The translations under genes and the position numbers were made by a program. The notes under the pieces were generated by a model. It made no database searches. It was not told where the DNA came from and saw nothing but the letters and a program-made list of their open reading frames with translations. This document shows, piece by piece, positions 1 through 64,000 of a DNA stretch of 64,000 bases; position 1 is the stretch's first letter; each line of letters opens with the position of its first letter. This DNA is from Thermotoga sp. Mc24 (lineage in GTDB: Bacteria; Thermotogota; Thermotogae; Thermotogales; Thermotogaceae), in NCBI RefSeq assembly GCF_000784835.1, contig NZ_JSFH01000007.1, positions 1-64,000 on the forward strand, written 5' to 3'.

Positions 1-1
1 C

Positions 2-343
2 GACATAAGGCCAGCGTATCCAGACAGGAAGGTGTTGTATCTTTCTGGGGGAAACCAGCAGAAAGTAGTACTTGCGAAATGGCTTGCTTTGAAGCCGAAG
101 GTTCTCATACTGGACGAACCGACACGAGGAATAGACGTAGGGGCAAAGGCAGAGATATACAGGATCATGTCACAACTTGCAAAAGAAGGAGTAGGTGTCA
201 TCATGATCTCGTCAGAACTTCCTGAAGTTCTTCAAATGAGCGACAGAATCGCTGTGATGAGCTTTGGAAAACTCGCTGGTATCATTGATGCTAAAGAAGC
301 TTCTCAAGAAAAAGTTATGAAACTCGCTGCTGGGTTGGAATAG
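2..343 (+). CDS. Sugar ABC transporter ATP-binding protein, C-terminal fragment
   Basis: This is the 3' end of a gene cut by the window edge; the reading frame is open from base 2. It shows the ABC signature LSGGNQQK, Walker [12 protein letters not shown] and the H-loop region ([10 protein letters not shown]). LSGGNQQ with TRGIDVGAK is typical of the duplicated RbsA/XylG/MglA-type ATPases that energise ribose, xylose or galactose uptake at the cytoplasmic membrane, so this should be the second nucleotide-binding domain. It ends 21 bases before the ROK regulator start, so the two are probably co-transcribed and the regulator may control this transporter. The substrate cannot be told from this piece. 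Confidence 0.88.
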
Positions 344-364
344 CAAGTGAAGGAGGTTCGCAAA

Positions 365-1513
365 TTGCATAGCATGGAAGTTTATTCCCTAAAGCAGGCA
401 AAAACTATCAACAAATTGAGAGTTCTCAACACGATAAGATTTGAGCCTGGAGTTACTCGAAACATGATATCGGAAAAAACCGGGCTCGATCCCAGCACTG
501 TTACAAAACTCGTGAACGAGATGAAGAGGAAAAGGATGATCTACGAGAAAGGAATACTCCCATCGAAGTTGGGAAGGCACTCCAAACGACTCTACGTGAA
601 CAGAGATTTTTCAAAGGCGATAGTGGTCGATCTTGGGGTGACGCATTCCATCGTTGGGATATCGTTTTTCGATGGGACAGTTGAAGTGGTCGATGAATTC
701 GACACGCCCGACACACCTGAGGAGTGTTTCAGAGTTTTGACGGAAAAGGTTTCCAGGTTCCCCGGTGTTTTTCCATTGATTGTGATAGGGGTTCCAGGAT
801 CTGTTGATAAGACTCACAAGAAATTGGCATTCGCTCCAAATCTCAACAGATGGAGAGACATAGATGTGGAGAAGTACTTCAAGGTGTTCGAGGTGTATTT
901 GGAGAACGACGCGAACCTTGCGGCCCTCGCGGAAATGATGAGAAACAAACATTTCGGTGATAGAAAGAACATCGTGTACATACTCGTCAGAGAAGGAATA
1001 GGTGGAGGCATTATCATCGAAGGAAAACTCTACAAGGGTTCTTTCAACGCGGCTGGAGAGATCGGTCACATGAAAATGTACGACAGAGGACCGTGTTTTT
1101 GTGGAAGGGTCGGATGCTGGGAGGCCAACACTTCCATCTCCCACTGCGTCCGTCAGTATGAAAAGAAAAAACCTCTTCCAGGAAGAACCATGTACGAAAA
1201 GTTCGAAACGCTCTGCAAAATATACGAAGAAGACCCACTGGCTAAAGAGGTACTGGACGAATTCACCGGTATCCTCATAGATGGTATTGTGAATCTTGTG
1301 AACATTCTGAGCCCAGAGATCGTGATTGTTGGCGGAGAAGGAGTATTTCTTCCTGAAGGTGTATTTGAGGTGATTGTATCAGAAACGAGAAGACAGGTTC
1401 ATCCAATGGATAAAGAGGTTTCCGTTGAGAAGGGTAGTCTCTCCAACAAAGAAGTGGTTTTAGAGGGGACTTCGATACTTTCTTCCATGATGATAAGTGA
1501 AAGACTAGTGTAA
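365..1513 (+). CDS. ROK-family transcriptional regulator / sugar kinase homologue
   Basis: The product has about 382 residues. An N-terminal winged helix-turn-helix (about residues 10-70, with SEKTGLDPSTVTKLVNEMKR) is followed by a ROK domain. The ROK zinc motif is intact (GHMKMY, then CFCGRVGCWE), and sugar-binding GxxG-type turns are visible (REGIGGGIIIEGKLY). ROK repressors of the XylR/NagC type bind DNA at sugar operons and release it on binding a sugar. I chose TTG at 365 because AGGAGGT at 351-357 lies 7 bases upstream; the earlier GTG at 347 precedes that site, and ATG 374 is an alternative. It follows a sugar ABC ATPase closely, which suggests local regulation. The ligand is unknown. 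Confidence 0.85.
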   Translation: MHSMEVYSLKQAKTINKLRVLNTIRFEPGVTRNMISEKTGLDPSTVTKLVNEMKRKRMIYEKGILPSKLGRHSKRLYVNRDFSKAIVVDLGVTHSIVGISFFDGTVEVVDEFDTPDTPEECFRVLTEKVSRFPGVFPLIVIGVPGSVDKTHKKLAFAPNLNRWRDIDVEKYFKVFEVYLENDANLAALAEMMRNKHFGDRKNIVYILVREGIGGGIIIEGKLYKGSFNAAGEIGHMKMYDRGPCFCGRVGCWEANTSISHCVRQYEKKKPLPGRTMYEKFETLCKIYEEDPLAKEVLDEFTGILIDGIVNLVNILSPEIVIVGGEGVFLPEGVFEVIVSETRRQVHPMDKEVSVEKGSLSNKEVVLEGTSILSSMMISERLV

Positions 1514-1515
1514 AA

Positions 1516-1541
1516 TGAGGGGGATTTCCCCCCTCACTTTT
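1516..1541. terminator. Bidirectional terminator between convergent genes
   Basis: A TGAGGGGG / CCCCCTCA stem (1516-1523 with 1529-1536, 5-base loop) has A-rich sequence to the left and CTTTT to the right. It can therefore stop both the rightward ROK transcript and the leftward WD40 transcript. The stop codon of the WD40 gene lies inside the stem. Confidence 0.75.
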
Positions 1542-3276
1542 CCAAGAGGATCCTTATCTTTCCATCACCGCATGGAACTACGAGCTGATCGCCCACCTTT
1601 ATGAAATGTCCTATCTTTTGATCAGAGGCTTTCAAAGAAGTCTTCAAGGTCAGATCTGGAAAAGCAAAAATTTTGATATTTCCATTCCAGGTTCCAACAA
1701 AGAGTTCCTTTTCATCGATTAATAGAGAGGACACTGGTTCGTTCAGGTAGATCTCGCGGACTTTTGAACCTGTATCCAAGCTCCAGAGAATGACCTTTCC
1801 GTCTTCTCCACCTGAGACAAGAAAGTCCCCAGCGAATTTCACAGCGTTTACGTTTCCTCTGTGACCTTCCAGCAGAAGTACTCTTTCCCCTGTGTCTGCG
1901 GAGAGAACTTCTACGTAACCTATCTTGTCTTTTGGATCAGAGTAAGAAACTCCGAAGGCGATGAATTTGTTGTTCATATCAATCGTTTGGATCATTTCGT
2001 GTTCTGTGTCTTTTCTCCATATCTCTTCGAAGGTTGGATATCTGAACAGAGCGACACTTCCGTCGTAGAATCCTATTGCCATTCTATCGTTTTGAAGAGC
2101 GATGTCCATTGTGCTCGTCGTGCCAACTTTGATTCTCTTCACGAGCTTTCCATTTTCCAGGTTATAAATCTTGAGTTGATTGCTATCAAGACAGGAAATG
2201 ATGTTGTTTTCTACTGTCAAAAGCTTTCTGACCCCTGATAGAGCCTTTATCCTGTGTTCAGCGATCCCCTTCTCAGCGTTCCATATCAGAATTTCTCTAT
2301 CGTCACTGCCGCTCACGATGAATTTCCCGTCGCTTGATAAAGCTACTGTGTTCACCGAGAGTTGGTGACCGTAGAGAGAGTACTGAAGCTCCAGATCGGC
2401 ATTCCACACTTTGACAGTTTTGTCCATTCCGTAGGTTGCTATGCTACCGTCATCTGAAGAGACGAAAAGAACGAAGTTGTTATGAGCGTCGATTGATTTC
2501 ACCACTTCGTTTTTCTGAATGTTCAAAACCACAGCTTTGTAGTCGTCGGCTACAAAAATGAGATCATCATTGTCAAGAAAAGCCAAATCGTTCACCGTTA
2601 TAGCGTGGTCGTACTGGAGGACGAGATTTCCATTCGAGGCGTTCCATACCTTTACGGTGTTTCCCCCACAGGTTGCGATCAACTGTCCATTCTCTGAGAA
2701 CACGATCTTTTTAATTCCTTCAGGATGGGCCTTGAGGGGAATGGAAAATGATTGATTCGAGAGATCCCTGATCACAGCAAGTCCGTTGGCCAGTCCCACG
2801 ACGTATCTGTTCTCATAAGCGGCGATTTGAACAACCGATGGTCCAAGCTTTTGAGAAGAGATTTCCTCTCCATCCGGGAAAGACCATATTCTCACCGTTC
2901 CATCGAAAGAGGCGCTTAGGATTTTACTGCCTGCTACAGCGACGGAAGAAACACCTTTTATGTGACCTTTGAGGAGATGTGTTTCACCCGTCTCCAGATT
3001 CGTCACACCAACTGTTTTGTCGTCCGAAGCGCTCACGATAAACCCGTTCTCAAAGATCACTTCGTTTACTCTGTTGTCGTGGACTTTGAAAGCTCTGTAA
3101 TAGGATCCGTCTTTGTAGACGATGATTTCACCGTTTCCCGTTCCAAGTAGGAGATAACCATCTTTGAATGTTAAAGCTGAAATATCGCTGAATCCCAGCA
3201 CCTTCTCGAGTTTGAATGTTTGAGAGAAAGTCAGGATTGAAATGATGATCAAAATCAGTATCAGTGATTTTTTCAT
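1534..3276 (-). CDS. Exported WD40-repeat beta-propeller protein
   Basis: The product has 580 residues and a clear N-terminal signal peptide (MKKSLILILIIISILTFSQ), so it should be exported or periplasmic. The rest is a run of WD40-like repeats: many GH...V units followed by strands ending in WN or WS, for example SGSDDREILIWN, SASFDGTVRIWS and SGGEDGKVILWS. The number of repeats suggests one large or two consecutive propellers. WD40 propellers usually act as protein-binding platforms and no catalytic residues are evident. It lies downstream of pulA in the same direction, but a terminator separates them. Its specific role is not recognisable. Confidence 0.8.
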   Translation of the reverse strand: MKKSLILILIIISILTFSQTFKLEKVLGFSDISALTFKDGYLLLGTGNGEIIVYKDGSYYRAFKVHDNRVNEVIFENGFIVSASDDKTVGVTNLETGETHLLKGHIKGVSSVAVAGSKILSASFDGTVRIWSFPDGEEISSQKLGPSVVQIAAYENRYVVGLANGLAVIRDLSNQSFSIPLKAHPEGIKKIVFSENGQLIATCGGNTVKVWNASNGNLVLQYDHAITVNDLAFLDNDDLIFVADDYKAVVLNIQKNEVVKSIDAHNNFVLFVSSDDGSIATYGMDKTVKVWNADLELQYSLYGHQLSVNTVALSSDGKFIVSGSDDREILIWNAEKGIAEHRIKALSGVRKLLTVENNIISCLDSNQLKIYNLENGKLVKRIKVGTTSTMDIALQNDRMAIGFYDGSVALFRYPTFEEIWRKDTEHEMIQTIDMNNKFIAFGVSYSDPKDKIGYVEVLSADTGERVLLLEGHRGNVNAVKFAGDFLVSGGEDGKVILWSLDTGSKVREIYLNEPVSSLLIDEKELFVGTWNGNIKIFAFPDLTLKTSLKASDQKIGHFIKVGDQLVVPCGDGKIRILLEK

Positions 3277-3302
3277 CGGCTCACCCTCCTGGAATGGATT
3301 TC

Positions 3303-3330
3303 AAAGCCCCAGCTCACGCTGGGGCTTTAC
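3303..3330 (-). terminator. Terminator after pulA
   Basis: An inverted repeat AAAGCCCCAGC ... GCTGGGGCTTT (3303-3328) with a 4-base loop lies just past the pullulanase stop codon. It probably ends or attenuates the amyA-to-pulA transcript before the WD40 gene. Confidence 0.65.
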
Positions 3331-3350
3331 CATTGAAATTCTACAACTTT

Positions 3351-5882
3351 TCACTCTCTGTACAAAACGTACGCAGAAAGCGGTTCGAGTTCTATTGTTC
3401 CTTCAACGGTTTCTATCACTTCCGTTCCAGCTTTCTGGCCGTTTACAACCACATTCCATTTTCCTTCTGGCAGCTTGTATGTTGCCTTCTCTGTATTTCC
3501 ATTGTAAATCACCACAATGTCTTTCCAGGGATCACCACCTGCGTGGTCTTTGAGCATGAACGCAACTATTATTCTTCCACTCGGGAGAAATTCCAGGTGC
3601 TTTTTGATCTCTTCGGCATTTTTCAGCCTGAAAGCAGGATGTTCTTTTCTGAGTTTTATGAGGCCTTTGTAATAGTTGAACACATCTATGAACTGAAGTT
3701 TTCTTTCGTAATCAAAGCCGTTTATCGAGATAGGGGCGTTGTAGGAGTTGTCGTTGAAATTCTTCGTTCTGCAGAAGTCCTGTCCTCCGTGGAGGAAAGG
3801 AACACCTTGAGAAGTGAGGAGAATCGCACCAGCCAGTTTCTGGGCGTTTTTCAGTTCTTCTTCGGTCCATTCCTTTTTCTTATCAGCTTTGGCGGCGAGG
3901 TAGTTCTTGTCCCACAGTGTGTGGTTGTCGTGAGACGCTGCGTAGTTTATCGTCTCTTCTGGATCAAGGGCGAAGCTTTTGATGAGTTTTTCGTCGTAGT
4001 TTATGCTTCCAACAACACCTCTTTTGATCTTGGTTTCCTTTCCGTATCCTCCCATGACGAATCCCTTGACGCTCGGGTTGAACACGGAACCCCTTATTGC
4101 GTCTCTGAACTCATCGTTGAAAGCTGCCACGTGTGTGCCGGCGACATCGCTCTTTCCAAACCTGATCGGTGCTCCCCATCCACCCCACGGTTCGCCGTAG
4201 AGAATGATAGTTGGATCGATTTTATGAAGAGCTCTTTCGACTTCGAGCATTGTCTTTTTGTCGATAAGACCCATCTGATCGAACCTGAATCCGTCTATGT
4301 GATACTCCTTTACCCAGTAGGTGACGGTATCGACTATGAATTTTCTCATCATGGGTCTTTCGCTTGCGATGACGTTACCACATCCGCTTTCGTTCAAATA
4401 GGCACCTGTCTTGTCGATTCTGTAGAAGTAGTACGGCACCGTCTGATCGAACGCAGAGAGTTCGCCTATACCGTAGGTGTGAGGGAACACCATGTCCATA
4501 ATCACACCTATACCGTGTTTGTGAAGGGCTTTGACCATTTCTTTGACTTCTCTGATTCTCGTGTGTGGGTTTTTGGGATCGGTTGAGTATCTGCCCTCCG
4601 GAACCATGAACAGGTAAGGATCGTAACCCCAGTTGTAGTACTTCTCGAAATCTTTATCGAGTTCGTCGCCTGTGTAGAAATCAAAGAAAGGAAGTATATG
4701 AACGTGTGTAACACCGAGTTCCACAAGGTGCGAAAGGCCTGTTGTCACACCGCCCGGTCCTTTCGTGTTTTCTTCGGTGAGCCCGAGATAGAGGCCTTTG
4801 TTTTTTACCCCGGAGTTTTCGAGTCCTGTGATGTCCGCTATGTGTATTTCATAGATTATCGCGTCTTCGTATCCTTCGATTTTCGGTCCCCTGTCGTTTT
4901 CCCATCCTTCTGGGTTTGTCCTGGCAAGATTCACAACGGCGCTCTTTTTGCTGTTTGCGTAAACCGCTTTCGAATAAGGATCGACGGTTGTTCTGATCTT
5001 TCCGTAGTTTTCCAGCTGATAGAGGTAGAACACTCCGTCGAGATCGCCTTCAACAACCGCTTCCCAGACCCCGTTTCCCTTGTATTCCATGTTCACAACC
5101 TGGTACGGTTCTGTGTCTTCTCCGTTCTTGAAGAGAAGCACCTTTACCCACTTAGAAACGGGAGACCAGACTCTGAATATCGTTTTCTCTGGAGAATATA
5201 TGGCTCCGAGCTCTCCATCGTAATAGTAGTTGTCCAGAATCTCCATCATGATGACCCTTGCCGGTTTGTAACCTTCTATGATCAGTTCCACGTCTTTTCT
5301 GAGGACTTCTTCTTTCAGGGATTCAGAAAGGACGATTCTCACGTAGTTCGTCACGTCTATGTCCGTGGGATCAGCCTTTTCCACCCTTGAAACGGGAATC
5401 TCTTTTCCGTCAATGATGACTTTGAAGAGTTCTTTCTTTTTTGTATCCACGGGATTCGTTAAGAACGCTTCGATCACCTTGTTCGACCTTGCCTGTGCGA
5501 AGAAGATTCTGGGAGATGTGTCTGGTTTTTCGTAGAAAATCTCTTCCACTCCCTGGAGTATCCACACTTCAGCCTTTCCGTCTTTTATCTCTATGAACCT
5601 GTCTTTGGCCACGTCTTTTGCCTGCCACTCGTTCAGCCTCACTATGATCCCCACCTTTGTAAGATCCATTGGTAATTTCACTACTGCTACTTTACCAAAA
5701 TCGTCCTCACCTGTGAACTGGTAAGCTTTCCCTTCCTGAGACACAGGTTCTACGGGCCATATCCAGAGATTCCACCCATCGTACTTTCCGTCGTATCTGT
5801 GATAGTGGACTACGATGGTGGTTTCTGAGAATATCAAAGCAGAAAGGAGGAGAACAAGTAACAACCAGAGTTTAGTCTTCAC
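3351..5882 (-). CDS. pulA: Type I pullulanase (GH13), exported
   Basis: An 843-residue enzyme with a signal peptide ([20 protein letters not shown]) that hydrolyses alpha-1,6 branches of pullulan and starch. N-terminal beta domains resemble CBM41 (WNLWIWP near residue 37) and a CBM48-like module precedes the GH13 barrel. The type I pullulanase motif YNWGYDP is near residue 416. GH13 regions follow: I MDMVFPHT (about 462), [11 protein letters not shown] with the nucleophile Asp near 535, III GEPWGGW with the acid/base Glu near 564, and IV SHDNHT near 651. It is the last gene of the leftward amyA operon, 17 bases after the starch-binding barrel gene. It would debranch glucans for AmyA and the MalEFG importer. 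Confidence 0.95.
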
Positions 5883-5899
5883 GTTGGATCACCTCACAA

Positions 5900-7924
5900 T
5901 CAGAAGTTGACTTCACCTTGGAAATCTAGATAGATGTTCTTGTATGCGTCGTAAGTTACTCCAAGTTTTGCGCTTGCGAATTCGTTTCTGAGCTCCCCAA
6001 AGACGGTTATTTTGTCGGGGTCGTTTTCGAAGTTGTCGTAGTCTCCGTATCTGTAGGCCAATCCGAGGACATAGGTGTCATCGAAAACGTACCCTGCGCT
6101 TACCGTGTACGTTTTGTTGTTGAAATTGTAGTCTCCGTAGAGTTCCAGGTTGAATAGATCAATGCTTGCTTTGAGAAATCCTTTGTCTTCTGAAGATGTT
6201 TTTTCATAGTACAGGTAGTTGACATCGAAGTTGTCCGAATCGACTTCGAGGTTCACAAAGTAGAGAACGGGCTTGGCAAAGATCAAACCAGTCCAGACGG
6301 TTGTTTTTGCTCCAAGAAGATCAAAGGATAAGAAGCCTGCGAGGTCTATTTTTTCTATCCCAAGCAAGTAATTACTTCCAAAGTATGTACCGAAATTCTC
6401 TCCCGAAACTCCTATCAAAAATCTTTCCTTTTCCGCGTTTGTGTCAAAAGCGACATCAGCTGTGAACTTGTAGGAAAGGAAAGAAATACCGAGACCAAAG
6501 CCTGTTTCGGCGAACCATTCTTCGTAGGGCTTCCCTTCCACCAGAGATGCCACGTTGTAGTGTCCGAAAACCTCGAAACCGTCCTTTTCCACTTTTATGT
6601 TCGCGCTGTCCAAGAAAGATCCTTCCGGTTTGAAATTCAAGGTTGCTTTCAGGAAGTCGGTTTTTACACCGAGAGTGAGTTCATGGGAGCTTTCGAGAGA
6701 TTTGAGGAAGGTATCCGTTGCGTATTTGTAAGTCAGATCAATGTTGTACTTCCCGAAGAACGGAGTCTCACTCTCGGAACTCTGCTCCAGAGGTTTTATG
6801 ACGAGTTTTCCATCCTCTTCAGAGAGCATGAAAGCGCCGTTTTTTCCACCGAATCCATCCGGGACATAGGAAGGCGCGTTGGGATCTTCTTGCCAGACCT
6901 GATTCCCCGCTATCGTGAAGACGTACTTGTACTGATAAGTGCCGGGGTTGAGCTTGATTCTTGCCACCCAGAGTTCCCCTTCTTTTTCCATTGGATTCGC
7001 TGTGGTGCTCCAGTTGTTGAAACTTCCCGCAACGTAAGCCTCGGAAGCTTCTGGCTTTCTAACAACGAAGACGACAAAACCGTCTTCCACGCTGAGTCCT
7101 TCTTTCAGCTCGGATTTTTCAACTTCTTCTGGTTCGGCTTCTGCGGTTTCTTGCTGAGCGACTTCGGGTGCTTCTTCTGAAGTCTCTTCCTGGACAGTTT
7201 CCTCGATGGGAGATTTTACCTTCAGTTCTCCGTTTTCTTCGTAAACTTCGAAAACACCGTTCTTTCCTCCGAAACCGTCATCGACGAAAGCGAGGGCGTT
7301 GGGGTCGGTTACCCACTCTTCACCGTTCACAACGAACTTGTATTCATACACTCCGGGACCAAGTTCCAGTACTCCTTCCCACCATCCGTCTCCAAGTGGG
7401 TACATCTCTATTTCTTCTGCGTTCCAGTTGTTGAAACTTCCAGCTATGGTTACGAATTCCGCTTCGGGATTGTAGTATCTGAGAACCACTATACCGTCTT
7501 CGACAAAGATGGTGTCTTCCCTGTCGGGGTTAGGCTCGTATTTCTTTGATTCTTCTTTCTTCTGAGGGCCAACGATGAAGAGCTGTCCGTCTTTTTCTAC
7601 CAGTGTGAATATTCCGTTGTAGCCTCCGAAACCATCGTCCACGTATCCGGGTGCGTTGGGGTCTTCTTTCCACGTAGTTCCATCTATCACGTATTTGTAT
7701 TGATACGTTCCTGGTTCGAGTTCGAGCTCTGCTCTCCAGAGACCGGGTTCCACTTCTTCCATTGGAAGCGCTGTGGGATTCCAGTTGTTGAAGGTTCCTG
7801 CGAGGTACACCACCTTGGCTCCTTCCCACTCGAAGGTGAAAATCACTTTTCCGTTTTCTACAAAGACATCAGAAAATACGAAGACACTCAGCAAAAGCAC
7901 AGAGAGAATGAGAAGTTTTTTCAT
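5900..7924 (-). CDS. Predicted outer-membrane beta-barrel with three starch-binding domains
   Basis: The product has 674 residues with a signal peptide (MKKLLILSVLLLSVFVFSD). Three copies of a CBM48/AMPK-GBD-like module occupy about residues 21-110, 138-230 and 278-375. Each has a GTFNNW or GSFNNW core, then PGTYQYKY or PGVYEYKF, and a DPNA...DDGFGG or PDGFGG ending; these Trp positions are the usual glucan contacts. A Glu/Pro-rich linker separates copies 2 and 3. Residues 395-674 alternate polar and hydrophobic strands and end in phenylalanine (GEVNF), as in outer-membrane barrels. It sits inside the amylase operon. I infer a surface maltodextrin-binding porin; the barrel call is from pattern only. 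Confidence 0.75.
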   Translation of the reverse strand: MKKLLILSVLLLSVFVFSDVFVENGKVIFTFEWEGAKVVYLAGTFNNWNPTALPMEEVEPGLWRAELELEPGTYQYKYVIDGTTWKEDPNAPGYVDDGFGGYNGIFTLVEKDGQLFIVGPQKKEESKKYEPNPDREDTIFVEDGIVVLRYYNPEAEFVTIAGSFNNWNAEEIEMYPLGDGWWEGVLELGPGVYEYKFVVNGEEWVTDPNALAFVDDGFGGKNGVFEVYEENGELKVKSPIEETVQEETSEEAPEVAQQETAEAEPEEVEKSELKEGLSVEDGFVVFVVRKPEASEAYVAGSFNNWSTTANPMEKEGELWVARIKLNPGTYQYKYVFTIAGNQVWQEDPNAPSYVPDGFGGKNGAFMLSEEDGKLVIKPLEQSSESETPFFGKYNIDLTYKYATDTFLKSLESSHELTLGVKTDFLKATLNFKPEGSFLDSANIKVEKDGFEVFGHYNVASLVEGKPYEEWFAETGFGLGISFLSYKFTADVAFDTNAEKERFLIGVSGENFGTYFGSNYLLGIEKIDLAGFLSFDLLGAKTTVWTGLIFAKPVLYFVNLEVDSDNFDVNYLYYEKTSSEDKGFLKASIDLFNLELYGDYNFNNKTYTVSAGYVFDDTYVLGLAYRYGDYDNFENDPDKITVFGELRNEFASAKLGVTYDAYKNIYLDFQGEVNF

Positions 7925-7939
7925 ACCTTAGACACCTCC

Positions 7940-9091
7940 TTACCACCACGTCGAATATTCAAGAGAGATTTTCTTGACAAAGTTTATCTGGCTGGAGAAA
8001 TCGCCATCGCCAAGAGAGAGTTTGAACTCGGACTTTTCATCCGTGAACTTCAGCTCGTAGTAGGCTGTGTACGCCTCTGTGTAGAGAGTGTTCAGATACT
8101 GCCACTTGGCGAAGAAGTTGACACTGCCGAAGTTTTTCCACAGTTCCGCGTATAATACCTCACCCATCGCGCTTGTGGAATCGTGGGCTGGTTTGCCGAA
8201 CTTGTAAGAGATCTTTCCATTGAAGCCGATGAAGCTGAAGTTCTTTCCAACTTCCATTCCGAAGTCATCCCAGTTGAGAATGTCAGAATCGAATTTCGTT
8301 CCTTCTTTCCAGATCTTGAACCAGACATCACCGGAAGAGTACTCGACACCGTATTTGGGAGTCTTCGATGTGAACTTGTAATCGAACCAAAGCTTGAAGT
8401 CGCCGAATGTCGTCCAGAGGTTCGCGAGTATCTCACCTTCGAGATCGTTGTCGTTCACGTAGTCACAGTAGTCAAGGTGTGTTTCTGAACCTACTCCGGT
8501 GAGTTTCACTCCGTGTTTCCAGTCTGCGGTTGAAATACCAAACATGTAGAAGAAATTGTTTGATCCTATCTTTTCCTCGTTCTCATAACTCACACCGAAT
8601 TCTCCAAAATACCTGAGGTCTGGTTCCCAGTTGAAATCGAAGTACATGTCGTTCACTGTGGAGCGTTTCCCGAGCATCGTGCTGAAATAGAAATTCAAAA
8701 GATTTCCTCGGTACTGGAGATAAGAAACATCCCCTGTGGTCACACCTCTGAAACCGAAAAGCTCAATTTCAAGTCCGTTTCTGGAGTCGTAGTCGTCGTC
8801 GAAGCTGTAGATTCCGAGCCAGTCACCTGTAGATCCGAAGATTCTGTTGTAGTAAGCCTTGAGGTCCACCAGATCTGTATCGAGTGCGATGTATCCGGAG
8901 TCGAGTTTCAAATCTTTGGTTGTGAATTCGCCGGAAAGACTGTTCCCCGAGAGGTACAGCTCAGTGTAGCTGGATCCGCTCTGGTTTTCCAGATCGTAGG
9001 AGTAACCCACCTTGAGAGAACCCGTTGGCGAAAAGGAGAACACGTAAGAAAACGCAAGAAGACACATTATCAAAACAGCGAGTTTTTTCAT
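7940..9091 (-). CDS. Predicted outer-membrane beta-barrel protein
   Basis: The product has about 383 residues, starting at an ATG 10 bases after a GAGGTGAG site; a further-upstream ATG lacks a ribosome site. It has a signal peptide (MKKLAVLIMCLLAFSYVFS). The mature part consists of repeated amphipathic strands rich in Tyr, Trp and Gly (for example LKVGYSYDL, FKLWFDYKF, NFFAKWQYL) and ends in two tryptophans (EYSTWW), as expected of a porin-like barrel inserted by the BAM machinery. It lies between a starch-binding barrel and a lipoprotein in the amyA operon, so passage of maltodextrins through the outer membrane or toga is a reasonable inference. I recognise no named family. Confidence 0.65.
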   Translation of the reverse strand: MKKLAVLIMCLLAFSYVFSFSPTGSLKVGYSYDLENQSGSSYTELYLSGNSLSGEFTTKDLKLDSGYIALDTDLVDLKAYYNRIFGSTGDWLGIYSFDDDYDSRNGLEIELFGFRGVTTGDVSYLQYRGNLLNFYFSTMLGKRSTVNDMYFDFNWEPDLRYFGEFGVSYENEEKIGSNNFFYMFGISTADWKHGVKLTGVGSETHLDYCDYVNDNDLEGEILANLWTTFGDFKLWFDYKFTSKTPKYGVEYSSGDVWFKIWKEGTKFDSDILNWDDFGMEVGKNFSFIGFNGKISYKFGKPAHDSTSAMGEVLYAELWKNFGSVNFFAKWQYLNTLYTEAYTAYYELKFTDEKSEFKLSLGDGDFSSQINFVKKISLEYSTWW

Positions 9092-9101
9092 ATTTCTCAC
9101 C

Positions 9102-9755
9102 TCACTCCACATAGGCTTGAAGTGTGCTCGTTTTCGGATCGAATTCTATGACGAGAGTTCCGTCTTTGTCCGCGGTGAAGGTGGCGTTTTTACCGTATCC
9201 GGCGTTGTAACTGGTTCCGTCGAACTGCTCCTCGTAAGGAGTCCAGTCGGTGTTTCTTGCGATTTTGTATTGTATCGTTTCACCGGAGGAGATGGTGTAG
9301 CCTGTGTTCAAAACAAACTTTCCATCCTGATAAGTCATCTCCTCAAGCGTCCAGTTGTTGAAATCTCCGGCGCAGTACCAGGGAGGTGTTTCTTTCTCAG
9401 AGTCTCCCGCTCCCTTTGCTGTGTCATTTTCCATCAGGTTCGGTGTTGCGTATATGGTGACGGTGGTTCCAACGAGCTGTTTCCACAGAGGAATCTCGGA
9501 AGTGGTCTTCACTGGTTTTCCGTTTTCAACAACCACAACCTGATACCAAGTGATGTCATTTTCAAAGCTCAAAACGGAAGAAGGAAGCTCCAGGGTGTAG
9601 AAATCACCCTGAAGCGCCATTTTGTATTCGGAGCTCGGCACACCGTTTGAGAAATCTCCAACCACATAAACACCGTCCGGGAGCTTTATATTGAGCAGTG
9701 TCATACATCCAGAAAGAAACGTAATCAACAAAAGAGCTGGGATTATCTTTTTCAA
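9102..9755 (-). CDS. Lipoprotein with a predicted CBM48-like starch-binding domain
   Basis: The product has about 217 residues. The TTG start is chosen because GAGGAGGTGAT ends just upstream, while the in-frame GTG lies inside that ribosome site. The lipobox FLSGC puts the acylated Cys at residue 17. Two regions resemble glycan-binding folds: residues 25-110 (VYVVGDFSNG) and 130-215, where AGDFNNWTLEEMTY is followed by ETIQYKIARNTDW, the same pattern as the triple-domain protein two genes downstream. I infer a membrane-anchored starch- or maltodextrin-binding protein. It lacks any hydrolase motif. Confidence 0.68.
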   Translation of the reverse strand: MKKIIPALLLITFLSGCMTLLNIKLPDGVYVVGDFSNGVPSSEYKMALQGDFYTLELPSSVLSFENDITWYQVVVVENGKPVKTTSEIPLWKQLVGTTVTIYATPNLMENDTAKGAGDSEKETPPWYCAGDFNNWTLEEMTYQDGKFVLNTGYTISSGETIQYKIARNTDWTPYEEQFDGTSYNAGYGKNATFTADKDGTLVIEFDPKTSTLQAYVE

Positions 9756-9768
9756 GGAGATCACCTCC

Positions 9769-11160
9769 TCAGTTCACTTGGAGAAGATAGAGATTCGTGA
9801 AAGTATCAGAGTCACCCCATTCGTTGTTATCATCACCAATTGCAGAATCATCAGGAATGCTGTCTACAGCCGAACCATTACCACCTGTTATCCAGACGAT
9901 CAAAGCCACGTCCTGTTTTCCTCCAATGGCAGACCATGGAATCGCTATTTCCATAGTTTGAAGTCCACTACTGGTGTCACCGGTGTAATCGAAGGTTCCT
10001 CCAACATCAGCTATTGATCCATAATTCCATCCTGAACCGTTCCATGTACAGAAGTTGTCAGAACCTAACCCAGAGCCACCACCCCACCAGAAGTAGATCT
10101 CGTAATCTACAGCGTAGCCTGCGTCGAAGTTTATCTTTCTTCCCCACGCGTCACTGTCTCCTGTGTAGTAACCACCGGGTTTTATGTCGATACCTATTCC
10201 ATAGGCAACATTCCAGGATCCGGGGTTTTGAATATCGACCATATGGTTTTGAGTATCGAATCCTATGTAGAGGTACGTCGCGTCGTAGGTCACGTAGAGC
10301 TGGTACAGGTCTGCTCCATTTCCACCACCAGGATTCGTGCTCGTTGCCACGGGGGTTCCAAGGTCGCTCAGATCGCCGTCTACAACGATCGCACCTGTTT
10401 CAGTGGGCTGCTCCGGTTCAGTGGGTTCTTCTGGTTCGCTCGGTGTTGTGGGTTCTGTCTGATTTATTTCCTCACTCACGTTGCCTTCGCTGTCGCATAC
10501 GACGAAGTTTACAACAGGTGCTGGCTGTGGGATACCACCATTTGTTGTCGAATCGTGGTCGGGCTGATTTGGATAGAAGTCTCCAACCCACTGATTGGTA
10601 CCATCCGTTCCTCCACTGATGGCGAAGACGGCTTTCACCTGAGTGACTTGATCGGAGACTGGGATCTTGAGCTCTGCTATTGTAGATCCAGTTCCAAACT
10701 GGGCGGTCACTTGGTCGGTGATATCTGTGAGGCTTCCATCCTGAGACACTCTCCAGACTTTGTATTCGTTGCTCTGATTCACTTCAACGATGAGATCTAT
10801 GTCGCCGTTGGGGTTTGTGAAGTTTCTGTTTGCATCGTTCAAACCCTTGTAGGAGACTGTCTGAGCTCCGGTCACATCGACAAGATCGATCAGAACAAGA
10901 AAGACATTATTGTTTCCATCGCCTCCTATCACATATTCACCAGCGATGTAGATGTTTGCACCATCGAAGAGCAAACCTGCCTTCAAAAGCTCGTTGTCAG
11001 CTCCCCATTTGGAATCATCTGCTGCGTCTTCCTTGATCTTGCTTCCCCAGTCGCTGAGAGAACCATCGGTGGTGACCATATCTTTGACGACAGGTGGTGT
11101 TCTCAGACATCCGTAAAGAACAAGAGATAAGACCGCCAAAACCAGGAAGAGTTTTTTCAT
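9769..11160 (-). CDS. Lipoprotein with two CBM9/DOMON-like beta-sandwich domains
   Basis: The product has 463 residues. The signal peptide ends in the lipobox VLYGC (Cys18). Two related domains each open with a DGSLSDWG or DGDLSDLG turn followed by a YIYI/YLYIG-type strand, a pattern seen in CBM9-like and glucodextranase C-terminal domains. They span about residues 30-215 and 258-463 and are separated by an acidic Pro/Thr/Glu linker (PSEPEEPTEPEQPTE). Domain 2 has aromatic clusters (YFWWGGGSG, WNGSGWNYG) suited to sugar stacking. It follows amyA by 12 bases, so it is co-expressed with a starch lipoprotein enzyme. The ligand is unproven. Confidence 0.62.
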   Translation of the reverse strand: MKKLFLVLAVLSLVLYGCLRTPPVVKDMVTTDGSLSDWGSKIKEDAADDSKWGADNELLKAGLLFDGANIYIAGEYVIGGDGNNNVFLVLIDLVDVTGAQTVSYKGLNDANRNFTNPNGDIDLIVEVNQSNEYKVWRVSQDGSLTDITDQVTAQFGTGSTIAELKIPVSDQVTQVKAVFAISGGTDGTNQWVGDFYPNQPDHDSTTNGGIPQPAPVVNFVVCDSEGNVSEEINQTEPTTPSEPEEPTEPEQPTETGAIVVDGDLSDLGTPVATSTNPGGGNGADLYQLYVTYDATYLYIGFDTQNHMVDIQNPGSWNVAYGIGIDIKPGGYYTGDSDAWGRKINFDAGYAVDYEIYFWWGGGSGLGSDNFCTWNGSGWNYGSIADVGGTFDYTGDTSSGLQTMEIAIPWSAIGGKQDVALIVWITGGNGSAVDSIPDDSAIGDDNNEWGDSDTFTNLYLLQVN

Positions 11161-11172
11161 TTTCGCACCTCC

Positions 11173-12840
11173 TCACTTTTTGAAAATGTACGCTTTCATG
11201 GGATCCACAGTGAAGGATTCACCCGCTGAAAAAGACACGTTTGACTCGTTCCAGATGAAGTTTTCAAAATCTACCTCGAGAATCATCGTCATGTTTTCTT
11301 CAAAAGTGAAGCTGTTTTGCCAGACTGGATCCGGATTCAAGACCACCAACAGCTTTTCGTTGGAGGATTCTCTGTAGAACGCTATGAGGTTTTTCCAGTC
11401 CCTGAAGATCGTTTGATCTCCATTCAAAATGGCGTCGTGATCTTTTCTGAAGTTGAGAATGAATCTGATGAAATTCAAAAGACTCTTCGGATCGTTTTCC
11501 TGTTCTTCGACGGAGAAGCCATCGTAAGGATCGTCATAGATACATCCGTCAACATCAGCGTTTCCAAAGGTTATCCCCGCGTTTTTGTAGACTTCCTTTG
11601 TCCAGAAGGTTTGACCTTCTCCTGTACCGCTTGCGTACCACTGCATCGGCTCTCTCACCGGCTCGTCATATACAGGACCGTGCCACTTGAAACCTCTCGT
11701 TCCAATTTCACCGCCGTAGTAGATAACAGGAGATCCTTTCAGTGTGAATATCAGAAAATACCAGAGAGCAGCACGTTTTTTGATGAACTCGTAGTCGGAC
11801 TCGGAGAACTTTTTGTAATGTTCTTGAAGATGGGAGAAGAACCTGTGGAGATCGTGATTCTCAAGAAACAGGAAAGACTCCTCAACCCAGTTGTTTTCTA
11901 TCATTCCATCCTGCCCTTCTGGGTAGTTCCTTATACTGTACATGAGGGCGAAATTGAAAACGGGAATTGGATATAGAGAAAGATCGTACGTGTTTCCGCT
12001 GAACACCTCTCCCACAAGTATGGCATCGGGCTTTTTGGAAAGCACATAATCTCTGAACCATTCAAAATATTCGGCCGACTCCTGTATCCCATCGTCCCAG
12101 GACCAGCCATATATGTGCTTTGCAGCATCTATTCTGAATCCATCAACACCTTTGGAAATCCAGAAATCCACGATTTTCTTTACTTCTTCTCTCACTTTCT
12201 GACTGTCGTGGTTCAGATCCGGCATGTTATAGCCAAAAAGTCCGAAATACCAGACTTTTTGACCCTTTGAGTTGATCTTCCAGTGCCAGTGATCCTGACC
12301 AGAATGATCTTCAAGACTCATTATGTAGTAGTCCCAGTACGGAGAGCTGGTCGTGTTTTCCACGGCGTCTTTGAACCAGGGATGCTCATCGGATGTGTGG
12401 TTGATCACGAGATCCATTATTACCTTTATTCCGTTCTCATGGAGCACCTGGATCATGTTTTCGAGATCTTCCATGGTGCCGTAGTCTTTCTCGACGTTGT
12501 AGTAGTCTGTTATGTCGTATCCATGGTATGAAACAGCCTCGTTGAAGGGCATAAACCACACAGCGTCAATGCCGAGTTTCCTCAGATAGTCAACTTTCTG
12601 AGAAACACCGTTTATGTCTCCCACACCATCTCCGTCGCTGTCGTAAAAGGAGCGAATGAAAATTTCGTAGACGACGGGGTATTTTACTTCATTAATAGAA
12701 AGGTTGGAGGCTGAATCACCTGTGTTTGTGCTGTTTGAATGTGGATTACTTGAAACGAGGGATTGACTCATAGACGTTTGAAAGCAGGAGGTGAGGAAGA
12801 GTAAAAATACCAGAGCAAGCAGTAAAAAAGTCTTCTTCAC
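11173..12840 (-). CDS. amyA: Alpha-amylase, GH13, lipoprotein
   Basis: The product has about 555 residues and hydrolyses internal alpha-1,4 bonds of starch from a lipid anchor. The lipobox FLTSC (Cys19) is followed by a Ser/Asn-rich linker and a GH13 barrel: region I DLVINHT (about 142), II GFRIDAAKH with the nucleophile Asp near 237, III VGEVF with Glu near 277, and IV LENHDLHR with Asp near 329. I chose GTG 12840 (VKKTFLLL) because AAAGGAGG lies about 10 bases upstream; an in-frame TTG at 12861 precedes that site. It is first in the leftward operon and has its own strong promoter. It matches the lipoprotein AmyA described in T. maritima. Confidence 0.94.
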   Translation of the reverse strand: MKKTFLLLALVFLLFLTSCFQTSMSQSLVSSNPHSNSTNTGDSASNLSINEVKYPVVYEIFIRSFYDSDGDGVGDINGVSQKVDYLRKLGIDAVWFMPFNEAVSYHGYDITDYYNVEKDYGTMEDLENMIQVLHENGIKVIMDLVINHTSDEHPWFKDAVENTTSSPYWDYYIMSLEDHSGQDHWHWKINSKGQKVWYFGLFGYNMPDLNHDSQKVREEVKKIVDFWISKGVDGFRIDAAKHIYGWSWDDGIQESAEYFEWFRDYVLSKKPDAILVGEVFSGNTYDLSLYPIPVFNFALMYSIRNYPEGQDGMIENNWVEESFLFLENHDLHRFFSHLQEHYKKFSESDYEFIKKRAALWYFLIFTLKGSPVIYYGGEIGTRGFKWHGPVYDEPVREPMQWYASGTGEGQTFWTKEVYKNAGITFGNADVDGCIYDDPYDGFSVEEQENDPKSLLNFIRFILNFRKDHDAILNGDQTIFRDWKNLIAFYRESSNEKLLVVLNPDPVWQNSFTFEENMTMILEVDFENFIWNESNVSFSAGESFTVDPMKAYIFKK

Positions 12841-12902
12841 AACCTCCACTCCTCCTTTCAAAAAAATCCACGATCAATAAATTAACACAAATCCGTCTGT
12901 TT

Positions 12903-12931
12903 ATATTAACACCCAATTCACAACGTGTCAA
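12903..12931 (-). promoter_or_regulatory. Promoter of the amyA operon
   Basis: On the minus strand, TTGACA (12931-12926) and TAATAT (12908-12903) are separated by exactly 17 bases, which is close to a perfect sigma-A promoter. The spacer ends in GGGTGTTAATAT, nearly the same as the corresponding part of the divergent malE promoter, suggesting a shared operator. Confidence 0.85.
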
Positions 12932-12986
12932 TAGGGTTAACGGAATTTCGATATTTCTGAATGAAACGGTTGATGAATAATTTAAA

Positions 12987-13030
12987 AACACCGATTCGAA
13001 TCCAGATTGACATCACGAAAATTCGGTGTT
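12987..13030. promoter_or_regulatory. Inverted repeat around the malE promoter, operator candidate
   Basis: AACACCGATT (12987-12996) and ATTCGGTGTT (13021-13030) form arms matching at 9 of 10 positions around the malE -35 box. The right arm runs into the -10 box. A repressor bound here would block RNA polymerase. The regulator is not identified in the window. Confidence 0.5.
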
Positions 13031-13035
13031 AAAAT
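13007..13035 (+). promoter_or_regulatory. Promoter of malE
   Basis: TTGACA (13007-13012), a 17-base spacer and TAAAAT (13030-13035) lie 64 bases before the malE start. It diverges from the amyA promoter about 75 bases away. Confidence 0.87.
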
Positions 13036-13098
13036 CCTTAGTGAAACATTTTGTGAATTTTCTGACAGTAAACTCTTTGTAATCCAAAGGAGGTGTCC

Positions 13099-14280
13099 AT
13101 GGTGAAGAGACTGCTCGTTTTAATGCTTGTTGTGATTTCTGCCCTGGTGTTAGCTCAAACAAAACTCACTATCTGGTGCTCCGAAAAGCAGGTTGACATC
13201 CTCCAGAAACTCGGGGAAGAATTCAAGGCAAAGTATGGAATTCCTGTTGAAGTTCAGTACGTTGATTTTGGAAGCATCAAATCCAAATTCCTGACGGCGG
13301 CTCCACAGGGACAGGGTGCAGACATCATTGTTGGAGCACACGACTGGGTAGGAGAACTCGCCGTCAACGGTTTGATCGAACCCATTCCCAACTTCTCTGA
13401 TCTGAAGAATTTCTATGACACGGCTCTCAAAGCTTTCTCTTACGGTGGAAGACTCTACGGAGTACCGTACGCCATGGAAGCGGTTGCTCTCATCTACAAC
13501 AAGGACTACGTTGATGCTGTTCCTAAGACCATGGATGAACTCATAGAAAAAGCAAAACAGATAGATGAGGAATACGGAGGAGAGGTCAGAGGTTTCATCT
13601 ACGATGTCGCCAACTTCTACTTCTCTGCGCCGTTCATCCTGGGTTACGGAGGATACGTCTTCAAGGAAACACCTCAGGGACTCGACGTGACAGACATTGG
13701 ACTTGCAAATGAAGGAGCAATCAAAGGAGCGAAACTCATAAAGAGAATGATCGATGAAGGTGTTCTCACCCCGGGTGACAATTACGGAACGATGGATTCA
13801 ATGTTCAAAGAAGGTCTTGCAGCTATGATCATCAACGGACCTTGGGCTATAAAATCTTACAAAGACGCGGGTATAAACTACGGAGTTGCTCCCATTCCTG
13901 AGCTCGAACCGGGTGTTCCTGCCAAACCATTCGTTGGTGTTCAGGGATTCATGATCAACGCCAAGTCTCCAAACAAAGTGATCGCCATGGAATTTCTCAC
14001 GAACTTCATTGCGAGAAAAGAGACCATGTACAAGATATACCTCGCAGATCCAAGACTTCCTGCGAGAAAAGATGTTCTCGAACTCGTCAAAGACAATCCC
14101 GATGTTGTTGCGTTCACTCAGAGTGCTTCCATGGGAACACCGATGCCAAACGTGCCGGAAATGGCTCCTGTCTGGTCTGCCATGGGAGACGCTCTCAGCA
14201 TCATTATCAACGGACAGGCCAGTGTCGAAGATGCTCTCAAAGAGGCTGTGGAAAAAATCAAGGCACAGATAGAAAAATAA
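13099..14280 (+). CDS. malE: Maltose/maltodextrin-binding protein
   Basis: The product has about 393 residues and is the periplasmic binding protein that delivers maltodextrins to MalFG. A signal peptide (MVKRLLVLMLVVISALVLAQ) is followed by a family 1 solute-binding fold beginning TKLTIWCSEKQ. Typical conserved pieces include GADIIVGAHDWVGELA, YGVPYAMEAVALIYNKD and the C-terminal helix region MGDALSIIINGQASVEDAL. The ATG at 13099 is chosen because AAAGGAGGTG ends just before it; the in-frame GTG at 13093 is inside the ribosome site. A hairpin separates it from malF, as is common where the binding protein is made in excess. Confidence 0.95.
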   Translation: MVKRLLVLMLVVISALVLAQTKLTIWCSEKQVDILQKLGEEFKAKYGIPVEVQYVDFGSIKSKFLTAAPQGQGADIIVGAHDWVGELAVNGLIEPIPNFSDLKNFYDTALKAFSYGGRLYGVPYAMEAVALIYNKDYVDAVPKTMDELIEKAKQIDEEYGGEVRGFIYDVANFYFSAPFILGYGGYVFKETPQGLDVTDIGLANEGAIKGAKLIKRMIDEGVLTPGDNYGTMDSMFKEGLAAMIINGPWAIKSYKDAGINYGVAPIPELEPGVPAKPFVGVQGFMINAKSPNKVIAMEFLTNFIARKETMYKIYLADPRLPARKDVLELVKDNPDVVAFTQSASMGTPMPNVPEMAPVWSAMGDALSIIINGQASVEDALKEAVEKIKAQIEK

Positions 14281-14301
14281 TTCGAAGTGCTATCATTAGT
14301 C

Positions 14302-14333
14302 AAAGAAGAGGGGGACTTTTCCCCCTCTTTTAA
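14302..14333 (+). terminator. Hairpin between malE and malF
   Basis: AAGAGGGGG / CCCCCTCTT form a stem with a short loop followed by TTAAAA. It can act as a partial terminator or 3'-end stabiliser so that malE mRNA exceeds malFG mRNA. Confidence 0.72.
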
Positions 14334-14356
14334 AAATTCAGGGAGGTCTGATCGCT

Positions 14357-16090
14357 GTGAAAGGGCTTCTCAAAATCTTTCTGATATTGTTTCTTGCTGT
14401 ATTCAACTCAGGAATGGTATGGGCAGGAATTTTCCTGCTTCAAAATTCTTATTATGAACTTGGAATCGTTCTTCTCACGCTTCTCGTACTCATAGATTAC
14501 TTCATTTTCAATCCGAAGGCTTACCCTTACAGATACACCATTCCCGCTTTGATATTACTTTTTGTGCTCGTTCTCTATCCTATATATTTCACTGTGAAGG
14601 TTGCGTTCACCAATTATGGAACAGGACACCTCATGACGAAACAAGAGGCCATCGAGAGAATTCTTTTCGACCCGAATTACACTTATGTTCCAGAGAACGC
14701 TGAACCTGTTGAATACATGGTTTTCTCCGTGTTCAACGGTTTGAATCCTACCGAGGACTTTGTTGTTCTCTTCGAGAAAGATGGGAACATCTACATCGCG
14801 GAGCGCCCCGTTGTCGCAAAGAGGAGTGGGAAAGAAGTCCTTTTGAGAGAGTCAACTCTTTTTCCCGTGAAGGATGGAACCGCCGAAGTGAATGGAAAGG
14901 TTTATGAAATAGTCCCCTGGCCCGCTTCCATAAAAGAGGTGAACGCCGTCTATTCAGACGGTAAAATTTACAAACCGCTTTACTCACCTGAAGAGGTTTC
15001 CCTGAAGAGGTACGAACCTTTCTTCAAGGTAAATGTGGTTCAGAAGTATCTCAACAGGGCGGAGTTTTGGCTCGAGGATCAAAGTTACATGTTCAGAATA
15101 GGTGAAAATGGGGAATGGAACTTTTATCCAGTGAAGAGGATTTACTCTCTGTCTTTCGAAGAATCCCTCGAAAACGGAAGGATAACAACGAAACTTGTGG
15201 TGAAAAACAATCTCACTGGAAGGCATCTCGTTGAGAGAGAAGGTGCTTTTTACGATTACGATGAAAATGGAAGAGAATTTTTCGTGATTGGATACATGGA
15301 ATACATTGGTTTCAAGAACTTCTCCAGGATATTCACCGATCCGAAGATCGCTGGTCCTTTTTTCAAGGTTTTCACCTGGACGTTCACCTGGGCTGCTCTC
15401 AGTGTTCTTTTCACGTTCGCGATAGGTCTTTCCCTCGCTCTTGTTCTGAACGATAAAACACTGAAGGGAAAGAACGTGTACAGGACGTTACTCATTATTC
15501 CATGGGCTGTGCCAGCTTTCATTTCCGTTCTCGTCTGGAGAAACGGAATGTTCAACGAGACTTATGGAATTCTCAACCGATTTGTTCTTCCGTTCTTGGG
15601 ATTGGATCCGGTGAAGTGGTTCAACGATCCGTTCTGGGCGAAGGTCGCAGTTCTTACCGTCAACACGTGGCTGGGATTTCCGTACATGATGGCCGTCTCA
15701 CTCGGAGCTTTGCAGAGCATTCCAGAGGAGCTCTACGAAGCCGCTGCGATCGATGGAGCTGGAAAATGGAGGAGATTCTGGACCATCACGTTTCCGCTTC
15801 TGATGACCACTGTGGCTCCTCTGTTGGTCGGAAGTTTTGCTTTCAACTTCAACAACTTTGTGAACATATATCTGCTCACCGGTGGAGGTCCCGCAATGGC
15901 TGGAACCACAACTCCTGTTGGACACACGGACATTTTGATCTCCTACGTTTACAAACTCGCGTTCGAAGGAGGAAGGGGGCAGGACTTTGGTTTTGCCAGT
16001 GCCATATCCATCATCATATTCTTCCTCGTTGGAGGAATCAGCTTTGTGAACTTCAAACTCTCTGGTGCGTTTGAAGAGGTGAGTGAATGA
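14357..16090 (+). CDS. malF: Maltodextrin ABC transporter permease MalF
   Basis: A 577-residue inner-membrane permease. Three hydrophobic segments lie in residues 1-80, followed by a large hydrophilic region of about 230 residues (about 85-320) corresponding to the MalF P2 periplasmic domain, then further membrane helices. The coupling motif for the ATPase is present: EELYEAAAIDGAGKWRRFW, about residues 457-475. GTG 14357 follows GGGAGGT by 9 bases. It overlaps malG by 4 bases (ATGA). It pairs with MalG to import maltodextrins bound by MalE. The cognate MalK/MsmX-type ATPase is not in this window and must be encoded elsewhere. Confidence 0.94.
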   Translation: MKGLLKIFLILFLAVFNSGMVWAGIFLLQNSYYELGIVLLTLLVLIDYFIFNPKAYPYRYTIPALILLFVLVLYPIYFTVKVAFTNYGTGHLMTKQEAIERILFDPNYTYVPENAEPVEYMVFSVFNGLNPTEDFVVLFEKDGNIYIAERPVVAKRSGKEVLLRESTLFPVKDGTAEVNGKVYEIVPWPASIKEVNAVYSDGKIYKPLYSPEEVSLKRYEPFFKVNVVQKYLNRAEFWLEDQSYMFRIGENGEWNFYPVKRIYSLSFEESLENGRITTKLVVKNNLTGRHLVEREGAFYDYDENGREFFVIGYMEYIGFKNFSRIFTDPKIAGPFFKVFTWTFTWAALSVLFTFAIGLSLALVLNDKTLKGKNVYRTLLIIPWAVPAFISVLVWRNGMFNETYGILNRFVLPFLGLDPVKWFNDPFWAKVAVLTVNTWLGFPYMMAVSLGALQSIPEELYEAAAIDGAGKWRRFWTITFPLLMTTVAPLLVGSFAFNFNNFVNIYLLTGGGPAMAGTTTPVGHTDILISYVYKLAFEGGRGQDFGFASAISIIIFFLVGGISFVNFKLSGAFEEVSE

Positions 16091-18588
16091 TGGTGAGAAA
16101 AAAGAATAGATGGCTCACGCATGTTCTTCTAACACTTCTTGTTGTTGTGGTTCTCTTCCCCATCGTTTGGGTTGTTTCTACCTCTTTCAGGAGGGATGAG
16201 GCGGCTTTCTCCCCGAAACTCTTCTCGTCTCGTCTCACCCTTCAGCACTACAAAGATCTGGTGGTCCCTGAAAAAAACCTTCCCGTTCTCATACAGGAGA
16301 TGCAGAACCTCGTTTCCAGAGTGGAACCTTTCGACAACGTTTCCAGAGAGAAAGCAGACCGTCTCATCGAAGATCGAATCAGAAGATTTGAAAATTACCT
16401 CGCTGAAACGAAGAATCTTTTGGAGGATGTCAACGCGAGAAATTCGAAAATAGAAGAGACGCTTTCCCAGAGGTTCTCCGATGTGTTGTCTTACACAAAA
16501 GATGTTCTGGAAGAGGCAAAGAAATTGACTCAGGAGCAGATGGATAAAACCCCATTGCCCGATTTACAGAGGATCGCTGTTGCACTCTATGAAATATTGA
16601 AGGGTAAAAACTTTAGAAGTGCTGAATTTCAGGCTTTGAAGGACGTGATCGAGAAAGTAGTGGGTTACAGCGTTGAGAATCAGGACACTCTGAACGATGC
16701 CCTTTCTGAACTTGGACTGGTTTATGAGAGAGAAGTAGGAACGTTCATGAAAGAGATCGAAAAACTTAACGATGAAATTGAAACTCTTCAGAGAGAAATA
16801 GCTACTCTTGAGAAACAGAAGGAAATCCTTGAGAAAGAAATCCTGGAAAAACAAAAAGTACTCGAGGTTTTGAAGCCCGATATCGATTCCGTGAGCGAGG
16901 TTCTCCTCAAACTCAAGGAAATGGTGCACAGTATCAGGAGCAGCAAAGTGGAAGCTACATTTCCTTATGAAGACTCAGAATTGAAATCTTCGCTCGAAAA
17001 ACTCCTGTCTGAACTCAACACTCTCTACAACAAAATTTCTGCTTTTTCTGATCTTTCGGATCTCTCAGAAAAGATCTTTGCCATGAAGAGTTCTTTAGAA
17101 GAGATAGAGAATGTGATAAGCAAAGACGGTGATATTTCCAAAAAAGCCCTCTATGGAAGCTTCGTTCAATCCTTTGAAGAAACGGTTCCTATTGTTGAAG
17201 GAATCGTAGAGAAAGTGAGCGACGGAATTGACGATTTCGTTCAGAAGATAAAGGATTTGAAAAGTATAGAAAACGAAATCGTGGTACTAACAGCAAAACT
17301 CGATGGTCTGGAGAATAGTATGAACAGAGTGAAATCCTCCCTCTCTGAGAAAGAAAAAGAAATTTCTTCAGCGAAGATATATCTGGATCTCAAGATCTTC
17401 AGCTATCAGATCCAAAGCAGAATTGATTCTCTCGAAGATATGAAATCTTTCAACAGCGCTGCGCAGATAAAGCTTCTCTCGATATACAAGACTCTCAAGG
17501 ACTTTGTGAGTAGCTATGTGTCGGAATACGGAGGAGACGATTTCATCGGAAAGATAAGAAAACTGGCAGCGAAGCTCTCTTGGATAGAAGACTACAGAGA
17601 TCTGAACAGAAGGATAGAAACGGGTTACAAAAACGCTGTGGAAATCGTTGAAAAAGCTCAGAATATCCTCGATGACTTCAAGGGAAGTTATTCGAATCTT
17701 CTCGATCTTTCCTTCAAAGGACTTTACGTTTCCTCTGAGCACCTTGAAATGCTGTACGACCTTGTGAAGATGAACTTCGTTCAAGAAGTTCTCACGAACA
17801 CAGCAGTGGCTTCGAGAAAGGCAGGAACTCTGATGGACACCATTCCTTTGAAGGAATTGAAGTCCGATCTCAAAAAGATCGATGGAGATCTCTACAGGCT
17901 CGCACAGATATGGGAGCAGAAGACAAAGCATTACTTCCTCAGATGGGTCATGAACTCGGTGATCGTTGCAGGCCTTGTTTCACTCATCACCACGGCTGTT
18001 TGTGCCCTGGCGGCCTATCCGTTCAGCAGAATGAGATTCTGGGGAAGGCAGTACGGAATCATGGCTCTTCTTCTCATTCAGATGTTCCCAGCCATCATGT
18101 ACATGGTTGCAATATACGGTCTTTTGAAGCTCATCGGTCAGTTCCTTCCATTCTTGGGACTGGATTCTCTCGGAGGCTTGATATTCGCTTATCTCGGTAA
18201 CATAGCTTACAACATGTACCTCATAAAGGGATTCTACGACACCATTCCTTCGTCTCTCGAAGAGGCCGCTATGATCGACGGTGCAACCAGATTCCAGACC
18301 TTCTACAAGATAGTTGTTCCACTCGCGCTTCCTATCCTCACAGTCATAGTGATACTCACCTTTATCGGGACGTTCAACGAGTTCGTCCTTGCGAGGATTA
18401 TTCTTCAGGACGTGAAAAACTACACTTACGCTCTCGGTCTCTGGACGTTCTCAACGGGTGCTTATGAAACAGAGTGGGGCCTCTTCACGGCCGCAGCTCT
18501 TCTTGGTATGACGCCAATGGTGATACTCTTCCTGTCTCTCCAGAAGTACATAGTGGGTGGACTCACGAAAGGATCGGTGAAAGGATGA
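16087..18588 (+). CDS. malG: MalG permease with a giant coiled-coil insertion
   Basis: At 833 residues this is about three times the usual MalG length (about 280). TM1 is at residues 12-33. Residues about 35-615 are hydrophilic, Lys/Glu/Leu-rich and strongly heptad-like (for example [18 protein letters not shown] near 238), with no Cys clusters or enzyme motif. From residue 618 ([18 protein letters not shown]) the sequence is ordinary MalG, including the EAA loop [14 protein letters not shown]. The extra part replaces the first periplasmic loop, so it should project outside the membrane. The frame is continuous and both flanking halves are normal, so this is an in-frame domain insertion rather than an error. 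It overlaps malF and the next gene by 4 bases each. Confidence 0.93.
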
Positions 18589-20006
18589 TGTACCCGATGC
18601 CGTCTTGGGTTTACGACAGTGTCGTGTATCAGATCTTTCCAGATAGATTTTTCATCGGAAAGGGAAAAACGGTGGAAGACAAAAAGGATCTGTACCTGAA
18701 GCGGGGAGGAGTCATAGAGAAGTGGGGAGTTCCTCCCCGCAAACTTCCCGGTGCTCAGCACGTGAAGATCTTCTACGGAGGAGATCTGTGGGGAGTAGCC
18801 GAGAAGGTCGATTATTTTGAAGAACTTGGAATCAACGTTCTGTACCTCACTCCTATCTTTTTGTCCGATACCAATCACAAGTACGACACAATCGATTATT
18901 TCAGGATCGATCCACAGTTCGGTGGAAAGAGGGCTTTTCTGCACCTTTTGAGGGTTCTCCATGAGAGGAGTATGAAACTCATTCTCGATGGTGTGTTCAA
19001 CCACGTTGGGAGTCAGCATCCGTGGTTCAAAAAAGCGAAGAGAAACGATCCAGAGTACGTGAACAGATTTTTCCTTTATAAAGATAGGCACAGATCGTGG
19101 TTCGACGTTGGAAGCCTTCCCGAACTGAACGTGGAAGTCGAGGAAGTGAAGGAATACATTTTGAAAGTTGTCGAGCACTACTTGAAACTGGGGATAGACG
19201 GTTGGAGGCTGGATTGTGGCCACGATCTTGGACCTACCGTCAACCTGTGGATCAACATGAAGGTGAAAGAGTTCTCAGCGGAAAAGTACCTCGTGAGTGA
19301 GATATGGACTTACCCGGCAGGATGGGATATGGTTGATGGTCTGATGAACTACAACTTCAGAAACCTCGTGCTGAGCTATGTGAACGGAGAGACGGATTCC
19401 ATAGGTTTTCACCTGGAAAGAGTTTACAGGGAGACAGAGAACATATTCGGATGCTGGAACATGCTCGACAGCCACGACACCCCGAGACTCGCCACAATGG
19501 TTCCCGACAGAGACCTGAGAAAACTCGCTGTAGTTCTTCAGTTCACTTATCCCGGTGTTCCGCTCGTTTACTATGGAACAGAGATAGGCCTCACAGGTGG
19601 AGAAGATCCAGAGTGTCGCGCCACCATGGAGTGGAACAGAGAGAAATGGGACGTTGATCTGTTCGAGTTCTACAAGAAGATGATCAGACTGAGAAGGACG
19701 GATCCAGGTTTGCGCTTTGGAGAGTTTGTCTTGCTGAACGACTCACCTCTCGCGTTTCTCAGAAAGGCTCCTCATCCCCTTCAAAACACCATCGTGGTGG
19801 TGAACCCAGGAGAAGAGAAGGTGCTGGTTCTCTCCATTCCCGACGGAAAAATCATGAACACCACTCCCCTTGTCGATGTGTTCAGTGGAGAAAGATTCCA
19901 CGTTGACGGCGGGGTTGTGAAGCTTACTCTTCCGGCGAGATCTTTCAGAATTCTTAAGCCCGAGGATCTGAGAGTGGGTAAGTACAGATTGTACAAGAGA
20001 GTTTGA
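18585..20006 (+). CDS. Cyclomaltodextrinase / neopullulanase-like GH13
   Basis: A 473-residue cytoplasmic enzyme without a signal peptide, hydrolysing cyclodextrins and short maltodextrins. It begins [17 protein letters not shown], typical of GH13_20. GH13 region I is LDGVFNHVG (about 135), [11 protein letters not shown] with Asp near 208, III VSEIW with Glu near 238, and [12 protein letters not shown] with Asp near 298. ATG 18585 overlaps the malG stop as ATGA, implying translational coupling; the frame is open further upstream but that part is malG read out of frame. It processes sugars entering through MalEFG. The family's usual N-terminal dimerisation domain is absent, as in the short T. 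maritima homologue. Confidence 0.92.
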
Positions 20007-20009
20007 AAA

Positions 20010-20058
20010 AATTCATTGAAGATTCCGGCTGGCTTCCGGCCAGCCTTTCAATTTTTTA
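20010..20058 (+). terminator. Terminator after the mal operon
   Basis: GGCTGGC TTCC GGCCAGCC forms a strong stem within a longer A-rich/T-rich imperfect stem and is followed by a run of T (20051-20056). It separates the cyclomaltodextrinase gene from aglA. The 134-base gap before aglA shows no convincing promoter. Confidence 0.8.
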
Positions 20059-20059
20059 A

Positions 20060-21583
<1,524 letters not shown>

Positions 21584-21603
21584 AAGGATCTGAAAGGATC
21601 TGA

Positions 21604-21626
21604 AAGGGGCCTGAGAGGCCCCTTAT
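21604..21626 (+). terminator. Terminator after aglA
   Basis: AAGGGGCC TGAGA GGCCCCTT is a strong stem just after three tandem copies of a 10-base unit that starts at the aglA stop codon. The T-tract is short. Confidence 0.65.
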
Positions 21627-21673
21627 GATAGTATAATATGTTGGAAAATCAAAAGAAGATAGTGGGGGAAAAG

Positions 21674-23254
21674 ATGAGTTCTCTTAAAAAAGAACTTTTC
21701 TGGAGAATAACTACAACTGTTATCGTTGTGTTTGTTGTGATAGGTGCTCTGGGTATCTTTCAGCTTTACCTTTCCGGAATGAATGCTGCCCGCGATTTCA
21801 TAAAAAACGCGAACAATACCGTAACGTCCTTCATAAACGGATATTTCAGAAAGTTCTATGTTGTTGTTGATGTTTTGAGCCGCATTCCTGAAGTACGGTA
21901 TGCACCTTACTTGACTGATGAAGAAAGGCGGAAAGTGTTGGAAATCTACAGAATCTTCCAGGAGGCAGACAGAGATATATACTATCTGTACTCGGGATAC
22001 GAGAACGGACTTCTTCTGATCAACGATTACGAACCCGCAGAAGGATACGATCCAAGAGTAAGACCCTGGTACAGGGTCGCTCTCGAATCCAGACCTAGGC
22101 CCACCGGTGGAATTCCCTACAGGGAGTTCAAAACAAAAGAGCTTTTGTTTTCCGTGAGCAAGGTGCTCACAGATGACGAGGGAAACGTGACCGGTGTGAT
22201 ATCTGTTGAAACACTCCTGGAGAGTCTTTTGAGTAATTTTCCCCATTCTTTTGATAACTATGAAACTGTGACAACGTACGTTTTAAGGAACGATCAGACG
22301 ATAATCATCCATCCAGACGAATCACTTCTGACTGTTAAAATATCCGATGTTGTTGGAAAAAATCTCCCTATCACAGGTGTGTCTGGAGAAATCGAATACG
22401 AAGTGAACGGCGAAAAGAAAATGGCCTACTACTCTCGTATCCCAGAACTCGAATGGATCGTTGTTACTTCTGTAGACAAAAGCGAGTTGCTCAGGCCCGT
22501 TCTAATCAATATAGGGATTGTCTCTATTTTCTTCACAGGCATCATTTCTTTGACAACAGTGTTCATAAACAACTGGTTCAACAACAAAGTTCTCAAACCT
22601 TTGAATTCTCTGAAAGAAGATGTGGAAAAAATAATGATGGGAAGAACCCCGGATGTATCTTCTTATCCTGACAACGAGATAGGAGCTGTGTCCAAAGAGA
22701 TATACAGCCTGACTGAAAGGGAACTCTACAGGAAGAATCAGCAACTGAGAAATTTGAACGAAAAGCTTGAGAGGTTGTCGGTCACCGATGAATTGACGGG
22801 GCTTTTCAATCGTCGAAAAATGGCCGAAGAACTTGAAAAGGAATTCCATCTCTGGAAAAGGTACAGAAGACCCTTCTCACTTCTCATGATCGATATCGAT
22901 GATTTCAAAAAGATAAACGACACATATGGACACCTTGTTGGAGACGATGTGCTCAAAAGAGTCGCTCGGATTCTTGTTTCTTCTCTTAGGGCTTCTGACA
23001 TGGTTGCGAGGTGGGGTGGAGAAGAGTTTTTGATCCTCTGTCCTGAAACAAAGTTGAACGAAGCGGTGAGCCTCGCTGAGAGAATCAGGACGAAGATCGA
23101 GAAAGAAGTCTTTGAAAACGGCTTGAATGTAACCGTGAGTATCGGTGTTTGCGAAATGAAAGATCATGAGACAATAGACGATCTTCTCAAAGAAGCAGAC
23201 GACAACCTCTATCTGGCAAAACAGCGTGGAAAAAACAGAGTGATCGGCAGATGA
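21674..23254 (+). CDS. Membrane diguanylate cyclase, Cache-GGDEF
   Basis: The product has about 526 residues. One membrane helix (about 8-32) is followed by an extracytoplasmic double-Cache-like sensor (about 40-270, with the hallmark DPRVRPWYR), a second helix (about 275-297), a HAMP-like linker and a C-terminal GGDEF domain from residue 370. The active site is GGEEF (RWGGEEF near 446) and an RxxD inhibitory site (RASD) lies five residues before it, so it should make c-di-GMP and be feedback-controlled. The ATG at 21674 is chosen for GGGGGAAAAG just upstream. The earlier in-frame ATG at 21638 lies directly on a TATAAT (21632-21637) that may be its promoter -10. The ligand is unknown. Confidence 0.9.
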   Translation: MSSLKKELFWRITTTVIVVFVVIGALGIFQLYLSGMNAARDFIKNANNTVTSFINGYFRKFYVVVDVLSRIPEVRYAPYLTDEERRKVLEIYRIFQEADRDIYYLYSGYENGLLLINDYEPAEGYDPRVRPWYRVALESRPRPTGGIPYREFKTKELLFSVSKVLTDDEGNVTGVISVETLLESLLSNFPHSFDNYETVTTYVLRNDQTIIIHPDESLLTVKISDVVGKNLPITGVSGEIEYEVNGEKKMAYYSRIPELEWIVVTSVDKSELLRPVLINIGIVSIFFTGIISLTTVFINNWFNNKVLKPLNSLKEDVEKIMMGRTPDVSSYPDNEIGAVSKEIYSLTERELYRKNQQLRNLNEKLERLSVTDELTGLFNRRKMAEELEKEFHLWKRYRRPFSLLMIDIDDFKKINDTYGHLVGDDVLKRVARILVSSLRASDMVARWGGEEFLILCPETKLNEAVSLAERIRTKIEKEVFENGLNVTVSIGVCEMKDHETIDDLLKEADDNLYLAKQRGKNRVIGR

Positions 23255-23290
23255 AGTTAAAAGATCTGTTCACCTTCTGGAAATAAATCC

Positions 23291-23319
23291 TTGATAGAAT
23301 GGAGAAAACTGAATACAAA
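23291..23319 (+). promoter_or_regulatory. Promoter of the riboflavin operon
   Basis: TTGATA (23291-23296), 17 bases and TACAAA (23314-23319). Transcription would start around 23326, exactly at the first strand of the FMN riboswitch P1 stem. Confidence 0.75.
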
Positions 23320-23323
23320 AGAA

Positions 23324-23442
23324 ACGCTCTCGGGGCAGGGTGGAATTCCCGACCGGCGGTGAAAGCCCGCGAGCCCTCTCAGGAGGGTTGACCCGGTGGA
23401 ATTCCGGGGCCGACGGTGAAAGTCCGGATGGGAGAGAGCGTA
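23324..23442 (+). promoter_or_regulatory. FMN riboswitch (RFN element)
   Basis: The P1 arms are ACGCTCTC (23324) and GAGAGCGT (23435-23442). Between them are the conserved RFN blocks: GGGGCAGGGTG, GACCGGCGGTGAAAGCCCGCGAGCC, split here as GACCGGCGGT and GAAAGCCCGCGAG, then GACCCGGTGGAATTCCGGGGCC, split as GACCCGGTGG and AATTCCGGGGCCG, and finally GACGGTGAAAGTCCGGATGGGAG, split as GACGGTGAAAG and TCCGGATGGGAG. It senses FMN and represses the downstream riboflavin genes. The expression platform is the terminator at 23458. Confidence 0.97.
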
Positions 23443-23457
23443 ATGTGGAAATTATTT

Positions 23458-23484
23458 GGGACCCGAGAGGGTCCCTTTTCTTTT
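23458..23484 (+). terminator. Riboswitch-controlled terminator
   Basis: GGGACCC GAGA GGGTCCC followed by TTTTCTTTT sits between the FMN riboswitch and ribD. It is the expected intrinsic terminator formed when FMN is bound. Confidence 0.88.
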
Positions 23485-23502
23485 ACACAGGGAGGGTGTT
23501 GT

Positions 23503-24549
23503 ATGTATGAAACTTTCATGAAAAGAGCGATAGAACTTGCAAAGAAAGGACTTGGAAGGGTGAACCCCAATCCACCAGTTGGTGCGGTCGTTGTGAAAGA
23601 CGGCAGGATAATCGCGGAGGGGTTTCATCCCTATTTTGGAGGTCCACACGCTGAGAGGGTAGCGATAGAAAATGCAAAGAGAAATGGAGAAGATTTACGA
23701 GGAGCGATTCTCATAGTCACCCTTGAACCCTGTGATCATCATGGAAAGACACCTCCATGTACAGATCTGATCATAGAAAGTGGAATAAAAACCGTTGTGA
23801 TCGGAACAAGGGATCCAAATCCTGTTTCGGGAAACGGTGTGGAAAAACTCAAAAATCACGGGATCGAAGTGATAGAAGGTGTTTTGGAAAAAGAAGTGAA
23901 AAAACTGTGTGAGTTCTTCATCACTTACGTGACAGAGAAAAGGCCATTCGTCGCGCTGAAGTACGCATCCACCTTAGATGGGAAAATAGCTGATCACAGA
24001 GGAGATTCCAAATGGATCACAAACAAACTCAGATTCAAGGTTCACGAGATGAGAAACATTTACTCCGCTGTTCTCGTCGGTGCTGGAACGGTTTTGAAGG
24101 ACAATCCTCAGCTAACCTGCAGACTGAAAGAAGGCAGAAATCCCGTGAGGGTGATCCTCGACAGAAAGGGTGTTTTGGGTGGGAAAGTGTTCAGAGTGTT
24201 CGAAGAAAACGCTCGGGTGATCGTTTTCACAGAAAGTGAAGAGGCGGAATATCCACCACATGTGGAAAAGGTTCTGAACGATTGTTCTGTGGAGAGTATA
24301 TTGAGAGGTCTTTACGAAAGGGGTATCGATTCTGTCTTGGTGGAAGGTGGATCGAAGGTGTTCAGCGAATTTTTAGATCACGCAGATGTGGTTTTTGGTT
24401 TTTATTCGACGAAGATTTTCGGAAAGGGGCTTGATGCCTTCTCCTGTTATCTGTCAGATGTTTCGGTTCCTCCAAAGTTCAAAGTGGTGAACGTGGAGTT
24501 TTCCGATTCGGAGTTTCTGGTGGAGATGAGACCGTGTTCACGGGAATAG
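23503..24549 (+). CDS. ribD: Bifunctional pyrimidine deaminase/reductase RibD
   Basis: A 348-residue cytoplasmic enzyme for the two steps after GTP cyclohydrolase in riboflavin synthesis. The N-terminal deaminase domain has the zinc ligands GPHAERVA (His) and LEPCDHHGKTPPCTDL (two Cys), about residues 48-90. The C-terminal reductase domain starts around 145 (ALKYASTLDGKIA) and contains the VGAGTVLKDNPQL and VEGGSKV motifs. ATG 23503 follows GGGAGGGTG; the upstream open frame is riboswitch sequence. It is the first gene of a tight ribD-ribE-ribBA-ribH operon. Confidence 0.96.
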   Translation: MYETFMKRAIELAKKGLGRVNPNPPVGAVVVKDGRIIAEGFHPYFGGPHAERVAIENAKRNGEDLRGAILIVTLEPCDHHGKTPPCTDLIIESGIKTVVIGTRDPNPVSGNGVEKLKNHGIEVIEGVLEKEVKKLCEFFITYVTEKRPFVALKYASTLDGKIADHRGDSKWITNKLRFKVHEMRNIYSAVLVGAGTVLKDNPQLTCRLKEGRNPVRVILDRKGVLGGKVFRVFEENARVIVFTESEEAEYPPHVEKVLNDCSVESILRGLYERGIDSVLVEGGSKVFSEFLDHADVVFGFYSTKIFGKGLDAFSCYLSDVSVPPKFKVVNVEFSDSEFLVEMRPCSRE

Positions 24550-25106
24550 TTCAGAAGGTGGAAAGAGGGTACATCAGGGGAGAGAGGATCTTCTTCAAAA
24601 GAACGTGGGAAGTGAAACTGGGAGAAAGTATAGCGGTGAACGGTGTGTGTCTGACTGTCTCCGGGCTTTCAGAAGAAGAGTACTGGTTCGATGTGGGTGA
24701 GGAAACGAGGAGTAGAACCAATCTTTTCGTTTCCCGTTTTTACAATCTTGAGAAATCTCTGGTTCTCGGCGGCAGAGTTGAAGGACATCTGGTAACGGGC
24801 CATGTGGACGGTACCGTCAGGTTTGTCGGAATGGAAAGGCGCGGAAACAGCTATTTCATGTTCTTTTCGATGCCGGCGGAAAGATGGGCGATCGTTCCGA
24901 AGGGTTCTATCGCGTTGAACGGTATCAGCCTCACCGTCGTTGAAACTTCTCTGGATACGTTCAGTGTTCAGGTGATTCCACACACGTTCGAGAACACAAA
25001 CCTCCAGTATCTGGTGCCCGGAGATCCCGTTAACTACGAGATCGATATCATCGCTCGCTACCTGAAAGGGGTGATAGACCGTGGAAGAACTGAGAGAGAC
25101 TTTTGA
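24534..25106 (+). CDS. ribE: Riboflavin synthase alpha chain
   Basis: A 190-residue cytoplasmic enzyme that converts two 6,7-dimethyl-8-ribityllumazine molecules into riboflavin. It shows the two tandem lumazine-binding barrels: the first begins MFTGIVQKVE and contains ESIAVNGVCLTV, the second contains VEGHLVTGHVDGT and GSIALNGISLTVV. The GTG start at 24534 overlaps ribD by 16 bases. This length and motif pair fit the family (about 200 residues). It is regulated through the upstream FMN riboswitch. Confidence 0.96.
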   Translation: MFTGIVQKVERGYIRGERIFFKRTWEVKLGESIAVNGVCLTVSGLSEEEYWFDVGEETRSRTNLFVSRFYNLEKSLVLGGRVEGHLVTGHVDGTVRFVGMERRGNSYFMFFSMPAERWAIVPKGSIALNGISLTVVETSLDTFSVQVIPHTFENTNLQYLVPGDPVNYEIDIIARYLKGVIDRGRTERDF

Positions 25107-26247
25107 GGGAGGAAAACCTGTCGTTTTGATCGACAGAAACAGAGAGAACGAAGCGGATTTCGTTTTTCCCGCTCAGCTGATCACCGAAGGTGTTGTGAAC
25201 TTTTTCGTCACATACGGGAAAGGACTCTTCTGTGTTACAGCCGACGAGGAAGATCTTTTGAAGAGAGGGTTCGTAAAACTTTCCTCAAACTACGGAGCGA
25301 ACTACTTCTTGCCGGTGGACTGGGGCACTAGTACCGGGATTTCGGCGTTGGAGAGGGCAGAGACGTGCAGAAAGTTGGCAGAAGGCAGATATTTCCATGA
25401 GTTCAGGTACCCAGGTCACGTCACGGTGATAGGAGGAATCGGTTTCCAGAAACGAAAAGGACACACGGAGGCATCTCTGGAAATTTCTGAGCTCGCAGGT
25501 TTCAGCCGTTACGCCGTGATCGTGGAAATTCTGGATGAAAAGGGAAATTCTCACAATTTGGATTATGTTTTGAAGCTCTCAGAAAAATTTTCCCTCCCCG
25601 TTCTGGAGATGGACGATGTCTGGCGTGAATTTGTGAAGAGAAAGCTTCTCATGAAGAAAAAAGCCGAGGCGGCACTTCCAACGGATTTCGGTGTTTTCAA
25701 GGTTGTTTCTTTCGAAAACCACCTCGATGACAAAGAGCATTTCGCGATCGTTAAGGAACCTCTCGAAGAACCCGTTGCGGTGAGGATACACTCCGAATGC
25801 GTGACCGGGGATGTTCTCTCTTCTTTGAGGTGTGACTGCGGTTCACAGCTGGCGAATTTTCTCAGATACATGTCAGCTCACGGAGGTATCCTGATCTATT
25901 TGAGACAGGAAGGGAGAGGAATCGGCCTTTCGAACAAAATAGCGGCCTATTCCCTTCAAGACGAAGGTTTAGATACGGTGGAGGCGAACAGGGCTCTTGG
26001 TTTTTCTGAGGACGAAAGAGATTACGCACCGGCGGCGCAGATCTTGAAAGCCCTTGGCATCGAAAGGGTTCTTCTCTTCACCAACAACCAAAAAAAGACG
26101 GCTGGTCTTGAAAAATACGGGATCGAAGTTGTCGAAACGAAGAGACTGTACGGAAGAGTGACACCTCATAACAGGTTCTATCTTTCGACAAAAATGAAAA
26201 AGCTCGGACACGAACTCGAAGAAATCTTCAGGGAGGTGAATTCATGA
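25081..26247 (+). CDS. ribBA: Bifunctional DHBP synthase / GTP cyclohydrolase II RibBA
   Basis: A 388-residue bifunctional enzyme. The N-terminal RibB part makes 3,4-dihydroxy-2-butanone 4-phosphate and carries DRNRENEADFV (about 20-30). The C-terminal RibA part (from about residue 205) opens the GTP ring and shows the zinc motif SECVTGDVLSSLRCDCGSQ, RQEGRGIGL and NNQKKTAGL. In the RibB half, the usual GHTPPL-type region is partly divergent (FRYPGHVTVIGG, KRKGHTEASLE), yet the key acid and His regions can be seen. GTG 25081 overlaps ribE by 26 bases, suggesting coupling. Confidence 0.94.
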   Translation: MEELRETFEGGKPVVLIDRNRENEADFVFPAQLITEGVVNFFVTYGKGLFCVTADEEDLLKRGFVKLSSNYGANYFLPVDWGTSTGISALERAETCRKLAEGRYFHEFRYPGHVTVIGGIGFQKRKGHTEASLEISELAGFSRYAVIVEILDEKGNSHNLDYVLKLSEKFSLPVLEMDDVWREFVKRKLLMKKKAEAALPTDFGVFKVVSFENHLDDKEHFAIVKEPLEEPVAVRIHSECVTGDVLSSLRCDCGSQLANFLRYMSAHGGILIYLRQEGRGIGLSNKIAAYSLQDEGLDTVEANRALGFSEDERDYAPAAQILKALGIERVLLFTNNQKKTAGLEKYGIEVVETKRLYGRVTPHNRFYLSTKMKKLGHELEEIFREVNS

Positions 26248-26741
26248 AGGTTGTTCAGGGAGACTACAGAGGAGAAGGTTTGAAGATAGCCGTAGTCGTT
26301 CCGAGGTTCAACGATCTTGTCACTTCGAAACTCCTCGAGGGAGCGCTCGACGGGCTGAAAAGACACGGTGTCTCGGACGAAGACATAACGGTTGTGAGAA
26401 TTCCGGGAAGTATGGAAGCGATATACACGCTCAAGAGACTCCTCGATCTCGGTGTGCATGATGCTATAATCGTTCTCGGTGCTGTGATAAGGGGAGAGAC
26501 GTACCACTTCAACGTGGTGGCGAACGAGATAGGTAAATCAGTGGCGCAGTTCAATATGACCTCTGATATTCCTATTGTTTTCGGCGTTCTCACCACGGAC
26601 ACTCTTGAGCAGGCCCTCAACAGAGCCGGAGCAAAGAGTGGAAACAAAGGTTTTGAAGCAGCGATGGTAGCGATCGAAATGGCAAATCTCAGAAAGAGAC
26701 TCAGGAGGGATGTCTTTGAATCTGATAGCAACGGCAGGTAA
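26244..26741 (+). CDS. ribH: Lumazine synthase
   Basis: A 165-residue protein, slightly longer than the usual 155. It condenses the RibBA and RibD products into 6,7-dimethyl-8-ribityllumazine and usually assembles into an icosahedral capsid. Typical segments: VVPRFNDLVTSKLLEGAL, VRIPGSMEAIYTLKRL, VLGAVIRGETYHFNVV (with the active-site His) and FGVLTTDTLEQALNRAG. It starts at ATG 26244 within the ribBA stop (ATGA). Confidence 0.96.
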   Translation: MKVVQGDYRGEGLKIAVVVPRFNDLVTSKLLEGALDGLKRHGVSDEDITVVRIPGSMEAIYTLKRLLDLGVHDAIIVLGAVIRGETYHFNVVANEIGKSVAQFNMTSDIPIVFGVLTTDTLEQALNRAGAKSGNKGFEAAMVAIEMANLRKRLRRDVFESDSNGR

Positions 26742-27525
26742 CGACAGAATAAGGGACTTTCTGGTGAACGACTGGTACAGATCTCTGAAGGAGAATGTGA
26801 ATCTGACCAACACAGACGTTCTCGTCATAAGCTACGGTCTTGCAGGACTTCCTGAAGAGATCATCAACTTTCCAGCGGTGGAGCGTTCTGGACTCATAAA
26901 CAACACGCGTTTCATCAATCTTGCCATTTTTCTTGAGAATCATCCTGAGTACGATCAGATCCTGTTTTGTGATGGCGGAGACATCATCTTCCAGAGTGAC
27001 ATCTCGCACTTGTTCGAGGAACACAGAGATGCTTTTCGAGCCGTTGTGGAGCGGTTGAGTCCACCCATAGATCTCGTGGTGAAGGAAGAAGACCTTGTGA
27101 ATGGAAAGGAGATAAAGTCTTTTCTTTCAAACAAAAAGCTCTTCAACATGGGTGTGATAATAGCACCAAGGGAAGGTTTCATTGAGCTTGCAAGAACAAT
27201 GGAAAGACGTCTGAAAAACATAAACGTCTGGGGTGGAGATACCGTCATTGGAAACTACGTGATCTACAAGAGCCCTCACGTGGAACTTCCTTCGAAGTAC
27301 AACTTCATCCCTTCAACGGCCCGAGAAAAATTCTACGTGAAAGATTCGAAGTTCTATCTCGAAAATGGTGAGCTCATTCCCATCGTTCACAACGCTGGAA
27401 GGTACAAATTTCTCAGACCAGTGAAGAATTTTGGTTACGGTCCCGAAAAGAACAGGGTGAACAGATTCAACATATGGATTTTCAGGATACTCTTCGGTGT
27501 GAGTAACTTTTTAAAAATGAAGTGA
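26716..27525 (+). CDS. Glycosyltransferase-like protein (nucleotide-sugar transferase fold)
   Basis: The product has about 269 residues. It looks like a short GT-A-type transferase: LFCDGGDIIFQSDISHLF (about 80-97) carries a DxxD-type metal motif after a hydrophobic strand, FNMGVIIAPREGF and NVWGGDTVIGNYV resemble GT8/GT-A core segments, and HNAGRYKFL near the end could supply a His ligand. I prefer TTG 26716, seven bases after CAGGAGG; ATG 26710 is an alternative but is almost on top of that site. It overlaps ribH and so is carried on the riboflavin transcript, with no evident flavin link. It ends in a convergent overlap with hflC. Donor and acceptor are unknown. Confidence 0.6.
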   Translation: MNLIATAGNDRIRDFLVNDWYRSLKENVNLTNTDVLVISYGLAGLPEEIINFPAVERSGLINNTRFINLAIFLENHPEYDQILFCDGGDIIFQSDISHLFEEHRDAFRAVVERLSPPIDLVVKEEDLVNGKEIKSFLSNKKLFNMGVIIAPREGFIELARTMERRLKNINVWGGDTVIGNYVIYKSPHVELPSKYNFIPSTAREKFYVKDSKFYLENGELIPIVHNAGRYKFLRPVKNFGYGPEKNRVNRFNIWIFRILFGVSNFLKMK

Positions 27526-28389
27526 GGGGAGGTTCCCTCTCTTCGTTTTGAGGTATTTCAGTGCATCGAGTTCGTCTCCAATTATGAGAATTCCTTTCTC
27601 GATGGATCTGTAAACCTCCATCGTTCTCCAGAATTCGTAGAAGTCCTTGTCTTTTGAAAACACCTCCGCGTAGATCTTCACCGCGCTTGCTTCTCCGGTT
27701 CCCTTGATTTGCTCTGCTTTGCTTTGAGCTTCTGCGATCAGAACCTTCGCTGTCTTGTCGGCTTCTGCACGTATCTTTCTTGCTTCTTTTTCACCTTCAG
27801 CCCTGATCTGTGCAGCGATGCTGTATCTTTCCGCTTTCATTCTTTCGTACACGGCCTTTTCGTTCTCAGCGGGAAGGTCGGCGTGCTTCACCCTCACATC
27901 GACCACTTCTATGCCGAAGTCCTTCAGATCTTCTCTTGAAAGAGCCGTGACTTCCCTCAAAAGGTCTTCTCTCTTCTCGGAGATGATCTCGTCGAAGTTT
28001 GCTTTTGCGAAGATGTTTCTCACGTGTGAGTAAACCACATCGTCGATTCTTGGAAGAGCGAGCTTCACGCTCTTCAGTGATTTTATGAACGCTTCCGCAT
28101 CTTTTATCCTCCAGAGAACGTACGTGTCTATCACGAGTGTTTTCTTGTCGGCGGCTATGATCTTTTCTGGTTCTATATCGTAGAGGAGGATTCTTTTATC
28201 GAACCTCACCACATTATCAACGAACGGCTGTTTGAAATGAAGCCCGGGTTCCGTTTCCACCGCGACGATCTTTCCGAATCTCAAAACCACTGCCTGCTGT
28301 GTCTGATCCAGGACGTAGAAAGAAGAGAACAAAAGGATCGCACCCACTACGATCAGAATGATCAGAAGAGAAAGCATCCAGATTTTCAT
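27511..28389 (-). CDS. hflC: HflC-like SPFH/band 7 protein
   Basis: A 292-residue membrane protein. One N-terminal helix (MLSLLIILIVVGAILLFSS) is followed by a prohibitin-type band 7 domain (VLDQTQQAVVLRFGKI through RVKHADLP) and a C-terminal helical region rich in Ala/Glu/Lys (RAEGEKEARKIRAEADK) ending in a family-typical FYEFWRTMEVY segment. HflC with HflK forms a large periplasmic cage around the FtsH protease and modulates its proteolysis. It starts 4 bases inside the hflK 3' end. Its 3' end overlaps the opposing glycosyltransferase-like gene by 15 bases, with a shared hairpin there. Confidence 0.93.
   Translation of the reverse strand: MKIWMLSLLIILIVVGAILLFSSFYVLDQTQQAVVLRFGKIVAVETEPGLHFKQPFVDNVVRFDKRILLYDIEPEKIIAADKKTLVIDTYVLWRIKDAEAFIKSLKSVKLALPRIDDVVYSHVRNIFAKANFDEIISEKREDLLREVTALSREDLKDFGIEVVDVRVKHADLPAENEKAVYERMKAERYSIAAQIRAEGEKEARKIRAEADKTAKVLIAEAQSKAEQIKGTGEASAVKIYAEVFSKDKDFYEFWRTMEVYRSIEKGILIIGDELDALKYLKTKRGNLPSLHF
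27519..27549. terminator. Bidirectional terminator inside overlapping gene ends
   Basis: GAAGTGAGGG (27519-27528) and CCCTCTCTTC (27535-27544) form a stem with one mismatch and a 6-base loop, followed by GTTTT to the right and preceded by TTTTTAAAAAT to the left. The last codons of hflC and of the opposing gene lie in or beside it. Confidence 0.65.
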
Positions 28390-29312
28390 TTTCCCATCCC
28401 CTTCAGAAGGTCGGAAATGTTGAGAATGTTCAGAGAATCACCGTTTCCCACGAAGAAAACCTTGTTTTCGGATTTTTCAAGCAAAGATTGGAGAGCGTCG
28501 AGGAGCATTCGTTTTCTCGTGATATCAGGAGCCTTTGAGTATTCTTCCAGCACCTCTTCGAATCTTTTCGCTTCGCCGAGCGCTTTCAGATAAACTTCCT
28601 GAGCGTAGGCCTCTGCCTGTCTCAGTATCTCTTGTGCCTGTCCCTGGGCTTTTGGAACAACGTCGTTGGCGTATTTTCTTGCCTCGTTTATGAGACGTTC
28701 TTTGTCCTGACGAGCGTTGTTCACATCGTCGAAGGCGTCAACAACGGGATCTGGCGGGACCACTTCCTGGAGATAAACGTTTTCCACCTTTATACCGCAG
28801 TTGTAGGAATCGAGAATCTCCTGGAGCATCCGGGCAGTTTCGAATCCTATTTCATCTCTTCCTGAGGTGAGCACGTCGTCGATGCTTCTCATCGCCACCT
28901 TCTCACGAAGAACAGATTCTGTTGTGAATCTCACGATGGAATCCGCTTCTGTGATGTTGAAGGCGTAAGCGACGGGGTCTTTCACCCTGTACTGAACCAC
29001 CGCTTCCACACTCACGAGGTTGTTGTCTCCTGTGATCATTATGGCTTCTTGAGGAACCGACTGGTAAGAGATCCTCTCCCCTCGCTGAATGCTTCTGAAT
29101 CCTATTTCGATCTTTCTCACAGTTGTGACGTCGACGGTCACATGAGACTGAATCGGATATGGCAGGTGGTAGTGGATTCCTGAAGGAACGACCGAGGTGA
29201 ATCTTCCAAAAGTCTTGAGGAGGGTGACTTCGGAGGGTCCTACCTGATACACACCGGTGAGAAAGTAGATTCCCAGCACAATGAAAACGACTATCCACAC
29301 GTATTTTCGCAC
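28386..29312 (-). CDS. hflK: HflK-like SPFH/band 7 protein
   Basis: A 308-residue partner of HflC. The N-terminal helix (VWIVVFIVLGIYFLTGVYQV) leads into the band 7 domain (VGPSEVTLLKTFGRF, with VSVEAVVQYRVKDPVAYAF as the conserved core) and a helical C-terminal part (ARKYANDVVPKAQGQAQEIL). The order HflK upstream of HflC matches the usual operon. It lies 11 bases after ogg on the same strand, so guaA-ogg-hflK-hflC may be one transcript. E. coli HflK has a longer Gly-rich N terminus, which is absent here. Confidence 0.92.
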   Translation of the reverse strand: MRKYVWIVVFIVLGIYFLTGVYQVGPSEVTLLKTFGRFTSVVPSGIHYHLPYPIQSHVTVDVTTVRKIEIGFRSIQRGERISYQSVPQEAIMITGDNNLVSVEAVVQYRVKDPVAYAFNITEADSIVRFTTESVLREKVAMRSIDDVLTSGRDEIGFETARMLQEILDSYNCGIKVENVYLQEVVPPDPVVDAFDDVNNARQDKERLINEARKYANDVVPKAQGQAQEILRQAEAYAQEVYLKALGEAKRFEEVLEEYSKAPDITRKRMLLDALQSLLEKSENKVFFVGNGDSLNILNISDLLKGMGK

Positions 29313-29323
29313 CCCATCACCCC

Positions 29324-29947
29324 CTATTTATCCACCTTTCCCTTCACAAGGTACCACAGGTAGAGATCGAACTTCCCGGGAGATTCTCCAAACGCTTCGG
29401 CGACTTTTCTGAGGATCTCTTCCACGTAGAGATATCTTTTCTTACTCCATCCTTTTGGTATCTCCTGAATCAGGCCGTGTCTTTTCATGAGTCTCAAAAC
29501 GTGTTTATCCAAAATGGCGAGGTCTTCCACACCGGTGTTTCTGAGAAAGTGGCTTGCCTCTTTCCAGCCGATCCCCTTTGCGTTTCTTACTAGGAACTCT
29601 CTGGATTGAAAAGGATCACCCTTCACAAGGTTCTTCAACTTTCCCAGCAGTTTTCTGTTTTCTACTATGAACTCGGCTCTCTTTTGAGGATACCTGTGTC
29701 CAACCTCTCTCAGTTTCTCCGCGAGTTCCTCAAGGGGAAGATGCACAAAACCCTTTCCGATTTCTTTCTGCGCTCTAATTCCACCTTCCGCACTCCAGTT
29801 GGCTGTGAGAACACAGAAAGAGAGTTCACAGAAGAGATCCTCTTCTGTTCCTTCTTCGCCCAATCTTTTGAACTCTTCGAACCGCTGTTCAACGAGCGGT
29901 TTTGCTTCTTCTCGTATCCTTTCAAGTTCTTTCAGCAGTTCTTCCAA
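29324..29947 (-). CDS. ogg: 8-oxoguanine DNA glycosylase/AP lyase, Ogg2 type
   Basis: A 207-residue DNA repair enzyme that removes 8-oxoguanine and cleaves the strand. The helix-hairpin-helix GPD region reads AKGIGWKEASHFLRN, with the catalytic Lys at 129, and LAILDKHVLR, with the catalytic Asp at 147. The compact size and these positions fit the archaeal-type Ogg2 family. The start is TTG 29947, nine bases after GGGAGTGAG, four bases beyond the guaA stop. No iron-sulfur Cys cluster is present, which argues against MutY or Nth. Confidence 0.9.
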   Translation of the reverse strand: MEELLKELERIREEAKPLVEQRFEEFKRLGEEGTEEDLFCELSFCVLTANWSAEGGIRAQKEIGKGFVHLPLEELAEKLREVGHRYPQKRAEFIVENRKLLGKLKNLVKGDPFQSREFLVRNAKGIGWKEASHFLRNTGVEDLAILDKHVLRLMKRHGLIQEIPKGWSKKRYLYVEEILRKVAEAFGESPGKFDLYLWYLVKGKVDK

Positions 29948-29951
29948 GTTC

Positions 29952-31457
29952 TCACTCCCACTCTATAGTTGCAGGCGGTTTTGAAGTTATATCGTAGACC
30001 ACTCTGCCGATACCTTTCACTTCTCTTGTGATCCTTCTTGCTGCCTCGTCCAGTATATCATGCGGAATCCTGGACCAGTCTGCGGTCATCCCCTCCACGC
30101 TGTTCACGGCTCGAAGCGCCACCACGTACTCATACGCCCTCGCGTCACCCTTCACGCCTACGCTTTTTATAGGAAGAAGAACCGCAAACGCCTGCCACAC
30201 TTTATCGTAGTAGTCATGCTTTCTGAGAGTTTCTATGAATATGTAGTCCGCTTCTCTCAGGATTTCGAGCTTTTCTTCCGTGACCTCTCCCAGCACCCTC
30301 ACGGCGAGTCCAGGGCCAGGGAACGGATGCCTGTTTATGATCCTGTCCGGTATTCCGAGATACGTTCCTACTTTTCTCACCTCGTCTTTGAAGAGGTCTC
30401 TGAGGGGTTCTACCAGTTTCAGGTTCATCTTCTCTGGAAGACCACCCACGTTGTGGTGGCTCTTTATCTTCGCAGTCGTCTTTCCGGATGCGGCGCTTTC
30501 TATGACGTCTGAATAGATCGTTCCCTGAACAAGAAATTCCACATCGTGTTTTTTCGCTTCCTCTTCGAACACTCGTATGAATTCTTCTCCTATGATCTTC
30601 CTCTTCTTCTCCGGATCCGTGACTCCTCTGAGTTTTTCGAGAAATCTCTTCCTGGCATCCACAACCACCAGATTCATGTCGAAGTGCTCCTTGAAGACCC
30701 TCTCCACTTCTTCTCGCTCGTTCTTTCTGAGAAGGCCGTGGTCCACGAAGACACACACGAGGTTCTTTCCTATCGCTCTGTGCACGAGGACCGCTGCAAC
30801 GGAAGAATCTACTCCTCCAGAAAGCGCGAGGATCGCTTTTTTGTTCCCTATTGTCTCTTTGATGTGTCTTATTTTCTCTTCCACGAGGTCTCCTATCTTC
30901 CAGTTTTTCTCGAGTTTACACACATTGAAGAGGAAATTGGAAATCATACGATCACCGTATTCGGTGTGGTGCACTTCCGGGTGGAACTGGAGCAGCCAGA
31001 ACCTTTTTCCATCTGTGGCAGCGGCGATCACACCCGTTTCGGACACGGCGATCGGGTGGAACCCTTCCGGAAGCCTCACCACCTCATCACCGTGGCTCAT
31101 CCAGACGTGAACCTTCTCCGGAATTCCTTCGAATATTGGGTCCTTCGAGAGCTCCACGAGAGTTCTTCCGTACTCCCCTCGTCCTCTCTTGACCTCTCCT
31201 CCTAGTTCTTTCACGATCAGCTGCATTCCATAGCATATGGCGAGTACTGGACCTTTGTATTCTTGGAACCACTCTGGAAGCTTTGGGGCGTCCTCTTCAT
31301 AAACGCTTCTTGGACCACCGGAGAGGATCACGGTGTCTACTTTCGAAAGATCCACCTTATCATCGGGGAAGACCACTTCGGAATAGACCTCGTTTTCTCT
31401 GATCCTTCTTGTTATGAGTCTGGAGTACTGAGAGCCATAATCCACGACGAGTACCAA
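29952..31457 (-). CDS. guaA: GMP synthase (glutamine-hydrolysing)
   Basis: A 501-residue cytoplasmic enzyme that aminates XMP to GMP. The glutaminase domain has DYGSQYSRLI, SGGPRSVYE and the nucleophile Cys in AICYGMQLI (near 76), with the His-Glu pair in FHPEVHHTE. The ATP pyrophosphatase P-loop is LSGGVDSSVAA near 214, followed by VFVDHGLLRKNE, and the C terminus is the canonical PPATIEWE. The TTG start at 31457 follows GGGAGGGA by 5 bases. It has its own promoter, divergent from the chromate transporter genes. Confidence 0.97.
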   Translation of the reverse strand: MVLVVDYGSQYSRLITRRIRENEVYSEVVFPDDKVDLSKVDTVILSGGPRSVYEEDAPKLPEWFQEYKGPVLAICYGMQLIVKELGGEVKRGRGEYGRTLVELSKDPIFEGIPEKVHVWMSHGDEVVRLPEGFHPIAVSETGVIAAATDGKRFWLLQFHPEVHHTEYGDRMISNFLFNVCKLEKNWKIGDLVEEKIRHIKETIGNKKAILALSGGVDSSVAAVLVHRAIGKNLVCVFVDHGLLRKNEREEVERVFKEHFDMNLVVVDARKRFLEKLRGVTDPEKKRKIIGEEFIRVFEEEAKKHDVEFLVQGTIYSDVIESAASGKTTAKIKSHHNVGGLPEKMNLKLVEPLRDLFKDEVRKVGTYLGIPDRIINRHPFPGPGLAVRVLGEVTEEKLEILREADYIFIETLRKHDYYDKVWQAFAVLLPIKSVGVKGDARAYEYVVALRAVNSVEGMTADWSRIPHDILDEAARRITREVKGIGRVVYDITSKPPATIEWE

Positions 31458-31484
31458 CTCGATCCCTCCCGGTTTCTTTTGATA

Positions 31485-31513
31485 CTATTAAATCATATTC
31501 AGATTTAACTCAA
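31485..31513 (-). promoter_or_regulatory. Promoter of guaA
   Basis: On the minus strand, TTGAGT (31513-31508), a 17-base spacer and TAATAG (31490-31485) lie about 28 bases before the guaA start codon. Confidence 0.65.
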
Positions 31514-31569
31514 TGGAAATTTGAGTTGAAGGAAAAAGTTCTAAAATCGAAGTTCAGGAGGGATCGAAT

Positions 31570-32085
31570 TTGATTGGAAGACTGTTCTTCCTTTTCTTGA
31601 GGATCTCCGCCCTCACCATAGGTGGAGGATACGCCATGATTCCCGTGATGAAATGGGAGCTGGAAAGATCCGGCCTTTTGACGGAGAAAGAATTCTTTCG
31701 TATCGTGAGCACAGCTCAGGTGGTACCGGGTCCTATCGCCTTCAACACTGCGGTGCTTGTGGGAAGGAGAATCGGAGGTATCTACGGTGCGATCGCCTCT
31801 GGCGTGGCCGTTGTGCTACCACCGTTTTTTGCCATAGTTGCGGTTGCAGAAGTGATACGCACTCTCTCAGGGATCAGTTACGTTCGAAGTTTTCTGAGAG
31901 GTGCTTACGCTTCCATAATCGGACTTGTAGGGAGTGTTCTGTACCGGCTCGTGAGAAACCAGCGCTGGAATCTCTACAGAGCCGTCATGATAGGAGTAGC
32001 GGTTTTTGTTCTGCTTCTCAATGGATCCCTCGTGATTCCGGTGGTCATTTTGCTCGTTCTGCTTCTGTATCTGAAGGAGGTATGA
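31570..32085 (+). CDS. Chromate transporter (CHR) subunit 1
   Basis: A 171-residue hydrophobic protein, one half of a two-gene short-chain CHR pair. The CHR signature ALTIGGGYAMIPVMKWELE is near residue 16, followed by AQVVPGPIAFNTAVLVGRR. Several membrane helices are evident (VAVVLPPFFAIVAVAEVI, VMIGVAVFVLLL). CHR proteins export chromate or related oxyanions across the inner membrane; paired subunits are thought to insert in opposite orientations. It starts at TTG 31570 behind AGGAGGGA. The second subunit follows after three bases. Confidence 0.9.
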   Translation: MIGRLFFLFLRISALTIGGGYAMIPVMKWELERSGLLTEKEFFRIVSTAQVVPGPIAFNTAVLVGRRIGGIYGAIASGVAVVLPPFFAIVAVAEVIRTLSGISYVRSFLRGAYASIIGLVGSVLYRLVRNQRWNLYRAVMIGVAVFVLLLNGSLVIPVVILLVLLLYLKEV

Positions 32086-32088
32086 ACC

Positions 32089-32589
32089 TTGTTGAAGCTT
32101 GCCTTCATCTTTCTGAAAGTTGGCTTCCTTTCTTTTGGGGGCGGCTGGGCAATCGTTGGAATTCTCAAAGACGAACTCATCATCGGTGGTTTTCTTTCTC
32201 TCGAAGAGTTCTCCCAGGCGGTTTCGATCGCTCAAATGACTCCAGGTCCCGTTGCGATAAACCTGGCAACTTACACGGGATACAAATTTTTTGGTCTGAT
32301 AGGTGCTGTGTTGAACACGCTCGCCTTCCTTGGGGCTCCCATTCTGGTTATCACCGCTGCTATTTTCCTCAGAAAATACGTGAAGCTTCAGAGAGTGAGG
32401 TTGATGAAAGCGCTCGAAGGGGTTACCACAACCCTTTTGATCGTGACTCTTCTTTCGCTTCTCAGTTCCGTTCAGAATCCTATGTTGATCCTGCTTTCTG
32501 CTGCCGCTTTTGTGTGTTCTTTCTTCAAGGTGCACCCTCTTTTCATCATTTTTGGGTGTGGAGTGATCGGAGCGATCCTCGGTTTCTGA
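32089..32589 (+). CDS. Chromate transporter (CHR) subunit 2
   Basis: A 166-residue membrane partner of the preceding CHR protein. It has the matching signature FLSFGGGWAIVGILKDELI and the second motif IAQMTPGPVAINLATYTGYK. It starts at TTG 32089, seven bases after AAGGAGGT, which lies inside the end of subunit 1. The two homologous halves are encoded separately rather than fused as in long-chain ChrA. The physiological substrate in an anaerobe is uncertain. Confidence 0.9.
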   Translation: MLKLAFIFLKVGFLSFGGGWAIVGILKDELIIGGFLSLEEFSQAVSIAQMTPGPVAINLATYTGYKFFGLIGAVLNTLAFLGAPILVITAAIFLRKYVKLQRVRLMKALEGVTTTLLIVTLLSLLSSVQNPMLILLSAAAFVCSFFKVHPLFIIFGCGVIGAILGF

Positions 32590-32595
32590 TAAAAT
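32587..32595 (+). promoter_or_regulatory. Possible extended -10 promoter for valS
   Basis: TGATAAAAT (an extended -10, TGN plus TAAAAT) lies 26 bases before the valS start, overlapping the stop of the preceding gene. No good -35 is visible. Confidence 0.4.
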
Positions 32596-32620
32596 ATCAC
32601 AGGAAAAGGAGGTGCTGAGA

Positions 32621-35218
32621 GTGGCAGAACTCTCGACGAGATACAATCCAGCTGAGATAGAGACCAAATGGTACAGATACTGGGAAGAAAAGGGCTACTT
32701 CACACCGAAAGGTGTCGGAGAGAAATTCTCCATTGTGATACCGCCTCCAAACATCACCGGAAGGATCCACATGGGGCACGCTCTGAACATAACTCTCCAG
32801 GATATCGTGGTCAGATACAAGAGAATGAAAGGGTACGATGTCCTCTGGGTACCCGGAGAAGACCACGCGGGTATCGCTACGCAGAACGCGGTGGAAAAGT
32901 TCCTCCTTCAAACACAGGGAAAGACGAGGGAAGAAATCGGAAGAGAAAAGTTCCTCGAGATCACCTGGGAGTGGGCTAACAAATACAGGAGGGAAATAAG
33001 AGAACAGATAAAGGCTCTTGGAGCTTCGGTGGACTGGACAAGGGAGAGGTTCACACTGGACGAGGGGCTCAGCAGAGCCGTAAGGAAGGTGTTCGTTGAG
33101 CTCTACAGGAAGGGTCTGATATACAGAGGAAAGTACATAGTGAACTGGTGTCCAAGGTGTAAAACGGTGCTCTCAGACGAGGAAGTCGAACACAAGGAAC
33201 ACAAGTCCAAACTCTACTACGTGAAATACCCCGTCAAAGACTCCGATGAGTACATCGTTGTGGCAACCACAAGACCCGAGACGATGCTCGGTGACACGGC
33301 TGTCGCCGTTCACCCGGAGGATGAAAGATACAAAGACTTCGTCGGTAAGACGCTCATTCTTCCGCTAGTTGGAAGAGAAATACCCGTTGTTGCGGACAAG
33401 TACGTTGACCCGAAGTTCGGAACGGGTGCGGTGAAGGTAACCCCCGCGCACGACCCGAACGACTATCTCATAGCTCAAAGACACAATCTTCCAATGATAG
33501 AAATCTTCGATGACAACGCGAGGATAAACGAAAACGGTGGAAAATACAAGGGACTGGACAGGTATGAAGCGAGAGAAAGAATAGTGAAAGATCTTGAAGA
33601 ACAGGGCTTTCTCGTCAAGATAGAGGACTACACTCATTCTGTTGGGCACTGCTACAGATGTGACACGGTGATAGAACCGAAGCTTTCTGACCAGTGGTTC
33701 GTTTCTACAAAACCACTTGCCAAAAGAGCTATTGAGGCCGTAGAAAATGGAGAGATAAGGTTCTTCCCGGAGAGATGGACGAAGGTCTATCTGAACTGGA
33801 TGTACGAAATCAGGGACTGGTGTATCTCCAGACAGCTCTGGTGGGGCCACAGGATTCCCGTCTGGTACTGTCAGGACTGCGGCCATCTGAACGTCTCCGA
33901 AGAAGACGTGGAAAAGTGTGAAAAGTGCGGCTCCACGAATCTGAAACAGGACGAAGACGTGCTCGACACCTGGTTCTCCTCTGCCCTCTGGCCGTTCTCG
34001 ACCCTCGGCTGGCCCGAAGAAACCGAAGACCTTAAGAGGTACTACCCAACTGACCTTCTCGTCACGGGCTTTGACATCATCTTCTTCTGGGTTGCGAGAA
34101 TGATCATGATGGGATACGAGTTCATGAACGACAAGCCTTTCAGCCATGTCTACATTCACCAGCTCGTCAGGGACAAATACGGAAGGAAGATGAGCAAATC
34201 CCTCGGAAACGGCATCGATCCTCTCGAGGTGATAGACGAGTACGGTGCCGATCCGATGAGGTTCACCCTCGCAATACTCGCCGCTCAGGGAAGGGACATA
34301 AAACTCGATCCGAGGTACTTCGATGCCTACAAGAAGTTCGCGAACAAGATATGGAACGCCACGAGGTTTGTTTTGATGAACCTTGAAGATTACAAAGAGG
34401 TACCTCTCGAAAACCTCAAGACGGTTGACAAATGGATTCTCACGAGACTCAACAAAACGGTGGAAGAGGTCACAAACGCTCTCGAGAACTACGATTTCAA
34501 CATCGCAGCAAGGACCATTTACAACTTCTTCTGGGATGATTTCTGTGATTGGTACATAGAGGCTTCAAAGCCGAGGTTGAAGACCGAAGAGAGGAACCTT
34601 GTTCAGACGGTTCTTGTGAAGGTGCTGGATGCGTCCTTGAGACTCCTTCACCCGTTCATGCCGTTCCTCACAGAAGAGCTCTGGCAGAAACTTCCCGTGG
34701 CCGGTGAATCCATAACGATAGCGAAGTGGACAGAGGTTGAAAGAGAACTCATCGATGAAACCGCGGAGAAGGAATTCACCAGGCTCATGAACATGGTGCG
34801 CGGCGTCAGGAACGTGAGAGCCGAGATGAATCTGCCGCAGTCTCAGAGGGTGAAGGTGTACATCAAGGGCTATGAGATCACGGAAGAAGAAGAGCTCCTT
34901 CTCAAGACTCTCGGAAACATAGAAGAAGTCAGTTTCGTGAACGAAAAACCGCCGAAGACTGCAACAGCCTACGTTGAAGAGGAAATAGAGGCCTACGTGG
35001 ACCTCGGAGGGCTCATAGATTTCGAAAAGGAAAAAGAGAGATTGAAACAGATCATGGAGAAGATCCAGAAAGAAATAGATCGTCTGGAGAAGAAACTCGC
35101 AAACAAAGACTTTGTCGAAAAGGCACCTGAGGAAGTGGTCGAAGAGACGAAAGAAAAACTCAACGCCAACAGGGAACGTCTCGCAAGGCTCGAATCCATC
35201 CTCAGAGATCTAGAATGA
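32621..35218 (+). CDS. valS: Valyl-tRNA synthetase
   Basis: An 865-residue class I aminoacyl-tRNA synthetase. The HIGH motif is PPPNITGRIHMGHAL (about 42-56) and KMSKS is GRKMSKSLGNGIDP (about 523). Cys pairs in WCPRCKT and a zinc-finger-like CQDCGHLN...CEKCGS are present, as is the CP1 editing domain (TTRPETMLGDTAVAV). The C terminus is the coiled-coil tRNA arm (KEKERLKQIMEKIQKEID). GTG 32621 is chosen because AAAGGAGGTG lies 8 bases before it; an in-frame GTG at 32612 is part of that site. Confidence 0.97.
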   Translation: MAELSTRYNPAEIETKWYRYWEEKGYFTPKGVGEKFSIVIPPPNITGRIHMGHALNITLQDIVVRYKRMKGYDVLWVPGEDHAGIATQNAVEKFLLQTQGKTREEIGREKFLEITWEWANKYRREIREQIKALGASVDWTRERFTLDEGLSRAVRKVFVELYRKGLIYRGKYIVNWCPRCKTVLSDEEVEHKEHKSKLYYVKYPVKDSDEYIVVATTRPETMLGDTAVAVHPEDERYKDFVGKTLILPLVGREIPVVADKYVDPKFGTGAVKVTPAHDPNDYLIAQRHNLPMIEIFDDNARINENGGKYKGLDRYEARERIVKDLEEQGFLVKIEDYTHSVGHCYRCDTVIEPKLSDQWFVSTKPLAKRAIEAVENGEIRFFPERWTKVYLNWMYEIRDWCISRQLWWGHRIPVWYCQDCGHLNVSEEDVEKCEKCGSTNLKQDEDVLDTWFSSALWPFSTLGWPEETEDLKRYYPTDLLVTGFDIIFFWVARMIMMGYEFMNDKPFSHVYIHQLVRDKYGRKMSKSLGNGIDPLEVIDEYGADPMRFTLAILAAQGRDIKLDPRYFDAYKKFANKIWNATRFVLMNLEDYKEVPLENLKTVDKWILTRLNKTVEEVTNALENYDFNIAARTIYNFFWDDFCDWYIEASKPRLKTEERNLVQTVLVKVLDASLRLLHPFMPFLTEELWQKLPVAGESITIAKWTEVERELIDETAEKEFTRLMNMVRGVRNVRAEMNLPQSQRVKVYIKGYEITEEEELLLKTLGNIEEVSFVNEKPPKTATAYVEEEIEAYVDLGGLIDFEKEKERLKQIMEKIQKEIDRLEKKLANKDFVEKAPEEVVEETKEKLNANRERLARLESILRDLE

Positions 35219-35220
35219 AA

Positions 35221-35249
35221 AAGAGGGGCCAAAGCCCCTCTTTGTTTTT
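35221..35249. terminator. Bidirectional terminator between valS and the NifX-like gene
   Basis: AAGAGGGGC CAAA GCCCCTCTT followed by TGTTTTT on the plus strand and by A-rich sequence upstream, which gives U residues on the minus strand. It separates the convergent valS and NifX-like genes. Confidence 0.82.
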
Positions 35250-35623
35250 CAGTGGTGTTCGTGATGGTGATGGTCATGAACTTCGTAGTCTGAATCTTCC
35301 AGTTGTCCTGAGAGATACTGGTTCACCACTTCTTCCACCGTTCCAGATGCACCCCTTATCACTTTTATACCCAGGGCTTCGAAGGTAGAGATGGCTCTTC
35401 TTCCGATACCTCTCACTATCACCAGCTCTGCTCCTTTTTCTTTCACAAAATTTGGGACAGCACCGTGAACATGATCCTGTGCAAGAGGGTTTTCTTCAAC
35501 ACTGATATCCGCTATTGTGTTGTTCTCCACCTTCACGAATGCGAAATACGGCGCTCTACCGAAGTGTTCCGATATGGGAGAATCTTTTCCTCTGTTTTCG
35601 GAGACAGGAATGGCTATGATCAT
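35249..35623 (-). CDS. NifX/NifB-type iron-molybdenum cofactor-binding family protein
   Basis: A 124-residue protein of the dinitrogenase iron-molybdenum cofactor biosynthesis fold. It begins [25 protein letters not shown] (in part: [11 protein letters not shown]), followed by the conserved [23 protein letters not shown]. The tail is strikingly His-rich ([10 protein letters not shown]), suggesting a metal-binding extension. Family members bind Fe-Mo or other metal-sulfur clusters; many occur outside nitrogen fixation and no nif genes are in the window. It lies 14 bases after the ferredoxin gene and is probably co-transcribed with it. Confidence 0.88.
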
Positions 35624-35637
35624 TGTTTCACCTCCTC

Positions 35638-36057
35638 TCAGGGTTCGGGTTTGGTTTCCGTTTCTTTTGGTGACAGATGATCTTCGGCCAGGAGAGGCTT
35701 TATTATCTCAAAGGCTTTCTTCACAATTTTGTTCTGCGCAACCAGCTTTTTTATATAGGAAGCATCGGGGAAACTTATCGCTCCTGTCGGACAAAGGTTC
35801 ATGCACGTCTGACACGCGACCATACAGTTGTAAGGACGCGCCACTATCACTTTTCCCTCTTTTTTGTCGAAGTCGAACACTCGTCTTCCGCAGGTTACAA
35901 AGCAGATTCCACATGTCACACATTTATCGTAATCGATGGTCGGGTACCACTCTATTTCTTTCCTGTCCACGCCCCACCATGGGACTTTAGAAAGATCACG
36001 AACTTCTCGACCAAGGGCATCCTTTCCAATCAACGGAGTGTTCTTTGCCTCTGCCAT
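35638..36057 (-). CDS. Ferredoxin-like 4Fe-4S protein
   Basis: A 139-residue cytoplasmic electron carrier. Two cluster motifs are visible: [11 protein letters not shown] followed by GRRVFDF, and [13 protein letters not shown] followed by TGAISFP, so two 4Fe-4S clusters are predicted. An N-terminal extension of about 45 residues ([18 protein letters not shown]) precedes the first cluster. ATG 36057 sits seven bases after GGGAGGG, but that site can pair with TCCCTCCC upstream, next to a tiny Cys/Trp-rich ORF, which suggests control of translation. It leads a two-gene operon with the NifX-like gene. The redox partner is unknown. Confidence 0.9.
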
Positions 36058-36062
36058 AGTCT

Positions 36063-36102
36063 TCCCTCCCAGTTTTGTTTTTCTTCGTGGTAAGGGGAGG
36101 GA
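36063..36102 (-). promoter_or_regulatory. Hairpin able to mask the ferredoxin ribosome site
   Basis: On the minus strand TCCCTCCC (36102-36095), starting 3 bases after the leader-ORF stop codon, is perfectly complementary to GGGAGGGA (36070-36063), which is the Shine-Dalgarno site of the ferredoxin gene. The loop is 24 bases. There is no U-tract, so translational rather than transcriptional control is suggested. Confidence 0.6.
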
Positions 36103-36105
36103 GTA

Positions 36106-36144
36106 TCAATACCCGCACCACCAGCACTGACAGACCTTTCTCAC
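36106..36144 (-). CDS. Short Cys/Trp-rich leader peptide upstream of ferredoxin
   Basis: A 12-codon ORF starting at GTG 36144 and encoding MRKVCQCWWCGY, then TGA. GAGGTGA lies five bases upstream of the GTG, a very good ribosome site; a second in-frame GTG at 36153 would add three residues. Three Cys and two adjacent Trp codons fall in seven codons. A consensus promoter would start the transcript only a few bases before the ribosome site. The stop codon is immediately followed by one arm of a hairpin that covers the ferredoxin ribosome site. I infer an attenuation leader sensing Cys or Trp supply or a metal/redox state. It could instead be a functional metal-binding microprotein, or chance. 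Confidence 0.5.
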   Translation of the reverse strand: MRKVCQCWWCGY

Positions 36145-36162
36145 GACTCTCACCTCAGGGAA

Positions 36163-36192
36163 ATTATATACTTTTTGCATATATTTGGTCAA
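36163..36192 (-). promoter_or_regulatory. Promoter of the leader-peptide/ferredoxin operon
   Basis: On the minus strand TTGACC (36192-36187), an 18-base spacer and TATAAT (36168-36163). Transcription should begin near 36156, at the leader ORF's ribosome site. Confidence 0.78.
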
Positions 36193-36300
36193 ACAAAAAA
36201 TCGCAGAGTTTGGAGAATTTTTCTTGACTATTACATCAGAAAAAAATCATCGATAATGACTACTCAAAGAAAAAAGAATAGTATGCAAAGAAAATTTTAA

Positions 36301-36314
36301 TGATAAAATTATCA
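36301..36314 (+). promoter_or_regulatory. Extended -10 and palindrome before cas6
   Basis: TGATAAAAT (36301-36309) reads as an extended -10 element and is part of a perfect 14-bp palindrome TGATAA AA TTATCA. The cas6 start codon is 26 bases further on. The -35 is poor. The palindrome may be an operator. Confidence 0.42.
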
Positions 36315-36339
36315 CAAAGACATTCAAGGGGGAAACAGT

Positions 36340-37089
36340 ATGAGATTGAAAGTTTCTTTTCAGGCGATGGAAAGCACTGTTCCGTTGAATTACAACTATT
36401 TTCTTTCTTCTTTCATCTACAAGAGATTGGCTTCACAGAATGAAAACTTTGCCAGATTCCTTCACGAGAAGGGTTATGGGAAGAGGTTCAAGTTTTTCAC
36501 TTTTTCACAGCTTTTCTTTGAAAATTCCAGAGTCAGCGGTGAGAAAATCTTCATATTTCCAGGAAAAGGATGGTGGTACATCTCATCCCCAGTAGTTGAA
36601 TTCGTCAGGTACCTGTTTTCTTCTCTCTCCGAAGATCCCGTGATCAGGGTAGGGAAAACAGAGTTCATCGTGAGATCCATAGACATCGAAAATTCTCTTC
36701 CTGACCAGTCGGAATACCACTTTATCATGCTGTCACCGCTTGTGGTCAGTGTACCTGAAGAAAACAACGGAAAGCTTTACCACAGGTATCTTCATCCGGG
36801 AGAGGAAGAGTTCTACGAAGTTTTCAGAAAAAATCTTATGAAGAAGTACAGAGCTTTTTACGGAAAAGATCCAGAAGGCACTGTTGAAGTCATCCCCGAT
36901 TGGGATTACATCAAATCACGTCAGCGGATAACCAAGAGGATCAAATTGAAAAACGCGTTCGTCAGAGCCGTGGTTTTCCCGTTCAAAATCAGGGGCGAGA
37001 AAAAGCTTGTAGAGATCGGCTATGAAGCGGGTTTTGGAGAGAAAAACAGCATGGGATTCGGAATGGTAGCGTTGAAGAAAGATATATAA
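36340..37089 (+). CDS. cas6: Cas6 CRISPR RNA endoribonuclease
   Basis: A 249-residue RAMP protein that cuts the array transcript inside each repeat to leave an 8-base 5' handle. The N-terminal ferredoxin fold includes the Cas6-type LNYNYFLSSFIYKRL segment, and the C-terminal Gly-rich loop GFGEKNSMGFGMV is diagnostic. It is the only Cas6 in the window, yet three effector systems and one array are present, so it probably serves all of them. It is first in a rightward operon running through the csm genes, with ATG 36340 behind AAGGGGGAAAC. The catalytic residues cannot be assigned from sequence alone. Confidence 0.94.
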   Translation: MRLKVSFQAMESTVPLNYNYFLSSFIYKRLASQNENFARFLHEKGYGKRFKFFTFSQLFFENSRVSGEKIFIFPGKGWWYISSPVVEFVRYLFSSLSEDPVIRVGKTEFIVRSIDIENSLPDQSEYHFIMLSPLVVSVPEENNGKLYHRYLHPGEEEFYEVFRKNLMKKYRAFYGKDPEGTVEVIPDWDYIKSRQRITKRIKLKNAFVRAVVFPFKIRGEKKLVEIGYEAGFGEKNSMGFGMVALKKDI

Positions 37090-37100
37090 GGGGTGATGAA

Positions 37101-38714
37101 ATGTGTGAAACAGTCAAGCTGGTTACTTTTCTTGGTTTAGGTGAATACGAAAAAAGTTGTGTAGTTTTTGAAGAGGGTTTTTGTGTTCAACAAAGAATCT
37201 TTCCTCTGGCAATAGTTGAGTATCTGAATCATATCGGGAAGCATGTTGAAGTGTTATTCTTTCTGACAAAAGTGGTAAAAGAGAAAGAAAAATGGAGCGA
37301 GTGCATAAAATTTTTGGAGGCAAGAAAGGTACCTTACAAAGATTTTGAAATATTAGAAGAGCTACCCCCAGGTGACCTAATGAACTTTCTAGTAAAGAAT
37401 CTTATAGAGAATCTGGAAGAAGGGGACAGAGTTATACTGGATGTTACTCATTCGTTCAGAAGTATTCCATTGATGGCAAGTGTAGTAGCCCTGTACCTTA
37501 AAGAGGCCAAAGATGTTAATGTGAGCGTAGTTTACGGCAAGTACAATAAAGAAACAAAAGTAACAGAGTGCGAAGATTTGACCCCACTAACTGAAGCTAC
37601 ATCATGGATATATGCTGTTCGATTGTTCAAAGAGTATGGATATGCGAAAGAACTCGCTGATTTGATAAAAAAGAGAAATGAAGAAATATACAGGAGAAGT
37701 CAAAGTTCGAAAAAACCAAAGCTACTTGGTTCTATGTCTCAAAAACTTCAGGATCTTTCGTCTTCTATACGTCTTGGATCCATAGTAGCCATAAGGAAGA
37801 ATTTAACCAATTTCTTCAATTTTATTGATAGAAATAAGGCAAGAATAAGAGAGGAGACGGAGGTTTTTGTTCCAGAGATTGCGGCTCTCTTAGATGGGAT
37901 CGAAAAAAGATACAGGGCTATACATGTTAAATCGGAGAATTTTGAACTGAGCGAAAAAGAATTGGAATCTGAAAAAGAGTTACTGGATTTCTATCTTCAA
38001 ACAGGAGATTTAGGTATGGCTCTTCGTTTGGCAAGAGAATATCTTATAAATGTCTATTTGATGTCTGGAGGGGAGAAGAGTGACTTCTTGGATAGAAATG
38101 TTAGAGAGTCTGTGAACATTTCAACGTTTGGCTATGATACCATCCTTCAGGCAAGAAATCATGTTGCTCATTTCGGATTCAACAAACTCCAGCTTCCCTC
38201 CTTGAAAAAGATAGAAGATCACCTGAAAGTGCTTGTTCAAACCCCACCGGAACAACTTCTGGAGTCTGCGAGAAAAACTCAGCGAAACAGAAAAAGAGCT
38301 CTTCTCACTCCTCTCGGTACGACAAAAGGTGCTTTATACACCGTTCTGAAAAAAATTTCACCTGATCTACTCCTGGTTATAACTTCAAAACAGGGAAAAG
38401 CTATTCTTTCAGAAATTCTGGAGAAAGCTGAATTCAAGGGTGAATTTAGGGTAATCCTTCTCGAAGACCCTTTTATGGGTGTAAGTGAAATAGATCGAGT
38501 AGTATCCGAAATCAAAGAACATCTTTCTGACGTGGATGAAGTGATCGTCAATCTCACAGGTGGAACCACTTTTCTTACGTACGTTATCGAGCGTGCCAAA
38601 AATCAAATTAGATACGGAAGAAAAGTAAAAACTATCCTGGCTGTGGACAAGAGAACTTACGAAGAACAAAAGCAAAATCCTTTTGTGGTGGGTGAAATTC
38701 TGGAGCTTGATTGA
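37101..38714 (+). CDS. CARF-HEPN CRISPR ancillary nuclease (Csx2/TM1812 family) with an extra C-terminal CARF-like domain
   Basis: The product has 537 residues. The N-terminal part (1-170) has the DxTH signature as LDVTHSFRSIP (near 113), a CARF fold that binds cyclic oligoadenylate. A helical HEPN region (about 200-385) contains RNHVAHFGF near 352, an R-x4-H ribonuclease motif. Residues 395-515 look like a second CARF-like Rossmann fold: ALLTPLGTTKGALY, PDLLLVITSKQ and VIVNLTGGTTFLTYV, the last resembling the nucleotide loop of Csm6/Csx1. It should be switched on by cOA made by the neighbouring Cas10. The gene is visibly more A+T-rich than its neighbours. The double-CARF reading is my inference. 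Confidence 0.82.
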   Translation: MCETVKLVTFLGLGEYEKSCVVFEEGFCVQQRIFPLAIVEYLNHIGKHVEVLFFLTKVVKEKEKWSECIKFLEARKVPYKDFEILEELPPGDLMNFLVKNLIENLEEGDRVILDVTHSFRSIPLMASVVALYLKEAKDVNVSVVYGKYNKETKVTECEDLTPLTEATSWIYAVRLFKEYGYAKELADLIKKRNEEIYRRSQSSKKPKLLGSMSQKLQDLSSSIRLGSIVAIRKNLTNFFNFIDRNKARIREETEVFVPEIAALLDGIEKRYRAIHVKSENFELSEKELESEKELLDFYLQTGDLGMALRLAREYLINVYLMSGGEKSDFLDRNVRESVNISTFGYDTILQARNHVAHFGFNKLQLPSLKKIEDHLKVLVQTPPEQLLESARKTQRNRKRALLTPLGTTKGALYTVLKKISPDLLLVITSKQGKAILSEILEKAEFKGEFRVILLEDPFMGVSEIDRVVSEIKEHLSDVDEVIVNLTGGTTFLTYVIERAKNQIRYGRKVKTILAVDKRTYEEQKQNPFVVGEILELD

Positions 38715-38734
38715 GAAAAGGAGGTGAATCTTCC

Positions 38735-40888
38735 TTGAAAGACAGAGAAGAGCTTGTCGTTGGGGCTCTCCTGCACGACATAGGAAAGATCGTAAGAAGG
38801 GCGGGGGATGACAGAAGACATCAGATTGCCGGATACGATTTTACAAACAAAGTGAAGAAATTCGCTGTAATTCAGGACTACATTCACTACCATCATGAAA
38901 AGGATCTTCTGAAAAAAAGTTTGGAAAACGAAAAGGTTTGGTATGTGTGCTTCGCAGACAACCTCTCGAGCAAAGAAAGAATGACTGAAGGTCAGAAGTT
39001 TGAAGAACTTCGAAGAATGGACAACCTCCTCTCAAAGATCCCGGAGGGGGAATCTTCCAGAAACGTCACTTACTTTCCTGCAAAACCAGCCAACGAAGTG
39101 GTGGAAGCGGTAAAGGATATGAAAGAAGATCAGAAAACCTACGAGGATCTCTACAGGAGATTTGTCGAAGACGCTCAGAAGATTTCTCCCACACCAGATG
39201 ATGTGAATTTTCTCACTTACAAGTACTTCTCGTTCATTCCTCAGGAAACAAGAGTGGAAGGAGACATGGATATATCGCTCTACGACCATCTGAAGGTCAC
39301 GGCTATGCTCGCTCTCTCGCTCTATGACTACGCAAAGGAAAACGACCTCAAATTCGAATCCTACCAGGAGATGAAATCATACTTTGAGAATTCCGACGTG
39401 AAACCTTTCCTCCTTGTTGGGGGAGATGTCTCCGGGATACAGAACTTCATTGCCAACGTCTCTTCAAAAGGCGCTCTCAGATCCTACAGAGGAAGGAGTT
39501 TCTTCATAGAAATTCTCCAGGAAGTCGTTGTGGATGAGATTCTTGATAAAACAGGCTTTTACAGGACAAACGTTCACTTCATAGGAGGAGGGCATTTCTA
39601 CCTCGTCCTTTCCAACACGGAGAAGGTGAAGAAAGCCCTCGAAGAGATCAGAAACGAGTTGAACGAATGGTTCAGAAATAGGGGTCTTTCACTCCACCTT
39701 GTGATCGAATCTGTTGAATTTTCGGTGAAAGACGTGGAAGACATGTCCAAGGTTTTCAAGAAGATCGGTGAAAAGTTGAACGAAAGAAAATACAGAATGT
39801 ACACGGAAAAAGACCTTGAAGCGATCTTCCCCGATGATTTGAATCTGATCCAGGAGAAGGGAAACCACACCTGCAAAATCTGTGGAAACAGAGTAGACAG
39901 GCTCTTTTCCATTCGAGAAGGGGAAGAGGAAATTGCATGTGACTTCTGCAAGGAAATGTACGATCTTGGAAGAGAACTTCTTGAAGAGTCTCACGTGTAT
40001 CTTGCTGAAAGAAAGAATGGAAAGTTCGAGATTTTTAAGAGAAAATTCGATTTCTCGAGAGAACCGGGAGAGGGTTTCAGCTACAAGTTGAGAAGGATAT
40101 ACGAATTCTCAGAGAAGGAAAAGAACGTCAGAAGAATACAGGTGGTGACGTATTTCAAAGAACAGGAGTTCGAGAAAATCGCAGAAAAAGCACCTGGCAA
40201 AAAAATAGCGAGCCTCCTTGTTGACGTTGACAACCTTGGAAAGATCTTTCTCAAAGGCTTAAAGAAAAAGACCCTCTCCAGATACAGCACCCTCTCAAGG
40301 CTCATGAGCTTTTTCTTCAAAGAAAGAGTAGAGAGTATTGTTGAAAGAAAGAACGTTATGGTGATCTATTCCGGTGGAGACGATCTCTATTTGGTTGGCG
40401 GATGGAACGATGTTCTGGATGTGGCAAAAGAGTTGAGAGAGGCGTTTGGAAGATTCACAACGAACGATTTCATGACGTTCTCTGCGGGATACGTGATCAC
40501 CGATGAAAAGACAAGCATGAGCCTCATAAGAGAAATGTCTGAAAGAGCCGAAAGCGCTGCCAAGAAATCCGGGAAGAACAGCATAGCATTTTCGAACAGA
40601 AGCTACTATGCAGTGAAGTGGAACACCTTCTTCGAAATGTACAACTTTTATCAAGAGCTGAAGGAAATAGCAGATAAAGTGGACAGAAGTGTCATCAGAA
40701 AGGCTTTGAATCTCACAAGGGAAGAGTCTCCTCTGAACAAAGCCTTCCTCGCCTACATAGAGGCAAGGGAGAACAAAGACGAAGACAAAAGAGTGGCAAA
40801 TCTCATGAGAGAGAACATAGATCACCTCGGTGAAAACGCCTTGAATGTAATCCTCCAGTTTGTGGATCTTCATGCAAGAAAAAGCTGA
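38735..40888 (+). CDS. csm1: Cas10/Csm1, type III-A large subunit
   Basis: The product has about 717 residues. The N-terminal HD nuclease motif LLHDIGK is at residues 13-19, with HQIAGYDF and IHYHHEKD adding ligands. The first Palm domain starts near 226 (VGGDVSGIQNF), followed by a zinc ribbon (CKICGNR...CDFCKEM) and a second Palm with intact SGGDD near 547, predicted to make cyclic oligoadenylates. TTG 38735 is chosen because AAAGGAGGTGA ends seven bases before it; the upstream in-frame codons contain that site. It is the signalling and ssDNase subunit of the Csm complex, next to its likely CARF effector. Confidence 0.95.
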   Translation: MKDREELVVGALLHDIGKIVRRAGDDRRHQIAGYDFTNKVKKFAVIQDYIHYHHEKDLLKKSLENEKVWYVCFADNLSSKERMTEGQKFEELRRMDNLLSKIPEGESSRNVTYFPAKPANEVVEAVKDMKEDQKTYEDLYRRFVEDAQKISPTPDDVNFLTYKYFSFIPQETRVEGDMDISLYDHLKVTAMLALSLYDYAKENDLKFESYQEMKSYFENSDVKPFLLVGGDVSGIQNFIANVSSKGALRSYRGRSFFIEILQEVVVDEILDKTGFYRTNVHFIGGGHFYLVLSNTEKVKKALEEIRNELNEWFRNRGLSLHLVIESVEFSVKDVEDMSKVFKKIGEKLNERKYRMYTEKDLEAIFPDDLNLIQEKGNHTCKICGNRVDRLFSIREGEEEIACDFCKEMYDLGRELLEESHVYLAERKNGKFEIFKRKFDFSREPGEGFSYKLRRIYEFSEKEKNVRRIQVVTYFKEQEFEKIAEKAPGKKIASLLVDVDNLGKIFLKGLKKKTLSRYSTLSRLMSFFFKERVESIVERKNVMVIYSGGDDLYLVGGWNDVLDVAKELREAFGRFTTNDFMTFSAGYVITDEKTSMSLIREMSERAESAAKKSGKNSIAFSNRSYYAVKWNTFFEMYNFYQELKEIADKVDRSVIRKALNLTREESPLNKAFLAYIEARENKDEDKRVANLMRENIDHLGENALNVILQFVDLHARKS

Positions 40889-40902
40889 AGGAGGGATGAG
40901 CG

Positions 40903-41325
40903 GTGGCAGTTTCTCAGAGCGTTTCTCTCAAAGAAGATTTGAAGGACCTTGTGAGAAAGGCAGAGGAAATCGGAAGGGAACTTTCTGGAAAGCTGAAGAC
41001 AAACCAGCTTAGAAAGTTTCATGGTCACTTAACCAAAATCTGGAGCAACTACATCTACAAAAAGAAGGACTACAGGGATAACCCGGAGAAGTTCAACGAA
41101 GAGATCCTTAACGAGCTTCACTTCATGAAAATATTTCTCGCATATCAGGTTGGAAGGGATATCGAAGGTATCAAAGAATTGAAGGAAATACTTGAACCTC
41201 TCATAAACGAGATAAAGACTCCTGATGAGTTTGAGAAATTCAAAAAGTTCTACGATGCAATCCTTGCGTATCACAAATTCCATTCTGAATCCGAAAAAAG
41301 CAACAGAAGGGCAGCCAGAAGATAA
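40903..41325 (+). CDS. csm2: Csm2 small subunit
   Basis: A 140-residue, mostly alpha-helical basic protein with the Csm2 core KLKTNQLRKFHGHLTKIW (about 35-52) and FLAYQVGRD. It forms the belly filament of the type III-A complex along the crRNA-target duplex. The GTG start lies behind GGAGGGATGAGCG. That same initiation sequence is repeated before csm3. Confidence 0.93.
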   Translation: MAVSQSVSLKEDLKDLVRKAEEIGRELSGKLKTNQLRKFHGHLTKIWSNYIYKKKDYRDNPEKFNEEILNELHFMKIFLAYQVGRDIEGIKELKEILEPLINEIKTPDEFEKFKKFYDAILAYHKFHSESEKSNRRAARR

Positions 41326-41338
41326 GGAGGGATGAGCG

Positions 41339-42088
41339 GTGGAAAGGCCGATACTCGGAAAGTACATCATAAAGGGAAAGATCATTCTGGAAACAGGTCT
41401 TAGAATCGGAGGTCAGGAGCTCGGCGTGAACATCGGTGGTATAGACAATCCCGTTATCAGAAATCCTCTCACGGGAGAACCCTACATCCCCGGAAGCTCT
41501 GTGAAAGGAAAGATGAGAAGCCTGATGGAAAGGTTGTTGAATCTGGATATATCTGGGAACAAGGTAAGAAGACACGAATGCGAAGATAAGGAATGTAAAG
41601 TCTGCAGGGTGTTCGGTTCGACTTCGACTTCGAAAAATGGAAACAACATCCCTTCACGCCTTCTTGTCAGAGACGCGTTCCTCACAGAAGATTCAAAAAC
41701 AAAACTCCTCAGCATGGAGACCGACCTTCCATACACGGAATGGAAAACAGAGAACGCACTGGACAGAGTCACCTGTAAAGCCGATCCGAGAAGCTTTGAA
41801 AGAATTCCTGCAGGTGCGGAGTTTGAATTTGAGATCATCTACACGGCAGAGAACGAAAAGCACATAAAGGAAGACCTCGAAAATATAGCCACAGCTCTGG
41901 AGCTTCTCGAAGACGACTATCTCGGTGGAAACGGCAGCAGAGGATACGGAAAAGTGAAGTTCAGTATAGAAAAAGTGATCTTCAAGAGTGCCGATTACTA
42001 CAAAGGAGAAGGAACACCAGTAGAAAAAGAAGTCAAAGGTGGTGTTGAGGGCTTTAAGAAAGCCATTCCCGAAATCGTGAAAGGGTGA
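41339..42088 (+). CDS. csm3: Csm3, type III-A backbone RNase
   Basis: A 249-residue RAMP (Cas7 group) that forms the crRNA-binding filament and cuts target RNA every six bases. The catalytic Asp is Asp36 in GGIDNPVIRNP. The G-loop region GSSVKGKMRSLMERLL (near 56) and the zinc-like CEDKECKVCRVFGS are typical. The C-terminal YLGGNGSRGYGKVKF is the conserved Gly-rich stretch. It overlaps csm4 by 4 bases. Confidence 0.95.
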   Translation: MERPILGKYIIKGKIILETGLRIGGQELGVNIGGIDNPVIRNPLTGEPYIPGSSVKGKMRSLMERLLNLDISGNKVRRHECEDKECKVCRVFGSTSTSKNGNNIPSRLLVRDAFLTEDSKTKLLSMETDLPYTEWKTENALDRVTCKADPRSFERIPAGAEFEFEIIYTAENEKHIKEDLENIATALELLEDDYLGGNGSRGYGKVKFSIEKVIFKSADYYKGEGTPVEKEVKGGVEGFKKAIPEIVKG

Positions 42089-42963
42089 TAGGAGTGCGCC
42101 TTCTGGTGAAGATGAGTTTCAGAAGTGGTTTCAAGGTGGGTAGGGGGAACGAGACCGATTCCACCCTCCCCACCATCCATTCCGATACCATCTACGGTGC
42201 TGTCGTGTATCACGCTTTCAAGTGGTCTGAGAAAGCCGAAGACTTCGCAAAGAAGTTGAAGGTCTCTTCTCTTCTGTTCGTTCGCGGTGATCGCCTTCTT
42301 GTTCCAAAACCTTTTCTTTACAACACCTATTCGTTGGAAGAAGATGATGAGGAAAGTCCAAAGGAGCTGAAGAAAGCAAGTTATGTTTTCCTGGACAAGC
42401 TCGCTGACTATCGGTCGATAAAGGAAGCAAGCGGTGCTGTCTGCAAGGAAAATCCGGTGGAGATAGTGAGGATTCCAAGAAATTCCCTCGACAGGATAAC
42501 GAGTTCCTCCAATCTCTACTTTGTGGAAGTTGCTTTCGTAAAAGAGGGGTTCACTCCGGCATTTCTGGCAGAATTTCCCGATGAATACGAGGGGCTTTTC
42601 AAAACAGCTGTCAAGTCTCTTGGAGATAGTGGAATAGGCGCTGACTCAACTTACGGATACGGACTTTTCAATGCCGAGTTCGAATCTGCTCCAGATTTCC
42701 CGGAAGAGGGTGAGTACTATCTCACCCTGTCGCTTTTTGTACCTTCTGCAGAAGAGAGATCAAAGATGAACGAAGGATACTACAGGGTAGTAAAAAGGCG
42801 CGGAGTAAAAAGGGATGAAATGAAGGTAAAGAAGGAGATTTCTTATGTTCAGGAAGGTTCTGTGTTTCCTTTCAAGCCAGAGGGCCGTGGGGTGTTGAAG
42901 ATAGAAGACTATTTTGTCCAGACGTCTCCACTCTGCGTGGCTTTCGGTGGTGATGGGAAATGA
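42085..42963 (+). CDS. csm4: Csm4, type III-A Cas5-group subunit
   Basis: A 292-residue RAMP that caps the complex, holding the crRNA 5' handle and contacting Cas10. Early motifs FRSGFKVGRG and TLPTIHSDTIYGAVVYHAF (around 10-45) and the Gly-rich GDSGIGADSTYGYGLF (near 190) fit the Csm4 family. GTG 42085 overlaps the csm3 stop; no strong ribosome site is visible, so translation is probably coupled. Confidence 0.93.
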   Translation: MIGVRLLVKMSFRSGFKVGRGNETDSTLPTIHSDTIYGAVVYHAFKWSEKAEDFAKKLKVSSLLFVRGDRLLVPKPFLYNTYSLEEDDEESPKELKKASYVFLDKLADYRSIKEASGAVCKENPVEIVRIPRNSLDRITSSSNLYFVEVAFVKEGFTPAFLAEFPDEYEGLFKTAVKSLGDSGIGADSTYGYGLFNAEFESAPDFPEEGEYYLTLSLFVPSAEERSKMNEGYYRVVKRRGVKRDEMKVKKEISYVQEGSVFPFKPEGRGVLKIEDYFVQTSPLCVAFGGDGK

Positions 42964-44099
42964 AGGTGACTCTCAAAACACTGACTCCCCTTCACATAGG
43001 AAGCGGCGAAAAGTATCCTCCTTGCAACCTCGTTGTTCTGAAAGAGGAAGAAAACAAAAAAACAGCTGTGAGGCTTATCACAAGAAAATTTCTTGAAGTT
43101 TTGAGGAAACACCCTGAAATCAAGCAAAACATCTCTGAAAATATCTCTAAACCCCTCAGTTTTAAAGAAGTAGAAAACGTGGAAGATGGTGTTTTCTATG
43201 AGGTGAGCCTCTACTCAGATTTCTCCAGTGGGAAGAAAAATCCGGAGATTCCTGAAGTTGTTCACCATCCCGACGGAAGCGTTTATGTCCCGGGAAGTTC
43301 GCTGAAAGGCGCTGTAAGACTTGCACTCACCTGGCACGTTTTGAGGAACAACAGGAATCTTCTTGAAGAATTCCGCAGGAATGTACAAAAGGATCTTCAA
43401 AATCACAAAAGGGCATTCTATCAGACCAATGAATTCCTGAATGGATTGTTCAGATTTGCTCCAAAAGAGATCAACACCGATTACTTCCGCTTCCTAAGAG
43501 TTTCTGATTCTCAAACACTGAGGACCCAGCTGGTTGTGCACGATGTCGGGATTTTCTACGTAGCTCGTCCCAACACTCACCCCAGAACTTTCCCTCTGGA
43601 GTTTGTTCCTATCAACAGAGATTTCGTCTTTGATGTGAGGTTTGTGAAAGAAGAATACGATTACTTTCTCACACACGTGAGAAAACGCTACGGAGTAGAA
43701 CTTCCTGGAAGCATTGAAGAGATCTTTTCGATCGTGAACGAGTTCTACTCCGAAGTCTTCAAATTCGAAAGAGAACGCTTTAAAAAAGCAAAGGAGAATT
43801 TTGAAAAGCTCGACACCAGTAAAATCGAAGAAAGATTCCAAAAGATAGAGAAAGTGCTTCAAAGCAAGAAGTACGTACTCATACACATAGGATACGGTGG
43901 AGGACTCATGGCAAATTCGCTCTTCATTCTCCTTGACGAAGAGACAAGAAAACAGGTGAGAAACATTATAAAGTACCATAAAGATGACGAAGCTCCTCTC
44001 ACGAGGAGATACCTCGTTCAGAGTGAAAACAACAGTTACAGAGTGATATCTCCGATAGGATGGTGTGCGTTGTGGTTGGAAGATTCCCAATCTACGTAG
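42960..44099 (+). CDS. csm5: Csm5, type III-A Cas7-group end subunit
   Basis: A 379-residue RAMP with TLTPLHIGSGEKYPP at the N terminus (about 6-20), SSLKGAVRLAL near 115 and HIGYGGGLMANSL near 305. Csm5 sits at the 3' end of the crRNA and recruits trimming nucleases. It overlaps csm4 by 4 bases (ATGA). The 3' end overlaps the next gene by 40 bases in a different frame. Confidence 0.92.
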   Translation: MKVTLKTLTPLHIGSGEKYPPCNLVVLKEEENKKTAVRLITRKFLEVLRKHPEIKQNISENISKPLSFKEVENVEDGVFYEVSLYSDFSSGKKNPEIPEVVHHPDGSVYVPGSSLKGAVRLALTWHVLRNNRNLLEEFRRNVQKDLQNHKRAFYQTNEFLNGLFRFAPKEINTDYFRFLRVSDSQTLRTQLVVHDVGIFYVARPNTHPRTFPLEFVPINRDFVFDVRFVKEEYDYFLTHVRKRYGVELPGSIEEIFSIVNEFYSEVFKFERERFKKAKENFEKLDTSKIEERFQKIEKVLQSKKYVLIHIGYGGGLMANSLFILLDEETRKQVRNIIKYHKDDEAPLTRRYLVQSENNSYRVISPIGWCALWLEDSQST

Positions 44100-44647
44100 A
44101 AGAGGAGTTCACATCGGATGAAAAGAAGTGGGAGTTTGTCCTCTCGAAAATCGAGTCCATCGATCCGGCAGTGGCTTCCTTCGTGGAAGAAGCACCGGAT
44201 GGAACAATGAGAGTGATCGGTCCGTTTCGGGCGAGGAGTGGTTACGCTCTTGTTATCTCCTCGCCTCTTTCTTCGCTCTTTCATTTCTTGGTTCTCAACG
44301 TTCCCCGTGTTTTGAACGCAGTCGTGAAACCCGGAAGAGCCTACGTCGAAATATACGAAAAGAGAGATCTTTTCGATTCACCCGGGGTGTTCACTTTGAA
44401 GGTGAAAGGAGCAAAGGGTTTCTCACTGAAGCAGTTGAAAGAAGACATGAAACTCTTCCTCGGTGTCGAGGTTGAACCCGCCTTCCAGCCGGTTTCTCTG
44501 AGAAACACAAAGAACGGTGTTATCGTGACCTTGAAAACCCTCACCCCTGAAACGACCGCTCTGGTGAAACTCTCGAGGCTTTGTGGCACCGGTGAGAGCA
44601 GAAAGTACGGACATGGAGATGTAGAGATCTACAGGATTGTTGAGTAA
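44060..44647 (+). CDS. Small RAMP-like protein at the end of the csm operon
   Basis: A 195-residue protein that I do not recognise by name. Two halves suggest ferredoxin folds: one ends around GFSLKQLKEDMKLFLG, the other contains VIVTLKTLTPETTALVKLSRL and then LCGTGESRKYGHGDVEI. The last stretch is a GxGxxRxxGxG loop like that of Cas6 and other RAMPs near the C terminus, so a repeat- or crRNA-binding role is plausible. The gene overlaps csm5 by 40 bases and has only a weak ribosome site, so it is likely coupled. A role as a Cas6-like accessory or csm complex helper is inference only. Confidence 0.6.
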   Translation: MVCVVVGRFPIYVEEEFTSDEKKWEFVLSKIESIDPAVASFVEEAPDGTMRVIGPFRARSGYALVISSPLSSLFHFLVLNVPRVLNAVVKPGRAYVEIYEKRDLFDSPGVFTLKVKGAKGFSLKQLKEDMKLFLGVEVEPAFQPVSLRNTKNGVIVTLKTLTPETTALVKLSRLCGTGESRKYGHGDVEIYRIVE

Positions 44648-44736
44648 AGTCAGTTTGTTCTTTATTGAGTTCTATCACCACCGAAGAGCTGTTTTTCCTG
44701 TGAATGCAAAAAGAAAGAATAAAGGAGAGGGGCGCT

Positions 44737-45174
44737 ATGAGGAGGGGTAGCGTGAAAAAGGGTTTCATCTTTCTCAGTTTCGTTGTGGTTATTCTGCTTT
44801 TTGTTACTTCTTTTGTATCGTCCAGCTCTGGACCTTCTGTTCCTGTGATAAAGGGCAGATGGGAAAGCGGCACTTTCGTAGGCGATTTTAACGGTGATGG
44901 AATTGTGGAATCTTTCAGAGTTGTGTTGATAGTAGAAGACCAGAATGGTTCCAGCTTCACCGGGAAAACCGGAGCGATTGGTAGCCCGCAGGGATACGAC
45001 TTGGAGACAGAAGTCTATTTCAACATAACCGGCACGATAGACCAGTATGGATACATAACGATCAGAATCGTTGGACTTGAGAATGAACCTCCAACAGTCG
45101 GGAAGTACGAGGAAGGAAGGATAAAGCTTCAGGAACCCCAGTATGGTGAAGTAATTTTGTACAGAGCTTCATAG
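44737..45174 (+). CDS. Small exported protein with a Ca-loop-like DxNxDG motif
   Basis: The product has about 145 residues; ATG 44737 follows AAAGGAGAGG. A basic N terminus and one hydrophobic segment (FIFLSFVVVILLFVTSFVS) give a signal anchor or signal peptide. The mature part is beta-rich and contains GDFNGDGIVESF, which resembles a calcium-binding loop of dockerin/EF-hand or FG-GAP type, then EVYFNITGTIDQYGYITIRI. I do not recognise a family. It lies 89 bases beyond the csm operon and faces the convergent DUF5685 operon. A link to CRISPR immunity is not shown. Confidence 0.6.
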   Translation: MRRGSVKKGFIFLSFVVVILLFVTSFVSSSSGPSVPVIKGRWESGTFVGDFNGDGIVESFRVVLIVEDQNGSSFTGKTGAIGSPQGYDLETEVYFNITGTIDQYGYITIRIVGLENEPPTVGKYEEGRIKLQEPQYGEVILYRAS

Positions 45175-45210
45175 TTCTCACAAAGGCGTCCCTCTCCTTT
45201 GCTGTCATTT

Positions 45211-46002
45211 TCAAGTTTGGCTCCTTTTGAGGATTTTTTCCGTTGTGGTCGGAATTCCGAGAAAGATCACATTATCAAGTATTGTCTTGTTCCTCTTTAT
45301 ATCGAGAAGGTCGTAGGCTTTCCATATCTCATCAATACATTTCTTCAGGTGGCGTCTCAGTTCGGATCGTGCCTTTTCAAGGTCACCGTTGTATTTCTTG
45401 ACGAGCGGGTTGAACACGTTTTTTCTCTTATCCTTTTCAAAGTCATCCAGCGCATCTACGATATAGAGCCATTTTCCAAGAGACAAACCAAGGTAGTAAA
45501 GAATTTTTCTCTGGGTTTCTTCTTTAACCATTTTGCTGAGGATTGTTCCAACTATTTTGCCCTGTTCTTCTGCGAGGATTTTGAAATCTTGTTCCTTTTT
45601 TTCCATTTCGTAGAAGTTCTCAAAAAGACTGGATATTTCGGGATCTTTCTTCAAAAAAGCGCTCGCAAATAGGTAAACGGGATTTTTTCTGTCTATGTAG
45701 TTGTCTTTCAGCTTTTCACGAAGAAGGGCAGTGAAAACACGAGCCACCTCGTCTATTTCGCTTGAGGAGTAAAAATCCACCTTTTTGAGGGTGAAGATAC
45801 AGAGTTCTTTTTTTCTTTTCAAATCGCTGTTGTTCAGACTTGAAAGAAGAAGTCCAAGTGATGCGGCTTCGTAGGTGAGGAGGAAACGCGGAATGATTGA
45901 ATACTTTTTCAAAGCTTTGCAGACACCGCAGTAGTACCCTCTGAATTCTTCGTACTCCTTCACTTTCAGTTCGCACTTCAAGGGTTTGATATATCCAAAC
46001 AT
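45211..46002 (-). CDS. DUF5685-family protein
   Basis: The product has about 263 residues. The start [20 protein letters not shown] with RGYYCGVCKAL shortly after is the mark of DUF5685 proteins. It is mainly helical; Asp-rich stretches (YIVDALDDFEKD near 197) recall the DDxxD shape of isoprenoid-synthase folds, although that is only a resemblance. Three Cys near the N terminus (CELK, CGVC) could bind a metal. ATG 46002 follows CAGGAGG by eight bases. It overlaps the stop of the upstream membrane-protein gene, so J-domain protein, membrane protein and DUF5685 form one operon. The function is unknown. Confidence 0.7.
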   Translation of the reverse strand: MFGYIKPLKCELKVKEYEEFRGYYCGVCKALKKYSIIPRFLLTYEAASLGLLLSSLNNSDLKRKKELCIFTLKKVDFYSSSEIDEVARVFTALLREKLKDNYIDRKNPVYLFASAFLKKDPEISSLFENFYEMEKKEQDFKILAEEQGKIVGTILSKMVKEETQRKILYYLGLSLGKWLYIVDALDDFEKDKRKNVFNPLVKKYNGDLEKARSELRRHLKKCIDEIWKAYDLLDIKRNKTILDNVIFLGIPTTTEKILKRSQT

Positions 46003-46472
46003 CAATTTTTCCTCCTGATGATTCTGAGAAGTTCTTGAAGGATCCTGTTGTACAGGTAGTCGTAGACAAAGAACGCAACCTGAACACCAAGAAAGCCGAG
46101 CACGTAGAGAGAAAAGGAAACATCAGGCAGTTCAGCATTGAAGAATTTTGAAGCCACAAACACCAAAAGCAGAGTAGAAGCGTTCAAGTAGAGAAACCTG
46201 ATGAGAATCGGTTTCTTTCTGAGAAAACCGTAAAAAGAAAGCACGAAAAAGAGCAAAACATAGCCTGGATTAGGAACAAGAAGAAACACAAGAACATTCA
46301 CAGCGATTATGATTGGAACAGATCCGATCCCGAAGAGTTCCACAAGAACCCCTGTGAAAACACTGCTCAAAGCGGCGAAAAATATCTTGCTCTTCGTGAA
46401 GTTCCCAATGTAGAGTAGAAGGACAACGAGAGCGGAAACGAGCCCTCCATAAGTGACTTTCTTCACATGCAA
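46002..46472 (-). CDS. Small integral membrane protein
   Basis: A 156-residue protein dominated by four or five hydrophobic segments ([89 protein letters not shown]) with a basic C terminus (IIRRKN). I do not recognise a family. The TTG start at 46472 lies nine bases after GGGGGTGA and overlaps the J-domain gene. Being sandwiched between a J-domain gene and DUF5685 implies a joint membrane-associated function. Confidence 0.62.
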
Positions 46473-46813
46473 GGAATGCAGTCACCCCCGCATGCTTCAC
46501 AACAGGTATCTGTGCACCATGCACATCCAAGGCAGGCGAGAATATCGCGACAGCCGTCGTTCCCCCTGTATCTGTATCCCATGGAATAGAACGTGTTATG
46601 TACATTTTCCTGTCCGGGTGTTTCTGAAAACTCACCACTCATCAATACAGCGTACGCTTCGTTGATCTGCTTCATTTTTTCTTCCGCAAGATCTTTGAGA
46701 GGATGATCCTTGTATCGGTCCGGATGGTACTTTTTCACCAGCTCTCTGTAAGCTTTCTCTATCTCTTCCTTTGAAGCACCAGGTGGAACACCAAGGACTT
46801 CGTAGGGATTCAC
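46463..46813 (-). CDS. J-domain protein with a Cys-rich tail
   Basis: The product has about 116 residues. A J-domain fills residues 1-65 ([21 protein letters not shown], in part NPYEVLGV, with the HPD motif in [12 protein letters not shown]), so it should stimulate an Hsp70/DnaK ATPase. The tail holds nine Cys in 28 residues ([21 protein letters not shown]), probably a metal-binding cluster and unlike the DnaJ zinc repeats (CxxCxGxG). GTG 46813 is chosen because GGAGGTGAT is eight bases upstream; the longer in-frame reading starts inside that site. It is the first gene of a three-gene leftward operon. Confidence 0.78.
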
Positions 46814-47139
46814 AAAGATCACCTCCACGGCGAAAGCTTCTCTGATATTTTAACATCTGGAAGTATTTCAGAAGGTGATGTTAGAAAAATCTTTATTAAC
46901 TAAATCTTAATATGTTTTATTCATACAAACCAGGTTAGTTCCAATCATTCACAAAGTGGGTGATGCGTGTACATGGCACTGGAAGATCGATACAGAGTAT
47001 GCAATTACCGGTAACGAAAAATTTCATGCGGATTTGTGGTACCGGAAGCTATGCGTTAAAAAGGGAATAATGGATGATATGAAGAGACAATATGAAGAGA
47101 ATTTGTGGAGATAGATTACGTGTAAGTGCTTTAAATTCG

Positions 47140-47160
47140 AGAAGTTAACAGTTAACTTCT
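47140..47160. repeat. 21-bp perfect palindrome in the leader region
   Basis: AGAAGTTAAC, a central A, and GTTAACTTCT. It is not followed by a T-run, so it is not a terminator. Its symmetry and size suit a dimeric DNA-binding protein. Confidence 0.7.
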
Positions 47161-47400
47161 AACACATTGAGGGAGACCTTCTTTCATCTATTTGTGAAAC
47201 ATAGAACTAATCGATTTTTACCAAAAACACCCCAAAATGCCCTGACGTAGGTTGATATAATTTATCTTCTGTTTTTTGCTTGTGTTCTTTCATTGTTGAA
47301 CTATGCAATTATTCCATTTTTCCAAACAGTACTTGAAGGTGCTCTCTTGTGTGTTAGAATGGTTTATGGAAAAGGAGAATATGGAAGTTCAAAAAACATC

Positions 47401-47429
47401 TTGCTTTCAGAGTGTGTTTGTGATATAAT
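47401..47429 (+). promoter_or_regulatory. Promoter of the CRISPR array
   Basis: TTGCTT (47401-47406), a 17-base spacer and TATAAT (47424-47429), with an extended -10 TG two bases upstream (TGATATAAT). Transcription should start near 47436, about 12 bases before the first repeat, running toward the I-B cas genes. Confidence 0.75.
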
Positions 47430-47447
47430 TTCTCTTGAACTCAACGG

Positions 47448-48790
47448 GTTTCAATAATTCCTTAGAGGTATGGAAACCCTCTTCATTTGCTTCGATACTT
47501 GCAAGGATCCTCAGTTTCAATAATTCCTTAGAGGTATGGAAACGATCAAGCCCTTTCACTGTTCTATGACCGAGGTTGAGTTTCAATAATTCCTTAGAGG
47601 TATGGAAACTAAAATTCTCTATCCGACATCGTCCTTCACCTTCAAGTTTCAATAATTCCTTAGAGGTATGGAAACTGACTCCAAAGAAATCAGTTTGAAT
47701 ATTACGGTAACGTTTCAATAATTCCTTAGAGGTATGGAAACTTTTGTCGCCAAGCCAGGGTATCCATTCGAACACTCGTTTCAATAATTCCTTAGAGGTA
47801 TGGAAACCTTTACACACCGTCTCGAGCACAACGTCGCGAACCAGTTTCAATAATTCCTTAGAGGTATGGAAACATGAATACTCAACGCTACCGGCAACAG
47901 GAATGTCTAGTTTCAATAATTCCTTAGAGGTATGGAAACAGCAGGAAGCAATGAGACAAGCTTTCCATACTGTGGTTTCAATAATTCCTTAGAGGTATGG
48001 AAACCAGAATAAAGAGGATCTTCTTTCAATCTCAACACCTCGGTTTCAATAATTCCTTAGAGGTATGGAAACAGCAGAGCGTGGAAAAGATGTGGAAGGA
48101 GTTGCAGGGCGTTTCAATACTTCCTTAGAGGTATGGAAACCTTCCATTGTTTCAGGTGGAATTGTTGCGGTAATTGGTTTCAATACTTCCTTAGAGGTAT
48201 GGAAACCCTCCGTATCTTCAACATGTTCTGTCGCAAAGATATGTTTCAATACTTCCTTAGAGGTATGGAAACAGAATCATTTCAGCTAGTGGCACAACAG
48301 TGTTCATGGTTTCAATACTTCCTTAGAGGTATGGAAACCAGTATCAGCGGGAGACGCAATAATGTACATCGAAGAGTTTCAATACTTCCTTAGAGGTATG
48401 GAAACTACGCATTAGCGACAAGTTGAACAGACTCAAAAGAATCGTTTCAATACTTCCTTAGAGGTATGGAAACCAGAAGTTTCTGTGCTTCGACTGAATG
48501 CTCGCGTTCTTTGTTTCAATACTTCCTTAGAGGTATGGAAACAGCAGTATTGGCAAGACATGTGGAACAATGTTGTATGTTTCAATACTTCCTTAGAGGT
48601 ATGGAAACACGACTGTCAAAGCACAAAATCTTGCTCGAGTGTTCGTTTCAATACTTCCTTAGAGGTATGGAAACCATGACCACAGACAACTACAAGGCTA
48701 TCAAGAAGAGATTCAATCCTTCCTTAGAGGTATGAAAAGCCCACAAACCGTATGATTTCTTCATCTTCGATACTGTTTCAATACTTCCTT
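47448..48790 (+). CRISPR. CRISPR array, 19 intact and 2 decayed 30-bp repeats, 20 spacers
   Basis: Repeats are 30 bases, beginning GTTTCAATA and ending GAGGTATGGAAAC; spacers are 35-39 bases, mostly 36. Repeats start at 47448, 47514, 47580, 47646, 47712, 47778, 47844, 47910, 47975, 48043, 48111, 48177, 48243, 48309, 48376, 48444, 48513, 48579, 48645, then a decayed copy at 48710 and a truncated one at 48775 that keeps only its first 16 bases. The first ten repeats read ATAATTCC and the next nine ATACTTCC. Decay at the right end and the promoter at the left show left-to-right transcription, so crRNAs would carry the 5' handle AUGGAAAC. Confidence 0.98.
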
Positions 48791-48873
48791 TCAGGTGCAA
48801 TGACTATGGATTTAGATTGTTGTCAGAAAGTGTACGTTAAAATGTGAATGATAACACCGCAGGGGGGATAGGG

Positions 48874-50514
48874 GTGCTTGAAAAGATATACAATCTTGGG
48901 AAAATTGGTGGTGATTCTTTTTCAAACTTCGCTGAAGAAGTTCCTTCTGATGAAGGAATAGCTATCTTTCTTGAGAGTAATTCAGAGGGTTTGGTTTTCA
49001 AGGATGTTGTTTCTATCGAGAAAAAACCAGGGGGTAAGAACTCGAAAATCTTCCTCTACAGAAAACAGCGCGGGAATTTCTCCTCTTCTGTTTCCCCCAC
49101 CATGAAATTTCTCGACAAATCTAGTGGTTCAAGAGACCCTCTGGAAAGGACCTTTGATGTCTTCTTAGGCTTTTTCGACCATCCGAAGATATCTCACATC
49201 AAAGATGTCCTCGAGAGAAATAAAGAAGAGATTATTGACAAGCTAAGAAATTACGATGTAAAAAACAGATTCCTCACGATATCCATCGATGGAAAATTTC
49301 CCGCAGAAGTTCCAGAAATTCTCCAGGCGTTTGAAGATAAAGTCACACAGAAGAAAACTAAGGGAGAGGCAAAATGTTTTCTGTGTGGAAAAGAAGCAAA
49401 TTCCAGACTGAGTGATGTGTTCAAATTTGCCACCTTTGACAAGCCTGGCTTCACACCTTTTCTTTCCAAGAAACATCCGATCCAGATTTGTGATGATTGC
49501 AGGAGTGTTCTGGAAAAAGCCAGAAGAGCAATTGATGAAAAGCTTTCTTTTTCCTTCTTCAGCAACAACAGAATTCTCTGGATAATCCCCTCCGTACCCG
49601 ATCAGGATATTCTGGAATCAGTGATTGAAAAAATATATGAAATAAAAGACACCGACAAAAACTCAAAGTTTCGCAGTTTCGCTAGGCTCGAAGAAGAGAT
49701 TGAAAAAGTTCTTTCGGAAAACGAAAGAGCTGTTTACGATTTTGTACTGATAGAAAAAGAACAACAGGCAGAAAGAATAGTTCTTCACGTTGAGGAAGTC
49801 TCGCCTACCAGAGTAAGACGGATCCTTGAAGAATCAAAGAAGATAGAATCTCAACTCAAAGAAGACGGTTTCAAAGTTTCTGTGAACTTCTCAGTGATTC
49901 ACAAATTCTTCGAGGATCTGGACAGATACTTCAACTCCCTGTTTAGTGCTGTATTCTCTGAGGGAACGTTTGATAAAAAACTGCTGCTGACTCTCTTTCT
50001 TTCGAAAATAAGAAGCGATTTCTTTGGAAATGATACTTTACTTTCTGCACGTGAAGCTTTTGCCACGTATGTTTATCTGAGACGCTTGAACGTCTTAAAG
50101 GGGGGTGCTTCCGTTTTGAAGGGTGAAGATTTCTTCTCCAGGTATCCGGAGTTTTTCGATGAACCGTGGAAGAAAGCAGTCTTTTTAGAAGGAGTTCTGG
50201 CAAATTACCTTCTTTATCTGCAGTACGTTAAAAGAAACTCGAAGGCTTTCACGAAGAAACTGAAAGGACTCAGACTGACAAAGAGAGATGTGGAGGGGCT
50301 TCTTCCGGAAATCAGAGCCAAGATCGAAGCCTACGGTGGAATGAGTGAAAGTGTGGCAGAGCTTTTCAGGGAGACTGCTGAAGCTTTCCTCGAAGCTGGG
50401 AACTGGTCAGCATCACCCGACGAGATCAGTTTTGTCTTCGTCTCGGGACTTTCTCTCGGGAAAACTTTCTTCAGGGAGGTAGGGGTCGATGAATCCAGTG
50501 AAGAACAGGAGTGA
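48874..50514 (+). CDS. cas8b: Cas8b/Csh1, type I-B large subunit
   Basis: The product has about 546 residues and is the large subunit of the Cascade complex that recognises PAM-flanked DNA. A zinc-finger-like motif is present: CFLCGKEANSRLS near residue 168 with CDDCRSVL near 210, as in the Csh1 family. GTG 48874 (LEKIYNLGKI) is chosen because CAGGGGGGATAGG lies just before it; an in-frame GTG at 48844 has no ribosome site and directly follows a TAAAAT box. It starts 83 bases after the last repeat remnant and heads the I-B operon. Confidence 0.9.
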   Translation: MLEKIYNLGKIGGDSFSNFAEEVPSDEGIAIFLESNSEGLVFKDVVSIEKKPGGKNSKIFLYRKQRGNFSSSVSPTMKFLDKSSGSRDPLERTFDVFLGFFDHPKISHIKDVLERNKEEIIDKLRNYDVKNRFLTISIDGKFPAEVPEILQAFEDKVTQKKTKGEAKCFLCGKEANSRLSDVFKFATFDKPGFTPFLSKKHPIQICDDCRSVLEKARRAIDEKLSFSFFSNNRILWIIPSVPDQDILESVIEKIYEIKDTDKNSKFRSFARLEEEIEKVLSENERAVYDFVLIEKEQQAERIVLHVEEVSPTRVRRILEESKKIESQLKEDGFKVSVNFSVIHKFFEDLDRYFNSLFSAVFSEGTFDKKLLLTLFLSKIRSDFFGNDTLLSAREAFATYVYLRRLNVLKGGASVLKGEDFFSRYPEFFDEPWKKAVFLEGVLANYLLYLQYVKRNSKAFTKKLKGLRLTKRDVEGLLPEIRAKIEAYGGMSESVAELFRETAEAFLEAGNWSASPDEISFVFVSGLSLGKTFFREVGVDESSEEQE

Positions 50515-51388
50515 AGTGCTTTTCATCTACGATGTGAAGTGGGCAAATCCGAACGGTGATCCACTCGATGAGAACAGACCGCGCTTTGATGAAGAAACAT
50601 CCAGACTCTTTGTCACAGACGTGAGACTCAAAAGAACTGTGAGGGATTATCTTGCGGAGTGCTACGACGAAACGCTCTGGGTGACCGGTGAAGCGGTGGT
50701 ACCGGAAGACAGAGTCAAAGAGCTTGGAATCAAGGACGTAAACGACGCATGCCAGAAGTGCATCGATATCAGACTCTTCGGTGCCGTTATTCCTCAGTCG
50801 AAAAAAGGAGCTATGGAATCTTCCATAACTGGTCCTGTTCAGTTCAGATACGGAACGAGTCTTCACAGAGTCAAACTCATGACTATCCAGGGAACTGCTG
50901 CGTTCGCAACCGAGAATTCAAAACAGAGGAGTTTTCGTGAGGATCAGGTTGTACCCTATGCCCTCATAGCATTCTACGGTGTGATAAATCAGAATTCTGC
51001 AAAGTTTACAGGACTCACCGAAGAAGATGTTTCCAAGCTTCTTGAAGGAATCTGGATGGGTACGAAGAACCTCATCACAAGATCGAAAATGGAGCACAAT
51101 CCCAGACTCCTGATGAGAGTTGTTTACAAGGAAGGTGTGAACTACCACTCCGGAGAACTCGATTACCTTGTGAAGGTCGTGTCCGAGAAAGAAGATGAAG
51201 AAATAAGAGACATCTCCGAGTTGAAACTCGACGTTACCGAACTCAAGCAGGTTCTGGAATCCCTTAAGGACAAGATCGAAAGAATAGAATACTCTGTTGA
51301 CAACCGCTTAAAACTCGCGGAGAACGGAGAAGAGAAGCCTTTTGAGGAGATATTCGGAGGTTTCCAGCTTGTAAAACTGGAGTGGTGA
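50489..51388 (+). CDS. cas7: Cas7 (Csh2), type I-B Cascade backbone
   Basis: A 299-residue RAMP that coats the crRNA guide. The N terminus DVKWANPNGDPLDENRPRF (about 11-29) and the SKKGAMESSITGPVQFRYG region are typical of Csh2/Cst2-type Cas7. The C-terminal part has a short coiled-coil-like segment (ELKQVLESLKDKIERIEY). ATG 50489 overlaps cas8b by 26 bases behind GGAGGTAGGGG. Confidence 0.94.
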   Translation: MNPVKNRSEVLFIYDVKWANPNGDPLDENRPRFDEETSRLFVTDVRLKRTVRDYLAECYDETLWVTGEAVVPEDRVKELGIKDVNDACQKCIDIRLFGAVIPQSKKGAMESSITGPVQFRYGTSLHRVKLMTIQGTAAFATENSKQRSFREDQVVPYALIAFYGVINQNSAKFTGLTEEDVSKLLEGIWMGTKNLITRSKMEHNPRLLMRVVYKEGVNYHSGELDYLVKVVSEKEDEEIRDISELKLDVTELKQVLESLKDKIERIEYSVDNRLKLAENGEEKPFEEIFGGFQLVKLEW

Positions 51389-51390
51389 GA

Positions 51391-52053
51391 ATGAAAGTTC
51401 TGGTCTTTGATGTTTCTGCTCCCTACGCTCTCTTCAGAAGACCTTACACAACGACATCATCGTACACCCTTCCCTTTCCACCAAGAACCACTCTTTTGGG
51501 GCTTGTGGGGTGTGTTCTGGGATATTCCACACCCGAAAGACTCGACAGTGCAAAAGTGGCGGTTCAGATAAAAAATCCTTTGAAGTTTCTGCGAACGGGA
51601 ACGAACTTTGTGGAAACAAAGAAAGACAAAAAAGCTTCAAAAAGAACAAGAATAAGTCTTCAACTTCTGAAGAATCCTGCTTACAGGGTGTTTTTCAGCT
51701 GGGAAGACGAAGATTTTGAGAGGTTGAAGAACCTTCTCGAACACAGCGAAACCATCTTCACACCTTACCTTGGTGTGGCAAGCTTTATTGCCAGACTGAA
51801 TTACGTGGGAAAGTACGAAGCAACCCGTGTAGCAGATTTTCCCTGCGAGGTCCACACGGTTGTTCCGAACACAGTAAAGCTTTTGCCGGAGCCTTCACAC
51901 TATCTCATATTCGAGAGGGTCACAAGAAAAATGGACAAAGAGCGAAACATGCTTGAATCTGCGGTTTACATTTTCAAGAGGGACTTATCTCCTGTGAAGG
52001 TGGAAGGGGGAGAAGTGTGGAGGGTGGGAGAGCAGAACATAGTGTGGATGTGA
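51391..52053 (+). CDS. cas5: Cas5 (Cas5h), type I-B Cascade
   Basis: The product has about 220 residues and holds the crRNA 5' handle in the I-B Cascade. The Cas5 N-terminal ferredoxin fold is obvious: FDVSAPYALFRRPYTTTSS then TLPFPPRTTLLGLVGCVLG, which carries the Cas5 glycine loop. ATG 51391 lies at good spacing from a GGAG inside the cas7 end, and an in-frame GTG pair just upstream is less likely. It overlaps cas3 at TGATG. Confidence 0.93.
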   Translation: MKVLVFDVSAPYALFRRPYTTTSSYTLPFPPRTTLLGLVGCVLGYSTPERLDSAKVAVQIKNPLKFLRTGTNFVETKKDKKASKRTRISLQLLKNPAYRVFFSWEDEDFERLKNLLEHSETIFTPYLGVASFIARLNYVGKYEATRVADFPCEVHTVVPNTVKLLPEPSHYLIFERVTRKMDKERNMLESAVYIFKRDLSPVKVEGGEVWRVGEQNIVWM

Positions 52054-54209
52054 TGAAATCTCATCCTGACAGAAGACTGATTGATCATCTTGAGGGTGTT
52101 AAAAGACGCTCTCTGGAAAAATTCAGGTCGCTTGATCTTTCCTGGGAAGAACTTTTCGGATACGATGAAAATGTTCTGGAAGAATTCGTTTCCCTGCTCT
52201 CTGAATCGCACGATGTTGGAAAGAGTACAATCTACTTTCAGAAGCATTTGAGCGGTGAAAGAGTCGAAAGATCTTTGAGTGCGCACGCTCTTTTCTCCGC
52301 GGTTGCTTTCTTTCACAGGTCAAAAAACTTGCCGGACAAACTCAGAATATTCGGCTTCGAAATAATAAGAAGACACCACGGAGATTTCAGGAACTTTCTG
52401 GATATAGAAATAGATGAGAAAGTCCTGGAAAAGCAGTTCTCAGCCATTCCAGAGGATTTCCTGAGAAGATATGATCTTCATGATCTTAAGCTATCAGAAA
52501 CAATAGAAAGGATAAAAAGATCGATCAGTAAGTTCTCTATCCTTGGAAAAAAAGACCTATCTGACTACTTTTTGATCCACCTTTTTATGTCCATACTCGT
52601 TTCTTCGGATAGGGAGGATGTGGTTTTCAAGAGCGAACCGCTTCCCTCCCTTCCTTCTTATGAAAAGGAGAAGATTCTCTCCTACAGAGAAAAGCTTGGC
52701 AGAAAAAACCAGATCGATTCTCTGAGGTGGAAATTTCAGGAGGAAATCTTGAGCTTCAAACCCGAAAGAGGAAAGATATACTCCATAACCGCACCGACGG
52801 GAATAGGAAAAACTATTGCAAATCTCCTTTTTGCCAGCCATCTCGCTGATGAAGACACGATCGTAATATACGCTCTTCCCTTCATAAACATAATTGAGCA
52901 GACCGTCGATAAGATAAAGGAAATATTTGAAACAGAAAGCCCATTCTTCGTCCTTCCCTTTCATCACCTTGCAAATCCAGCTTATGAGGAACCTGATAAA
53001 TACGAAGATCTCCTGATGAACCTCTGGCACTCCAGGGTGGTAGTCACAACATTCGTGTCGCTTCTGGAGTCTCTCATCACTTTCAGAAAGATTCCGTTCT
53101 TCTACAAATTCCCAAAAGCTGTTCTCATACTTGATGAGGTCCAGGCAATACCTCACGAATACTGGACCCCTGTTGAAAAAACCGTTGAATTCCTCTCGAA
53201 AATGGGCACCACCGTTTTGCTCTCCACAGCGACAAAGCCCGCTCTTTTGAAAGAGGCTCTGGAAGTGGTGTCTAACAAGAATGTTTATTTCACAGCCTTG
53301 AACAGAACTGTTCTGAAAGTAGAAAAAGAAATGAGCTTTGAAGAATACAAGGAATTCGTAAGAGAGACCTTGAAGGATGGAAAAAGAACGCTCATCATAA
53401 CAAACACGATAAGAGAAGCCGAGGAGATATACGACGTTGTTGAAGGCATGGGAAAAACCTGTTTCCTTTCCTCCAGGGTGATACCAAAGCACAGACTGGA
53501 GATCGTTTCGAAGATAAATGAGTACGATCTGTGTGTCTCCACTCAGGTGGTGGAAGCAGGTGTTGATATCTCATTCGAGAGGGTGATAAGAGACATAGCA
53601 CCTGTTGACAGTATTGTTCAGGCAGCGGGGAGGTGCAACAGGCACTTCGAGTTGGAAAAGGGAGAAGTGATAGTCGTACCCGTCAGGGATGAGAGAAAAA
53701 ACACCCTCTTTTCCTCATATGTTTACGGGAGCTTTCTCACAGAAACTTCCATGAACGTGTTGAAAAACCACAAATTTCTGGAGGAAAGCGAGTTTTTCAT
53801 GCTCGTGGAGGATTTCTTCAGCTACGTGAAAACGTACGGCAATCCGGACAAGAAAGGAATCGGCAAGGCGCTCGAGAATTTGAATTTCAAAAAAATAGGA
53901 GAATTCAGTCTCATTGAACCAGAGCCAACGGTGCCGTTCATCGTTCTTGTTGATGAAGAGGCTCAAAGAGTATTCGAAGAATTTGCAGAGATCTTCAGTG
54001 GGAAAAGATCAAGAGAAAACTTCTCTCTCGTGAAAAGTTTGTTCAGGGAACTTTCCCCCTACATCGTGAGCGCGAGGATAAAGAGGGATCTTCCATTCCC
54101 ACACACGATTGCCGGCATGATGGTTATTCACAGGAACGTTCTCGACAAATGGTACCACCCCGTGAAAGGTTTGAGAGTGGAAGGATCCGATGAGGTGATC
54201 ATCATATGA
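52053..54209 (+). CDS. cas3: Cas3 nuclease-helicase
   Basis: The product has about 718 residues and degrades target DNA recruited by the I-B Cascade. The N-terminal HD nuclease (IDHLEGV near 11, ESHDVGK near 50, RRHHGDF near 108) is fused to an SF2 helicase: Walker A APTGIGKT near 247, DEVQ box LILDEVQAIP near 359, LSTATKPALL, and motif VI QAAGRCNRH near 523. ATG 52053 overlaps the cas5 stop; the longer in-frame reading is antisense-free but coincides with cas5 coding sequence. All catalytic motifs look intact. Confidence 0.95.
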   Translation: MKSHPDRRLIDHLEGVKRRSLEKFRSLDLSWEELFGYDENVLEEFVSLLSESHDVGKSTIYFQKHLSGERVERSLSAHALFSAVAFFHRSKNLPDKLRIFGFEIIRRHHGDFRNFLDIEIDEKVLEKQFSAIPEDFLRRYDLHDLKLSETIERIKRSISKFSILGKKDLSDYFLIHLFMSILVSSDREDVVFKSEPLPSLPSYEKEKILSYREKLGRKNQIDSLRWKFQEEILSFKPERGKIYSITAPTGIGKTIANLLFASHLADEDTIVIYALPFINIIEQTVDKIKEIFETESPFFVLPFHHLANPAYEEPDKYEDLLMNLWHSRVVVTTFVSLLESLITFRKIPFFYKFPKAVLILDEVQAIPHEYWTPVEKTVEFLSKMGTTVLLSTATKPALLKEALEVVSNKNVYFTALNRTVLKVEKEMSFEEYKEFVRETLKDGKRTLIITNTIREAEEIYDVVEGMGKTCFLSSRVIPKHRLEIVSKINEYDLCVSTQVVEAGVDISFERVIRDIAPVDSIVQAAGRCNRHFELEKGEVIVVPVRDERKNTLFSSYVYGSFLTETSMNVLKNHKFLEESEFFMLVEDFFSYVKTYGNPDKKGIGKALENLNFKKIGEFSLIEPEPTVPFIVLVDEEAQRVFEEFAEIFSGKRSRENFSLVKSLFRELSPYIVSARIKRDLPFPHTIAGMMVIHRNVLDKWYHPVKGLRVEGSDEVIII

Positions 54210-54685
54210 TGATTTCTGGATCTGTTGTTTTGAGCTATATAAACTGCAAAAGGGAAGCATGGCTGATGGCGCATGGGGTTCTTCCAGATCAGGGAAACAT
54301 GCACATAGAGATAGGAAGGTTCATCCACGAAGACTACAGCGATTCTGTCATGCTTCCTGGTATGAAGATCGATACCATGTTTGAAAGAGAAGGAGTGAGA
54401 GTGGTTGGCGAAGTGAAAAAATCATCCGCTTCAAAAAGGGGAGCTGAGTACCAGCTCCTTTACTATCTTTACAGGCTCGAGGAAAAAGGTGTGAAAGCGA
54501 GGGGAGAGATCATAGTACCAAAAGAGAACAAAAGAATACCGGTTGAGCTCACAGAAGAAAACAGAGAGAAAATCAAAAAGGTCCTCGAGGAAGTATCTTC
54601 CCTCCTTGAAGAAGAAACTCCTCCACCACCCAAGAGAAAAGGAATTTGCCGAAAGTGTGGTTATGAACTTTTCTGTTTTTCGTGA
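54206..54685 (+). CDS. cas4: Cas4 exonuclease
   Basis: A 159-residue RecB-like nuclease that helps choose and trim prespacers with correct PAMs. The N-terminal Cys (INCKREAW) and the three C-terminal Cys (CRKCGYELFC) bind a 4Fe-4S cluster. Nuclease residues appear in KIDTMFE and in VVGEVKKSSASKRGAEYQLL (the E-x-K motif and QxxxY). It overlaps cas3 by 4 bases and precedes cas1 by nine bases. Confidence 0.94.
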   Translation: MMISGSVVLSYINCKREAWLMAHGVLPDQGNMHIEIGRFIHEDYSDSVMLPGMKIDTMFEREGVRVVGEVKKSSASKRGAEYQLLYYLYRLEEKGVKARGEIIVPKENKRIPVELTEENREKIKKVLEEVSSLLEEETPPPPKRKGICRKCGYELFCFS

Positions 54686-54694
54686 GGTGGAAGG

Positions 54695-55654
54695 ATGGAG
54701 AGCGTCTATCTCTTTTCAAGCGGAACGTTGAAAAGAAAAGCGAATACCATTTGCCTCGAAACAGAATCGGGCCGAAAGTACATACCCGTTGAAAACGTGA
54801 TGGATATAAAGGTTTTTGGGGAGGTAGATCTCAACAAAAGATTCCTCGAGTTTCTTTCTCAGAAAAGAATTCCTATTCACTTTTTCAACAGAGAGGGGTA
54901 TTATGTAGGCACTTTTTATCCCAGAGAGTATTTAAACAGCGGTTTTCTGATACTGAAACAGGCTGAACACTACATTAACCAAGAAAAGAGAATGCTCATA
55001 GCAAGAGAAATAGTTTCAAGATCGTTTCAAAACATGGTCGACTTTTTGAAAAAACGAAAAGTTCGGGCTGATTCACTAACGAGATATAAAAAGAAAGCAG
55101 AAGAGGCGAGCAATGTATCAGAGTTGATGGGAATAGAAGGAAACGCGAGAGAAGAGTACTACTCGATGATAGACAGTCTCGTGTCAGATGAAAGATTCCG
55201 TATAGAGAAGAGAACACGAAGACCTCCCAAGAATTTTGCCAACACGCTTATCAGTTTCGGAAATTCGCTCCTTTATACGACTGTTTTGAGCCTCATCTAT
55301 CAGACACATCTGGACCCGAGGATAGGTTATCTCCATGAGACGAACTTCAGAAGGTTCTCACTCAATCTCGATATAGCAGAGCTATTCAAACCAGCTGTAG
55401 TGGACAGGTTGTTTTTGAATCTCGTCAACACTCGTCAGATAAACGAAAAACATTTCGATGAAATTTCAGAGGGTCTAATGCTCAACGACGAGGGAAAAAG
55501 TCTGTTTGTCAAAAATTACGAACAGGCTTTGAGGGAAACAGTTTTCCACAAAAAGTTGAACCGGTACGTTTCCATGAGATCTCTGATAAAGATGGAACTT
55601 CATAAACTGGAGAAGCACCTCATAGGTGAACAGGTTTTCGGATCCGAGGAATGA
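54695..55654 (+). CDS. cas1: Cas1 integrase
   Basis: A 319-residue spacer integrase. The N-terminal beta domain (MESVYLFSSGTLKRKANTI, in part) is followed by the helical catalytic domain: Glu in GIEGNAREEYY near 147, His in YLHETNFRRF near 214, and acidic residues in LNLDIAELFKP near 227. The IPIHFFNREGYYVGTFYPRE segment is typical of the I-B branch. It is the only cas1 in the window, so one adaptation module feeds all three interference systems. Confidence 0.97.
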   Translation: MESVYLFSSGTLKRKANTICLETESGRKYIPVENVMDIKVFGEVDLNKRFLEFLSQKRIPIHFFNREGYYVGTFYPREYLNSGFLILKQAEHYINQEKRMLIAREIVSRSFQNMVDFLKKRKVRADSLTRYKKKAEEASNVSELMGIEGNAREEYYSMIDSLVSDERFRIEKRTRRPPKNFANTLISFGNSLLYTTVLSLIYQTHLDPRIGYLHETNFRRFSLNLDIAELFKPAVVDRLFLNLVNTRQINEKHFDEISEGLMLNDEGKSLFVKNYEQALRETVFHKKLNRYVSMRSLIKMELHKLEKHLIGEQVFGSEE

Positions 55655-55659
55655 TTGGA

Positions 55660-55923
55660 ATGTACGTCATAATGGTTTACGACGTGAACGAAAAAAGAGT
55701 AGCAAAAATTTTGAAAATAGCCAGAAAATACCTCAAATGGGTTCAAAACTCCGTTCTGGAGGGGGAACTTTCCCCCGGAAAATATGAAAAGCTGAAATTG
55801 GAGGTTTCAAGACTGATAGACGAGAAAGAAGACTCAGTTAGATTTTACGTTATGGACTCTCAAAAGGTGTTCAACCTGGAAACTCTGGGAGTGGAGAAAG
55901 GAGAAGATGGCTTCATCTTCTGA
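55660..55923 (+). CDS. cas2: Cas2
   Basis: An 87-residue ferredoxin-fold partner of Cas1, beginning MYVIMVYDVNEKRVAKILK with the conserved Asp of VYDV. ATG 55660 is nine bases after GAGGA; an earlier ATG at 55651 overlaps the cas1 stop but sits on the ribosome site. Ends 13 bases before the cmr1 start. Confidence 0.96.
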   Translation: MYVIMVYDVNEKRVAKILKIARKYLKWVQNSVLEGELSPGKYEKLKLEVSRLIDEKEDSVRFYVMDSQKVFNLETLGVEKGEDGFIF

Positions 55924-55936
55924 GGGGGTGAGTGTT

Positions 55937-57235
55937 TTGGAGATCGAATGTAAGGTTGTAACTCCTATGTTTTCAAGAGGCGCAGCTGAGCCGAAGTGGG
56001 AGAACGGAAACAGAGTATATCCCTTCGAGCTGAGGCCGCAAAGCATCAAAGGGGTCCTCAGATTCTGGTTTCGTGCCATCGCTCCAACGGTGATAGACAT
56101 ATACTCACTCGAAGGTTTAGAAAATCTCAGTAAGAAAGAGAAAGAGAGATGGGAAAAAGAGAAATACAAGGGCTTGAAATATCTTGAGGGATTGATCTTC
56201 GGATCTCAGGAAAGAAAATCTTCTTTTAGTTTGGAGGTTAAGGTGGAAGGAGAATCGCAAGCTTTGGGAAAATACATGAATAACAGGTTTTCTTTTACCG
56301 ATGACCGCTTAAAAGATACAAAATATGCTTTGTACGGTTTGTACGACAAAAGTGGAATTTATGAATATCTCCAAGAAGGAAAAAATTTTATCATAATTCT
56401 CCAGACGGCAAACGATAGTATTAAAGGAATAATTCTGAGTTTGCTCAAACTCGTTTCCACTTTTTCCGGTTTTGGAGCGAAGACGAGGAAAGGTTTTGGA
56501 GAATTCGAGATTGTGGATCCAAAACTTACTAGAAATGACTACAATCTGGTGATCAGTGAGTGTCAAGAGCACATCAGAGAATTTGTGAATCATCACAATT
56601 CGTCATCAAAAGTAAAAATCAAGTTGGGAAGAACCAATTTCAACGGCATACCGGATTTTCCCTGTTTTTGCGATTACAAAATTTTTGAAATAACAAAATT
56701 TAGCGGGAATTCTCCTTTAGAAGTCCTAAGAGAGGTTTTCAAAGTAGGGAGAAATTTCAAGGGGTGGTATCCATCTTTAAAACAAAAAATGAGATTTTCT
56801 GAGGGCGATTGTGTTAAAGATTTGGTTGAGGCTTTAGAAGGATTGTTGAAAGGTAGAAAAACAGAGAAAAAGATCGAGATTCCAACTGCTGTCGTCGGCC
56901 TTCCCATTCAATATCAGAACTTAGGAAGAGGAGAGATAAGAAGACTGAAAGTCATTGTCTCTTCTTCTCTGAGAGGATTGGGCATTGATGATATCGATGG
57001 GAGAAAAGCTTCTCCGCTTTTCCTTTCAGTTCACGAAGGTGAGAGAGGAAAATGGAAATTAGTTGTTTTGCTGATGAGAAGCAGGGTAACTAATGATGGT
57101 GAGTTGATAACAGAAGTCAAAGGTGGAAAAACACCTTCCAGTGGCATCAAAACGATAGTGAAAGAAGAAAAAGACTACAAGAATCTCCTCGAATGGATCA
57201 AAAAACTCGGCGGAAAAGAAATCCAGGGGGGATAA
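55937..57235 (+). CDS. cmr1: Cmr1, type III-B subunit
   Basis: The product has about 432 residues, a RAMP of the Cmr complex at the 3' end of the crRNA. The N-terminal CKVVTPMFSRGAAEPKWE (in part) and FELRPQSIKGVLRFWFRAIAP (in part RPQSIKGVLRFWFR near 40) are diagnostic for Cmr1. FSGFGAKTRKGFGEFEI near 185 is the Gly-rich loop. I chose TTG 55937 behind GGGGGTGAG; an in-frame ATG at 55907 overlaps cas2. The middle of the gene (about 56.2-57.1 kb) is more A+T-rich than its neighbours. Confidence 0.93.
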   Translation: MEIECKVVTPMFSRGAAEPKWENGNRVYPFELRPQSIKGVLRFWFRAIAPTVIDIYSLEGLENLSKKEKERWEKEKYKGLKYLEGLIFGSQERKSSFSLEVKVEGESQALGKYMNNRFSFTDDRLKDTKYALYGLYDKSGIYEYLQEGKNFIIILQTANDSIKGIILSLLKLVSTFSGFGAKTRKGFGEFEIVDPKLTRNDYNLVISECQEHIREFVNHHNSSSKVKIKLGRTNFNGIPDFPCFCDYKIFEITKFSGNSPLEVLREVFKVGRNFKGWYPSLKQKMRFSEGDCVKDLVEALEGLLKGRKTEKKIEIPTAVVGLPIQYQNLGRGEIRRLKVIVSSSLRGLGIDDIDGRKASPLFLSVHEGERGKWKLVVLLMRSRVTNDGELITEVKGGKTPSSGIKTIVKEEKDYKNLLEWIKKLGGKEIQGG

Positions 57236-57237
57236 TC

Positions 57238-59640
57238 GTGAGCAAAAGAGAAGAATTCTGGAAATCTAAGATAACCGCTCTTCTTCATGATCCGCTGGTG
57301 AAGGCATTCGATGTGAAAAATCATGAAAACATAGCTGGCGAGATTCTAAAGACCCTTGGCATCAAAAAAACAAGAGGTGAAGAAGACCGTCTTGCAAGCG
57401 CAATGGACAGGTTTCCAATCCCCTACGAAAAGGATGCAAAAAAACAAATTCATGTTTCGTTCGATGAGACTCTCTTTGTTCATCCATTTTCTGGTGAAGG
57501 GTTACCGGAAGTGAAGAGTTTCTTTCAAAATCAAAAAGTTGAAGAAATGAAGAGCCGTCTGATAAACGCATTGACAAAGCTGAAAGAGAAAAACGACACG
57601 TATGAAAAGCTCTTTCATTCCATCTGGTGGAATCTGCCTTACATTCTGGAAGGAAGTCAGTTTCTTCCTGCTGATACCAGAATAGCCAATCACTCGATCA
57701 TAGACCATCTCGACGTAACATCGGCTCTCAAGGGATGTGTAGAGGGGAAACAGGTGAAGGCATCTCTAGTAGCGGTAGCGATAGGTCCTGTTCAAGAAGT
57801 GATAGCCCAGGCAAGAAAAGTGAAAGACCTTTGGGCTGGAAGTTATCTTCTTTCTTATCTCATCTACGGTGCCATAGAAGTTGTTGGCAAAAAGTACGGC
57901 TTCGATTCCATCATCTCACCGTATTTGAGAGGAAACTATTTCGTCAAGGAAACACTCGAATCAATGGGCGTAGATCTTGAAGACCTCTGTCCTGTTCCTC
58001 CTCGGAGGGAAGTCGCTTCTCTTCCAAATCTCTTTGTTGCGATAGTTCCATCCTCGGACGAAGAAATACTCAAAGAATGTGAGGAAGCGATAAGAAACAG
58101 ATGGAAAACAATAGTTGATGAAACAAAAGAAAAGCTCAGTAAAAGCGAATTTCTTTTCAACGAGCATTCGTTCGATTACCAATCGTCTCTCTTTCCGGAC
58201 ATTCAGACATCAAAGGTGTCTTTCGATGAACCTGAAAGGATAGTTGAAACGGTGAGAAACTTGTTCACGGGATCGGGAATTGAAGATTTCAAGGAAGTTC
58301 TGAAGAAAGTATCGGAACACGCTGGTTACAAAGAGAATCCTGGGACGTTTTACAGGTACCTCCATCGTCTTCTGACCTCAAAACTCGCTGCGAGAAAGAT
58401 GGCCAGACTCTTTCCGGGATACGAAGAGGATGTTTATCCCGACCACTTCACTGACGCGGACGATTTTGGGGCTGGAGTCAGAGCCTGTGCTGTGTTCAAA
58501 GATAAAGATATAGAAAAAGACATAGAAAAAGAGGACAGGCTCGGAACTCTGAACACTGTGAAGAGATTTCTTCCGGAAATCCTCAATATCAGGATAAAAT
58601 TCGACTCAACAACGGATGTTGCAAGAAACAATCAGGCAAATAAGGAAATCGAGGATCCCGAAAAATTCAAGAATGGATACATAGCTGTTCTCCTCATGGA
58701 TGGAGATCGAATGGGTGATTGGATGCTTGGAGAGAACGCACCTTTCCTGGAAAAAGTAATAAATCCGAAAGTGATTGAGATGTTTCAAGAAACAGATGAT
58801 CTCAAATATGCATGGGAAAAACTGAAGGAATTCAAAACCATTCAGCCAGCCTATCACAGGGGTGTTTCGAGGACACTCGGTATCTTCTCTCAACTTGTCG
58901 GGAAAATTGTTGATAGACACAACGGGATGCTCGTTTACAGCGGTGGAGACGATGTTCTGGCACTTCTTCCAGCAGACAGCGTACTGGAATGTGCAAACGA
59001 CATCAGAAAATTCTTTTCGGGGCACTTGGAGTACGAAATAGAGATTGAAAGCGGCTCTGATGTGGAAAGATTCAGATCAGAAAACGGTGTTCTGTACCAC
59101 AACGACAAGCCTTTCGCTCCTCTGATGGGAAGAGCCGCTACTATGAGCGCTGGAATCGCTATTGTCCATCACAAGTTTCCTCTTCAGGTAGCTCTGAAGA
59201 TAGCAAGGGAAGCAGAGAAGAGAGCAAAGAACGTTTACGGAAGAAACGCGTTCTGTGTGACGCAGGTGAAGAGATCAGGGCAAATGATTTTTGCTGGATC
59301 AACATGGGAAATTGAAGAAGAAGACGTTGTCAAGAGATCGTTGAAAATCCTTGAGGAGATGAAAAATTACAATGTTTCACACCGCAGTCTTTACAAACTT
59401 CTCTCTCCGGACTTCTCGCTCTACGAGGACAAAATGGAAAAGTTTGTAGAGTTCACTTTGAGAAGATCGATCCATTCAGAGAAATCGAAGAATGAGTTTA
59501 TTGGAAATTTCAAGAATTTTCTTAGTCGACTGTTAGCTTACTACAAAAACACGAAGAAGTCCTCCTTCGATGAAGCAATGAGAGAAGCACTGGAACTTCT
59601 CATAATGGTGTACTCGATGAAGAGAGGTGAGTCTCAATGA
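57238..59640 (+). CDS. cmr2: Cas10/Cmr2, type III-B large subunit
   Basis: The product has about 800 residues. The HD motif ALLHDPLVKAFD lies near residue 14, the first Palm domain near 165 (VAIGPVQEVIAQARKVKDLW), and a further Palm carries VLLMDGDRMGDW near 488 and an intact SGGDD near 569. It is therefore predicted to make cyclic oligoadenylate and cut ssDNA. GTG 57238 follows AGGGGGGAT; the in-frame codons upstream belong to cmr1. It is a second cOA source alongside Csm1. Confidence 0.95.
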   Translation: MSKREEFWKSKITALLHDPLVKAFDVKNHENIAGEILKTLGIKKTRGEEDRLASAMDRFPIPYEKDAKKQIHVSFDETLFVHPFSGEGLPEVKSFFQNQKVEEMKSRLINALTKLKEKNDTYEKLFHSIWWNLPYILEGSQFLPADTRIANHSIIDHLDVTSALKGCVEGKQVKASLVAVAIGPVQEVIAQARKVKDLWAGSYLLSYLIYGAIEVVGKKYGFDSIISPYLRGNYFVKETLESMGVDLEDLCPVPPRREVASLPNLFVAIVPSSDEEILKECEEAIRNRWKTIVDETKEKLSKSEFLFNEHSFDYQSSLFPDIQTSKVSFDEPERIVETVRNLFTGSGIEDFKEVLKKVSEHAGYKENPGTFYRYLHRLLTSKLAARKMARLFPGYEEDVYPDHFTDADDFGAGVRACAVFKDKDIEKDIEKEDRLGTLNTVKRFLPEILNIRIKFDSTTDVARNNQANKEIEDPEKFKNGYIAVLLMDGDRMGDWMLGENAPFLEKVINPKVIEMFQETDDLKYAWEKLKEFKTIQPAYHRGVSRTLGIFSQLVGKIVDRHNGMLVYSGGDDVLALLPADSVLECANDIRKFFSGHLEYEIEIESGSDVERFRSENGVLYHNDKPFAPLMGRAATMSAGIAIVHHKFPLQVALKIAREAEKRAKNVYGRNAFCVTQVKRSGQMIFAGSTWEIEEEDVVKRSLKILEEMKNYNVSHRSLYKLLSPDFSLYEDKMEKFVEFTLRRSIHSEKSKNEFIGNFKNFLSRLLAYYKNTKKSSFDEAMREALELLIMVYSMKRGESQ

Positions 59641-60629
59641 AGCTGTGGGCGATATACTTTGAGCCTGAAGACTGGGTTGGTTTCAGAGAGACTAGAAGAT
59701 TTTCTTTTTCTGATAGGGTGGAGAGTGTTTTTCCATCTTCTTTTCCTTTTTACGGTGCTGTGAGAACGGCTCTTTTGATGAAAAATCAGAAATTCGATCC
59801 CGGAGATGTTGAAAGAGCAGGAGACGTAAGGATGTTCGGCCCTTTTGTTTTTGAAAATACCCCTGAAGGAAGGAAGCACTACTTTCCACTTCCAAGAAAC
59901 ATATATAAAACGGATTCTGGCTACAGAGTCACCCCCATTGTCGAGATTGATGGAGTTTACCTTCCCTGGAAACCTGAGTACAAAATGGATAGTAAAGAAT
60001 CTACGTCTGGAGGGCTCATAGAACTGAGTGATCTCGAACTTCTCAGGAGTAACACTCAGGGTGTGTGTAAATTCGATCTTGTTTCCGCGGAAAAAATCTT
60101 TAAGAAGGAAACCCACATAGGAGTAGCTTTTGAAGAAAACAGAAAAAAAGTGAAAGAAAGAATGATATATTCGATCTCCTACTACAGATTTTACGATGGA
60201 GGATTTTTCATGTTCACAGACGATGAAAGAACGGTCGAGCTTGTTTCAAAACTCGACGGTGTGTTTCTCGGAATGAAGAGCAAATGGTCGGCGGTCGAGG
60301 TTGAAGAACTGAACACCACCGCTTTTGATCCTCCAGACTATAAGAATGTAGCGGTTGCTCTCATAACACCGGCTGTTTTCGATGGAGGAGGGATGCCGAA
60401 GGATAAAACTATTCTTGGAAAGAGAGTTCTCACAACCGCAGGGATTAGAAAGCAGGTTGTTTCCGGATGGGACCTACGCGAAAATAAACCAAAGAAGATC
60501 TATCATGCTGTCTCTCCGGGAGCTGTTTACTATCTGGAAGGTAAGGTCAATGGACATGTGCTGAATGAAAGTAAATTCACGGATTTTGGTTTTGGAAGAT
60601 GTATCTTCATGAAGTACGAAAAACTTTGA
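59637..60629 (+). CDS. cmr3: Cmr3, type III-B Cas5-group subunit
   Basis: A 330-residue RAMP pairing with Cmr2 at the crRNA 5' handle. The N terminus WAIYFEPEDWVGFRETRRF (in part) and PSSFPFYGAVRTALLM near 36 fit Cmr3, and the C-terminal VSGWDLRENKPKKIYHAVSPGAVYYLEG (in part SPGAVYYLEG) is family-typical. ATGA overlap with cmr2. Confidence 0.93.
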   Translation: MKLWAIYFEPEDWVGFRETRRFSFSDRVESVFPSSFPFYGAVRTALLMKNQKFDPGDVERAGDVRMFGPFVFENTPEGRKHYFPLPRNIYKTDSGYRVTPIVEIDGVYLPWKPEYKMDSKESTSGGLIELSDLELLRSNTQGVCKFDLVSAEKIFKKETHIGVAFEENRKKVKERMIYSISYYRFYDGGFFMFTDDERTVELVSKLDGVFLGMKSKWSAVEVEELNTTAFDPPDYKNVAVALITPAVFDGGGMPKDKTILGKRVLTTAGIRKQVVSGWDLRENKPKKIYHAVSPGAVYYLEGKVNGHVLNESKFTDFGFGRCIFMKYEKL

Positions 60630-60643
60630 GGAGGGATAGGAAG

Positions 60644-61510
60644 ATGGAAGGAAGAGTCTTCCTTCTTTACGCGGAAACTCAGGTTCATGCTGGAACTGGT
60701 TTCGAAATAGGAGTTGTTGACCTGCCTATTCAGAGGGAGAGAACCACAAAATTTCCCATTATACATGGTATAAAAGGTGCTTTGAGGGCCTACTTCAGGT
60801 CTCTCATCAAAGAGGACAAGATAGATGAAAAAAAGATAGAAGAGATATTTGGAAGTGAACCGAAAAGCGACAAAGGAACGGTTCCTGGTAGTTTGAGCTT
60901 TTCTGAAGCGAGAATTCTCCTTTTCCCTGTGAGAAACCCGGATAGGCTTTTTGTGTGGGTTACGTGTCCTCTTGTACTGATAAAATTTGCGAAATCTGTA
61001 GGGGATAACGATGTTGTTAAAGAACTAGAAGAGGCGAATATTGATTATGGAAAGGCAGTCTCCTTCTATGGATCTGGTGAGGTGTTCCTTGAGGAAGTAA
61101 AATTAGAACCATTTGTTGGTGAACTTCCAAGGACAAGGGAATTGATATCGAAGATTTCCAATTGTGCTCCAGTTGACTACCTGAAAAAGAAAATGGAAAG
61201 CGATGTGGTTGTTGTGAATGATGTTCTCTTCTCAGAAATCGTTCAGGCTATGACAGAAGTTGTACCGAGAGTGAGAATAAACAGAGAGAAGAAAACCGTT
61301 GAAGAAGGTGGTTTGTGGTACGAGGAATATCTGCCTCAGGATACGGTGATGTACTTTGTGGTGAGGAAGACGTACTACGGTAACAAAGAAGATTCCGGGA
61401 AAGATTCTTTGATGGAAGTTTTCGAAAACGAAGTAAATGGAGAATTGATCAACATCGGAGGAAAAGAAACTGTTGGAAAAGGCATGATGTGGGTACATGC
61501 CTGGAGGTGA
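60644..61510 (+). CDS. cmr4: Cmr4, type III-B backbone RNase
   Basis: A 288-residue RAMP that forms the crRNA filament and cuts target RNA. The catalytic Asp is Asp26 in IGVVDLPIQRE, and HGIKGALRAYFRS near 41 is the conserved Gly region. ATG 60644 is chosen because GAGGAGGGA lies seven bases upstream. VGKGMMWVHAW forms the conserved end. Overlaps the Cmr5 ribosome site. Confidence 0.95.
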   Translation: MEGRVFLLYAETQVHAGTGFEIGVVDLPIQRERTTKFPIIHGIKGALRAYFRSLIKEDKIDEKKIEEIFGSEPKSDKGTVPGSLSFSEARILLFPVRNPDRLFVWVTCPLVLIKFAKSVGDNDVVKELEEANIDYGKAVSFYGSGEVFLEEVKLEPFVGELPRTRELISKISNCAPVDYLKKKMESDVVVVNDVLFSEIVQAMTEVVPRVRINREKKTVEEGGLWYEEYLPQDTVMYFVVRKTYYGNKEDSGKDSLMEVFENEVNGELINIGGKETVGKGMMWVHAWR

Positions 61511-61515
61511 TGAAG

Positions 61516-61878
61516 ATGAAGACGCTCAGCCTTGAACTGGCAAAACTGGCGATGAATTTGGTTGAGGAAGTTGAGAAAGACAAAAGAGATGATTACCTCA
61601 GGGATGTGAAGGGTCTTGGAAGTATGATCGTTCAAAACGGTTTGATGGGAACAATTCTCTTTCTGAAAAAGAAAGGAAAAAACAAGGTGGTGGATCACCT
61701 TGGAAAGATGATCGAACACCTGACACTGGAAGATGGTATCGTCGAAAGACTGATGGAAAACGAGTTTTTGGATGCCAGGACATACTTGAAAGCACAGATC
61801 GCTGCTCTTGAGTGTGCAAAATGGCTCAAAAGATGCGGAGAGGTTCTCCTGGGTGGTGAAGAGAATGAAACTACCTGA
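61516..61878 (+). CDS. cmr5: Cmr5, type III-B small subunit
   Basis: A small all-helical protein of about 120 residues with the Cmr5 core LAMNLVEEVEKDKRDDYLRDVKGLGSMIVQNGL (in part GLGSMIVQNGLMGTILFL). It forms the belly filament of the Cmr complex. ATG 61516 has the best spacing from GGAGGTG; ATG 61510 is also possible. Confidence 0.94.
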   Translation: MKTLSLELAKLAMNLVEEVEKDKRDDYLRDVKGLGSMIVQNGLMGTILFLKKKGKNKVVDHLGKMIEHLTLEDGIVERLMENEFLDARTYLKAQIAALECAKWLKRCGEVLLGGEENETT

Positions 61879-62587
61879 AAGCAAAAATCTCAGTCTTTAC
61901 TGGGAAAAGTACAGCTTTCTTTTGCTTGAGGGTTCAAACTCAAAAGATAAAGAGATAGTAAGCAAAATCTTCCAGACCGTTGAGAAATTGCAATCCGATT
62001 TTGGAAAGATCAGCAGTATTCTCAAAGAAAGAAGGGAACAGCTGATCAAGAAAAGAAAACCGTTTATCAACTTGAAGATGAGAGTGAAAGGAAAACTCTT
62101 GCTTGGGGCTGGGAATCCTTCTTCTATCGAGGTGGGCATAACTCTTTCCAGAAATTACGGACTTCCCATAATTCCTGGCACCGCTGTCAAGGGGGCGTTT
62201 GCCAGTTTTTTATTCGAATTCGAAAGGGATAAATACGAATCACTCGCTCATATTTTTGGAGACACCGAAAGAGAGGGTGACCTCATTTTTCTTGATGCAA
62301 TACCTGTTTCGGATTTGAAATTTTCGCTGGATATCGTCAATCCACACTTCCAGCCGTATTATATGAAAGAAAAACTTCCTCCGAATGATTGGTACGACCC
62401 TGTTCCAATAAAATACTTGGTGGTGAGCAGTGGTGTGTTCTGGTTTACCGTTCTTGAGAGTCGTTCCGGAGTTATTGGAAATTCGGAAAAGGAACTAATA
62501 AAACAGAGATTCGTGGAGATGCTAAAAGCTTATGGCTTAGGCGCAAAAACAAGTTATGGTTACGGTCGTTTCGAAGAGCCCAGCTGA
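61865..62587 (+). CDS. cmr6: Cmr6, type III-B Cas7-group end subunit
   Basis: The product has about 240 residues. KGKLLLGAGNPSSIEVGITL near 77 and YGLPIIPGTAVKGAFASFL near 98 are the RAMP Gly-rich motifs of Cmr6, and the end YGLGAKTSYGYGRF is its C-terminal signature. It overlaps cmr5 by 14 bases. It closes the III-B operon and is followed by a strong terminator. Confidence 0.94.
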   Translation: MKLPESKNLSLYWEKYSFLLLEGSNSKDKEIVSKIFQTVEKLQSDFGKISSILKERREQLIKKRKPFINLKMRVKGKLLLGAGNPSSIEVGITLSRNYGLPIIPGTAVKGAFASFLFEFERDKYESLAHIFGDTEREGDLIFLDAIPVSDLKFSLDIVNPHFQPYYMKEKLPPNDWYDPVPIKYLVVSSGVFWFTVLESRSGVIGNSEKELIKQRFVEMLKAYGLGAKTSYGYGRFEEPS

Positions 62588-62621
62588 GCTGTAGAGTCTT
62601 GAAATTCAAAAGATATCAGTG

Positions 62622-62649
62622 AGCCCCGCATCAAGCGGGGCTTTTTCTT
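62622..62649 (+). terminator. Terminator after the cmr operon
   Basis: AGCCCCGC ATCAA GCGGGGCT followed by TTTTCTT. A textbook intrinsic terminator ending the cas8b-to-cmr6 transcript. Confidence 0.9.
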
Positions 62650-62687
62650 ATACATTTTATGAAATTTGTATTCAAGGGGGGATGGAT

Positions 62688-63107
62688 GTGATATCAAACA
62701 AGACAAGGAGAAGAATTAGAAACGAACTTTTGCCTTTTGTTGGAAAGAGAGTTTCTGTCAGGGGGAAAATCAAAGCGTTTGGTACCACAAGAAGTCCTTT
62801 CTCGAAAAAGCCAACAATTCTCATAACAAACGTTACTGTGAGGTATTTGGATAAGAAGGTCAAGGTGGATCATCTGTGGGTTGCGATCAAAAGGATCCCT
62901 GAAAATATGGATATTGCTGTAGGAGACGTTGTATCTTTCGAAGCTGATGTAGTTAAATACAAACTACTTCCCGACTTCAAAACGAAAGACGACATCCTTC
63001 ACCCGCGCTACAACTACGGCGTTGAAAATCCGAAAAGTTTCAAAATCATAAAAAGAACAGCTGAACCTTCTATGACCCTTCGAGATGCGTTTTTGAGAGT
63101 TCTTTAA
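62688..63107 (+). CDS. Predicted OB-fold protein of unknown function
   Basis: The product has about 139 residues. After a basic N terminus (SNKTRRRIRNELL) comes a strand pattern like a single-strand nucleic-acid-binding OB fold: KRVSVRGKIKAFGTTR, PTILITNVTVRYLDKKV, VDHLWVAIKR and VGDVVSFEADVVKYKL. The DHLW and GDxVxF elements recur in phage and mobile-element proteins, as far as I recall. GTG 62688 is chosen with six bases after AAGGGGG. It is separated from cmr6 by a terminator. No catalytic motif is visible. Confidence 0.58.
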   Translation: MISNKTRRRIRNELLPFVGKRVSVRGKIKAFGTTRSPFSKKPTILITNVTVRYLDKKVKVDHLWVAIKRIPENMDIAVGDVVSFEADVVKYKLLPDFKTKDDILHPRYNYGVENPKSFKIIKRTAEPSMTLRDAFLRVL

Positions 63108-63123
63108 GGAGGTGTTTGGTACG

Positions 63124-63396
63124 ATGATTTTTGTGGGAGATGTCAGCACGCTGGATATGTGCAGGCGTGACCATGCAGGAGAAATTAAGCTCAAAGATGT
63201 CCTGACCAAGAACGAGGGATTGCAACGTCTTCAGAAGCTAAGATGGTGGTACCTGTACGAGGTACCAGCGACTATAGCAGGTTTGGCAGTACCCGCGGCA
63301 AAAAGGGTCAAAACTGAACTCAAAACACCATCTGATCTCTGGGTTTTGGCAGAGAACAGATGGCTCGTTTTCCATATTGAGGGAGAAAAGAACTGA
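63124..63396 (+). CDS. Small protein of unknown function
   Basis: A protein of about 90 residues that I do not recognise, 16 bases after the OB-fold gene and probably co-transcribed. It begins MIFVGDVSTLDMCRRDHAGE and contains KLRWWYLYEVPATIAGLAVP and LWVLAENRWLVFHIEG. It has one moderately hydrophobic stretch but no clear membrane helix. The ATG at 63124 follows AAGGAGGTG at 11 bases; the in-frame GTG at 63112 is inside that site. Confidence 0.5.
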   Translation: MIFVGDVSTLDMCRRDHAGEIKLKDVLTKNEGLQRLQKLRWWYLYEVPATIAGLAVPAAKRVKTELKTPSDLWVLAENRWLVFHIEGEKN

Positions 63397-63469
63397 ACCT
63401 CGCACACCACAGTAACAATGATGATAACACAATATCGAAAATTATTTGATCGTTTTCGAAAGAATAATG

Positions 63470-63478
63470 TGATATAAT
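63470..63478 (+). promoter_or_regulatory. Extended -10 promoter of the second GGDEF gene
   Basis: TGATATAAT (TGN plus TATAAT) lies 38 bases before the start codon; the -35 is poor. The same TGTGATATAAT string forms the -10 of the CRISPR array promoter. Confidence 0.5.
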
Positions 63479-63516
63479 TCAGACAATAAAAAGTTGAATC
63501 TCAAAGGGTGACAGCT

Positions 63517-64000
63517 GTGAATAACGATCATTTTGAATTGTTGAAAAAAGTGTTGCGTTCCTCACAGCTTGTAATCGGTTTTGTTTTCCTGGAAAACGAC
63601 GGTGAAAGTGGGAAGCTTTCTGTGAAAGTTTCTGAGGGAAAAGTTCCTCCCTTTTTCAAGGAGGGATTTTTCTTCACACTGGAAGAACTGAGACATCTTC
63701 TCAGAATGAAAAACAGCAAAACTGCGATTATTTCAGTGTTGAAAGATGGTGAATGTAGGAGATCTCTGGTTCTATATCTGAAAGGGTCTCTGAGTGAAGA
63801 TGCTGTTCTTTTGATTCAGACTCTACTGGTGGCTGTTGAAAGTGAGGGACTCTCGCTTGGCATGAAAGAGCTGAAATACATGGCTTATCACGATCCACTG
63901 ACAGGACTTCCAAACAGACGCTATCTCTTCGAGTTGGGAAACAAATATCTGGACTTGGCAAAGCGTGAAGGAAAGAAGGCATTCGTTCTTTTCTTGGATC
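63517..64000 (+). CDS. GGDEF-domain protein, N-terminal part (cut by window end)
   Basis: The frame is open from GTG 63517 (behind AAAGGGTGA) to the window end, giving 161 codons so far. Residues 1-120 form an uncharacterised, probably cytoplasmic sensor region without membrane helices (SQLVIGFVFLENDGESGKL). From about residue 125 the start of a GGDEF domain is plain: MAYHDPLTGLPNRRYLFEL, then AFVLFLD. Whether the catalytic GGDEF loop is intact lies outside the window. It is likely a diguanylate cyclase, the second in this window. Confidence 0.85.
   Translation, partial: MNNDHFELLKKVLRSSQLVIGFVFLENDGESGKLSVKVSEGKVPPFFKEGFFFTLEELRHLLRMKNSKTAIISVLKDGECRRSLVLYLKGSLSEDAVLLIQTLLVAVESEGLSLGMKELKYMAYHDPLTGLPNRRYLFELGNKYLDLAKREGKKAFVLFLD

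Follow-up and report, generated by a model that had tools for sequence, protein, structure and literature searches.

A conserved Cys/Trp leader peptide and a covarying helix over the ribosome-binding site suggest a translational attenuator upstream of sulfur-linked genes in Thermotogota

A short open reading frame (ORF) upstream of a ferredoxin gene in Thermotoga sp. Mc24 is probably the leader of a ribosome-mediated translational attenuator, specific to Thermotogota, that serves reactive-sulfur genes. On comparative grounds, this leader is a short ORF that is led by its own Shine-Dalgarno (SD) sequence and selected at the peptide level. As read from the sequences, the leader ORF comes with conservation of its peptide, a covarying helix at a near-fixed distance from a CxCWWxG core, and sulfur-linked targets. 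The original prediction had proposed a translational attenuator for the ferredoxin that responds to Cys/Trp supply. The attenuator itself is supported by the peptide-level selection and by a hairpin that masks the SD, while the supply link and the specificity for ferredoxin were not borne out.

The window, defined here as the whole 64,000-nucleotide stretch of DNA that was analyzed, belongs to the genome labeled G000 in the genome comparison. The promoter, leader SD, leader ORF, anti-SD, and ferredoxin SD are all present on its minus strand, as had been described. The sigma-A type promoter TTGACC-18-TATAAT (36163..36192) has 11 of 12 matches and an 18-nucleotide spacer, with the -35 TTGACC at 36192-36187 and the -10 TATAAT at 36168-36163. 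It is the best promoter-like site of the region, and the TTGAC/TATAAT spacing is conserved at the other Thermotoga loci as well. The leader SD, GAGGTGA (36150..36156), is kept in all Thermotoga loci. The leader ORF (36106..36144) has a GTG start and a TGA stop and encodes MRKVCQCWWCGY, 12 codons that include three Cys and two adjacent Trp. The anti-SD TCCCTCCC (36095..36102) begins three bases past the leader stop and is the exact complement of the ferredoxin SD GGGAGGGA (36063..36070), so the perfect complementarity that had been claimed holds (36102-36095 against 36070-36063). The two are separated by a 24-nucleotide hairpin loop (36071..36094) whose sequence is not conserved. No terminator-like site was found between the leader and the ferredoxin gene, and no U-run follows the hairpin, which is therefore not an intrinsic terminator.

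The putative regulated gene (35638..36057, minus strand, ATG at 36057) encodes a 2[4Fe-4S] ferredoxin of 139 amino acids. By gene order, it is probably TM1815. The Tm1815 type of ferredoxin is described in PMC12929197. The second gene of the operon (35249..35623, minus strand) encodes a NifX/NafY-type protein (Nitro_FeMo-Co, PF02579) with full-length matches to PDB 1t3v and 1o13. This NifX-like protein is a mere family relative of the sulfide-induced IssA/SipA (PMC5524996). An identification of the ferredoxin with SipB was rejected, since Thermococcus onnurineus SipB is described as an ‘ATPase C-terminus’ and only the NifX-like protein shares the SipA/IssA family. Divergent from the leader operon, positions 36340-40888 on the plus strand hold a Cas6 gene, as TIGR01877 and Pfam confirm, and after it two large ORFs (CARF-type-like and Cas10-type-like). 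At gathering score, Rfam matches the window only once, with an FMN riboswitch (RF00050, 23322-23443, plus strand, 123.6 bits).

Leaders were identified in two ways. Nine ferredoxin leaders were located by their position upstream of the orthologous ferredoxin, without a search motif. The pattern TGYNNNTGYTGGTGGNNNGG, which leaves V unconstrained while requiring C, C, W, W, and G, was then run over 103 Thermotogota genomes, with matches judged in context, and added four leaders before other genes. Within the genus Thermotoga, the ferredoxin leaders read MRKVCQCWWCGY, MRKVCWCWWCGY, and MRKVCRCWWCGH. Outside it they read MRKICHCWWCGH (G002), (M)IRKVCFCWWHGD (G101), and MRRVCQCWWRGH (G099). The remaining four are MKKRKVCNCWWVGH before a TDT/SLAC1 gene (G083), MRNHTHVCKCWWDGWK before a 55-amino-acid ORF that is followed by TDT (G022), MKIKRARVCKCWWDGWGISSS... 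before a TauE/SafE gene, where the leader ORF runs on (G021), and MKFVCHCWWVG before a small ferredoxin in an ars operon (G008). The leaders are 11 to 32 amino acids long and share the consensus (R/K)(K/R)VCxCWWxG. In G101 the probable TTG start of the leader overlaps the stop of the upstream thioredoxin-like gene (AGTTGA), which suggests translational coupling of the leader.

Clear copies are present in exactly 13 of the 103 Thermotogota genomes, from seven genera and six families, and not throughout the phylum. Most Thermotogota lack the leader, including seven that have the same ferredoxin. Within the genus Thermotoga, only one genome (G095) is without it; the ferredoxin there contains an internal TAA and matches at only 65%, so that gene decay and leader loss occur together. 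A sequence-only model of 33 nucleotides, R1, separates the 13 leaders (E ≤ 2.8e-4) from everything else in the 103 genomes (next 0.0099); because the 13 include its own training sequences, this shows that the set is complete but is no confirmation of its members. Outside Thermotogota, R1 had no match in the phylum of Thermococcus (115 genomes) or in a further phylum (17 genomes). The phylum of a Tissierellia bin (398 genomes) gave two R1 matches, both judged by eye to be background, one within a purQ-like gene and one on a frame that runs antisense to a pilT-like gene, and a loose motif scan of the same genomes yielded only background among the first 30 loci listed.

The codons of the core show what is being conserved. 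Synonymous change has reached saturation (pS 0.93) at the codons for V, C, C, W, W, and G, and amino-acid change there is almost absent (pN 0.014), which means that the peptide itself is conserved. Replacement is free at the x codons, where pN is 0.56. Loss of the peptide or of the complementarity in close relatives had been named as refuting the original prediction. This applies in part to the hairpin, whose helix has lost strength without compensation in G093, which is very closely related to the strain of the window, and it does not apply to the peptide.

The SD/anti-SD duplex of the window has a predicted energy of −17.3 kcal/mol, and 24 of 1000 dinucleotide shuffles were equally good. At other loci, the number of shuffles per 1000 that were as good was 0 (G096), 1 (G021), 3 (G083), and 16 (G022), with a weaker excess in G101 (66) and G093 (96). 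As a control, upstream complements to the SD were sought for 40 SD-bearing genes of the window, and none of 7 nucleotides or more was present. The global fold of the window leader is ordinary (z of −0.64), so it is the particular helix, and the fact that it is conserved, that carries the significance.

An SD complement occurs soon after the peptide, 14 to 20 nucleotides past the Trp codons, in 10 of the 13 loci. Its CCTCC core lies 17 nucleotides past these codons in all six Thermotoga loci, 14 in G101, 20 in G083, 18 in G022, and 19 in G021. The spacing is thus kept at the TauE locus (G021) though the ORF runs on. The flanks of the core change jointly between loci, as in TCCCTCCC/GGGAGGGA, CCCTCCTCT/AGAGGAGGG, TGTATCCCTCC/GGAGGGATACA, and AGCTCCTCC/GGAGGAGCT. 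In an alignment of the 10 loci (A2), built with the loops cut out and anchored on GGAGG so that information lies in the flanking pairs only, 6 of the 11 helix pairs are changed on both sides and the covariation score is 0.301, compared with 0.162 in shuffles. None of 500 shuffles reached this score, and it falls to 0.09-0.16 when the register is slid. Two loci (G002 and G099) have no SD complement, and G008 has only a weak one. A hairpin that sequesters the SD and that a ribosome could open is present in the window and in 9 to 10 of the 13 loci, and is absent or weak in three. The Trp codons can pair with the loop, as an anti-anti-SD, in the window genome, but this pairing was rejected because by eye it is not conserved.

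The effect of ribosome position was modeled with energies at 37 °C and the ribosome represented by its footprint. With an empty leader, the predicted cost of opening the SD core in the Thermotoga loci is 9 to 15 kcal/mol. When the footprint extends to 22 nucleotides past the Trp codons (WW+22), which places the last codon or the stop in the P/A sites, this cost falls by 4 to 11 kcal/mol in nine loci. A footprint to WW+15, which corresponds to a ribosome on the Trp codons, brings no opening, and the SD stays as closed as in the empty leader or becomes more so. For 44 window genes of the same geometry, used as controls, the gain had a median of 0.1 kcal/mol and peaked at 3.9 kcal/mol. The TDT locus of G022 is predicted to gain nothing from a halted ribosome. 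Since WW+22 frees the SD in the model and WW+15 does not, a halt that switches the gene on would have to sit at the end of the peptide. This fits a termination-type arrest better than hungry Cys or Trp codons.

The supply of Cys and Trp had been named as a possible signal. Under this reading, scarce Cys- or Trp-tRNA would stall the ribosome on C-x-C-W-W and free the ferredoxin SD. Three Cys and two Trp among the 12 window codons, a Trp pair as in trpL, and the tie of Cys supply to sulfur speak for it. It is nevertheless unlikely: the modeled stall at the Trp codons does not open the SD, V and G match C and W in their degree of conservation, and no gene for amino-acid biosynthesis, import, or tRNA charging is among the targets. 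The sign would also be wrong, as sulfur shortage would induce exporters.

It is equally improbable that the peptide is the product, a trans-acting micropeptide that binds metal or sulfur, with the hairpin merely a coupling device. The Cys-rich core, the peptide-level selection, and the two leader loci without an SD-masking hairpin would agree with such a role. However, the peptide has only about 12 residues with two or three Cys, and the leader is always directly upstream of a target. The position of the anti-SD moreover follows CWW, also at the locus with an extended ORF, which points to action in cis.

Codons UGY, UGG, and UAU are read in many bacteria by tRNAs with ms2i6A37, a modification made by the Fe-S enzyme MiaB. 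A tRNA-modification sensor, in which low sulfur or Fe-S leaves these tRNAs undermodified and slows the ribosome, would suit a leader rich in U-initial codons, and T. maritima ferredoxins reportedly support MiaB in vitro. We regard it as very unlikely, because the fixed Cys and Trp are never swapped for other U-initial codons, the x codon of CxC is U-initial in only 3 of 11 cases, and the conservation of V and G is left unexplained. An RNA-only switch (riboswitch or thermosensor) with an incidental ORF, although SD sequestration by a hairpin in hyperthermophiles would suit it, is scarcely credible given that the conserved core is free to vary at its third codon positions, that the loop sequence is not kept, and that no Rfam family matches within 36000-36250 even at E up to 1.

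The targets of the leader are the ferredoxin, TDT/SLAC1, TauE/SafE, and the small ferredoxin in the ars operon, and all are linked to reactive sulfur or thiophilic stress. In relatives, the ferredoxin, TDT, and TauE genes are grouped with TusA, DsrE, Sulf_transp, ArsP_1, and ArsR genes. The ferredoxin adjoins TDT in G041, G089, and a Thermococcus bin, and a TDT remnant in G039. Leaderless ferredoxin genes occur with TauE and ArsR in G039 and G080, and in G039 also with a TusA-DsrE protein. In G043, TDT is grouped with ArsR, TusA, and Sulf_transp. In G101, genes for an ArsP_1 permease and a thioredoxin-like protein precede the leader and ferredoxin, and those facing them encode TusB/C/D-like proteins and an ArsR-TusA fusion (L002, 3112-3693, minus strand). 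The leader of G008 is flanked on one side by ArsC/ACR3-like genes, whose ArsC and ACR3 matches are below the curated family cut-offs, and on the other by the ferredoxin.

An ArsR gene, identified by Pfam for two and by sequence motif for the rest, adjoins 5 of the 6 leaderless intact ferredoxin genes and at most 1 of the 9 that bear a leader (Fisher p of 0.011, with relatedness ignored). From this contrast, the leader seems to replace an ArsR repressor. Upstream of the Thermococcus ferredoxin orthologues (L005, L007, and L008) are GTTnnnAAC boxes, which we liken to the SurR consensus; the same ferredoxin gene may thus be sulfur-controlled by SurR in Thermococcus.

The attenuator reading can be set out as follows. 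By default, a ribosome would read the leader and leave, and the anti-SD would then shut the following gene by pairing with its SD. A ribosome lingering at the last codon or stop would cover the anti-SD with its footprint and free the SD. Ribosomes would pause at the leader end, and the pause would turn the downstream gene on. The signal, judged from gene neighborhood, may be persulfide, polysulfide, sulfide, sulfite, or a thiol-binding metalloid, and would be read through the nascent CxC peptide. As a more tentative possibility, the nascent CxC of a 12-residue chain, near the peptidyl-transferase center, could itself bind the signal or be modified by it, halt the ribosome together with WW-x-G, and so take the place of an ArsR-type repressor. 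Arsenic-type and sulfur-type contexts both occur, and arsenite-like metalloids may be as likely as sulfur species at some loci.

The original prediction knew of no description of such a leader. Searches of Rfam and of an open-access library with few subscription journals found no description of this leader, and the library gave none of TM1815 regulation; a published account elsewhere is possible. If true, the attenuator reading would add a class of leader peptides with a fixed consensus, new in its translational control of sulfur or thiol stress in hyperthermophilic bacteria, and a Cys sensor inside the ribosome would extend the short list of nascent peptides that sense small inorganic signals. 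The unexplained ferredoxin/NifX-like operon, TDT, and TauE genes of Thermotogota would become one proposed regulon.

Several known systems resemble this leader. Attenuators of the ermC/cat type also have a short SD-led ORF, and a hairpin past it hides the SD of the gene that follows. There, halting of the ribosome within the leader opens the hairpin, which for the Thermotogota leader is a proposal. They answer ribosome-binding antibiotics, whereas the Thermotogota leader targets sulfur-handling genes and its CxCWWxG core is unrelated. The mycobacterial leader ORFs of Canestrari et al. 2020 (in PMC9094748) are likewise short and Cys-rich and attenuate operonic genes; going by the title, they are polycysteine, leaderless, and cysteine-responsive, whereas in the Thermotogota leader the fixed positions include Trp, Val, and Gly besides Cys, and the ORF is led by an SD. 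The uORFC-8-2 upstream of cysS (PMC8632094) shares conserved Cys codons but is a transcription attenuator of cysteinyl-tRNA synthetase in Rhodobacterales, with another target, phylum, and hairpin logic. ArsR-family and SurR proteins would control the same target genes in related genomes, but as DNA-binding repressors that are not encoded by a leader; several of the adjacent ArsR proteins carry a CxC within a CQCE-type motif. In CruR (DUF2946), a copper-responsive upstream ORF, a conserved Cys motif of the nascent chain detects a chemical signal (PMC9426467), and, as proposed for the Thermotogota leader, an upstream ORF with a Cys motif controls downstream genes. CruR combines CXXC with a C-terminal RAPP arrest motif, Rho-dependent termination, and copper genes, in contrast to the 11 to 32 amino acids, CxCWWxG, and anti-SD hairpin of the Thermotogota leaders, none of which (0 of 13) has RAPP or the CruR combination of CXXC and RAPP. 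For the Thermotogota leader, a nascent CxC sensor is the most interesting possibility, and CruR provides a precedent for sensing of this kind.
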